Assembly (NCBI GenBank): GCA_016882305.1
Contig: VGQX01000008.1
Coordinates: 1 to 40,866, forward strand
From: Cyanobacteria bacterium K_Offshore_surface_m2_239
GTDB taxonomy: Bacteria > Cyanobacteriota > Cyanobacteriia > PCC-6307 > Cyanobiaceae
Direction: 5' to 3'
Length of the DNA stretch: 40,866 nucleotides
Under the pieces are notes generated by a model. The model was not told where the DNA came from and made no database searches. It saw only the letters and a program-made list of their open reading frames with translations. Position numbers and translations under genes: made by a program. Positions within the stretch are counted from its first letter, which is position 1, and each line of letters begins with the position of its first letter. Positions 1 to 40,866 of the stretch are shown here, one piece after another.

Positions 1-185
1 CCTGTTGGCGTCATGTTGATCACCGCTCCATCGGCAGCCAACTCCAACACCGCCTCCGGATTGGCCTGGCACACCCGCTCGAACTGCTCCGGCGTCAGCC
101 GCAGATCCGGAGGCAGCAGCAGCAGCAGCGGCGCGGTCTCCAGCTCAGCTGGCTGGGCGGAGGCCGGTGGTGGCGCCAGGGCCAT
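1..185 (-). CDS. Uma2 family (DUF820) endonuclease, N-terminal part, cut by window edge
   Basis: The minus strand is open from an ATG at 185 to the window edge, giving 61 codons. After a short Pro/Ala-rich leader and a run of five leucines, the translation reads LRLTPEQFERVCQANPEA and then LELAADGAVINMTPT. This is the usual beginning of cyanobacterial Uma2 proteins, a PD-(D/E)XK-fold family annotated as putative restriction endonucleases; the catalytic residues lie beyond the edge. Cyanobacteria carry many copies and their role is unsettled. An in-frame TAA at 213-215 bounds the ORF upstream. A strong AGGAGG (201-206) is 15 bases from the ATG, which is long, and only 3 bases from an in-frame TTG at 197, which is short, so the exact start is uncertain. 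Confidence 0.72.
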   Translation of the reverse strand, partial: MALAPPPASAQPAELETAPLLLLLPPDLRLTPEQFERVCQANPEAVLELAADGAVINMTPT

Positions 186-212
186 GGGCCGTGTCAAAAT
201 CCTCCTGGAACG

Positions 213-467
213 TTAGACAGAGGTGGCCGAGCCGGCCAGGCGTTCCAGCAGCGTTGGCGTTTCGGAGAAGAGTTTGGTTCAGCGCTCTTCGGCCGCCATC
301 TCCTCCATGGCAATCGCGGCCCCGGCGTTTCGTTCCACCTCCTGGAGCTTGTCGGCTGAGATCGCAGGCGGACACGGCACTCCGGGAACGCCATGCTCCG
401 AAGAGCGAAAAACGGACCAGCCCCCGCTGGCGCCCCGCCAGAGCTCCACCGACGGCCCAAGAAGCAT
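213..467 (-). pseudogene. possible broken small gene upstream of the Uma2 gene
   Basis: One minus-strand frame reads like protein from about 380 down to 279 (ending ...VERNAGAAIAMEEMAAEER), meets a TGA at 279-281, and continues in the same frame as TKLFSETPTLLERLAGSATS to a TAA at 213. Amphipathic, Glu/Leu-rich coding character on both sides of one stop suggests a small gene interrupted by a nonsense change, or a sequencing error. The upstream ATG at 467 is only the limit of the open frame. I do not recognise the family. It lies directly upstream of the Uma2 gene, so the two may once have been cotranscribed. Confidence 0.3.
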
Positions 468-513
468 CAGCTGGGCTTATAGGAGCCATCGCTAGCCCTG
501 ATCGGCACGCACC

Positions 514-542
514 TTCACAATTGCCGCAACACTGCGTTACAT
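514..542 (+). promoter_or_regulatory. candidate sigma70-type promoter of psbA
   Basis: TTCACA (514-519) is followed after 17 bases by TTACAT (537-542). The -35 matches the consensus at five of six positions; the -10 is weak. A start near 549 would give a leader of about 87 bases before the psbA ATG. This is the only reasonably spaced pair I see in the 186-635 gap, which otherwise holds the broken gene described separately. Confidence 0.35.
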
Positions 543-635
543 TGCTTCGTGACGGAGGCCTGACGGTTTTCCGTCCTTCCATCCGTCCCCTGCATCGGGC
601 TTCGGCCCTGTGCTCTCGACACTTTTCTCGTTCTC

Positions 636-1715
636 ATGACCGCCACTCTCCAACAGCGCTCTGGCGCTTCGGCGTGGAATCAGTTCTGCGAGTGGGTCAC
701 CTCCACCAACAACCGCCTGTATGTGGGCTGGTTCGGTGTGCTGATGATCCCCACGCTGCTGGCCGCGACCATCTGCTTCATCGTCGCCTTCATCGCTGCT
801 CCCCCTGTGGACATCGATGGCATCCGTGAGCCCGTGGCTGGCTCCCTGATGTATGGCAACAACATCATCTCTGGCGCTGTGGTTCCCTCCAGCAACGCCA
901 TTGGCCTGCACTTCTACCCCATCTGGGAAGCCGCCAGCCTCGACGAGTGGCTGTACAACGGTGGCCCTTACCAGCTGGTGGTGTTCCACTTCCTGATCGG
1001 CGTGTTCTGCTACATGGGCCGCGAGTGGGAATTGTCCTACCGCCTCGGCATGCGCCCCTGGATCTGCGTTGCTTACAGCGCTCCTGTTGCCGCTGCCTCC
1101 GCTGTGTTCCTGATCTATCCCTTCGGTCAGGGTTCCTTCTCCGACGGCATGCCCCTGGGCATCTCTGGCACCTTCAATTATATGTTGGTGTTCCAGGCTG
1201 AGCACAACATTTTGATGCACCCCTTCCACATGCTGGGTGTGGCTGGTGTGTTCGGCGGCAGCTTGTTCTCCGCCATGCACGGCTCCCTGGTGACCTCCTC
1301 CCTGGTGCGTGAAACCACCGAGAGCGAATCGCAGAACTATGGCTACAAGTTCGGCCAAGAAGAAGAGACCTACAACATCGTGGCTGCTCACGGCTACTTC
1401 GGTCGTCTGATCTTCCAATACGCCTCCTTCAACAACAGCCGCAGCCTGCATTTCTTCCTCGCTGCCTGGCCCGTGATCGGCATCTGGTTCACCGCCCTGG
1501 GCGTGAGCACGATGGCTTTCAACCTGAACGGCTTCAACTTCAACCAGTCGATCCTGGATTCTCAGGGCCGTGTGCTGAACACCTGGGCGGACGTTCTGAA
1601 CCGCGCTGGCCTGGGCATGGAAGTGATGCACGAGCGCAACGCGCACAACTTCCCCCTCGACCTGGCCTCCGCAGAAGCCACTCCTGTGGCCCTGACGGCT
1701 CCTTCCATCGGTTGA
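636..1715 (+). CDS. psbA: photosystem II reaction centre protein D1, Glu130 form
   Basis: D1 binds the water-oxidising Mn4CaO5 cluster, P680 chlorophylls, pheophytin and the QB plastoquinone in the thylakoid membrane. The 359-residue product is full length. Visible residues include Tyr161 (YZ), Asp170, Glu189, His190, His198 (P680 ligand), His215 and His272 (non-haem iron), Ser264 (QB pocket), and His332, Glu333, His337, Asp342 and Ala344 (Mn cluster); a C-terminal extension follows Ala344 for CtpA processing. Residue 130 is Glu, the form that in cyanobacteria with several psbA genes is associated with high light, as opposed to Gln130. ATG at 636 gives the standard MTATLQQ start. There is no clear Shine-Dalgarno, and the gene is monocistronic with its own terminator. 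Confidence 0.99.
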
Positions 1716-1754
1716 GCGTGAGCGATCCTTCGGGATCAGCCTCCAAGCATCAAG

Positions 1755-1780
1755 CCCCTGTCGCGAGACGGGGGTTTTTT
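1755..1780 (+). terminator. Rho-independent terminator of psbA
   Basis: A GC-rich hairpin with arms CCCCTGTC and GACGGGGG (one G-T type pair) around GCGA is followed at once by six T residues. It begins about 40 bases after the psbA stop. Confidence 0.9.
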
Positions 1781-1934
1781 GTTGTGGGGTGGTTTTTGTG
1801 GGGGTATTTTCGGTGTTCAAAACCTTCACGATATTGTTAGCGACTTGCTCCACCGTATCGATGGTTGCCTCCAAAACACCCCGCACACAGTCCTGAAAAA
1901 TGAACTAGGATGGACAGAGATCAATCTTCATCAA

Positions 1935-2111
1935 TTGGGCGAACTCCTGCCTTCTGCCACGAGCCAATTCCCTGCTCTGTCAACTGTCGCCTTGGCAACC
2001 TTTGTTGCCGTCCTGCTGATCGCCATCCTCCAATCTGATCAAAGCAGTGATGACGATGATTCGGGTCCTGGTGATGGAGGTCTCATGCAGCCTGTTGGCA
2101 TGCGAGCATGA
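1935..2111 (+). CDS. small single-span membrane protein with acidic tail
   Basis: A frame ending at 2111 encodes one hydrophobic helix (ALSTVALATFVAVLLIAILQ) followed by a polar tail with four consecutive Asp, a Gly/Pro stretch and LMQPV. Helix plus acidic tail is a recurring layout among small picocyanobacterial proteins, but I cannot name a family. The frame is open from 1779, but that would start inside the psbA terminator, so I chose the in-frame TTG at 1935 (58 residues). There is no ATG before the helix and no clear ribosome site, so the start is a guess and the gene itself is only moderately supported. Confidence 0.42.
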   Translation: MGELLPSATSQFPALSTVALATFVAVLLIAILQSDQSSDDDDSGPGDGGLMQPVGMRA

Positions 2112-2231
2112 TCTGCGCGATTGATGGCGCAAATCTGCTTAATAGATGCTTAAGGCGATATGATTGTAAATTTTAGAGATTTTGCTTTATTGCTTGAAAC
2201 CGGTCTGTATACTAGTCATTAATTCTGGTTT

Positions 2232-3665
2232 TTAAAGGTAGACCTCTTCTTGTGGATAAGCTACCCGGTGTGGCATTGTTCTACCGTATATTGCAGAGAG
2301 CAGAAGCAAAATTCCCAAACGCCCCACGAACATGCCAACAATCAACACCAGCTGGCCCCATCGATTGAGCTGACTGGTCACGCCAACGTCCAGACCCACC
2401 GTGCAGAAGGCGGACATGCAGGTGAAAAGTTTCTCCAGAAACGTGAATTGACCTGTCATGCTCTCCTCCCCTCCCGCTGTTGGCCCAAGGCCCAGCAAGA
2501 GCGTCATCACAACCACAAACAATCCTGAAGCCACGGTGACTCCAACAGCCTTGAAAATCAATTCGGGCGCAATCCGACGCTGACGGATTACCACTTCTCG
2601 ACGATTGTCCAAGGTGGAGCGGGTGGCGCCAAGCAAGAGAGCAAGTGTTGTGGTTTTGATGCCGCCCCCTGTCCCCCCTGGGCTGGCGCCGATGAACATC
2701 AGGCCGATCATCAGCAGCAATCCCGCATCAGACAACGTTTCCTGAGACAACACCACCGTATTGAATCCCGCAGTACGTGTTGTGATGGATTGGAACAGCG
2801 TCACCTGAAGCTTGTCCCAAAGCGAAAGCTTGCTGATTACTCCATCGGTGGCGAATTGCTCGGTGAACAGCAAGCCAATCGCCCCGAGTGCAATCAGCAA
2901 GAAAGTGCTTCTCAGCACCAATCGTGTGTGCAGACTGAGGTTGCGCAAGCGACGCAGTCGGAACCGTTTAGTCCAGAGATCATTGGTCACCCGCCAGCCA
3001 ATGCCACCGATCACAATCAAGGCTCCGATCACACCGTTGACCACCGGTTGCGAGCGGTAGCTCACCAGGTTATCGCTGAAGAGACCGAAGCCAGCATTGT
3101 TGTAGGCGCTGATGCAATGGAAGAGCGAAGTCCAGAGTCGTGCCCCGGGATGTTCGATCTCTACAAAGCCAAAGCAGTAGAGGATCAGAGAGCCCAACCC
3201 CATGATGATGGCCGCCGTCAGCAGGATGGAATTGAAGGTTGGGCCGATGCCTCCCACGCCGAATTCATCGAGGGCGCGCCCACGATCCAGTCGGTGCTTG
3301 AGGCCCGATCGTCCCTGCACGAATCCCTGCAGAAAGGTGGTGATGGCCATCAATCCCAATCCGCCAACCACAATCAACCCCGCCAGCACCACCTGGCCCA
3401 ACAGGGTGAGCTCCTTGCCCACATCAATGATGGAAAGGCCCGTCACGGTGATCGCTGAGGTGACAGTGAACAGGGCTTCCCAGAGCCCGACGGAGTCCGA
3501 GGAACACGCCGGCGAAGCCAGGATCACGGTGCCGACACCGATCACAAGCAGGCCCGTCACCACCGTGAATTGCGGCACGGTGAGTTGGCGGCGCCATTGA
3601 TCCAGGCGGCCCAGGGCGTGCGTCAGCAGGGAGGCTGAGCTCACGGCATCAGAGGAAAAGCGCAC
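2232..3665 (-). CDS. ktrB: KtrB/TrkH-type potassium uptake channel subunit
   Basis: This is the pore subunit of a sodium-dependent K+ uptake system in the cytoplasmic membrane. The 477-residue protein shows the fourfold repeat of the superfamily, each with a pore loop carrying the selectivity-filter glycine: SAITVTGL, AYNNAGFGLF, TTRTAGFNT and FCTVGLDVG. A flexible Gly-rich segment (ASPGGTGGGIKTTT) in the third repeat matches the KtrB gating loop. The start is a GTG at 3665, only 4 bases from the start proposed for the divergent selD gene, so one or both true starts are probably further inside. No KtrA (RCK, NAD-binding) regulatory gene lies next to it; it must be elsewhere or absent. Confidence 0.9.
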   Translation of the reverse strand: MRFSSDAVSSASLLTHALGRLDQWRRQLTVPQFTVVTGLLVIGVGTVILASPACSSDSVGLWEALFTVTSAITVTGLSIIDVGKELTLLGQVVLAGLIVVGGLGLMAITTFLQGFVQGRSGLKHRLDRGRALDEFGVGGIGPTFNSILLTAAIIMGLGSLILYCFGFVEIEHPGARLWTSLFHCISAYNNAGFGLFSDNLVSYRSQPVVNGVIGALIVIGGIGWRVTNDLWTKRFRLRRLRNLSLHTRLVLRSTFLLIALGAIGLLFTEQFATDGVISKLSLWDKLQVTLFQSITTRTAGFNTVVLSQETLSDAGLLLMIGLMFIGASPGGTGGGIKTTTLALLLGATRSTLDNRREVVIRQRRIAPELIFKAVGVTVASGLFVVVMTLLLGLGPTAGGEESMTGQFTFLEKLFTCMSAFCTVGLDVGVTSQLNRWGQLVLIVGMFVGRLGILLLLSAIYGRTMPHRVAYPQEEVYL

Positions 3666-3669
3666 CCTA

Positions 3670-5889
3670 TTGAATGGCAGCGTCCCCCCCTCAGCCAGAC
3701 GCTTGGATTCCGGTCCCTGGCGCCACCACCTGCTCCTTGCCGGTGGCGGTCACACCCATGCCCTGGTGCTGCGCCGCTGGTTGATGCGTCCCCAGCTGCG
3801 CCCACCCGCCACCCGCATCTCCCTCATCAGCCGTCACAGCACCCTCTGTTACTCCGGACTGGTGCCGGCCGTTCTCGCGGGATTGGAGCCAGCCTCCAGC
3901 TGCCGGGTGGACCTCCGCCGCCTGTGTGCCCTGGCGGAGGTGGCCTTTGTGCGGGCGGACATCGTCGGCTTGGATCCCGACACCCGTCTTCTCAAGCTGC
4001 GGGGCCGCCCGCCCCTGGCCTTTGATCGCCTCAGCCTGGATGTCGGCGCCGTCACCGCCGCCGCCCCCGGAGAAACCGCTGTCAAACCTCTGGAGGGTCT
4101 GCTCGCCTGGGGTGATCGCCTCCCCGCCAGCGAACCGCGTCTCCGCGGTGGTGGAGCCTCGGCGCTGGAAGTGGCGCTGGCCCTGCGGGCTCGCGGCGTC
4201 CAGCCCCGGCTCCTGCTGCGCGGATCTGCACTCCATCTCGCCTCCCCCGCCGCCAATCGGCGCGCCGAGCAACTCCTGCGAGAGGCCGGCATCCCCGTGC
4301 GGCGCCAGGTCGACGCGACCCACCCCGCGGATTTGGCCTGCACGGGCGGTCGGGCGCCCGCCTGGCTCGCGGAGGGGGGCCTGCCGATTGATCCCGCCAG
4401 CGGCCGCGTGCTCACAGAGGCGACCCTGCAGGTGCGCGATCATCCCGCCCTCTTCGCGGCGGGCGATTGCGCGCTGATCGTCTCCCAGCCCCGGCCGCCC
4501 TCCGGTGTGTGGGCCGTCCGGGCGGCGCCGGTGCTCGCCACGAATCTGCGGCGCAGCCTGGAGAACCGGTCGTTGGCGTCCTGGCGACCGCAAGCGCTGG
4601 CGCTTCAGTTGTTGGGCGATGGGGGCGTCTGTGGCGTTCCCCGGGCCCTGGCGATCTGGGGACCCTTCGCCCTGGGGCCCCACCCTTGGCTCTGGCGCTG
4701 GAAGCGCCACCTGGACCACCGGTTCATGGCCAGCTTCGAGACGCTGCGCCCCATGACGCCCCCAGCGCCTGCGGCGAGTCCCGAAGCGGCATCCGATGTC
4801 CCTTCCGCCATGGGATGTCGGGGCTGCGCCGCCAAGCTCGCCGCAGCTCCCCTCCGCTCTGCGCTTACCCGTTTGGCGGCCCTGGATGGCAGTTCCGATC
4901 CCCCGGCTCCGGAGGACGCGCCGCTCCTGCGCCAGCTGGAGGACGGGCAGCGGCTGTTGCAGAGCGTGGACGGCTTCCCCGCCCTGGTGGCTGACCCCTG
5001 GCTCAATGGTCGCCTGACGACCCTCCATGCCTGCGGGGATCTCTGGGCCAGCGGTGCTGCGGTCGACTGCGCCCAGGTGGTAGTCACCATCCCCCGGGGA
5101 AGTCCGCGCCTCCAGGAGGAGCTGCTTCTGCAGACGCTCGCGGGGGTGCGGTCCGTATTGGATCCCCTTGGCGCGCCCCTGCTCGGGGGCCACACCCTGG
5201 AGGGCCGTGATGGCGCGGGTCTGGCGGTCATCCTGACCGTCAATGGCCTGGCGCACCAAAGCCGCCATTGGGGGAAGGGCCCCCTGGCAGCCGGCGACGT
5301 CTTGGTGTTGAGCCGGCCGATCGGCAGTGGTGTGCTGTTTGCCGCCGCCATGGCCGGCCTCCCCTGCGGACCCTGGCTGGATGACGCCCTGGCGCACCTG
5401 GAGCGGGAGCAGGCGGCGCTCGTTCCCCTGCTGGCGGCCCATGGGTGTCACGCTTGCACGGACATCACGGGGTTTGGCCTGTTGGGTCATCTCGGCGAGA
5501 TGCTGAGCGCCGCCCCGACCCCGCCGTCCGCAACGGCCCCGCGGCTGGTGGTGGAGCTGGAGGGTGGGGCCATTCCCGCTTTCCCTGGTGCTCTGGAGCT
5601 TCTCGCCGAAGGTCGGGCCAGCAGCTTGGCTCCCGCCAACGCCGAGGCCCTGCCGCTGTTGCGGAGGAGCGTCCGCTGGGTTGGGGTCGAGCCCCTGACC
5701 CCCGCTCGGGAGGGGTTGCTGATCGATCCCCAGACCTGCGGACCGCTGCTGGCCGCGCTCCCCGGCGCGCGGGCGACGGCGGCCCTGCGCGCCCTCCATC
5801 AGGCGGGCTTTCCGGAGGCCAGGGTCATCGCCCGTGTGCGATCCGAGCCCGAGGGGCATCCCGAGGCTGAACGGGAGGCTCTGGTCTGA
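3670..5889 (+). CDS. selD: FAD/NAD(P)-dependent oxidoreductase fused to selenide, water dikinase
   Basis: Residues 1 to about 365 form a pyridine-nucleotide-disulfide-type flavoprotein, with an FAD-binding LLLAGGGHTH (21-30) and a second FAD motif ALFAAGDCA (260-268). This matches the known N-terminal domain found fused to SelD. Residues from about 381 are SelD, which makes selenophosphate from selenide and ATP; its start GCRGCAAKL has the Cys-X2-Cys-X2-Lys arrangement seen in fused SelDs, in place of the Cys-Gly-Cys-Lys of E. coli. The fusion suggests that reduction to selenide and activation are coupled, which is inference. It converges on mnmH with only 3 bases between the stops. The TTG at 3670 is the outermost start; another TTG near 3703 is possible. 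Third positions are strongly GC-biased. Confidence 0.93.
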   Translation: MNGSVPPSARRLDSGPWRHHLLLAGGGHTHALVLRRWLMRPQLRPPATRISLISRHSTLCYSGLVPAVLAGLEPASSCRVDLRRLCALAEVAFVRADIVGLDPDTRLLKLRGRPPLAFDRLSLDVGAVTAAAPGETAVKPLEGLLAWGDRLPASEPRLRGGGASALEVALALRARGVQPRLLLRGSALHLASPAANRRAEQLLREAGIPVRRQVDATHPADLACTGGRAPAWLAEGGLPIDPASGRVLTEATLQVRDHPALFAAGDCALIVSQPRPPSGVWAVRAAPVLATNLRRSLENRSLASWRPQALALQLLGDGGVCGVPRALAIWGPFALGPHPWLWRWKRHLDHRFMASFETLRPMTPPAPAASPEAASDVPSAMGCRGCAAKLAAAPLRSALTRLAALDGSSDPPAPEDAPLLRQLEDGQRLLQSVDGFPALVADPWLNGRLTTLHACGDLWASGAAVDCAQVVVTIPRGSPRLQEELLLQTLAGVRSVLDPLGAPLLGGHTLEGRDGAGLAVILTVNGLAHQSRHWGKGPLAAGDVLVLSRPIGSGVLFAAAMAGLPCGPWLDDALAHLEREQAALVPLLAAHGCHACTDITGFGLLGHLGEMLSAAPTPPSATAPRLVVELEGGAIPAFPGALELLAEGRASSLAPANAEALPLLRRSVRWVGVEPLTPAREGLLIDPQTCGPLLAALPGARATAALRALHQAGFPEARVIARVRSEPEGHPEAEREALV

Positions 5890-5892
5890 GCG

Positions 5893-6957
5893 TCAGGGCC
5901 TCTGGACCTTGACCCGTCCTTCCCGCAACAGCAGATCCGCCGCCGCCTCAGCCGTGAGTTCCTCTAGATCCACGGTGGTCCTCTCCGCGTGGGCCGCAGT
6001 CTCGCGGTCATAACAGCGGTCGTAGTAGTCGAGCATCTGAGCGCAGGCCCGCTCCATCTCCCCTTGAGCGATGGCCTCCACCGCCGCCGCGGTGCGCTGG
6101 GGGCCCAAGCGCTTGCTGATGCGCAGGGTGGCCTCCGTCAGGGCCTCGGGATCCTGCGCGCCGTAGATCTCCACGAGATGACGCAAGCGTTCCTGGAGGG
6201 GTCGCCGTACCTCCAGCACGGGAGCGGTCCGCATCCGCCGCCACAGGCCTGCCGGGATGCGACAGCGACCCACCTGGGCACTCTCCGCCTCCAACCAGAG
6301 TTCGGCGGCCATGGCGGAACGCCGCAGCACCGCAGCGAGGCGATTCTCAAAGTGCTCCCCGCTGGGCTGAGCGGGCTGGCCGAGCCCGCCGAAGCTGCTG
6401 CCGCGATGGTGAGCCAGCCCCTCCAGATCCACCACGGCCACCCCTCGGGCGGCGAGGGCGAGCAACAACGCGGTTTTGCCTGTGCCGGTGCGTCCCCCCA
6501 GCAGCCGCAGCGGCCAGGGCTGTTCCATCATCGCCAGCACCCACCGCCGATAGGCCTTGTAGCCCCCCTCCAGCAGCACGACCGGAAGGTCCAGGGTCGA
6601 GGCCAGCCAGGCGACGCTGCCGGAGCGCAGACCGCCACGCCAGCAATGCAGCCGCAGGGGATGGTCCGGCGCCTGGTCGCGAGCGGCGATGAGCTGGTCG
6701 GCCAGGTCCGCCAGGCGTGGGCCGACCCTGGCGAGACCCCGATGGACGGCCCGCTGGCGGCCGGCGTGCTTGTAGAGGGTACCGACTTCAGCGCGCTCCG
6801 CGTCGCTGAACAGGGGGAGATTGCGGGCGCCCGGGATGTGGCCCTGTTCAAATTCCGCGGGGGTGCGCACATCCAGCAGCGTCCCCTTGCCCTCCAGAAA
6901 GTCCTCGATCGGGATGGATGTCATGCGCAAGGGGAGGTCACCGGTGTGAATGGTCAT
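5893..6957 (-). CDS. mnmH: tRNA 2-selenouridine(34) synthase
   Basis: MnmH (SelU/YbbB) replaces the sulfur of 2-thiouridine at the wobble position of certain tRNAs with selenium from selenophosphate, the product of the neighbouring SelD. An N-terminal rhodanese domain holds LLDVRTPAEFEQGHIPGA and the catalytic loop LHCWRGGLRSGS, with the active Cys at about residue 105. A C-terminal P-loop domain contains GGRTGTGKT at about 154-162. Length, about 354, is normal for the family. The frame extends to an ATG at 6990, but the ATG at 6957 follows an AGGAG and fits the family better; an ATG at 6924 is also possible. It overlaps no neighbour and diverges from the transporter operon. Confidence 0.94.
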   Translation of the reverse strand: MTIHTGDLPLRMTSIPIEDFLEGKGTLLDVRTPAEFEQGHIPGARNLPLFSDAERAEVGTLYKHAGRQRAVHRGLARVGPRLADLADQLIAARDQAPDHPLRLHCWRGGLRSGSVAWLASTLDLPVVLLEGGYKAYRRWVLAMMEQPWPLRLLGGRTGTGKTALLLALAARGVAVVDLEGLAHHRGSSFGGLGQPAQPSGEHFENRLAAVLRRSAMAAELWLEAESAQVGRCRIPAGLWRRMRTAPVLEVRRPLQERLRHLVEIYGAQDPEALTEATLRISKRLGPQRTAAAVEAIAQGEMERACAQMLDYYDRCYDRETAAHAERTTVDLEELTAEAAADLLLREGRVKVQRP

Positions 6958-7028
6958 CGCTGCCCCAGCTCCTGGCCGGCAAAAGTCCATCCGTAAAGTG
7001 CCATGAGTCTTTTCCCCTGGGAGGATCG

Positions 7029-7967
7029 ATGCGGCGTCGCCGGTTTACACGATTCGCCACATTCGCGCTCTGTCTCGCCGGGCTGGCGGGTCTGGGCCTG
7101 CCGCGCTCCGCAGGAACCGTGGCGGCCGCCTCACCCTCTGGAGGGTCCCCCCCGGTCCTCCGGATGAGCGCCATTCCGGATCAGAATCCGGAAAAGCTCA
7201 ACCGGCTCTACCCGCTGGTGGCCCGGGTGCTCTCCCGGCAGCTTGGCGTTCCCGTGCGCTACGTGCCGATGGTGGACTACGCGGCGGCGGTCAGCGCCTT
7301 CCGCACCGGCGATCTGGATCTGGTCTGGTTCGGCGGGCTGACGGGCGTGCAGGCTCGCCTTCTCAAGCCTGGCGCCCGCGTGATCGCCCAACGGGACATC
7401 GACGCCAACTTTCGCAGCGTCTTCATCGCCAATCCCGGCAGCGGCCTGAGGCCCTTCGTGCCGATGAAGGGTTTGACAGCCCTGCGCGGCAAGCGCTTCA
7501 CCTTCGGCTCCGAGAGTTCCACCTCCGGCCGGCTGATGCCCCAGTGGTTCCTGGCCCAGGCCGGCGTGCAACCACGGGATTTCGCCGGCGGGGCCCCGGG
7601 CTTCAGCGGCAGCCATGACGCCACCATCGCTCTGGTGCAGAGCGGTGCCTATGAGGCCGGCGTGGTCAACGAGCAGGTGTGGCGCAGCAGCCTGCGCAGT
7701 GGCAAGGCCAATCGCGCCAAGGTCTTTCTCCTCTGGACAACCCCGGGCTATCCCGATTACCACTGGCTGGCCCAGCCCAATCTGGATCGACGCTTCGCGC
7801 CGGGCTTCACAGACAAGATCCGCGCGTCCATCCTCAGCTGGCGGCAGAAGGATCCCGAGCAGAAGATCATTCTTGAACTTTTCGGCGCTCAGCAATTCAC
7901 CACAGCCCGTCCGGAGGACTACAAGCGCATTGAAAGCATCGGACGGCAGATCGGCCTGATTCGCTGA
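7029..7967 (+). CDS. ABC transporter substrate-binding protein, PhnD-like, putative selenate binder
   Basis: This 312-residue secreted protein has a basic and hydrophobic signal peptide over roughly residues 1-35 (MRRRRF... to ...TVAAAS). A PhnD-type periplasmic binding domain follows, beginning LRMSAIPDQNPEKLNRLYP, with FRTGDLDLVWFGGLTGVQA, FRSVFIANPGS, FTFGSESSTSGRLMPQ and AGVVNEQVW. A subgroup of this fold is assigned to selenate uptake because it co-occurs with SelD, and the location beside selD and mnmH fits that group better than phosphonate. Substrate is inferred, not shown. The ATG at 7029 follows GGAGG at 4 bases and excludes an upstream extension of the frame. ATPase and permease genes follow in the same direction. 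Confidence 0.9.
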   Translation: MRRRRFTRFATFALCLAGLAGLGLPRSAGTVAAASPSGGSPPVLRMSAIPDQNPEKLNRLYPLVARVLSRQLGVPVRYVPMVDYAAAVSAFRTGDLDLVWFGGLTGVQARLLKPGARVIAQRDIDANFRSVFIANPGSGLRPFVPMKGLTALRGKRFTFGSESSTSGRLMPQWFLAQAGVQPRDFAGGAPGFSGSHDATIALVQSGAYEAGVVNEQVWRSSLRSGKANRAKVFLLWTTPGYPDYHWLAQPNLDRRFAPGFTDKIRASILSWRQKDPEQKIILELFGAQQFTTARPEDYKRIESIGRQIGLIR

Positions 7968-7977
7968 GCGCAGGCCC

Positions 7978-8730
7978 ATGGACCCTCTGCTGGCCCTGGA
8001 GGGCATCACCGTGCGGGGTCGTGACCAGCCCAGGTTGCGTCAGGTGAGTCTTTCCCTGTGGCCCGGGGAGCGTGTGGCCCTTCTCGGGCCCAGTGGCGCG
8101 GGCAAAAGCACCCTCCTCGCCGTGGCCAACGGCCTGCTCCCCCCCGACGCGGGCCACGTTCGCTGGGAGGGAGTGCCCCCCGCCCGTTCTCGCCGAGCAC
8201 GCCGCCGCCAACAGGCCCGCATCGGCACGCTCTGGCAGGACCTCCGCCTGATCGAGGAGCTGAACGTGCAGCAAAACCTCAACGCCGCGCGGCTGGCCGA
8301 TTGGAGCTGGCCCAAGGCCTGGCTCAACCTGCTCGTTCCCCTGGACACGGACGCCAACGCCGCCGCCCTCGCCTGGGTTGACCTGGAGGCCGCGCTGCTG
8401 CCGAGGGCCGTGGCGGAGCTGTCCGGCGGTCAGCGCCAACGGGTGGCGATCGCTCGCCTGCTGCGTCAGGAGGCTCAGTTGTGGTTGCTCGACGAACCCC
8501 TCGCCAGCCTGGACCCCCGACGCGCTCAGGAGGTGTTGGCGTTGCTCCTGCGGCTTGGCCAGGCGCCCAGGGCTGTCCTGCTGTCGTTGCATCGCCCGGA
8601 TCTCTTGGCGGGATTTGATCGGGTCCTCGGCCTGCGCCAGGGGACCCTGTGGTTCGACGTCCCGGCCTCCTCGCTCATGCCCTCCCAGTTGGAGGCTCTC
8701 TACGCCGGCGCCCCCCCCGCCGATGGCTGA
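7978..8730 (+). CDS. ABC transporter ATP-binding protein, PhnC-like, putative selenate importer
   Basis: This cytoplasmic ATPase powers the importer formed with its two neighbours. The 250 residues contain Walker A LLGPSGAGKST, a Q-loop (LWQDLRL), the ABC signature LSGGQRQRVAIARLL, Walker B LWLLDEPLASLDP and the switch His in LLSLHRP. The gene starts 10 bases after the binding-protein stop and overlaps the permease gene by 8 bases, so the three are one transcription unit. Family proteins of this size include phosphonate and putative selenate importers; context favours selenium. One HIP1-type octamer (8446-8453) lies inside the gene. Confidence 0.93.
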   Translation: MDPLLALEGITVRGRDQPRLRQVSLSLWPGERVALLGPSGAGKSTLLAVANGLLPPDAGHVRWEGVPPARSRRARRRQQARIGTLWQDLRLIEELNVQQNLNAARLADWSWPKAWLNLLVPLDTDANAAALAWVDLEAALLPRAVAELSGGQRQRVAIARLLRQEAQLWLLDEPLASLDPRRAQEVLALLLRLGQAPRAVLLSLHRPDLLAGFDRVLGLRQGTLWFDVPASSLMPSQLEALYAGAPPADG

Positions 8731-10369
8731 CACCCGCCCGATCCCCCTTGAGGCTCCGGCCCGCTGGCCTCCGGCGGCTCCCCTGCTCCCCCTCCTCCCC
8801 GCCCTGGTGGTCCTGCCGGTCCTTCTCGTCCTGCCCGGGCAGGTGCACGCGGGAGGGTGGGATCTCGTTGGCCGTTTTCTTCTGGCGGCCCTGCGTCCCT
8901 CCGCCGACCCCCTGGTCTGGCGCTCCGCTGTCGAGGGCTTGGCCATCACCCTGGGCATGGCCCTCCTCGGCTGGACAACCAGCCTGCTCGGTGGGTTGCT
9001 GCTGGGTTGTGCCAGCTCCCGCACCCTTTGGCGGCAGACCGCAGGGCAGCTCTGGCCTGCCAGCGCTCTGCGGCGCCTCCTGGCCCTTCCCCGTTCGCTC
9101 CACGAGCTTCTGTGGGGATTGCTGCTGCTGCAGCTTCTCGGGCTGCGCCCCGTGGTCGCGGTTGTGGCGATCGCCCTTCCCTACAGCGCGCTGGTGGCGC
9201 GGGTGTTGGCGGATCAGCTCGATGGCTTGGACACCTCCCGCCTGGAGGCGCTCCGCTGTGCGGGCGCCAGCGCCCCCGCCGCCCTGCTGACAGCCCTCGG
9301 CCCCGCCCTGCTGCCGGGGTTGCTCAGCTACGGGGGCTATCGCCTGGAATGCGCCCTGCGCAGCGCCACGCTGTTGGGCGTGTTCGGGTTGGGCGGGCTG
9401 GGCACCGAGCTGCGGCTCACTCTGCAATCCCTGGAATTTCGCGAGCTCTGGTGCGGTCTCTGGGTCCTTCTCGGCGCCATGCTCCTTTTGGAGGGTGGTC
9501 TGGCGGCCCTGCGTCGTCGCTGGCTGTCCCCCCGCCGGCTGCGCTTGGCCCCGTCCGGCGATCGACCAACGCGTCCGCTGGCCGCGGGGGGGCGGGAACT
9601 GCTCCTGGTGGCTGTGCTCCTCCCGCTGCTCTGCTGGTGGGTGGGCGGAGCCTTGGGGGTGCGTCCCGGGGATCTGGTGGCGGTTCAACCCTTGCCTCCT
9701 CTGGGCACACCCGACTGGGAGGCCATGCTCAGCCTGCCCTGGGCCACCCTGATCTCCAGCACCCTGGCCCTGACCCTCCTCTCCGGAGCTCTGGCGGTTG
9801 GCCTGGCACCGCTTCTTCTGCTTCTGGTGGCCCCATGGCCCCGGGCTCGCTGGGTGGTGCGTCTGATCTGGGCCCTGGGCCGCCTCTGGCCGCCGCCTCT
9901 GACCGCCTTGCTGCTCCTGTTTCTCTTGCGTCCGGGCCTGCTCACGGCGGCCCTGGCCCTGGGCTTTCACAATCTGGGCATTCTCGGCCGACTCCTGCTG
10001 GAAGGACTGGAGGAGGCCCCGTCGGGTCCGCCGCAGGCCTTGGCCTTGTTGGGTGCCGGTCCTCGCTTGAGCCTCCTCTACGGCTCCCTCAGCGCCGTCG
10101 CCCATCCTTATCTGGCCTACGGGGCTTATCGCACCGATGTGATCCTGCGGGAGACGGTGGTGGTGGGTTTGGTGGGCGCGACCGGGTTGGGCAGCCAACT
10201 GCTGGAGAGTCTCAGCGCCTTCGCCTGGGAGCGCATCCTGGCCCTGGTGGTGGTCTATGCCACTCTCACCCTGCTGGGGGAGGAGCTGGCGGATCGCCTG
10301 AGGCGGCGGCTGCTCTCCAGGCCCGTGGCTCCATCCCTTCCAGTGTCCCCAGCCTTGTCAGATCCTTAA
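8723..10369 (+). CDS. ABC transporter permease, two fused PhnE-like domains
   Basis: The 548-residue integral membrane protein contains two complete inner-membrane permease domains in tandem, each about 250 residues. Each has an EAA-type coupling loop: ALRCAGASAPAALLTALGPA in the first half, and ALALLGAGPRLSLLYGSLSA in the second. Two permease halves on one chain would satisfy the importer's need for a dimer. The frame is open from 8378, but the upstream part is the ATPase gene in another frame; ATG at 8723 overlaps the ATPase stop by 8 bases, as expected for translational coupling. It completes the putative selenate importer. Repeated Leu stretches make its composition extreme. Confidence 0.9.
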   Translation: MADTRPIPLEAPARWPPAAPLLPLLPALVVLPVLLVLPGQVHAGGWDLVGRFLLAALRPSADPLVWRSAVEGLAITLGMALLGWTTSLLGGLLLGCASSRTLWRQTAGQLWPASALRRLLALPRSLHELLWGLLLLQLLGLRPVVAVVAIALPYSALVARVLADQLDGLDTSRLEALRCAGASAPAALLTALGPALLPGLLSYGGYRLECALRSATLLGVFGLGGLGTELRLTLQSLEFRELWCGLWVLLGAMLLLEGGLAALRRRWLSPRRLRLAPSGDRPTRPLAAGGRELLLVAVLLPLLCWWVGGALGVRPGDLVAVQPLPPLGTPDWEAMLSLPWATLISSTLALTLLSGALAVGLAPLLLLLVAPWPRARWVVRLIWALGRLWPPPLTALLLLFLLRPGLLTAALALGFHNLGILGRLLLEGLEEAPSGPPQALALLGAGPRLSLLYGSLSAVAHPYLAYGAYRTDVILRETVVVGLVGATGLGSQLLESLSAFAWERILALVVVYATLTLLGEELADRLRRRLLSRPVAPSLPVSPALSDP

Positions 10370-10441
10370 CCTTTCCCTTGCCCAAGCGGCGAACAATGAA
10401 GGCACCCGGGCCTTGGCCTGTGTCTCTCCTGGCCGTCCCTC

Positions 10442-11297
10442 AGTCGGACAGGTTGGCGCACCCTGGAGGCCGGCCAGCGCCTCCGGGGGGAGATCCCTCC
10501 GGCCGATGGCGAGAGTTGCAAGTCCTGGAGGTGACCCCGACGTGGGCGTGGTTGAGCTGTCAGCAGCGTTGCCGGTTCACGGCGGGCCTACGGATCGCGC
10601 AGGAGGGGGGAAAGGGGTCTCTCGTCGTGGCTCCCCTGCACCCCGTGCCCGGGGAGCGGCTTCGGCGCGTCGGTGACCGACTGCGTCTCACCGCCGCCGT
10701 CACCGACGCGGCGGATGCCATTCCCTGCGGTTCTCCAGAGGTGTTGCACCAGCTCCGTGTCGGGGAGCCGGTGGTCTTCGACGACGGGAGGCTCCATGGT
10801 CTCGGATTGAGGCTGTCCAGCCTGAGCAGGTGCTGCTGCGCATCACCGCCGCCCCCGGGCGGGGCTACCGCCTGAAAGCCGACAAGGGAATCAACCTCCC
10901 CGAAAGCGACTTCACCATCCCCGCCCTCCCCGCCAAGGATCTTCAGGATCTGACCTTTGCCGCGCCCCATGCCGATCTCATCAACGATGCCTTCGTCCAT
11001 CGGGTGGCGGACATTGAGGCTCTCCACCAGCACTGCGCGGAACGCGGCATCAGCGAGGTTGCCCTGGTGTTGAAGGTTGAAACCCTTCAGGCTGTCCGCG
11101 ACCTGCGGCCCATCTGCCCTGCATTTGGGCCACTCAGGTGCTGGAGTCGATGGTCCGGGGGGGGGCCGACCCGGGCGGCGATCACGGATGCGGCCATGGG
11201 AGCCCGGGCCGAGCATGGGCGCCATCGAAACCAATGGCGCAGTTGTCTGGCCTTCTCGCTGGAGCCCAGCCCGAAAAAATTTCATGCCAGCCCTTGA
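10442..11297 (+). pseudogene. decayed pyruvate-kinase-like gene with frameshifts and an internal deletion
   Basis: Several frames in succession carry pieces of the pyruvate kinase barrel. An early piece reads GWRTLEAGQRLRG. After a shift near the G run at about 10485, the next holds WRELQVLEV and, later, GEPVVFDDG, the Mg/ADP-site region. After a shift near 10800 comes IEAVQPEQVLLR, then LKADKGINLPESDFTIPAL and VLKVETLQAVRDL. A jump near 11103 loses about 60 residues and leads to AAHLPCIWATQVLESMVRGG. A nine-G run (11157-11165) shifts frame again to PTRAAITDAAMGARAE. The N-terminal part and catalytic middle are missing. Family assignment rests on barrel motifs; the intact gene would be the long pyruvate-kinase-like type. 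It follows the selenium importer directly. Confidence 0.78.
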
Positions 11298-11327
11298 TCC
11301 GCGCGCGCAGAAGGGTCTGCGGGCCGA

Positions 11328-11855
11328 TCAGTCGCCGAGCTGACCGCAGTCCTCGATCACCACCGCGGCGCTGGGACGGCCGGACCGACTGCCACGGGCT
11401 TCGATCGCCTGAAGCAGCGCAAGACCCTCTCGCAGCTCCCCGAAAACAACGTGTTTGCCATCCAGCCAGGGGGTGACCGTGGTGGTGATGAAGAATTGGG
11501 AGCCATTGGTGTTGGGCCCCGCGTTGGCCATGCTCAGCAACCCTCCCTTGTCATGACTGAGATCAAAGTTTTCATCCTCGAATTTTGAACCGTAGATGGA
11601 CTCACCACCGGTGCCATTTCCTGCGGTGAAGTCTCCTCCTTGACACATGAAATCAGGAATGATGCGATGAAAAGCAGATCCTTTGTAGCTCAATGGCCTG
11701 CCGCTGAGACCTACCCCCTTTTCTCCGGTACAGAGAGCCCGGAAATTTTCAGCTGTCTTTGGCACCACATTCGCAAAAAGTTCAAAGATGAGACGCCCGG
11801 AGGGCGCCCCATCAATGCTGATGTCAAAGTAAACGCGGGGGTTGGGGCCGGTCAT
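11328..11855 (-). CDS. cyclophilin-type peptidyl-prolyl cis-trans isomerase
   Basis: This enzyme speeds cis-trans isomerisation of X-Pro bonds during protein folding. The 175-residue protein is a single cyclophilin domain of the eukaryote-like A type, with VYFDISIDG, the catalytic [16 protein letters not shown] (Arg64, Phe69, Gln72), the [15 protein letters not shown] strand and [10 protein letters not shown] (Trp130, His135). There is no signal peptide, so it is cytoplasmic. The ATG at 11855 gives the standard family beginning. It is the last of four minus-strand genes with terC, the DUF6464-like gene and the TerB-like gene, but the 50-base gap before it leaves room for its own promoter. Confidence 0.95.
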
Positions 11856-11905
11856 GGCGGACGGTGATTTCCGTTCTGATCATGCCGCATGGCCCGGAGG
11901 TGGCC

Positions 11906-12373
11906 TCACTCGTGCATCACGTCGGCATGCAGAACATCCATCACGGACAACACCTTCTCGGTGTCCGTGGTCGAAAGGCCCAGGGTGGCGGCCAGATTGT
12001 CCAGGATGTTGCGTTCATCCGCCTCCAGGGGGCCATCGGAACGCATGATTTCCGCAGCCACGGCATAGGCGGTGGCCCGCTGTCGTGGACTGAGGACCTC
12101 CGCGGCCTCCACCATCAGATGCTGAGCGCCCTTGCTGCGCATGTCGCGCAACAGCTGGTCCATCAGTCGCACCATGCCCGCGTCGCCGTAATCCCGGAAG
12201 GGGTGGCGATAGTCGAGGGCGTGGCGCAAGGCGCGAGAGCCGGCCATGGTCAAGACGCCATCCCAGGAGACGGCCGCCAGGGCGATGGCCGCGAAGGCGC
12301 TGGGTGGCTCCAGGGCTCCTTCCGCGGAGGCGTTGGGCTCGAGCCTGGTCTGTGGGCGGGAGGTGACGGTCAT
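11906..12373 (-). CDS. TerB-like (tellurite resistance B) family protein
   Basis: The 155-residue protein is almost entirely helical and matches the TerB/DjlA-N layout. A first helix block (AFAAIALAAVSWDGVLTMAG) is followed by EAAEVLSPRQRATAYAVAAE, then DGPLEADERNILDNLAATLG with the acidic cluster near the second block's start that is typical of the family. TerB proteins are linked to tellurite resistance and metal-related stress, but no enzyme activity is known. The ATG at 12373 is preferred to the upstream ATG at 12433, whose extra 20 residues are Pro- and Cys-rich and unlike the family. Its nearness to a TerC gene supports a shared context. Confidence 0.82.
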   Translation of the reverse strand: MTVTSRPQTRLEPNASAEGALEPPSAFAAIALAAVSWDGVLTMAGSRALRHALDYRHPFRDYGDAGMVRLMDQLLRDMRSKGAQHLMVEAAEVLSPRQRATAYAVAAEIMRSDGPLEADERNILDNLAATLGLSTTDTEKVLSVMDVLHADVMHE

Positions 12374-12501
12374 GGATGAGGGGGGGTGGCCCTCCATGGG
12401 CGGAGGGGAACAGCAGAGATGACGCGAAAACACGTCTCACATCCAGCCAATTTGGTTCAGTGGTGCTTGTTGTGCCGGTAGCCAATTCGACAAATCTGAA
12501 C

Positions 12502-12523
12502 GGTTGAGTATCCCTACTCAACC
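12502..12523 (-). other. perfect hairpin overlapping the DUF6464-like stop codon
   Basis: GGTTGAGTA (12502-12510) and TACTCAACC (12515-12523) form a perfect 9-base stem with a 4-base loop. The stop codon of the DUF6464-like gene lies inside one arm. No T run follows on either strand, so it may be an RNA-stabilising or attenuating hairpin rather than a full terminator. Confidence 0.5.
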
Positions 12524-12949
12524 CTGGCAACCACCGCCCTCCGGGTTGGCTCCAACCCTCAACTCCCGCTCCGCCCCAGGGGTTCGGTGGGGGCGGGGAG
12601 GTTGCCGCTCGCGAAAATGGCCGCAGGTGGCGCAAGGCCCCTCCGGAAGCACCGCACAGCGCAGGAGCGGACTCAGCGCGTTGAAATGACAGCTTGGATT
12701 GCCGATCACCCATTGGCCCTTCCACCACAGCGCATCCGCTGGACGCGCCTGCCGTTTCACCTCCAGAGCCACTGCGGTGAGCTGGTAGCGGCCATCCCGC
12801 AAGGCATAGCGATGGCGGCGTTGGGTGACCAGCAATGGCTGCGCATCCACTTCAATCCATAGACCTGGTTGAGGATTGCTTGGCAGTTCCTCAAGGTCGA
12901 GACGAGCCAGCACCTGATTGCTGCCACTCAAGCGCAGTTCCACTTGCAT
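12518..12949 (-). CDS. DUF6464-like conserved cyanobacterial protein
   Basis: The 143-residue product begins MQVELRLSGSNQVLARLDLE, has a beta-rich middle (QRRHRYALRDGRYQLTAVAL), and then a Cys-containing region CHFNALSPLLRCAVLPEG followed by CATC. Four spaced cysteines could bind a metal. This arrangement matches, from memory, the cyanobacterial DUF6464 family, whose function is unknown; the match needs a profile search. The C-terminal 25 residues are Arg/Gly/Pro-rich and probably disordered. The gene starts 9 bases after the terC stop on the same strand, which points to cotranscription. Confidence 0.7.
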   Translation of the reverse strand: MQVELRLSGSNQVLARLDLEELPSNPQPGLWIEVDAQPLLVTQRRHRYALRDGRYQLTAVALEVKRQARPADALWWKGQWVIGNPSCHFNALSPLLRCAVLPEGPCATCGHFRERQPPRPHRTPGAERELRVGANPEGGGCQG

Positions 12950-12958
12950 CGGCGGAAT

Positions 12959-13753
12959 CTAGTTCCCAACGTCCGGTTCGTTGGTCACGGTCTCGGCCAG
13001 CGCTGCGGGTTGTCGCACGGAAAACCCCCAGAGCAAAAGGATTCCGACCGATAGCAGCAGCACCCATTCCGGTGGAGACAATTGGGGAAGTCCCAACCGC
13101 ACAAGAAGCCGCAATCCCACCAGACCCACCGCCACGTAACCAGCCGTTTCCAGATTGGGGTAGATCTCCAACCAGCGGCTGAAAAGTCCGGCAGTCAAGC
13201 GCAGGGTCAGCACCCCGATCACTCCCCCGGCCATGACGATCAGCAGACGATCGGTGACCGCCACCGCAGCGGCGATGCTGTCGAGGGAAAAGGCCAGATC
13301 CGTCAGGGCCAGGGTCAGGACCACCTGGCGCAGCGAGGGCGCGGCGGGGTGGGCGTTCGGTGCATCCGCACCCGCCTCGTCCCTCGGCGATCCCGCTGGC
13401 ATCGCCGCTCTAGCGGCGGTGGAGGCGGTCCAGACCGCCAGGAGTTGTTTGCCACTCAGCCACAACAAATAGAGGGATGCCGCCAGTTGCAAGGGCCAGA
13501 AGTTCAAGACCCAACCAGCGGCAGCAATCAGGGCAAGCCTCAAAACCAAGGCGAGGAAGAGGCCGAAGTTGAGAGCTTGCTGTTGCTTGGCGGGATTGTG
13601 CAATCCTCGTGAAATCGCGGCGAGCGCGATGGCGTTGTCAGCGGAGAGGATGGCTTCGAGTGCGACGAGCAGAGGCAACAGCAGGAGAAACTCATGCCAT
13701 TGATCAGCCCCGACGAGCAGGGGTGTGAGGGAGGGAACGGTTTCCGCTTCCAT
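12959..13753 (-). CDS. TerC family integral membrane protein
   Basis: TerC proteins are polytopic membrane proteins linked to tellurite resistance, export of Mn2+ and other metals, and in plastids to thylakoid insertion. The 264-residue protein has about seven membrane spans. The two hallmark helices with acidic residues are both present: ALEAILSADNAIALAAISRG near residue 35, and LALTDLAFSLDSIAAAVAVT near residue 155. A charged, Ala/Pro-rich loop separates the two halves. ATG at 13753 gives a short cytoplasmic or periplasmic leader. It heads a minus-strand run with the DUF6464-like and TerB-like genes. Substrate cannot be read from sequence. Confidence 0.9.
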   Translation of the reverse strand: MEAETVPSLTPLLVGADQWHEFLLLLPLLVALEAILSADNAIALAAISRGLHNPAKQQQALNFGLFLALVLRLALIAAAGWVLNFWPLQLAASLYLLWLSGKQLLAVWTASTAARAAMPAGSPRDEAGADAPNAHPAAPSLRQVVLTLALTDLAFSLDSIAAAVAVTDRLLIVMAGGVIGVLTLRLTAGLFSRWLEIYPNLETAGYVAVGLVGLRLLVRLGLPQLSPPEWVLLLSVGILLLWGFSVRQPAALAETVTNEPDVGN

Positions 13754-13849
13754 GTTCGGTGGTGGCCCAGCGGGCAGAGCGATCGCTCGCCGGTGGAGCA
13801 GACCTGAACCATCCTAGAAAAGCACCTCCACCGCTCAGGGTCCGCGTCC

Positions 13850-15681
<1,832 letters not shown>

Positions 15682-15690
15682 GGCTCTGCC

Positions 15691-16584
15691 TCAACTCTGA
15701 TTGAACGAGGCGGTGTGCCTCACTTTGCACTCCTTGCTCACAAGGTCATGTGCCCTGTAAGTATCCTCTTGCAAGCCATAGGCCTCGTGCTCAAGGAGTT
15801 TTTCTTCCTCGCTGATATTCTTGTAGATCGACGTGGAAAGTGAGCGCTGGGTTGCCGGGTCAGGGGAGACGGGGATGCCGAGAGCCTTTGGCTTGGCAAG
15901 CAGTGATCCAGCGCGGCAGCTCTGCGCCACATGGATGGCTTCATGGTTGAGCACGCGTAAAAAATCCTTCGAGCCCTGATCCATGACGCGGGGTTGGATA
16001 CGCATTGTTCCCTGCCGGTGATCCCATTCGGCCGCTGCTCCCTTTTTGAGCGTGGGAGCCAGTGTCACCCGGACCCCCGCATCGCGCAGCGCTTCCAAAA
16101 GTGAGTTAATCGCCTGCCTTTCCGTATCGAATGTCGGGGGATCATTGATCAACGACCGCAATTCAGCCAAGCTCAAGTCCGCTTCTCCAGCACGTTTTTT
16201 GTAGAGGTAGCGAATAGAGCCATCTGGCAAAAGCTCCTCCTGTGGTTGCCATTGGGAGTCGGCCTCCTCCAGCTTTGTGAACAGATCAATACGATCCAGG
16301 CTTGGTGTCACGCGATCGATGGCGGGAAGAGGAGCAACACTTCCAGACAGCCCGAAGGGCGACGTCGATTTCAAAAACCTGGATTGAACGTGCTCCAGCA
16401 GATGGGGGCCAAAGAGGACAGCTGTGCTTGCCGATGCCACGGCCATACCCCAACGCAAACCTTCAGCAAACCGGGATACTTTGACCAGAGTGCGCCCGCA
16501 GCGGATACATTTAAGTGTAGACCTTGGACGGTGCTTGAAACGAACCGGTAAGCAGTCACAAGCCGGACATTGGTACAGCCGCAC
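15691..16584 (-). CDS. zinc-ribbon membrane protein with HExxH putative metallopeptidase domain
   Basis: No named family is recognised. The 297-residue protein begins with a zinc ribbon (CPAC near residue 6, CIRC near 26), followed by one hydrophobic segment (WGMAVASASTAVLFGPHLL, about 45-63). The remaining part carries NHEAIHVAQSC, an HExxH zinc site at His214-Glu215-His218, and downstream LLEHEAYGLQEDTYRA, whose Glu266 could be the third ligand. This order is that of a membrane-anchored zinc metallopeptidase with the catalytic domain beyond the membrane. The GTG start at 16584 follows AAGG at suitable spacing. The gene converges on gap with 9 bases between them. Peptidase activity is inferred from the motif alone. 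Confidence 0.72.
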   Translation of the reverse strand: MRLYQCPACDCLPVRFKHRPRSTLKCIRCGRTLVKVSRFAEGLRWGMAVASASTAVLFGPHLLEHVQSRFLKSTSPFGLSGSVAPLPAIDRVTPSLDRIDLFTKLEEADSQWQPQEELLPDGSIRYLYKKRAGEADLSLAELRSLINDPPTFDTERQAINSLLEALRDAGVRVTLAPTLKKGAAAEWDHRQGTMRIQPRVMDQGSKDFLRVLNHEAIHVAQSCRAGSLLAKPKALGIPVSPDPATQRSLSTSIYKNISEEEKLLEHEAYGLQEDTYRAHDLVSKECKVRHTASFNQS

Positions 16585-16731
16585 TTGAGCCTTAACATAT
16601 TTCTCACAATTTAGCAGTTCCCGCGCTGAGTGCCCGCTCGGGATCCCCCTGGTGCGCTGTGCGCCGCCAGGGAGATCCCACCTTTTGGCGCCCCTCGATC
16701 CTGTGTCACACCCAAGGGCCGTGACTTGCGA

Positions 16732-16744
16732 GGATCACCTCCTT
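16732..16744 (+). other. 16S rRNA 3'-end-like sequence with anti-Shine-Dalgarno before mfd
   Basis: GGATCACCTCCTT here is identical to the usual 3' end of bacterial 16S rRNA and is preceded by TTGCGA, resembling the TGCGGCT that precedes it in rRNA. It ends 13 bases before the mfd ATG. Either a degraded rRNA fragment or a functional pyrimidine-rich leader is possible. The rest of the 16585-16757 gap holds a GC-rich inverted repeat (CCCTGG/CCAGGG) and no recognisable promoter. Confidence 0.4.
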
Positions 16745-16757
16745 CCTCCCTGGGGTC

Positions 16758-19700
16758 ATGCCTTTTTCCGCCCTGGTTCGTCAGTTGCGCCAGGCGCCAC
16801 TCACGGCAGAGGTGCTGGCGCGAGCGCAACGGGAGCAGCGGCTGCTCCTGAGGGGCGGCGGCCGCGTGTCCCGGGCCCTGGTGACCAGTGCGTTGGCCCA
16901 GTTGGCGGAAGCTCCTCTGCTGGTGATCGTGCCCACTCTGGAGGAAGCGGGACGCTGGGCTGCCTTGTTGGAACTCATGGGGTGGAGCTGCTTGCTCTAT
17001 CCCACCAGCGAAGGGTCTCCTTACGAGCCGATGGACACCACCAGTGAGATCACGTGGGGTCAGCTGCAGGTTCTCAGTGAGCTGCTGCAACCTGCTCCCA
17101 AAGCCATCGTGGCCACGGAGCGAGCCCTCCAGCCCCACCTGCCACCCAAAGAGATCTTCGCTCAGCGCTGTCAGCCGCTCCGGCGCGGGGATCGCATCTC
17201 GCTTGACGCGCTGGGACACACCCTGGCCCATCTCGGCTACGAGCGGGTGTCCACCATTGAGCAGGAGGGAAGCTGGAGCCGTCGCGGCGATCTTCTCGAT
17301 GTGTTCCCGGTGAGCGCGGAGCTGCCGATTCGCCTGGAATTCTTCGGGGATGAGCTGGAGAAACTGCGGGAATTTGACCCGGCGACGCAACGTTCCCTCG
17401 ATGGTGTCGAGCAGGTGCTGCTCACACCCACCAGTTTCAGTCCTCTCGTGGCCGATGCCCTGAGGGAGGCTCTCCCCGCCGGATTGGAGGCCCTGTTGGG
17501 ACCGACCCGCTGCGCGACCTTGTTGGATGGCGGCACGCCGGACGGTCTTCGCCGCTTGCTGGGGCTGGCCTTCCCTGAACCCGCCAGCCTGTTGGACTAC
17601 CTGCCCTCAGACGCCTGGATTGCGGTGGATGAGCGCCGCCATTGCCTGGCCCACGGCCAGCAGTGGTTTGATCACGCCAACGAGCAATATCAGGAAGCTG
17701 TTCAGGATCTGGACGCGGAAGGGGCGGGGGACAACTCCGCAACCCTTCCCGCTGTGCTGCATCGCCCTCCCGAGGAGGCCATGGCTGGCCTGGGGGACTT
17801 TGCTGGCTTTGACCTGGCCGAGCTGCTGGAGCGGGACGGCGCCACGAACAGTTTTGACCTGGCATCCCGCCCGGTTCCCGCGCACCCGAATGCTTTCGGG
17901 CGCCTGGCGGAACAGGTGCGGGCCTATGGGCGCGAGCAGCAGCAGGTGTGGTTGCTGTCGGCCCAACCCTCCCGGGCCGTGGCCTTGCTGGAGGAGCACG
18001 ATTGCGTCGCGCGCTTTGTTCCCAACCCCGGCGATTGGCCCGCGATCGACCGGCTGGTGGCTCAGCGGACCCCTGTGGCGCTCAAGAGCCGAGGCACCGC
18101 CGAATTGGAAGGGGTGCTGCTGCCGGCCTGGAAGCTGGTGCTGGTCACAGACCGGGAATGTTTTGGCCAGCACAGCCTGGCGGCGACGGGTTTTGTGCGT
18201 CGCCGCCGACGGGCTGCCAGCCGCACGGTGGATCCGAACCGCATGGTCCCGGGGGATTTTGTCGTGCACCGCAACCACGGCATCGGCCGCTTTTTGAAGC
18301 TGGAAAAACTGGTGCTTGCAGGGGAGGCTCGCGACTATCTGGTGGTGCAATATGCCGATGGCTTGCTCCGAGTCGCTGCCGATCAGTTGGGCAGTCTTGG
18401 TCGCTATCGCGCCACAGGTGATGGTGCGCCAGAACTCAACCGCATGGGCGGAACAGCTTGGTTGCGCACCAAGGAGCGAGCGGCAAAGTCGATCCGCAAG
18501 ATTGCGACAGATCTGTTGAAACTTTATGCGGAGCGACATCAGATCGGCGGTTTTGCTTTCCCCCCTGATGGTCCTTGGCAACAAGAATTAGAGGACTCAT
18601 TCCCTTACGATCCAACTCCAGATCAACTCAAGGCTATTGCCGATGTGAAGCGTGACATGGAGAGACCTCAACCGATGGATAGATTGGTTTGTGGTGACGT
18701 GGGCTTTGGCAAAACGGAAGTAGCCATACGGGCCATCTTCAAGGCTGTTACTGCTGGAAAACAAGTCGCCATGTTGGCTCCAACGACAGTATTGGCCCAA
18801 CAACATTGGCGCACTCTCAGCGAGCGATATGCACCCTACCCCCTTAAAGTCATGCTGCTGAATCGTTTTCGAACGGCGAACGAAAGGCGCACGATCCTTG
18901 ATGGATTGGAATCCGGTCAAGTCGATGTTGTTGTTGGTACGCATCAGCTGCTTGGCAAAAAGACCGTCTTCAAGAATCTTGGCTTACTGGTGGTGGATGA
19001 AGAACAGCGCTTCGGTGTTCAGCAGAAAGAGAAAATCAAGTCTCTTCGCAAGGATGTGGATGTGCTCACGCTCAGTGCCACGCCGATTCCGCGCACGCTG
19101 TACATGAGCTTGTCGGGCGTTCGGGAGATGAGCTTGATCACCACGCCACCACCCTTGCGACGCCCGATCCGCACCCATCTAGCCGCCTTGGACGAGGAGG
19201 CGGTCCGCAGTGCCATGCGCCAGGAGCTGGATCGTGGTGGCCAAGTCTTCTATGTGGTGCCCAGAGTGGAGGGCATCGACGGGGTGGCGGAGCGTTTGCG
19301 CACCATGCTGCCCGGAGTGCGTTTATTGGTGGCCCATGGTCAAATGCCGGAGGGCGAATTGGAGAGCGCCATGGTGGCCTTCAACAGCGGTGAAGCGGAT
19401 GTGATGCTCTGCACCACCATCATTGAGAGTGGGCTTGATATTCCACGTGTGAATACCATTCTGGTTGAGGATGCGCAGAAATTTGGCCTGGCTCAGCTCT
19501 ACCAGCTCCGAGGCCGTGTCGGGCGCAGTGGCATCCAGGCGCACGCTTGGCTCTTTTATCCAGGAGAAGCGTCTCTCAGTGAGGCGGCGCGCCAGCGTCT
19601 TCGCGCAATCCAGGAGTTTGCGCAACTGGGTTCGGGATACCAGTTGGCCATGCGTGATATGGAAATTCGCGGTGTGGGAAACCTTCTGGGCGTTGAACAG

Positions 19701-20330
19701 AGCGGTCAGTTGGAGAGCATCGGTTTTGACCTTTACATGGAGATGCTTCAGGAATGTCTCGCTGAAATTCAGGGCCAGGAGATACCCTCCGTGGACGATA
19801 CTCAGGTCGATTTGCAGGTGACGGCATTCATTCCTGCCGAATGGATCAGTGAAAATGAAGAGAAGATGGCCGCCTATCGATCCGCCGCCCACTGCCAGAG
19901 CAAGGCGGCTTTGCTGGAGCTTGCGGCTGGATGGGCAGATCGTTATGGACCCATTCCCGCGCCGGTCCAGAGTCTGCTGCGCTTGTTGGAATTGAAGTTG
20001 CTGGCGAAGCGGTGTGGCTTCTCCCGCATCCGTCCGGACAAGCCCAATATCGTGCTGGAAACACCGATGGAGGAGCCCGCTTTTCGACGCCTTCGCCAGG
20101 GTTTGCCTTCCCATCTTCACGGACGGTTGGTTTACCAGGGCGGAGCCAGTGCCACCGCCAAGGTGCTGGCCCGTGGCCTCGGTGCCCTGCCGATCGACAA
20201 GCAGCTGGAGGATCTCAGGGACTGGCTGGAGACGATGGCCGCCCAGCTCCCCGCTCCTGAGGGGAGTGGCGCGGAATCGGACGGGACGGAGGCCAACCGT
20301 TCGCGTGAGGCGGCGGTGTTGGTGGTATGA
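16758..20330 (+). CDS. mfd: transcription-repair coupling factor
   Basis: Mfd displaces RNA polymerase stalled at DNA lesions and recruits UvrA for nucleotide excision repair. The 1190-residue protein is complete. A UvrB-like N-terminal module comes first ([20 protein letters not shown] near 81-100). The RNA-polymerase-interacting domain follows ([20 protein letters not shown], about 498-517), then a RecG-like translocase with Walker A GDVGFGKT (646-653), the DEEQ box (747-750), SATPIPRT (773-780) and QLRGRVGRS (about 916-924), and a C-terminal regulatory domain. ATG at 16758 gives the normal start; no Shine-Dalgarno is visible, only an anti-SD-like stretch. The middle third (about 18.5-19.0 kb) is richer in A/T than the ends. 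Confidence 0.98.
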
Positions 20331-20340
20331 ATCCACCGCG

Positions 20341-21648
20341 TCATTCCGCCGGGCCGAGGATCCGACGGGCGAGAGCTTCGGCGCTCCGCAGCGCTCCTTC
20401 CACACCGGCGAATCCTGGACCGTCGATGAAATCACCGCAGAAGCCCAGCTTCAGCGAGCTGTTCCAGCAGAGGGCTTGGGGCAGGCCCCGCGGTAGGGGA
20501 AAAGCCGCGCCCCAACGCATGAGCTGCCATTCCCCCCGTTCTGAGGGACGGGGAGGCAACCACTGCGCCATCACCTCATCCAGACTGCGCGCCAGCGCTT
20601 GCATGACGAGCCGCTCCTCCTCGGCGCGCGGTGGCAGACCCAGCTGGCGAGCCATCGCGGAACGGGCTCCGTAAACGCTGAGATGCTCCGCCGCAAAGGT
20701 GGCGCTGGAGTGCACGACGACAGCCCATTCCCCCCGGGGCAAGGGTTGGCTGAACAGGCGCCAGAGTCCCCACCGCTGCTGGGCCGAGGGGTCAAAAGCC
20801 AACAGGCGAAAGGGCAGGGCCTCCCATTGGCGCGCCTCGTCGGCCGGAATCCGCAGCAGGAGCGTGCTTCGGGCCTCGAACCGCAAAGCGGCGATGGCGG
20901 CGAGAGCGTGGTTCAGGCCTGGATCCCGCAGGCGTTCGGCCAACACTTGCAAGGGGGGAGCAGGCCAACCAAAGGTGAGCCGGCTGCGGGGGTGAGCCAG
21001 GAGGGTGCCCGTGAGGACAAGACTTTCAGCTTCGCTCAGAATCTCACCAGCGGCGTTTTTCAGCAGCCAGCGGTCCTGCCGCCGATCAATATCCCGCACC
21101 AGCGTGTCGAAGTGGGCGTCAATCTCGCCGGCCAGGGAGAGAAGCCCCTGGGACAGGTTTTCCATTCCTCCACGACCGCGGAAGCAAGGCCCGCTCAACA
21201 GCCACTCGTCATCCCGCGGTGCCCGCAGGTCGCCAGCGCTGTCGAGAATGGCCACGGGTTCCGTCCATGGCTCCACCCATCTCTGCTCCAACAGGAGAGG
21301 AAGGACCTCAGGGCAAGGCTGGCTGGAGAGGTTGAACAGACTGGCGCCGTGATCGATGGCCAGGGAAGGATCGTGACGTGACCGCCGCGTTGTGGCTCGG
21401 CCGCCCGGACCGCGTCCCGCTTCCCAGAGGCTGATGGCCTCCCCGGGTTGACCGTTTCGGCGGAGCTGAGCGGCCAAGGTGCAGGCCGAGACCCCGGCCC
21501 CGATGATCGCCAGCCCCGCTCTCGAGGGGCCCGACGGCTGAGGGAGGGTCGAATGGGGTGTGCTGGGCAGGGTGTCAGGCAAACCCGACGCGGGAGAGTT
21601 ACAGACTAGCTTCGAGGAATGAACGCAACTTTGCGGCAGGGATCTCAA
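20341..21648 (-). CDS. renalase-like FAD/NAD(P)-dependent oxidoreductase
   Basis: The product resembles bacterial renalase-type flavoproteins of the amine-oxidase superfamily. An FAD-binding Rossmann motif, LAIIGAGVSACTLAAQLRR, lies near residue 46, followed by WEAGRGPGGRATTRR and AIDHGASLF (FAD contacts), and a C-terminal LGFCGDFIDGPGFAGVEGAL that closes the cofactor site. Substrate is unknown. The only upstream ATG (21648) lies inside the 3' end of the GT61 gene, giving a 50-base overlap and about 45 residues before the fold; a TTG at 21582 would avoid the overlap. It converges on mfd with 10 bases between stops and belongs to a minus-strand run with the two genes upstream. Confidence 0.85.
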   Translation of the reverse strand: MRSLPQSCVHSSKLVCNSPASGLPDTLPSTPHSTLPQPSGPSRAGLAIIGAGVSACTLAAQLRRNGQPGEAISLWEAGRGPGGRATTRRSRHDPSLAIDHGASLFNLSSQPCPEVLPLLLEQRWVEPWTEPVAILDSAGDLRAPRDDEWLLSGPCFRGRGGMENLSQGLLSLAGEIDAHFDTLVRDIDRRQDRWLLKNAAGEILSEAESLVLTGTLLAHPRSRLTFGWPAPPLQVLAERLRDPGLNHALAAIAALRFEARSTLLLRIPADEARQWEALPFRLLAFDPSAQQRWGLWRLFSQPLPRGEWAVVVHSSATFAAEHLSVYGARSAMARQLGLPPRAEEERLVMQALARSLDEVMAQWLPPRPSERGEWQLMRWGAAFPLPRGLPQALCWNSSLKLGFCGDFIDGPGFAGVEGALRSAEALARRILGPAE

Positions 21649-22663
21649 TATCGTGACTTGAGTTTAGGCTTGTCGCCGCGCAGAAGCTGTAGGTGGCTCC
21701 CTTGAGCGCCGCCAGTTGAAAGAAATCTGGTCTCATTCCGTGCCCGGATTGAAAGATCTCCAAAACCTGGCATCCCGGCGAGACGTGGAGCAAGTTGGTG
21801 AGGGCACCTCCATGGGAAGCGATCACGTGAGAGGCGTTGCGAAAGAGCGTGATCTGCTCTTGGAGAGACAGGTTCTCCAGGCAGACAAGCACAAAGCCAT
21901 AGCGGGAGAGGATGGTCATGACCTCCTCCTCATTTCTTACACGCCGTTGTTGAACATTACCACGCGAAACATAAATGCGCTGTGCGAATGTGTTGGCAGC
22001 CGATGCGGTTCCTGCTCCTCTGGTCAAGCGATCCGCAAGGGCTTGAATGGCTGTGGGTGAGAAGGCGTCAAAATGTCCCGTCGGGCTGTGTCGGATGTGT
22101 CGATGAGAAAATGTGGAGATGAGCTGGTTGAAGCTGAAGCCCCGACACGGGGACCCACCCCGGATCTGGAGGATGCGATCTTGCGAAATATTCAAAAATC
22201 TTAGCGAGTCCCTTTGCCAAGATTGAAGTGACGCGGGCACAACGATGGTACAGGGAATCCCCGATTGCTGTTCATGGTGTTCAGCGGCAAAAATTCGTGG
22301 AAGAGCATCCAGAAACCAATGAAAATAATTTGGCGAGCGATTGAGAAAATCAATCAGGACACAGGCTGTCTGTGGGATTTCTTCGATCGGGCCTTGCAAG
22401 TGGCTCCAGAGTAAAGAGCCGACTTCCCTGGGACTGAGTAGGCGAAAGGGAATGGTTTCCTCGATGACGGCCAGGTAGCGTTCCAAGCCAATCCAATCGG
22501 CCCCATTGCAACTGGCTTGGAGGGAGACCTTGTAATAATCCCCTGGACGCTCGTAGGGTTCGCAATAGATTTGCAGCCGCTCCAATGGCAGATTCCAGAG
22601 ATTGCGCATTTGGGGCGCCAGGTTGCAGAGGCTGCCCGGACTGAGGGCCAATCGTCGGGCCAT
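21599..22663 (-). CDS. glycosyltransferase family 61 protein
   Basis: GT61 (DUF563) enzymes transfer sugars onto polysaccharides or glycoproteins. The 354-residue protein has the family landmarks: NYFHWFLDALPRIFAAEHH about one third along, IYVSRGNVQQRRVRNEEEVM, and the C-terminal ASHVIASHGGALTNLLHVSP with QVLEIFQSG. There is no signal peptide or membrane span, so it is probably cytosolic. ATG at 22663 begins 12 bases after the upstream hypothetical gene ends. It is A/T-richer than the flanking flavoprotein gene. Donor and acceptor sugars cannot be read from the sequence; a role in cell-surface polysaccharide is the usual assumption. Confidence 0.88.
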   Translation of the reverse strand: MARRLALSPGSLCNLAPQMRNLWNLPLERLQIYCEPYERPGDYYKVSLQASCNGADWIGLERYLAVIEETIPFRLLSPREVGSLLWSHLQGPIEEIPQTACVLIDFLNRSPNYFHWFLDALPRIFAAEHHEQQSGIPCTIVVPASLQSWQRDSLRFLNISQDRILQIRGGSPCRGFSFNQLISTFSHRHIRHSPTGHFDAFSPTAIQALADRLTRGAGTASAANTFAQRIYVSRGNVQQRRVRNEEEVMTILSRYGFVLVCLENLSLQEQITLFRNASHVIASHGGALTNLLHVSPGCQVLEIFQSGHGMRPDFFQLAALKGATYSFCAATSLNSSHDIEIPAAKLRSFLEASL

Positions 22664-22675
22664 GGCGTCATACTC

Positions 22676-23188
22676 CTAGGACGACCCGACCTTGTCGTGA
22701 ATCCAAAGGGCCAAGCCCCCTCCCCGCCCCCTGGCCGCCAACCAGCGGTGTCCCGCTGTCGTGGAACGGCTGGCGATGAGGGCAAAGAACGGCTGGCGGC
22801 CTTCCATCGACCGGGGAAGCGCCAGGCTCAAGAGAATCTGCCCTCCCAGCGAGACCCGCAAGGCATGAAAGGTGAACACCAACAGGGGGCGGCGCCCCCT
22901 CAGGTCGGCGGAGCCGAGAAAGACCAGCTTCAGGGCACCAAGGGCCACAGAATTGTGGATGTTCAGGCTCCCGTCTTCTGCGGGAAGGAGTTCAAGGCTG
23001 GCGGAGAGAGCCCGCAACGAGACGCCCGCCGCCCGGGAGGGGTCGGAGCGACCTTTGCCCCAGACTTGCTTCAGACGCCACGCGCCGATCAGGTCATCGC
23101 GCCGCAGTCCACTTCCCGCCCGCTGGCTTTCCCTCTCCAGAACCCGCAAGCTTTCCGCATCGGGGCGGTCCAACGTTTCAGCACCCAT
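22676..23188 (-). CDS. conserved hypothetical protein, possibly PAP/fibrillin-like
   Basis: The 170-residue protein contains LIGAWRLKQVWGKG near residue 33, alternating beta-strand sequence (SLELLPAEDGSLNIHNSV, LKLVFLGSADLRGRRPLLVF), LSLALP, then PFFALIASR and a Gly-rich end WLAARGRGGGLALW. The opening ...LIGAWRL... and the strand pattern recall short plastid-lipid-associated (fibrillin) type proteins of cyanobacteria, which associate with thylakoid lipids, but the match is by impression. No signal peptide is seen. It is cotranscribed by position with the GT61 gene, 12 bases downstream. Confidence 0.68.
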   Translation of the reverse strand: MGAETLDRPDAESLRVLERESQRAGSGLRRDDLIGAWRLKQVWGKGRSDPSRAAGVSLRALSASLELLPAEDGSLNIHNSVALGALKLVFLGSADLRGRRPLLVFTFHALRVSLGGQILLSLALPRSMEGRQPFFALIASRSTTAGHRWLAARGRGGGLALWIHDKVGSS

Positions 23189-23301
23189 GGACGAAGTGTA
23201 CGGAGGCGCCGCGCCTCACCCCGCCTCTGACGACAGCACGGACAGAATCGCGACCATGGCGGGAGCGCCTCGGGTCCGGGGAGGAAGCCGGAAAGGTGCC
23301 A

Positions 23302-23670
23302 TCAAAGACCATCGCGGCACGTGGTGCTGGCATTGCCGCGCACACTCACACTGCGCAGGCTGCGCTGCGGACGCCAATCCGCCACCGCGTCCAGGCCCGC
23401 TTCCGCAGCCAACAGCTCGTGCGCGTCGATGCTTTCTTGCCGCTCCTGTCCCGACGACGCGGCGCGTGTGATCACGACCACTTCGCCATCTCGTGGACAG
23501 TGAAAGGTCATGATTTCAAACGGAAAAACCACACGCTCCAAAAAGAAGCCATCCCTCCCCCTGGCGTGCACGATCACCATGCGATTCGTGCTGTTGCGAT
23601 AGCTGCAAAGGATCCAAGGACTGAGACCTTGAACCTCGCTTGCCGGGGGGGAAGAGGAAGGGAAGGCCAC
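23302..23670 (-). CDS. DUF1830 family protein, start possibly displaced by a frameshift
   Basis: DUF1830 proteins are small cyanobacterial proteins of unknown function. The core here reads ILCSYRNSTNRMVIVHARG then GFFLERVVFPFEIMTFHCP and ESIDAHELLAAEA, the family's characteristic strand pattern. The frame begins with a GTG at 23670 beside a weak GGAG. A neighbouring frame from an ATG at 23766 encodes an acidic, protein-like leader (MSTYAQDGKTVAQETDLEEE...) that would join this core if one base changed in the C7 run complementary to 23645-23651. So either the leader is chance, or the gene is frameshifted or the run is misread. The last 20 residues are Arg/Ser-rich. Confidence 0.78.
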   Translation of the reverse strand: MAFPSSSPPASEVQGLSPWILCSYRNSTNRMVIVHARGRDGFFLERVVFPFEIMTFHCPRDGEVVVITRAASSGQERQESIDAHELLAAEAGLDAVADWRPQRSLRSVSVRGNASTTCRDGL

Positions 23671-23797
23671 GGCTCCAGAACGGGGTCTGCACCATCCAGG
23701 CAGGACTCCTCTTCCAGATCAGTCTCTTGCGCGACTGTTTTTCCATCCTGAGCGTAAGTACTCATGGCGAGATCGGGTTTGCGAATCAGAGGAGGTC

Positions 23798-24100
23798 TCA
23801 ACTGCGCCGCAACCAGGATGGAGCACCCGAAAACCAGTCACCCAAATCATCGCGATTCGGATCAAAGGCTCCCTTTGGACCAATTTCACCAATGTTCATG
23901 TCGGAGAGAAAACGATCCAATCCCTCTTTGGGGGCTCCTTCCCGCTGCTGGCGCTGCGCTTGCTTGAGCCAACTCCAAACGGAGGGATCGCGATCGGCAA
24001 ACTTCTGCACAAAGATGCGTTCATTCAGGCTGACGGATTCCCCCTTGGCAATCCGCTGGATGATGGCCTGAAGCTTGAGGCGCGTGCTCGGTGTCAGCAT
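23798..24100 (-). CDS. small conserved picocyanobacterial protein
   Basis: The 100-residue protein starts MLTPSTRLKLQAIIQRIAKG, continues SLNERIFVQKFADRDPSVWS with a basic/Gln helix, and ends DDLGDWFSGAPSWLRRS. This looks like a widely conserved, unnamed protein of marine Synechococcus; the C-terminal GAPSWLRRS is distinctive. It is soluble and mostly helical. No function is known to me. It lies upstream of the DUF1830 gene on the same strand, with about 130 bases between them. The 190-base gap on its other side (24101-24291) shows no feature I can support. Confidence 0.75.
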   Translation of the reverse strand: MLTPSTRLKLQAIIQRIAKGESVSLNERIFVQKFADRDPSVWSWLKQAQRQQREGAPKEGLDRFLSDMNIGEIGPKGAFDPNRDDLGDWFSGAPSWLRRS

Positions 24101-24291
24101 GCTTGAGGAAGCCTTGGTCAGCAGAGCATTGATAGCGAATACGCCCAGTCCAAAAGTGGCGACTCACACCAAATTGCAGGCTCTGTCAGCACATCCTCTC
24201 ATCATTTTCCGCGATGTGCGGACCCGTTTGCGCCTGGCTTCTTCCTCGTCCTGAAATGCACGACCGCATCGCCCTGGCCGATCCTCTTTCT

Positions 24292-25011
24292 TCATGGATG
24301 CCAATCCGCATCAGACAGCGGTAGCTTTGCCGCATCCAGCGCCGCATCCATCGCCAGGCGCAGAGCAAGGTCTGGCGACAGGGCGGGTTTGACCATCTTC
24401 ATGGCCCGTGCCCCCAGCAGGCCGAACAACAGGGGCCAGTCTCCCGGTTCTTGACAGCAGGCCCGGCACAAGGGCAAGAACAGCCGCCACAGCGCGGTCT
24501 GCTCCTCGCTCGCCAACACCTGCGGGGTATGGGCGGCGGGCACCCGCGGGTGGCCGAACGCGGGTGTCCCGATGCGTTGGATGCTGTCCAGCACAAGTCG
24601 CTGGCCGTCCGGCAACGGGTCGGCTCCCTCCTGTCGGGCCGCTTCACAGAGCACCTGCCAGGGAGAGCTCAATCCTTCCATCAGCCTCAGGGTGATGGGC
24701 TCCCCCACCAGCCGTTCGGACGTGTCCCGACAGGTCACCCGTTGCACCCCGGGAAGGCTGCTCTGACCTCTTGTCTGCGCTTCGGCCCAGAGAGAGGCCT
24801 GCACGCTCACGCCGATGAGCACTCCCGCCAGAGCCATGAGGGTTTCGGCATGAACACCCCGGGTCGTTGTCAGTTGGTCGACAAGCATCTCCAGACCCAG
24901 CTTGGACCCAACCTTGGCGCCCACCAGCGGATCCTCCTGCCGCTCTCGCGCGATCAACACCCGCAGCGTCTCCAGCCGAGGGGTGATCGCTTGGTCTTCG
25001 CTCGGCGTCAT
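24292..25011 (-). CDS. hypothetical protein, helical
   Basis: I do not recognise this 239-residue protein. Visible features are a conserved-looking glycine stretch DPLVGAKVGSKLGLEMLVDQ, then THGVHAETLMALAGVLIGVS-like text (actual residues TTRGVHAETLMALAGVLIG), three cysteines around CRACCQEPGDWPLLFG near residue 190, and a helical end rich in Ala and Leu. The Gly-rich part could be a weakly hydrophobic helix but no clear membrane protein is predicted. The ATG at 25011 is chosen because the earlier ATG (25086) would overlap the divergent transporter start region. Coding bias is good, so the gene is probably real. Confidence 0.68.
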   Translation of the reverse strand: MTPSEDQAITPRLETLRVLIARERQEDPLVGAKVGSKLGLEMLVDQLTTTRGVHAETLMALAGVLIGVSVQASLWAEAQTRGQSSLPGVQRVTCRDTSERLVGEPITLRLMEGLSSPWQVLCEAARQEGADPLPDGQRLVLDSIQRIGTPAFGHPRVPAAHTPQVLASEEQTALWRLFLPLCRACCQEPGDWPLLFGLLGARAMKMVKPALSPDLALRLAMDAALDAAKLPLSDADWHP

Positions 25012-25115
25012 GGGCAGGGATCTGGCTGGCTGTCCCAGTGTTCCCCAGAACCGACGGCGGGAGGTGATGGCGAGAGGTGTCAGCATGCGCCACAGCGGTC
25101 GGGCAAGCGGAGTTC

Positions 25116-25994
25116 ATGCTGCGGTTGCCTCTGGAACTCTTGCCCTGTCTGTCGCTGGGGCTGGTGCTGGGCGTGGCGCGGCCCGCCTGGCCCGCGAAAG
25201 TGATCCCTCCTCTGATCCACTGGGGTCTCCCCCTCAGCCTGGCCGCCCTTCTTCTCCGTTCCCCCTTTTCCGTTGACCTTCTCAAGGTCGGACTTCTGGG
25301 AGTGCTGGTTCCCGTTCTGAGTCTGTGGATCGTTCAGTTTCCCCCGTTGCGTCAGCGTCTCCAACACCGGGTGCTGCTGCTGGGGGCGACCCTGGGCAAC
25401 ACCGGGTACTGGGGATTGCCTGTTGCCCTGGCCCTGCTCCCCCCACGGGCATTGTCGACGGTCATCGCCTACGACATGGCGGGCACCCTCGTCACGTGGA
25501 GCTTGGGGCCGCTGGTGCTGCGCGGAACCGGCGGGGGCACCAACGCGCTGGTGCGCACCCTTTTGACCAGTCCCGCCCTTCAAGGCCTTGGGCTTGCCGC
25601 GCTCCTGGTACAAACCCCATGGCGCGAGGTCGTTGCCCAAGCGCTCTGGTGGCCCGCCCGAGGCGTGTTCTGGCTGGCGCTCGCCTTGGTCGGCATGCGC
25701 CTGGGGGTCAGTCTCAACGAACGCTCGCTGACGGTCTGCGGCGGCCTGACTTGGGCCCTCGGGTTCAAACTGCTCGTGGTTCCCGGCATCATCTGGATTC
25801 TGGCCACGGCGCTGGACCTGCCTCCCCTCGACCGCACGGCGCTTGTGCTGCAAGGCGCCACGCCCACCGCCCTGTCCGTACTTCTGCTGGCGGAAGTGGA
25901 GGGTGAGGCGGTTGCTTTGGCCTCCTCTGTGGTGCTCCTCAGCACGGGGGTGGCCTTGCTGACCGTTCCGCTCTGGTGGAGTGTGTTGCGTTGA
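25116..25994 (+). CDS. AEC (auxin efflux carrier) family transporter
   Basis: AEC proteins are about 300-residue secondary transporters with ten membrane spans that export or import organic acids and related anions. This 292-residue product has the expected alternation of hydrophobic helices, and includes the first-half signature LLGATLGNTGYWGLPVALAL and the second-half LQGATPTALSVLLLAEVEGE, both placed as in the family. The ATG at 25116 follows GCGGAG; the open frame extends to a GTG at 25077 that overlaps the divergent gene's region. The next gene, an aspartyl protease, begins 13 bases after the stop, so the two form an operon. Substrate is unknown. Confidence 0.85.
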   Translation: MLRLPLELLPCLSLGLVLGVARPAWPAKVIPPLIHWGLPLSLAALLLRSPFSVDLLKVGLLGVLVPVLSLWIVQFPPLRQRLQHRVLLLGATLGNTGYWGLPVALALLPPRALSTVIAYDMAGTLVTWSLGPLVLRGTGGGTNALVRTLLTSPALQGLGLAALLVQTPWREVVAQALWWPARGVFWLALALVGMRLGVSLNERSLTVCGGLTWALGFKLLVVPGIIWILATALDLPPLDRTALVLQGATPTALSVLLLAEVEGEAVALASSVVLLSTGVALLTVPLWWSVLR

Positions 25995-26007
25995 CCCCGT
26001 TGTGCTG

Positions 26008-27024
26008 ATGCGCGTCCTCCCCCCGTCCTGTCTTCCGTCGCTGCTGGTGTTGTCGTTGGCGTTGATCGGAGCACCGATCACGGCGGCGAGTCACGCCCGT
26101 GGAGCCTGGCGAGGGCATGCGTTGATCCAGACCCGAGGTCCATCGCTGCGGCCGGGGTCGGCCCTGGGCGACAGTCAGGTGCCTCTGGAGCGGGCGGAGG
26201 AGGGGGACACCCCTGTGCTGTCCTTTCGCTCCCAAAGGGGCCCGGTGCGTCTGTTGCTTGACACGGGAGCCGCCTCCACCATGGTGACGTCGGCTGTGGC
26301 GCAACGGCTTGGCCTCTCTCAACGCCGCCTGGCGCCTGAGCGATTTTCCCTGGCCGGCGGAGGGGTGACCTGTGCCGCGCAGTCGTTGTTCAGCGCCCGC
26401 CTGCCTCCTCTTCAGCTCCCCGGGGAGCCGGGACGACCAGGCTTCCGGCTGGCGGGTGCGGAGGCCTTGGTGATCCCTGGACCCGCGCTGCCCCGGGGGG
26501 TGGATGGGGTGCTCGGCGCTTCGGCATTGCGGCAGGTGCCTGTGATGGTGGATCCTGTGGCGAATGTTCTGGCCCTTGGGCCTGCCGCGCTGCGGTGGCG
26601 CCAGACCAGGGTCGCTTCCCCGCGGATCGTTCCATTGGCCTGGCGACGCGGCGTGCCGCTGCTGCCCCTGCGCGTTCGCCCCGCTGCGGGGGGGCTGCCG
26701 ACGACGCTGAACGCCTTGGCGGACACCGGTGCCGAAGGGGTCTTCCTTACAGCGGCGCTCGCGGAACGACTGACTCCGCTCCATCCAAGCCAACCCGCCC
26801 GCCTGGTCGGGGTGTGCGGCTGGCAGGAGGTGAGGCGCCAACACCTGTTTGGTCTGGCCATCGGAGCGGAGACTCTCCCCACCCGGAGCGTGGAGGCGAT
26901 CATCCTGACCAATCCGGTCTTTCCTCTTCTTGAGGTGGAAGCGATTGTGGGTCAGACACTGCTGCGCGAGCATCGACAGCTTTGGCGGCTTGATCTCCAT
27001 CCCCCCCGCTTGGAGCTGTGGTGA
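26008..27024 (+). CDS. retropepsin-like aspartyl protease with two DTGA motifs
   Basis: The 338-residue protein has a signal peptide or anchor (MRVLPPSCLPSLLVLSLALI, ending near ...ITAASHA), so it should act outside the cytoplasmic membrane. It contains two retropepsin-type active-site motifs, LLLDTGAASTMV (Asp85) and NALADTGAEGVFLTA (Asp239), each followed by the expected strand pattern (VDGVLGASALR and VEAIVGQTLLR). Two lobes on one chain would make a pepsin-like monomer out of two retropepsin units. The ATG at 26008 is preferred to an upstream GTG at 25981 because it starts the signal peptide. A strong terminator follows at 27040. Substrate is unknown. Confidence 0.85.
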   Translation: MRVLPPSCLPSLLVLSLALIGAPITAASHARGAWRGHALIQTRGPSLRPGSALGDSQVPLERAEEGDTPVLSFRSQRGPVRLLLDTGAASTMVTSAVAQRLGLSQRRLAPERFSLAGGGVTCAAQSLFSARLPPLQLPGEPGRPGFRLAGAEALVIPGPALPRGVDGVLGASALRQVPVMVDPVANVLALGPAALRWRQTRVASPRIVPLAWRRGVPLLPLRVRPAAGGLPTTLNALADTGAEGVFLTAALAERLTPLHPSQPARLVGVCGWQEVRRQHLFGLAIGAETLPTRSVEAIILTNPVFPLLEVEAIVGQTLLREHRQLWRLDLHPPRLELW

Positions 27025-27039
27025 GGCCCGGGGATCACA

Positions 27040-27073
27040 GAAAAGCCCTCGCCAGGGCAAGCGAGGGCTTTTC
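27040..27073. terminator. perfect bidirectional-type terminator after the protease gene
   Basis: GAAAAGCCCTCGC (27040-27052) and GCGAGGGCTTTTC (27061-27073) are perfect 13-base complements around an 8-base loop. A/T runs at the stem base make it usable on both strands: it ends the AEC-protease operon and could also stop transcripts from the small minus-strand gene that ends at 27193. Confidence 0.88.
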
Positions 27074-27192
27074 CGGAGCTGCCAGGAAAGGGCGCTCGGG
27101 GCCGACGGGGGGTAAGAGTCGTCGGTATCCAGAGCCTATTTCGAAACGATTTTGTCAGCAGGCCATAGGCACAATCAGAAACAAAAACAGGG

Positions 27193-27351
27193 TCAGGACT
27201 CTTGGCGGCGGAAGGGAGCCCACTGGGCGAGAAGTTGTTCGTGACGAACGAGGGCATAACGGTTCTCCTCGCTGGGCTGGAAACGGTACTGGTCCTTGAG
27301 GGATTCCAGCCGCGCTTCCATGGAGTGGAGAACTGGATGGTTTTCGTACAC
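27193..27351 (-). CDS. small coiled-coil-type protein, 52 residues
   Basis: A short minus-strand frame from GTG 27351 (or ATG 27321) to TGA 27193 encodes MYENHPVLHSMEARLESLKD and then QYRFQPSEENRYALVRHEQL, ending LLAQWAPFRRQES. The regular heptad-like helices, strongly polar faces and absence of rare residues mark it as coding, and the wording feels like a conserved small cyanobacterial protein. I cannot name the family. The start is bounded upstream by an in-frame TAA at 27376-27378. It lies between a terminator and the arsS gene on the same strand. The 27352-27578 gap shows nothing else I can support. Confidence 0.6.
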   Translation of the reverse strand: MYENHPVLHSMEARLESLKDQYRFQPSEENRYALVRHEQLLAQWAPFRRQES

Positions 27352-27578
27352 CGCACCTGGGCAACCGGAACAATCTTAACAGAATCGAAAGATCTCAGGA
27401 CTCCGCTGCCCGGCTCCCCGGGGGCCCCTTGGCCCATTCGCCCAAGCGCCATGCGTCCCGAGGGGGAAGCGAGGGCCCTGAAGATCGGTCGTCGCCTTGC
27501 TGGAAGGTCGTCCTCAGATGGGTTGTCGGCCGCTTGGTCAACGGCGTCCAGACTCCACGGTCTCGGAGGTCTGAAGGA

Positions 27579-28604
27579 TCAACCATCCTCCTCGTCGGTC
27601 CTCAAGGCGCCACCGCAGCTCGATCCATGCCCCGCAGTGCAGCCGAAGCAATGGTCGGCCACGGCAATCGCCGAGCCGAGGGGAAGCCCCTCCAGCAGAT
27701 CCCTGAGATGGCGTCCCGCAGCCGCGGGCATGGCCAGCATCTGGTTGAAATCACAGTCGTAAAGACGCCCCTGCCAATCCACGCTGATCAAGCCGCGACA
27801 CATCACATGGTTCAGATTCTCCGGGGAGTGACTGTCTCGAAGCAAGTCTCGGTAGCGATCCAGGGTGCCCTCCCGTCTCAACTGGTCTGCGAACCGTTGA
27901 ATGGGCATGTTCGTCAGCACCTTCAACGTGTTGAACACCACGCCGTGCTCCCGTAGCAGGGTGTCTCGGTAGAACGCTTCCAGGCGTTTCTGCGCGGGGG
28001 GAAGGGTGGGTCCCAGAGGGTTGTAGACGAGGTGCAGCGCAAGCCCTGACCGGTCTCGGCCGTAACCCAGACTGTTGAGTCGCCGCAACGCCTCCAGGCT
28101 GCGAGAAAACACGCCCGCGCCCCTCTGACGATCGACGGTTTCCGCCTCGACGCAGGGGAGGGAAGCCACCACGGTGACCTTCTGAGCGGCAAGAAAGGAG
28201 GCCAGATCTTGCTGATCTGGCTCCAGAAGAATGGTCAGGTTGCAGCGGTCGATCACCTCCACGTTCAGCCGTCGCGCCTCCCGCACCAGCTCCCGGAATT
28301 GAGGATGGAGCTCTGGAGCCCCACCGGTGAGATCGAGCGTGCGGAGCCGGAGGGCTTGGAGCACGGCTGGGATCAAGGCCAGCGTGTCCGAGTCCATGCG
28401 CTCCTCTCTCCAGGGACCTGCATCGACATGACAGTGGCGGCAAGCCTGATTGCAGCGATAGCCCAGGTTCACTTGGAGGGTGTGGAGCTCCCCCCTGGTG
28501 AGAGGCGGAAAGGCGGTGGATGGGGAAACGGTGGGCGGGGAGACGGTGACCATCGTGGGCGGGCCTGGGGGCGGGGTCGAGAGGGGATGGAGCGCTCCCG
28601 CCAT
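27579..28604 (-). CDS. arsS: arsenosugar biosynthesis radical SAM protein
   Basis: ArsS-type radical SAM enzymes act in making arsenosugars from methylated arsenic. The 341-residue protein has the radical SAM Cys triad CNQACRHCHV (Cys51, Cys55, Cys58), the substrate-side LDLTGGAPELHPQFRELV, and the family's Cys-rich C-terminus CFGCTAGHGSSCGGAL, which would hold a second cluster. It also has VMCRGLISVDWQGRLYDCDF, with two more cysteines. The frame is open for more than 250 codons upstream, but that part is antisense to a divergent gene; ATG at 28604 or 28553 fits. No arsM methyltransferase gene is adjacent, so it would have to be elsewhere. Confidence 0.88.
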   Translation of the reverse strand: MAGALHPLSTPPPGPPTMVTVSPPTVSPSTAFPPLTRGELHTLQVNLGYRCNQACRHCHVDAGPWREERMDSDTLALIPAVLQALRLRTLDLTGGAPELHPQFRELVREARRLNVEVIDRCNLTILLEPDQQDLASFLAAQKVTVVASLPCVEAETVDRQRGAGVFSRSLEALRRLNSLGYGRDRSGLALHLVYNPLGPTLPPAQKRLEAFYRDTLLREHGVVFNTLKVLTNMPIQRFADQLRREGTLDRYRDLLRDSHSPENLNHVMCRGLISVDWQGRLYDCDFNQMLAMPAAAGRHLRDLLEGLPLGSAIAVADHCFGCTAGHGSSCGGALRTDEEDG

Positions 28605-28652
28605 GCTGATGGGCGGCACAGCAGGATGGGGGGCGATCGCCGCCGATGGGGG

Positions 28653-29090
28653 ATGCCCAAGCAACTCCAGATCGCCAGACCAACTCCGGAAGAGCTGAGC
28701 TTGCAACCCCCCTGGGGCTACAGGCCCATGGCCTGGCTGGGCCTCCTCGTGAGTTGTCTGGCGCTCCCGCTGACGTTGCAAATCATTTTGATCGACCCGC
28801 GCTGGCGGATCGCCAACATCGCTGTTGGGGCGGGAGGGGTCCTGCCTGTCTCGATTGTGGGCATCATTGCCTTCATCGCATTGCTGCGCTGGCTGCACTG
28901 GGGACAGATCCTTGCCATCGTGGCCTTGTCGCTGAGCCTGGCCCTCTCCCTTCCCTACGGAATCGTGAGACTCGTCATGGTGGAGCCCGGTCGCCTGCTG
29001 GTGGCTGTGGCGGCGCCGCTGGCCTGGGCGCTGAACGTGGCCGCCCTTGTGTTCTGGTGTCGGCCTGGGATCCGCGCGTATCTGCGCTGA
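28653..29090 (+). CDS. small polytopic membrane protein
   Basis: The 145-residue product has a short cytoplasmic start (MPKQLQIARPTPEELSLQPP) followed by about four hydrophobic helices: MAWLGLLVSCLALPLTLQII, VGAGGVLPVSIVGIIAFIAL, GQILAIVALSLSLALSLPYG and LLVAVAAPLAWALNVAALVF. It is not assigned to a family. The frame is open from 28209, but the upstream half is antisense to arsS, so ATG at 28653 was chosen. The gene starts 48 bases from the arsS start on the opposite strand, so the pair may share a control region. A HIP1 octamer (28633-28640) lies in that gap. Confidence 0.68.
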   Translation: MPKQLQIARPTPEELSLQPPWGYRPMAWLGLLVSCLALPLTLQIILIDPRWRIANIAVGAGGVLPVSIVGIIAFIALLRWLHWGQILAIVALSLSLALSLPYGIVRLVMVEPGRLLVAVAAPLAWALNVAALVFWCRPGIRAYLR

Positions 29091-29183
29091 CGCTTGATTT
29101 CCAACCGTTCTGCGGGAGACAGAGAAGCTGTTGCCGTTGTGACGGTTTCTCTCCTGGTCTTGCCGCCATTGTGTTGCCTCGCT

Positions 29184-29495
29184 ATGAGTCAATGCATGGC
29201 CCTCTCTTCCCATCCATTCGGCACTGCCGTTCCCGCAGGACTGACCGCGTCCAGCTTGCCGCCCCTTTTTGGAAACTCTTCGCGACACCCCTGCCGCTCC
29301 TACCGGCTTGTCGATGCCCGAGGTGAACCTCACCCCGTATTGGACGACGTTTACGACTCCCTGGACGCGGCCTGGACCGAGGCGGTCGGTTGGTGGCAGA
29401 ACCAGAACCACCCCATTCGTGAACCCATCGGCATTGGGGTTGAGGTCAGCACGACCAACGGCGACTGGCGAACGATCCGCTATCCCGGTTCATGA
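29184..29495 (+). CDS. small conserved cyanobacterial protein
   Basis: The 103-residue product has a low-complexity beginning and a well-formed C-terminal half: RSYRLVDARGEPHPVLDDVY, DSLDAAWTEAVGWWQNQN, then IGIGVEVSTTNGDWRTIRYP. That half reads like a lineage-wide conserved domain found in picocyanobacteria; function is unknown. The ATG at 29184 is the first that avoids a hydrophobic extension running back toward the previous gene (frame open from 29094). It lies between a small membrane-protein gene and the amt promoter, all on the plus strand. Confidence 0.7.
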   Translation: MSQCMALSSHPFGTAVPAGLTASSLPPLFGNSSRHPCRSYRLVDARGEPHPVLDDVYDSLDAAWTEAVGWWQNQNHPIREPIGIGVEVSTTNGDWRTIRYPGS

Positions 29496-29559
29496 CAGCG
29501 AGCTCGGGCGTCAGAGTCCCCGGACAGACGCCAGGATTTTCCAGTTGGAGCACAAAAGT

Positions 29560-29602
29560 GTTCTTTCTGCTACAGAGCAAGGGTCCCACGGACATGTCTG
29601 AT
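29560..29602 (+). promoter_or_regulatory. candidate NtcA-activated promoter of amt-glnK
   Basis: GTT-N8-TAC at 29560-29573 fits the NtcA core GT-N10-AC (consensus GTA-N8-TAC) with one change. TCTGAT at 29597-29602 could be the -10. A transcript start near 29608 would put the NtcA site at about -41.5, the class II position, and leave a 29-base leader before the amt ATG. Control by NtcA and 2-oxoglutarate is expected for ammonium transport genes. Confidence 0.55.
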
Positions 29603-29637
29603 GTATCTCGCCGAACATCGACCAAGTCACCTTTCCC

Positions 29638-31447
<1,810 letters not shown>

Positions 31448-31526
31448 CTCACGCTAATCTGCTGGCTCGATTGAATCTCTTTCCTGATCACTCTAAAGAT
31501 CGACAAGAGAAAGGTGTTAAATCAAA

Positions 31527-31553
31527 GGACCGCAACGACGCGGTCCTTTTTTT
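31527..31553 (+). terminator. Rho-independent terminator of amt-glnK
   Basis: GGACCGC and GCGGTCC form a perfect 7-base stem with a 6-base loop (AACGAC), followed by seven T residues. It lies about 80 bases after the glnK stop. Confidence 0.92.
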
Positions 31554-31595
31554 CGGGCTTTCTTCTCCAATCGACAGTCTTTCAGTCTGCTTAGG

Positions 31596-32012
31596 TCAAG
31601 TCAGGCCCCACAGTTTTTTTATTTTCTCTTCTCGAAGTTCCCAGGCATGCTCGCTTGTCGCTATCGCGTGAGGATGAGGTGCAGGCCCCACTCCGCGATG
31701 GGTCATGGTTTCCTCAAGTGCTTCCTTGCATCGACGACTTTCCACCAGCCATTGCTCGACTTGTGAGGAGCCCCCAGCTGCGCTGAGCATTTCCGGCTGG
31801 TTGAGGCAGAGTTCCAGGCTGAGAATATGCTCATCCAACCACACCAGCTCGTACTGCAGCATGGCTGGCGTGCAATCAGCCAAATGCTTCTGATAAGCCT
31901 CCAGATGTAACTTTAATCTCGCCTCCTTCCTGTCAACAGGTTGATCCGAGAGCTGGTTGAGATCGGGCTGGATATGCGTCAGCCTTTGCATGATTTTCCT
32001 GAGATTACTCAT
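31596..32012 (-). CDS. hypothetical helical protein overlapping cysK
   Basis: The 138-residue product is almost entirely helical and polar ([60 protein letters not shown]). No family is recognised and no membrane segment is seen. Its ATG overlaps the cysK stop (ATGA at 32009-32012), so translation is probably coupled to cysK. Its mixed codon usage resembles the cysK region, so it looks like an old partner rather than a recent insertion. No terminator is obvious after it; the amt-glnK terminator lies about 40 bases beyond its end. Confidence 0.66.
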
Positions 32013-32992
32013 CGTTGCAGGGCTAAACCACTTTCGCTAAAAAGTCCTTCAAAGAGGATGGAACTTAAATAACGCTCTCCGGAATCGGGTAAGACGACCA
32101 CAATCGTGTTTCCCTTGAATTCCGGACGGCCAGCCAAGCGTATGGCGGCAACCGCAGCCGCACCACAAGACAACCCAGCCAAAATACCCTCCTCACGGAT
32201 CAGCCTGCGCGCCATCTGGATCGCATCTTCGTCACTCACTTGCTCCACCCGATCAACCATGGCTAAGTCGAGGTTTTTGGGAACAAAGCCCGCACCAATA
32301 CCCTGAATTTTGTGAGCACCGGGCTGCAGGGGAATGCCCGCGAGCGTCTGAGTGATCACCGGACTGGCTGAAGGCTCAACGGCAACGGAAACGAGGGGTT
32401 GGCCAAGGGTTTGCTTGATGTAGCGACTGACGCCCGTTATGGTGCCGCCGGTCCCGACTCCAGCCACAAAGACATCCACCTTCCCATCGGTATCGGTCCA
32501 GATCTCTGGACCTGTCGTGTCGTGGTGAATCTGTGGATTGGCAGGATTGACGAATTGTTGCAACATCACGTAACGATCAGGTTCGGCCTCCGCCAAATGG
32601 CGCGCGGCCTGGATCGCCCCACTCATGCCAAAACGCCCTTCGGTCAGCACCAGATTGGCCCCATAGGCTGTTAACAGCTTGCGTCTTTCCAGACTCATGG
32701 TCTCCGGCATGGTCAATGTCAGGGGCAAGCCCCGCGAGGCTGCCACGAAGGCCAGCGCGATGCCGGTGTTCCCACTCGTTGGTTCGATCAATTCCTTGCC
32801 AGGACCGAGCAAGCCTTCCTTTTCGGCCTGCCAGATCATCGCGGCGCCAATCCGGCACTTGACCGAGTAGGCGGGGTTTCGGCCCTCGATCTTGGCCAGA
32901 ACCCTCGCCCCACAGCCCTCCGTGACCCGGTGGAGAGCCACGAGGGGAGTCTTGCCGATGGTCAGGCTGTTGTCGCTGAAGATGCCTCCCAT
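32009..32992 (-). CDS. cysK: cysteine synthase A (O-acetylserine sulfhydrylase)
   Basis: CysK makes cysteine from O-acetylserine and sulfide using pyridoxal phosphate. The 327-residue protein has [14 protein letters not shown], the PLP lysine in [15 protein letters not shown] (Lys45), the substrate loop TSGNTG (72-77), the phosphate-binding [14 protein letters not shown], and the C-terminal [14 protein letters not shown]. The frame extends to 33178, but those 62 residues are unlike the family; ATG at 32992 fits. A small helical protein gene is coupled at its end. A sigma70-type promoter candidate sits just upstream on the minus strand. Confidence 0.97.
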
Positions 32993-33019
32993 GGGGACCA
33001 CCCTGTTCAACCCACAATA

Positions 33020-33048
33020 ATCAGTGCTAGGACCCCGAGCTCTGTCAA
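33020..33048 (-). promoter_or_regulatory. candidate promoter of cysK
   Basis: On the minus strand a perfect TTGACA (33048-33043) is followed after 17 bases by ACTGAT (33025-33020), a weak -10. It lies about 30-55 bases before the cysK ATG, in the 119-base gap between cysK and the divergent ExbB-like gene. Confidence 0.35.
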
Positions 33049-33111
33049 GCACGCTGCCCACAACAAGCTTGGCATGACCCGCATAAAATTGAATGACCCT
33101 CTTGTCTCCGA

Positions 33112-33606
33112 GTGATTCGTGCCCTGAGTGGGCCAGCTGGCTGGATGCTGATCCTTCTTTCCATCTCTGTTCTGACAATCAGTTTTGAGCGCATCCGCTT
33201 CTGGGTGTTGTGGTGGAGACGTCGTCGAGTCCATCGGCAGGATTGGAGCGAGGCGATACGGCAAGGGGCAAAGCACGCCGAGTCCTGGATGACTGAGCGG
33301 GATTTGGAAATGCGGTTTGCTCAATCCTTTTTGGAGGCCGCCATTGTGATTGCCCCTCTCCTCGGACTGATTGGCACGGTGCTGGGCCTCAATCGTCTGT
33401 TGTCATCCATGGGACCCAATTTGCTGCTGCCGGAGGGTGGCGACTTCCATGGATTCGGAGAGATCTTGCTCTCCACCGCCATGGGCCTGGTGGTCAGCCT
33501 GGTGGCGACGGTGACCTGGCATCTGAACAACGGTCTGCGCCAATGGCAACTGGCCCTGTGGCAGAAGGATCTGCGTCGACTGGAGCCGCCGCTTCTGCAC
33601 ACATGA
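33112..33606 (+). CDS. ExbB/TolQ/MotA-family proton channel subunit
   Basis: ExbB subunits form the proton-conducting stator that energises TonB-type systems in the cytoplasmic membrane. The 164-residue protein is short for the family but has the core: an N-terminal helix ([20 protein letters not shown]), [20 protein letters not shown], and [20 protein letters not shown], where the third-helix Thr/Ser region lines the channel. The GTG start at 33112 is the first possible and lies in the gap with cysK. It overlaps the next gene by four bases (ATGA at 33603-33606). It is the first gene of a four-gene coupled operon. Confidence 0.85.
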
Positions 33607-33983
33607 ATCTCGCTTATCAATCTCTTCTCCTGCTGGTTTTGTTCGTCAGCGAAGCCGTGGCTCTCCTTCCCCTTTTCCTCAGAGGAACGCCGACGCCCGC
33701 TCTGCACTCCCCGATCCCAAGCCCGGCCCTGGTCGATGGAGGGCCGCCCCTCTGGCTGGTGGAAACACCACAAGGGCAGTGGAGCGTCAATGGAGACAGG
33801 TTGTCATCGACGGATCTGGGGCTTTTTTTGCAACGTCGTAAGCCCCTGCAGCGGGTTCACTACCTGCCGTCCGATGCCCTTTCGTTCGAGAAAGTAAGTC
33901 GATCAATGCGCTGGCTCAAAAAACAATCCCAGGCTCCTGTCGTGCTTGAACTGCCATTCGGGGCTCGACCTTTCTCACCATGA
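33603..33983 (+). CDS. ExbD-like protein 1, atypical transmembrane segment
   Basis: The 126-residue product has one N-terminal helix (SLLLLVLFVSEAVALLPLFL) and a periplasmic domain (GQWSVNGDRLSSTDLGLFLQ, YLPSDALSFEKVSRSMRWLK, APVVLELP) whose order fits an ExbD fold. The usual ExbD membrane Asp is not present in the helix; a Glu (residue 17) is there instead and may serve as the protonatable residue. That substitution is inference. Start ATG at 33603 overlaps the ExbB stop, and the stop overlaps the next gene by ATGA. Assignment to ExbD rests on context plus fold pattern. Confidence 0.65.
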   Translation: MNLAYQSLLLLVLFVSEAVALLPLFLRGTPTPALHSPIPSPALVDGGPPLWLVETPQGQWSVNGDRLSSTDLGLFLQRRKPLQRVHYLPSDALSFEKVSRSMRWLKKQSQAPVVLELPFGARPFSP

Positions 33984-34369
33984 GCCGTAGATTTTCAGTG
34001 ATCGGGACCTCCTCTCCCGAAGTCAACGCCATGGGACTGGCCGTTCTGAGCACCATGGCTTGCGCCATTGGTCTGATGACCATTCTGTTAGGCCAGATTG
34101 TGGCCCAACGGCCCGCGCTTCAGGGCGTGATGGTGGTTCATCTCAGTCAGCGCGGCGAGCTCCGCCTTTGGAATCAGCCCATTCATCCACAAGAGCTACC
34201 GTTGGTCTTGGAAAGGCTTCGCTTGCGGCACCAGACTCAGCCTGCCGCCCCTGTGGTGCGATTGGTGCCCGAGGGTGAGGTCCCTTGGGGAGTTGTCCAT
34301 CAGATGCTGGATCGGCTTCGACCGATGGAAGCGAGAGATTCGTGGATCCTTCAGCTGCAGCTGCCGTGA
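33980..34369 (+). CDS. ExbD-like protein 2, no acidic residue in its membrane helix
   Basis: The 129-residue product has a short cytoplasmic start with SSPEVNAMG, one helix (LAVLSTMACAIGLMTILLGQ), and a periplasmic domain (VMVVHLSQRGELRLWNQPIH, PQELPLVLERLRLR, VVRLVPEGEVPWGVVHQMLD), which is the usual ExbD strand-helix order. The Asp expected in the helix is replaced by small or polar residues. Two different ExbD-like chains in tandem may form a mixed dimer. The start overlaps the previous stop by four bases, and its TGA overlaps the GTG of the next gene. Confidence 0.68.
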   Translation: MSRRFSVIGTSSPEVNAMGLAVLSTMACAIGLMTILLGQIVAQRPALQGVMVVHLSQRGELRLWNQPIHPQELPLVLERLRLRHQTQPAAPVVRLVPEGEVPWGVVHQMLDRLRPMEARDSWILQLQLP

Positions 34370-35253
34370 TCTGGAAAAGCATGAGAAGACTGGGCCGCGT
34401 CGGGACTTTATGGGTTGGATGTGTTGTGGCTCTTTTCCTCCATGGACTGGTTCTTTCGTTGCCGCAGTGGCGTGAGCGCCCGCACTCCGAGCCGGAACGT
34501 TTGCAGAGCCGGGACAATACGCCAGAGCTGCTCCAGTTCACGAGCCAGGCGGCCCAGACAGGGCTTGGCGAGAGGGTGACGTCTCCAGGCATTCCTCAGT
34601 TACCTCCACCAAAGCAAGGACAGGCTGTTGCCGTTACCGCACCGACCCGGGAATCCGGTCCGTCGAAGACGGGACGAGCAACGCGGCTCCAAACCCGAAA
34701 CCCGTCTGCACCCCCATCCGTTGCGCTGGGTGGGGATGGTCGACGATCCACCCTGAGGAGGTCCCAACGGTGGCCGATGTCACGAGATCGTCGCGGGGAC
34801 GGAAAAGCATCCAAATCAGACCACCAAATCGGGAATGAGGTTTCCAATGATTGGAGAACAGCCATGGAACGGCTCCAGGCCATCGGTCGACAGAGCCTGT
34901 CGTCTCTGGAGGGGGCGAAGGGGAGCGAGGGATCTACGCCCACGGCGGCATCCCTGGCAATGGCAGAGGACAAAGGAGTCATCCGTTTGGATCCAAATTC
35001 CAGTCTTGGTCTGGCTTATCAATCACTTTGGAACGATGCCACCCCTCAGCGGATCCTGGCGCCAGAGGAATCTGGAAGGCCAATCTCCGGGGTTGAAGTC
35101 CGTCAGGTGTCTTGGCGGAAGGTGCGAGTTGCTGAACTTCCCATTCGTCACGGGCAGATCTTGATCATGGCGGACAAGACGTTCCTATTCTGGTTGCAAA
35201 ATGATCTACTTTATTTCTTGCAGGACTCCCAGTCGGCACAGTCACGTGGTTGA
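34366..35253 (+). CDS. TonB-like single-span protein at the end of the Exb operon
   Basis: The 295-residue product has one N-terminal helix (VGTLWVGCVVALFLHGLVLS) and a long periplasmic region with a Pro/Arg/Ser-rich, low-complexity middle, then a more ordered end (KGVIRLDPNSSLGLAYQSLW, ISGVEVRQVSWRKVRVAELP, QILIMADKTFLFWLQNDLLY). Layout and operon position resemble a TonB-type energy transducer, although I see no clear TonB C-terminal domain; the end may be a different receptor-contact fold. GTG at 34366 overlaps the previous stop (GTGA) and is the chosen start; ATG at 34381 is the alternative. Energy transduction is inferred from neighbours. Nothing recognisable fills the 49-base gap to phoR's end. 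Confidence 0.62.
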   Translation: MIWKSMRRLGRVGTLWVGCVVALFLHGLVLSLPQWRERPHSEPERLQSRDNTPELLQFTSQAAQTGLGERVTSPGIPQLPPPKQGQAVAVTAPTRESGPSKTGRATRLQTRNPSAPPSVALGGDGRRSTLRRSQRWPMSRDRRGDGKASKSDHQIGNEVSNDWRTAMERLQAIGRQSLSSLEGAKGSEGSTPTAASLAMAEDKGVIRLDPNSSLGLAYQSLWNDATPQRILAPEESGRPISGVEVRQVSWRKVRVAELPIRHGQILIMADKTFLFWLQNDLLYFLQDSQSAQSRG

Positions 35254-35302
35254 TTGAGTCGAGTCTTTCGTTTACTGAGAGATATTCAAGCCCAGCCACG
35301 AG

Positions 35303-36442
35303 TCAAGAGTGGTCTGAGATCTCATATCGACGTGGCAGTCGCAATTCGAAGCGTGCACCCCCCGAAGGGGCATTCTCGCCAAGGATCCAGCCACCATGGG
35401 TCAAGATGATCTGCTGCACGATCGCTAATCCCAATCCACTGGCTCCACGATGGTGGCGAAAACGTGAGGCGTCGCCGCGATAAAAGCGTTCGAACATATG
35501 TTGAAGATCCTGCTCTGATAAACCCGGCCCTTGATCTTGCACTTCAATTCGAATCCAATCATTGCTTGCATGCAGCGCAACCGAGATTTCGCCTGCGTGG
35601 GGACTATAGCGAACTGCGTTATCAAAGAGGTTGAGCAAGGCTCGGTGCAAGCGTCTCTGGTCACCATGAACAACTAACATATCTTGATTGATCTCATCTG
35701 AAGTAATCTTGATAGAAATTTCTTTCATGTCAGCCATCGGTTTGATTCCCAGCCAAACATCGTTGATCAAGGTGTGCAAAAGAATGCTCTCCTGAGGAAT
35801 GCCTTTGCCAGGCAGGACATTTTCTAGTCTTGAAAGCTCGAGTAGATCGGCGACAAGATCCTGCATTCGTCGTAATTCCTTTAGAAGACGCTCAACCAGG
35901 ACAGCATTGTGGTCGGAGACTGTGGCAGCAAGACTGTCGCCAACAAGCATGAGCGCTGTTAATGGTGTCTTCAACTCATGGGCTACATCACTGACCCACC
36001 GTTCCTGTTGGTTGAGTTGAGCTTCAAGCGAACGTCGACTTTGCAAGAGGATGGCCACCCAATTCGCCGGATCAGGAAAGGCAAACACCTCTAGCTCCTG
36101 CCCTCTGTGAACCCACTCCAGGCGGGTGGGCTGCCCCTGAAGCCTGACATCGTTGAGCAAGTCAATCAAGCTGTTGAACCCAGGAAGATCCGCAACATCC
36201 AGGCCTGGATTCGGTGTTGACGACATCAAGAGCAGGCGCTGCGCGCGCCCATTGAAAAAAAACACGCGGTTGGATGCATCAACAATCAACCATCCTTGAG
36301 GAGCTTGGTAAAGCCATGACAGCAACTGTTCACGACTTGGTTCTCGCGATCCGACACCATGTTTATGACCACGACGAAGTTGAAGACCGAGCCACATTCC
36401 CAAGGTAAAGATAACAGCAGGAACTAGCCATGAGGTCAACAT
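35303..36442 (-). CDS. phoR: phosphate-regulon sensor histidine kinase
   Basis: The 379-residue protein has an N-terminal membrane helix (SWLVPAVIFTLGMWLGLQLR), a PAS-like domain (APQGWLIVDASNRVFFFNGR), and the dimerisation box VSDVAHELKTPLTALMLVG with His155. The ATPase domain follows, with NLFDNAVRYSPHAGEISVAL (N box), VQDQGPGLSEQDLQHMFERF (G1) and GLGLAIVQQIILTHGGWI (G2). With PhoB, PtrA and PstS next door it is the PhoR sensor of phosphate limitation. It lies 6 bases after phoB. There is no long periplasmic sensor loop, as is usual for PhoR, which senses phosphate through the transporter. Confidence 0.93.
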   Translation of the reverse strand: MLTSWLVPAVIFTLGMWLGLQLRRGHKHGVGSREPSREQLLSWLYQAPQGWLIVDASNRVFFFNGRAQRLLLMSSTPNPGLDVADLPGFNSLIDLLNDVRLQGQPTRLEWVHRGQELEVFAFPDPANWVAILLQSRRSLEAQLNQQERWVSDVAHELKTPLTALMLVGDSLAATVSDHNAVLVERLLKELRRMQDLVADLLELSRLENVLPGKGIPQESILLHTLINDVWLGIKPMADMKEISIKITSDEINQDMLVVHGDQRRLHRALLNLFDNAVRYSPHAGEISVALHASNDWIRIEVQDQGPGLSEQDLQHMFERFYRGDASRFRHHRGASGLGLAIVQQIILTHGGWILGENAPSGGARFELRLPRRYEISDHS

Positions 36443-36448
36443 CCGTTA

Positions 36449-37138
36449 TCAACCAAAGCGATAACCAAAACCACGCACTGTTTGCAGATGGACTGGCTCT
36501 GAAGGATTGACTTCCAGCTTTTCTCTTAGCCACCGGATATGAACATCAACAGTCTTACTATCACCAAAATAATCGTGACCCCAGATCTGTTCTAATAGCT
36601 TGTCTCGGCTCCAGACGCGACGGGGGTATTGCATGAAAAGTTCAAGAAGCCTGTATTCTTTAGGAGAAAGACTAACTTCTTTCCCGTCACGGGTAACACG
36701 GCATTCTTCAGGGAAAAGGCGCAAGTTCTCATGGCTCAAAACTTGAGTTGCTGGTGATTTTGTACCACTACGACGCATCAAGGCACGAGCTCTTGCGACG
36801 AGCTCACGCATCCCGAAGGGTTTAACCAAGTAGTCATCCGCCCCCACCTCAAGCCCGAGAACGCGGTCAGTTTCATGATCACGGGCGCTCACCACAAGAA
36901 TCGGCGTTTGATCGCCAGCCGCCCGAAGCTGTCGGCAGACATCCAAACCACTCATCCCTGGCAGCATCAAGTCGAGCACAACCAGCGCATAAGGCAGATC
37001 GCTCTGACGTTGGAGCATCTCCAGTGCAGCGCGTCCATCTGCACAGGCTGAAACCTCAAAACCCTCGTGGAAGAGTGCGTCGCGGATGGTTTCTCGTATG
37101 GTGTCGTCATCTTCAACGACAAGGAGCCTCTGTGTCAT
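36449..37138 (-). CDS. phoB: phosphate-regulon response regulator
   Basis: PhoB is an OmpR-family transcription factor activated by PhoR. The 229-residue protein has a receiver domain, RLLVVEDDDTIRETIRDALF, with phospho-acceptor Asp56 in ALVVLDLMLPGMSGLDVCRQ and the Lys of DDYLVKPFGM. The DNA-binding domain follows: SLSPKEYRLLELFMQYPRRV, WSRDKLLEQIWGHDYFGDSK, TVDVHIRWLREKLE, with RGFGYRFG at the end. The frame extends to 37198, but ATG at 37138 begins the family's normal start (MTQRLLVVED). It lies between ptrA and phoR, all in one direction, and is expected to bind the Pho-box-like repeats upstream of pstS and ptrA. Confidence 0.94.
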   Translation of the reverse strand: MTQRLLVVEDDDTIRETIRDALFHEGFEVSACADGRAALEMLQRQSDLPYALVVLDLMLPGMSGLDVCRQLRAAGDQTPILVVSARDHETDRVLGLEVGADDYLVKPFGMRELVARARALMRRSGTKSPATQVLSHENLRLFPEECRVTRDGKEVSLSPKEYRLLELFMQYPRRVWSRDKLLEQIWGHDYFGDSKTVDVHIRWLREKLEVNPSEPVHLQTVRGFGYRFG

Positions 37139-37194
37139 TCCCTCTTTTTGCCTGAGGGGATCGTCCTCAGTGATCTGGCTCCAGAATACAGTCT

Positions 37195-37827
37195 TCACCG
37201 ACGGGGCAAAGGGGAGAGGATGATCGACCGTTGAGAATCGAGGCTTAACCAGCCGATGTCCTTGAGCTGACCGATGATTCTGGTGACTGTGACACGCGTT
37301 GTCCCCAAGGCACTCGCCAACTCCTGATGGGTAAGTCGAGGGGTTAAGCGAAGACCTTCAGCACAGGGTATTCCATACTCCATAGCCAGAAGTTCAAGGA
37401 GGCCCTTAACACGATCCTCAACACGCTTTAAACCCATTAGAGCCAGCAGAGACTGACTCTGTCTTTGACGTTGGCTGATTGCTTTGACCAAAGCAGGAGT
37501 CAAAGACGGATCTTGTTCGAGTTCTGCCATGCTGAGGCAGAGAAGATCGCAATGGCAGAGCGTTTTGGCTTCATAGGCTTCAAGCCCGGCAAGAGATTCA
37601 CCGAAAAGTTCATTCGGTCCTGCCAGACCAAGAAGTAATTCATCGCCATCAATGGTAACGCAACCTAACTTAACCATGCCTCTCACAACCAGCCACAGGT
37701 GATGACGCAGCAGGGGGATGGTGCTGCCGCTGTTCATCTGGACCAAGGAGGTACGTTGATACGTACTTTCCAAGAAGCGGCGAAAACCGTCACTGCTGTT
37801 GGCTTCTCGAACGGTCGCAATTCCCAT
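37195..37827 (-). CDS. ptrA: CRP-family transcription regulator, PtrA-like
   Basis: The 210-residue protein has an N-terminal cyclic-nucleotide-binding-type beta barrel without a clear nucleotide-binding signature (VRGMVKLGCVTIDGDELLLG, LAGPNELFGESLAGLEAYEA) and a C-terminal winged helix-turn-helix (LTHQELASALGTTRVTVTRI). A CRP-like regulator between phoB and pstS is the picocyanobacterial arrangement for PtrA, a regulator of phosphate-stress genes. The ATG at 37827 starts the product. A palindrome lies about 15 bases upstream of the start, and a Pho-box-like repeat a further 40 bases upstream. Codon use is like that of phoB. Confidence 0.85.
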   Translation of the reverse strand: MGIATVREANSSDGFRRFLESTYQRTSLVQMNSGSTIPLLRHHLWLVVRGMVKLGCVTIDGDELLLGLAGPNELFGESLAGLEAYEAKTLCHCDLLCLSMAELEQDPSLTPALVKAISQRQRQSQSLLALMGLKRVEDRVKGLLELLAMEYGIPCAEGLRLTPRLTHQELASALGTTRVTVTRIIGQLKDIGWLSLDSQRSIILSPLPRR

Positions 37828-37842
37828 GAAGGTGTCCGATAA

Positions 37843-37857
37843 CTAGGTAAAACCTAG
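37843..37857. promoter_or_regulatory. CTAGGT palindrome just upstream of ptrA
   Basis: CTAGGT-AAA-ACCTAG is a perfect 6-base inverted repeat with a 3-base spacer, centred about 23 bases before the ptrA ATG. A further CTAGGT (37896-37901) lies about 45 bases upstream. On the minus strand a TTGACT 17 bases before AGTTAT brackets the palindrome, so it overlaps a possible promoter. It may be an operator for PtrA or another CRP-type protein. Confidence 0.5.
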
Positions 37858-37897
37858 ATCAAGTCAAGAATCCGGAAACTATGGAATGTTGATGACT

Positions 37898-37905
37898 AGG
37901 TTAAG
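37898..37905 (-). promoter_or_regulatory. Pho-box-like repeat upstream of ptrA
   Basis: On the minus strand CTTAACCT fits the cyanobacterial Pho box unit PyTTAAPyPy(T/A) exactly; the two following 8-base units at 11-base intervals (CATCAACA, CATAGTTT) fit poorly. PhoB control of ptrA is plausible. Confidence 0.4.
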
Positions 37906-37920
37906 AGTAACATTGTTAAA

Positions 37921-37941
37921 CCGCCGGCAACTGGCCGGCGG
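37921..37941 (-). terminator. hairpin after pstS
   Basis: CCGCCGGC (37921-37928) and GCCGGCGG (37934-37941) are perfect 8-base complements with a 5-base loop; only a short T stretch follows on the minus strand. It begins 18 bases after the pstS stop, in the gap before ptrA, and could reduce read-through from pstS. Confidence 0.55.
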
Positions 37942-37959
37942 TATGTGGGCGTTGGCGAA

Positions 37960-38937
37960 CTAGTTTCCGATGCGAGCGACAGCACGCCTGGCTTTGTTCA
38001 GAATGGCTCCTTGCAGGGGAACATAACCAAGATCATCAGCCTTGGCTTGGGCAGGGCCTAGGAGATAATTGATGGCTTTGCGAACGTCATCTGCTTTTTG
38101 GCCGTTTCCATTACGATACGCCAGTATCCAGGTAAGGGTGGAAATCGGATAGCTTTCTGCTCCAGCGGGGTTGGGATTTTCACCAGCAAGATCACTGTCT
38201 AGTGAAATATTGTTCAATGCTGCTGCGCCTCCCTTCAGACCAGGTTTGACGAACTTGCCTGCTTTATTCTGAATCGCAGCAGCTCGCAGTGGTCTTTTTA
38301 CAAAGGCTTGATTGACATATCCAATGGAACCAGGTGTATTTGTTAATATACCGGATACACCTTCATTACCCTTTCCTCCCACCCCAACAGGCCAATTCAC
38401 GCTTTTTCCTTCTCCCACCTTCGACTTCCATTTGGGTGAAAAACTAGAGAGTGAATTCGTGAAAGCAAAAGTGGTCCCAGAACCATCTGAGCGATGAACA
38501 ACTTTTAATGGACCTTTTCCACATTTTAACTGATCCCAGGTCGTTATCTCGCCAAGGAAAATCTCCGCAACCTGGTTCTGGGTTAATTTAAGATCGGAAC
38601 AATCAGACTTGTTGTAAGCAATAGCTATTGTTCCTCCAACGATTGGAATTTGGACGACCCCTCTGGACACCTTGGCCATCTCAGCAGGTTTGATTGGCTC
38701 ATCAGTGGCTCCAAAATCAACCGTTGCAGCCACAAATTGCCTCACTCCAGCTCCTGATCCGACTGACTGATAATTGACTTTCACACCTTGACTGGCCAAA
38801 CTTGAAAAGGCCGCTTGATAAAAAGGAGCTGGAAAGGTGGCTCCTGCACCGCTGATGGTTTGTTGAGCAATGACAGCGGGGCCCGCAATCAGACTGGTCA
38901 CGAGACCAAAGCTGAGTACCTTCGGCTGGAAGGCCAT
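37960..38937 (-). CDS. pstS: phosphate ABC transporter substrate-binding protein
   Basis: PstS binds phosphate in the periplasm and delivers it to the PstCAB importer. The 325-residue protein has a signal peptide (about 1-24, VLSFGLVTSLIAGPAVIAQQ), then TISGAGATFPAPFYQAAFSS, the phosphate-binding VNYQSVGSGAGVRQFVAATV with FGATDEPI, VVHRSDGSGTTFAFTNSLSS, and NTPGSIGYVNQAFVK near the middle. The ATG at 38937 gives the normal start. pstC/A/B are not in the window. The gene is more A/T-rich than the selenium block. A Pho-box-like triplet lies about 50-80 bases upstream. Confidence 0.97.
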   Translation of the reverse strand: MAFQPKVLSFGLVTSLIAGPAVIAQQTISGAGATFPAPFYQAAFSSLASQGVKVNYQSVGSGAGVRQFVAATVDFGATDEPIKPAEMAKVSRGVVQIPIVGGTIAIAYNKSDCSDLKLTQNQVAEIFLGEITTWDQLKCGKGPLKVVHRSDGSGTTFAFTNSLSSFSPKWKSKVGEGKSVNWPVGVGGKGNEGVSGILTNTPGSIGYVNQAFVKRPLRAAAIQNKAGKFVKPGLKGGAAALNNISLDSDLAGENPNPAGAESYPISTLTWILAYRNGNGQKADDVRKAINYLLGPAQAKADDLGYVPLQGAILNKARRAVARIGN

Positions 38938-38988
38938 CGATGAACGCCTTGAGGTGCTCTTTTTTTTAAGACAAGCAAGCTCTTCTCG

Positions 38989-39018
38989 TCGTTATGAGCA
39001 GATTAAGAGGGGGAAAAG
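38989..39018 (-). promoter_or_regulatory. Pho-box-like triple repeat upstream of pstS
   Basis: On the minus strand three 8-base units spaced by 3 bases read CTTTTCCC, CTTAATCT and CATAACGA. The middle unit fits PyTTAAPyPyT fully; the outer two fit partly. The 11-base period and the position before pstS match a PhoB-binding site. Confidence 0.5.
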
Positions 39019-39035
39019 TTTTCCAATTTCTTGCC

Positions 39036-40133
39036 TCAGCGTTGAGCGGTCCAATCTTGAAACCAACCCCTTTTCCAAAGCCATAGGGACTGAAGCAACG
39101 CCACAATTGACATGATAAAGAGAACGATGAAATATCCATATCTAAACTTTAGTTCAGGCATAAACTCAAAGTTCATTCCATATATTCCAGCAATGAATGT
39201 CAACGGCGCAAAAATACTGGTCAATATTGTTAATGTTTTCATGACCTGATTCATGCGGTTGCTAATGCCAACACTATAGGCTTGAGTGATCGCATCACAT
39301 TGATTGCGTAGCATTTCACAATTCTCGTAGAGCAGCTGTACAAGTTCAGCCATCTCTTGGAAGCCACCTAATGCTTCCTTGCCAAGTAATGTCTGGTGCT
39401 CACGCAACAGAACCTGAATTTGATGACGTAGAGGCCAGACCTGACTACGAATCGTCCGTAAGTTCCGCCGGTAGCGGAAGGTCCGGGTCAGAAGCTTAGG
39501 CTTCGGTCGACGCAGGACTGCTTCTTCTAGGGTATCAATATGATGTGAGATACTTTCGAGAATGGGAAATATATCATCGAGGATATCATCCACTAAGAAA
39601 TGAAGAATGTCATCGAGATCGCTTTCCAAGACTGGTGTCTGCCCTGAGAGAAGCCATTGCGTCAGCTCGGGGAATGCAACATTACTTGAGTTTTCTTCCA
39701 CACTGATCAGCAGTCTTGGTAAGAGCAGCAAACCAACTTGATCGCTGCTTAGATATCCAGAGCTGTTGGGGAATCCTAAACGGTGAATGACCACCAAAAC
39801 GGCTGTGTCCAGGCAGTCAACTTGCGGGCGCTGTGGTACATCAAGAAGAGGTATACGCAAGACTTTTGGGATCTGCAAAGCCTGAAGCACATCCTCAATA
39901 TAATCCCTATTTCTAAGGCCACGAATTCGTATCCAGAGGCCAGACTGTTCCTGGAGTTCGCCTAATTCTTTAATCTGAACCTCTGGAAGGTGGCAAACGT
40001 TTCCGGCATTGAAACGGACTGCGTCAATCAGTGTTGGTGCGAGACCTTCATACTGAACCAGATCGTCAGGCCAACGACCAGGGCGCTGTTCGAGGAGTTG
40101 GGAACTCAGGGCACCGGGAGTGAGACGTAGCAC
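39036..40133 (-). CDS. corA: CorA family divalent-cation transporter
   Basis: CorA proteins form pentameric channels for Mg2+ and other divalent ions. The 365-residue protein has an acidic cytoplasmic domain with long helices (DILHFLVDDILDDIFPILES, IQVLLREHQTLLGKEALGGF), then the first membrane helix TLTILTSIFAPLTFIAGIYG with the GMN signature (GIYGMNFEF), a short loop, and the second helix (YGYFIVLFIMSIVALLQSLW) near the C-terminus. The ATG at 40133 gives the usual family length. It lies upstream of pstS on the same strand, but with the Pho-box region between, so the two are probably separate units. Codon use is moderate in GC. Confidence 0.94.
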   Translation of the reverse strand: MLRLTPGALSSQLLEQRPGRWPDDLVQYEGLAPTLIDAVRFNAGNVCHLPEVQIKELGELQEQSGLWIRIRGLRNRDYIEDVLQALQIPKVLRIPLLDVPQRPQVDCLDTAVLVVIHRLGFPNSSGYLSSDQVGLLLLPRLLISVEENSSNVAFPELTQWLLSGQTPVLESDLDDILHFLVDDILDDIFPILESISHHIDTLEEAVLRRPKPKLLTRTFRYRRNLRTIRSQVWPLRHQIQVLLREHQTLLGKEALGGFQEMAELVQLLYENCEMLRNQCDAITQAYSVGISNRMNQVMKTLTILTSIFAPLTFIAGIYGMNFEFMPELKFRYGYFIVLFIMSIVALLQSLWLWKRGWFQDWTAQR

Positions 40134-40226
40134 AGGTCAATCCATAGCGGGATGGACGGTCAGACGAGGGAGGTCACCTGTCCGAGCCATGCGGTAGCGT
40201 AATTGATTCCCATTCGCCAACTGGGT

Positions 40227-40505
40227 ATGTCCTCCAGCATTACGCCAAACGGTGACGACCATGACGATGCACCGCAGGTTGACGTACGGTCTCCAATGGA
40301 GGCCCGTTCGGGCTACCGCGGAGATGATTGGACACCGGAGCGGCTTTTATTTCATCAGAATCTGGAGACCTTTGCCGAACGCGTTGGTCTGATTGTTGGG
40401 TTACAAGGCAATGGCAAGATCAGTCAAGAAGAGGCTTACGCACAGATCAAGAAAATCTGGAAGGCGCTAAGGCAAAGTAAAGATCATCTCATTGACGGAC
40501 ATTGA
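40227..40505 (+). CDS. small conserved cyanobacterial protein, possibly DUF7219-type
   Basis: The 92-residue product has a polar N-terminus with several Asp and a conserved-looking end: DWTPERLLFHQNLETFAERV, GLIVGLQGNGKISQEEAYAQ, then IKKIWKALRQSKDHL. The pattern (ERLxFxxNLxxFAxRV followed by a GK[IL]SxEEAYxxIKxLWK motif) matches a widespread cyanobacterial family that I recall as DUF7219, of unknown function. ATG at 40227 is preferred to an upstream start at 40203. It diverges from corA with about 90 bases between starts. It is followed by 120 bases without a recognisable feature before the small truncated gene. Confidence 0.72.
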   Translation: MSSSITPNGDDHDDAPQVDVRSPMEARSGYRGDDWTPERLLFHQNLETFAERVGLIVGLQGNGKISQEEAYAQIKKIWKALRQSKDHLIDGH

Positions 40506-40626
40506 GGTTCCACAAGGTCCTCCTTTCTCTTCCGGTGGCCAGAGATCGTGGACAGCAAAATGTTAATTTCCCCTTTCACCTGCCATTCACAGCAACACAC
40601 TTAAATTGGCCATTCAGAAACGAGCC

Positions 40627-40740
40627 ATGTTTCTCAAGATTCATCACGATGACGATGCAAGTCTTATCGAAGTTCCGGATCTAAAACGCTGGCGTCCCCT
40701 CGAGTGGTGTAAATCCCCCCGCACCCCCACCCCGGCGTAG
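40627..40740 (+). pseudogene. N-terminal fragment of a small conserved protein, cut off by foreign sequence
   Basis: An ATG at 40627 starts MFLKIHHDDDASLIEVPDL, close to the beginning of a small picocyanobacterial protein I recall from that lineage. After about residue 19 (near position 40683) the reading becomes KRWRPLEWCKSPRTPTPA and stops at 40738, unlike that family, whose remaining 40-50 residues are missing. The break coincides with the change to very GC-rich sequence and a hairpin, as if something inserted here. Assignment is from memory, so this is tentative. Confidence 0.4.
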
Positions 40741-40750
40741 CCGGGGTGGG
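40726..40750. repeat. perfect GC-rich hairpin at the right-hand boundary
   Basis: An 11-base arm (40726-40736) is perfectly complementary to 40740-40750 around a 3-base GTA loop. No T run follows, so it is unlikely to be a normal terminator. It lies inside the abrupt GC-rich segment and may be a subterminal hairpin of a mobile element or a REP-like repeat. Confidence 0.6.
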
Positions 40751-40866
40751 CCGCGCACCTCTGGCGGCTGGCCCAGCGGCTGGCCTTGCAAGGGGTGGGC
40801 AGGTCCGTTTCCCTGGTCTGAGTCCTACCTCAACCAGACGAACCATGCCCAAGACCCACTGTGCCG

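Follow-up and report, generated by a model that had tools for sequence, protein, structure and literature searches.

Here we report a compact block of five cyanobacterial genes that probably carries selenium from outside the cell to the tRNA, its importer taking up a selenium oxyanion; we put the probability of this reading at roughly 0.77. The genes, all with intact open reading frames, lie at 3670-10369 of the window (the whole 40,866-nucleotide stretch of DNA analysed, from a draft genome that is 95.6% complete) and encode an oxidoreductase-SelD fusion, MnmH and a three-gene PhnDCE-type importer. In the proposed route, the importer, of the PhnD1C1E1 family, would take up a selenium oxyanion, with selenite likelier than selenate, and this would be reduced to selenide in the cell, perhaps with the help of the fusion's FAD domain. 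The SelD domain would then convert selenide and ATP to selenophosphate, which is the substrate of MnmH.

Gene identities and layout of the block

The identities given to these genes in an earlier note were right, as profiles score over cut-off for SelD, MnmH, the binding protein and the permease. The five genes are also adjacent, as the note had stated, but its treatment of them as a unit did not hold: mnmH lies on the opposite strand, where it faces selD and diverges from phnD (order selD>-<mnmH-phnDCE>). A single operon spanning the block is ruled out, since mnmH is transcribed against both neighbours. Between mnmH and phnD there are 38 bases if MnmH starts at 6990 and 104 if it starts at 6924, and the permease gene overlaps the ATPase gene by 8 bases. 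We placed the start of the binding protein near 7029 rather than at the first ATG (6918) because of its signal-like N-terminus. The permease scored 229.9 bits against TIGR01097 (cut-off 216.7) in two stretches, as measured on a longer frame from 8378, and the best NCBIfam model for the ATPase was TIGR02315, at 158.6 bits under its cut-off of 266.1.

Table. Features of the block, in window coordinates
Feature	Position	Strand	Basis
FAD/NAD(P) oxidoreductase-SelD fusion, 739 aa, TTG start	3670..5889	+	profiles TIGR04369, TIGR00476; catalytic residues
MnmH, tRNA 2-selenouridine synthase	5893..6990	-	profiles NF008750, TIGR03167; start possibly 6924
Divergent mnmH/phnD gap	6991..7028 (6925-7028 with MnmH start 6924)	.	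from both gene starts
Substrate-binding protein, apparent signal peptide, TIGR04553/PhnD1 family	7029..7967	+	TIGR04553 profile; ligand residues
ABC ATPase, PhnC-like	7978..8730	+	ABC_tran 113.6 bits
Double (fused) PhnE-like permease, 548 aa	8723..10369	+	TIGR01097; frame and start checked

Probable selenophosphate synthesis and the use of selenium

The fusion scored 813.5 bits against TIGR04369 (cut-off 700), and its residues 382-699 scored 165.2 bits against the SelD model TIGR00476 (cut-off 125). Cys-x-x-Lys (CAAK) is kept, as it is in 12/12 host-family fusions, and so are the further SelD motifs EDA, VDG, GDLWA and TDITGFG and the Asp positions; we take Cys-x-x-Lys to be catalytic in SelD and the Asp residues to serve metal and ATP. 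That the fused domain is not a selenophosphate synthetase is suggested by the NCBIfam name of the fusion, 'fusion_not_SelD', by its modest TIGR00476 score (165 bits, with 127-194 in the host family, vs 254-323 for full-length fusions outside it) and by the His that these fusions generally carry in place of the usual SelD Asn. We nevertheless consider this very unlikely, since the fusion clears the SelD cut-off, retains the catalytic Cys, Lys and Asp, and co-occurs with MnmH, a user of selenophosphate. In one genome with SelD and no MnmH match (G141), the Cys of Cys-x-x-Lys is gone. MnmH itself scored above cut-off with both NF008750 (389.6 bits) and TIGR03167 (357.7 bits; cut-off 219.75), and CWRGG and GGRTGTGKT, presumably its rhodanese Cys motif and P-loop, are visible in the translation.

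The earlier note had seen no genes for SelA, SelB or tRNA-Sec, and a search of the genome bore this out. There was no match to selA; SelB drew 6 matches that all fell below cut-off, and it likewise fell short in 12/14 control genomes; and of the 12 tRNA-Sec matches, all under threshold, the 8 best were checked with ARAGORN and proved to be Ser, Leu and Gly tRNAs. Furthermore, YqeB (TIGR03309), the marker searched for Se-dependent molybdenum hydroxylases, had no match in the genome, and TIGR04348, the marker searched for selenoneine, which we take to be SenB, reached at best 28.8 bits against a cut-off of 300. Other uses of selenium are rejected for the markers searched, which covered Sec, Se-cofactor and selenoneine. 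Because none of them scored over cut-off, the 2-selenouridine tRNA base is probably selenium's only use in this genome.

The importer and its link to MnmH

The binding protein scored 303.2 bits against TIGR04553, the NCBIfam "putative selenate" substrate-binding protein model (cut-off 250), and 103.6 bits against the phosphonate PhnD model TIGR03431, far under its cut-off of 261.1. The importer is thus of the type annotated for selenate, as first proposed, and the selenate-type profile wins in the comparison with phosphonate and phosphite types that the earlier note had suggested. Phosphonate use is rejected, as the PhnD score falls short and the genome has no match to the C-P lyase PhnJ (PF06007). 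Among solved structures the protein matched 7s6g (379 bits) and 5lq5 (310 bits), crystallised PhnD1 proteins of contested function that themselves fall inside TIGR04553 (338.6 and 303.0 bits). All PhnD1 ligand residues are kept, and F128 and D243 of the pocket form the PhnD1 signature, the Phe being present in 107/107 and the Asp in 89/107 cyanobacterial sequences. 'Selenate' is an annotation rather than a result, because the protein falls in the PhnD1 group, and the PhnD1 proteins of known structure bind phosphite, phosphate and methylphosphonate (PMC10284923, PMC5700983).

Across 195 cyanobacterial genomes the importer was present in 81, of which 81 have MnmH and 80 have SelD, and in none of the 88 that lack MnmH; it was absent from 25 of the 105 genomes with both SelD and MnmH. 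With genomes of one family treated as exchangeable, the association of importer and MnmH gave a within-family exact product of 1.7e-10. As a control, MnmH was found in 18 of 62 genomes having only sub-cut-off matches to the importer model. Coupling was looser among 250 host-family genomes: 8 carry the importer without MnmH over cut-off (4 of these with partial matches), 15 carry MnmH without the importer and 4 have neither.

Physical linkage recurs as well. Among the 80 best named relatives, mnmH adjoins the importer in 26, lying upstream in 23 and between phnE and a tesA-like gene in 3, and on one quick tree of the binding protein the linked and unlinked states require at least 7 changes. All of selD, mnmH and phnDCE lie on one strand in two cyanobacteria (one distant genus), and the betaproteobacterium Sphaerotilus has a five-gene operon, mnmH-ATPase-permease-SBP-selD. 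At 12/12 host-family loci and 52/80 best named loci, the neighbours of the importer are not selenium genes but an aminotransferase-like gene, a tesA-like gene or both, and four Rhodobacterales and one Aeromonas have the importer or a close relative with no selD or mnmH within 8 kb. The genes that separate phnD from phnC in several relatives, among them ones identified by eye as ChaN-like and as a cation efflux transporter, show no clear tie to selenium. A virus-borne importer was ruled out, as a viral contig scan returned 30 pattern matches and no relatives.

What the importer may carry, and known systems

An alternative is that the importer is a phosphate transporter, constitutive and of medium affinity (Shah et al. 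2023), which may work with TesA to recycle phosphate from phospholipids and has selenium genes as incidental neighbours. PMC10284923 reports in vitro binding of phosphite, phosphate and methylphosphonate by PhnD1, co-purified phosphate, a phosphate KD of 7-88 µM for four Synechococcus PhnD1 proteins and phosphate in the 7S6G crystal, and it cites growth on phosphate supported by the E. coli Phn system, which can carry it. A tesA-like gene moreover adjoins the importer in 12/12 host-family loci fetched. We find this account unlikely, since all cyanobacteria need phosphate, yet among the 195 genomes only those with MnmH have the importer (81/81 vs 0/88), and since both the window and the 23 relatives with mnmH upstream show no tesA-like match in the stretches searched. 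Table 1 of PMC10284923 also has PhnD1 favouring phosphite over phosphate by a factor of ~6 to 3500, and in that paper the genes are not induced by phosphorus starvation. Against the selenium reading, a P. putida protein called 'phosphonate/selenate', comparable by its label, accounted for 0.31% of the exoproteome when phosphate was supplied and 0.96% when it was not, vs 0.33 and 2.68 for PstS1 (PMC9426549).

The tighter binding of phosphite by PhnD1 (KD 0.05 to 4.3 µM; PMC5700983, PMC10284923) would suit an importer for phosphite or simple phosphonates. However, two tested Synechococcus strains did not grow exponentially with phosphite or methylphosphonate (PMC10284923), and PhnJ, the one gene for using such compounds that was searched, has no match in the genome. 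Restriction to MnmH genomes would also be left unexplained, and we rate this reading as very unlikely.

Within the selenium reading, selenate is the ion named by the NCBIfam annotation TIGR04553, to which the protein belongs by score, and it is a possible but distinctly less favoured substrate. Selenate is wholly deprotonated at natural pH, and we favour selenite because the pocket suits a singly protonated three-oxygen anion, a weaker call than that for a selenium oxyanion itself. According to PMC5700983 and PMC10284923, the PhnD1 pocket holds three ligand oxygens beneath a capping tyrosine and binds four-oxygen phosphate more weakly, and Asp205 points to a mono-protonated ligand (PMC5700983). 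The protonation argument is not absolute, because this Asp is Asn in 18/107 sequences. The selenate first proposed for this locus thus fits the annotation, but the pocket points to selenite, and membership in PhnD1 had been missed.

We lean slightly towards the view that Prochlorococcus and Synechococcus use PhnDCE1 as a dedicated selenite importer of high affinity, its phosphite-type pocket serving the similarly shaped three-oxygen selenite. What PhnDCE does in vivo is unknown according to PMC5700983; PMC10284923 terms its presence paradoxical and reports the PhnDCE1 binding protein from every one of the 97 picocyanobacterial genomes in one database; and a 2022 review states that a high-affinity selenium transport system is not yet identified (PMC9312934). 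We found no link of PhnD1 or the PhnDCE importer family to selenium in the open-licence literature, and 'selen' does not occur in the main texts of PMC10284923, PMC5700983 and PMC8786288. One testable answer would join these two problems, PhnDCE function and the missing selenium transport system. If it is true, PhnDCE1 would count among the first known importers dedicated to selenium, and selenium in tRNA would belong to the core micronutrient traits of the most abundant phototrophs in the ocean. In that case a transporter found across picocyanobacteria would also gain a new role, and the uptake of selenium by phototrophs in the ocean could be traced by gene.

Of known systems, picocyanobacterial PhnD1/PhnDCE1 (PDB 7S6G, 5LQ5/5LQ8) shares its NCBIfam family and conserved ligand residues with the window's protein; it is described as a phosphorus transporter adjoining tesA, whereas the window's importer adjoins mnmH and selD. 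The phosphite-binding protein PtxB is related by sequence and has most oxygen-binding residues in common with the window's protein, but carries Tyr/Gln where the PhnD1 family has Phe/Asp, and two PtxB proteins fall below the TIGR04553 cut-off (166.4 and 152.2 bits; cut-off 250). A fusion of SelD with an NADH dehydrogenase-like part, the same kind as in the window, was already described from cyanobacteria, alongside ybbB in Prochlorococcus and Synechococcus (Romero 2005, PMC1273633). In that paper, cyanobacterial selD and ybbB are non-contiguous, whereas in the window they are contiguous and joined by the importer.

The gene block and its selenium genes

The draft genome carrying the window (contig C8; 3.52 Mb, 95.6% complete) has Cyanobium/Synechococcus as its nearest named relatives by binding protein comparison and tree. 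An earlier note had described a selD fusion, mnmH and a PhnDCE-type importer lying side by side; all five genes are present, and two details were corrected: mnmH is convergent with selD and divergent from the importer, and the start of the binding protein was moved.

Features of the selenium block and its upstream flank
Feature	Position	Strand	Remark
psbA-like D1 protein	636-1715	+	recognised by eye
TrkH-type potassium transporter (Pfam TrkH)	2232-3665	-	start just 4 bases from the SelD fusion, opposite strand
Block of five genes	3670-10369
FAD/NAD(P) oxidoreductase-SelD fusion	in 3670-10369	+
MnmH	in 3670-10369	-
Binding protein	in 3670-10369	+	start corrected to about 7029
ATPase	in 3670-10369	+
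Double permease	in 3670-10369	+

NCBIfam names the fusion family "fusion_not_SelD"; nevertheless, the window fusion passed the SelD cut-off. The window fusion and all 12 family fusions aligned retain the catalytic Cys-x-x-Lys, the SelD Asp positions are retained in fusions (TDITGFG in the window), and one usual SelD Asn is His in the window and in cyanobacterial fusions generally; we assume the catalytic and metal/ATP roles of these residues to be those of E. coli SelD. Since it passes the SelD cut-off and keeps the catalytic residues, the window fusion is treated here as a putative working SelD. The fusion of genome G141 (L089, G141:C1:2450000-2454000) has lost the catalytic Cys in a genome without an MnmH match, which suggests decay after MnmH loss.

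The proposal that selenium may be used for the tRNA base only holds up: in this draft, estimated to lack about 4% of the genome, selA had no matches, SelB had sub-cut-off matches only, no tRNA-Sec exceeded the threshold (the 8 best of 12 matches were Ser, Leu and Gly tRNAs), YqeB had no matches and no SenB-type glycosyltransferase exceeded its cut-off.

Co-occurrence and linkage of the importer with MnmH

We analyzed 195 cyanobacterial genomes, filtered at ≥90% completeness, for the importer binding protein (over cut-off in 81), MnmH (107) and SelD (107). All three were found in 80 genomes, SelD and MnmH without the importer in 25, and none in 86; the remaining four had SelD only (G137, G141), MnmH only (G038) or MnmH and importer (G151). 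MnmH of G137 is in two pieces, each below cut-off, while that of G151 is a partial match yet over cut-off. MnmH was present in 81/81 importer genomes, and the importer in 0/88 MnmH-less genomes. Best binding protein scores per genome were bimodal (at least 298 bits, then at most 237), and the 237-bit match, a partial one in G009, may come from a truncated family member. The chance of importer genomes all falling on MnmH genomes, computed within families and still including relatedness inside them, was 1.7e-10 as a product. As controls, genomes whose matches to the same model all fell below cut-off had MnmH in 18 of 62 cases, and those without any match in 8 of 52.

When the window's own family was sampled more densely, with 250 genomes, the coupling was looser: by manual count 231 had the importer, 238 MnmH, 4 neither, 15 MnmH alone and 8 the importer alone (4 of these 8 with partial MnmH matches). 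Because the importer-alone genomes are drafts, 90-99% complete, some of these cases may reflect missing sequence. Six genomes of genus g111 had only weak importer matches, and in these the importer looks truly lost.

In 12 of 12 family loci examined, the importer lay between an aminotransferase-like gene (named from the sequences) and a tesA-like gene (tesA as in PMC10284923), unlike in the window, where its neighbours are mnmH and selD. In this standard arrangement the aminotransferase-like gene is immediately 5' of phnD, and in some loci the two overlap (L049-L060). Among the best 80 of 578 relatives from a scan of genome contigs, many with loci ending at contig ends, mnmH was inside the locus in 26: upstream, as in the window, in 23 (19 also with selD), and between phnE and the tesA-like gene in 3. 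Aminotransferase-like and/or tesA-like genes were found in 52 and neither in 2, and none of these 54 had mnmH inside the locus. Furthermore, two cyanobacteria of one distant genus carry selD, mnmH and phnDCE all on the same strand, and in the betaproteobacterium Sphaerotilus sulfidivorans a plasmid shows the order mnmH-ATPase-permease-SBP-selD (SBP, binding protein). Among 17 listed plasmid matches above 40% identity, the neighbourhoods of 6 were examined and of these only Sphaerotilus had selenium genes within 8 kb, which counts against linkage. On one quick single-gene binding protein tree with many weak forks, and with 11 rows of other context and 2 unplaced ones left out, linked and unlinked states required at least 7 changes; strongly supported branches forced 3 for loci with mnmH downstream and 2 for those with it upstream. 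Losses may account for some of the changes.

Several loci were unusual in other respects. Genes inserted between phnD and phnC, downstream of the binding protein (L137, L142, L148, L149, L151, L153, L155, L157), encode a ChaN-like protein, a CDF-like cation efflux transporter and other products, all named by eye; the cation efflux gene is also present in L139 and L152. In the 12-16 kb examined, L065, L066 and L068 had a family binding protein without detected ATPase or permease, and L063 the ATPase alone. NZ_AP026896.1 (L175), a 'plasmid' record of chromosome size (4.94 Mb), holds an importer relative without selD or mnmH within 8 kb. CALPNT020000008.1 (L123), titled Bifidobacterium breve, holds a Cyanobium-like selenium cluster and is probably a mislabelled or contaminated bin.

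The binding protein family and its ligand

The window binding protein scored 303.2 bits against TIGR04553 ('putative selenate'; cut-off 250), 149.3 against the broad TIGR01098 and 103.6 against the PhnD model, below its cut-off of 261.1. Its closest solved structures are 7s6g and 5lq5, PhnD1 of Synechococcus MITS9220 and Prochlorococcus MIT9301, respectively. Both belong to TIGR04553 (338.6 and 303.0 bits), whereas two phosphite-binding PtxB proteins do not (166.4 and 152.2 bits). Thus, PhnD1 is a member of the family annotated as selenate-binding.

All PhnD1 ligand residues in 7S6G (Y44, S124, T125, S126, H156, D203, Y204) are found in the window, as Y84, S164, T165, S166, H196, D243 and Y244. 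Hydrogen selenite has three oxygens, with a lone pair in the fourth position, and can carry a proton at about neutral pH; selenate is an unprotonated ion with four oxygens. Two positions set the family apart from two aligned PtxB: it has Phe where they have Tyr, and Asp where they have Gln (F90/D205 in PMC5700983). The Asp is reported to point to a mono-protonated ligand, in a pocket with a hydrogen-bond network on three oxygens and a tyrosine cap at the fourth position (PMC5700983). Prochlorococcus PhnD1 bound four-oxygen phosphate about 3500-fold worse than phosphite. Because the pocket seems suited to a three-oxygen, mono-protonated ligand, we infer that it would suit selenite rather than selenate; this argument is tempered by the 18 of 107 cyanobacterial sequences that have Asn at the Asp position. 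It is also tempered by the P-H to ring contact reported for phosphite, to which selenite could contribute no hydrogen.

According to PMC10284923, PhnD1 bound phosphite with a KD of 0.05-4.3 µM and phosphate with 7-182 µM, a preference of about 6- to 3500-fold that varied between proteins and methods; its binding of methylphosphonate was weak or absent. Neither WH8102 nor MITS9220 grew exponentially on phosphite or methylphosphonate, and phosphorus starvation did not induce the genes. Its authors call this 'paradoxical' and propose a constitutive phosphate transporter, citing the ability of E. coli Phn to transport phosphate; PMC5700983 calls the in vivo function of PhnDCE unknown. Neither main text mentions selenium. 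A P. putida protein known here by its label, 'phosphonate/selenate', was about 3x as abundant without phosphate (PMC9426549).

Each gene of the block falls into a known family, and a selenium link for the importer is a prior annotation. The SelD fusion of cyanobacteria was described in 2005, as was its occurrence together with ybbB (mnmH) (PMC1273633), and later work found many cyanobacteria with the selenouridine trait and none with selenoproteins (PMC5322559). As far as our literature searches show, what is new is the joining of the selenate annotation to PhnD1, the nesting of the importer within MnmH genomes with repeated linkage, and a pocket argument that would favour selenite.
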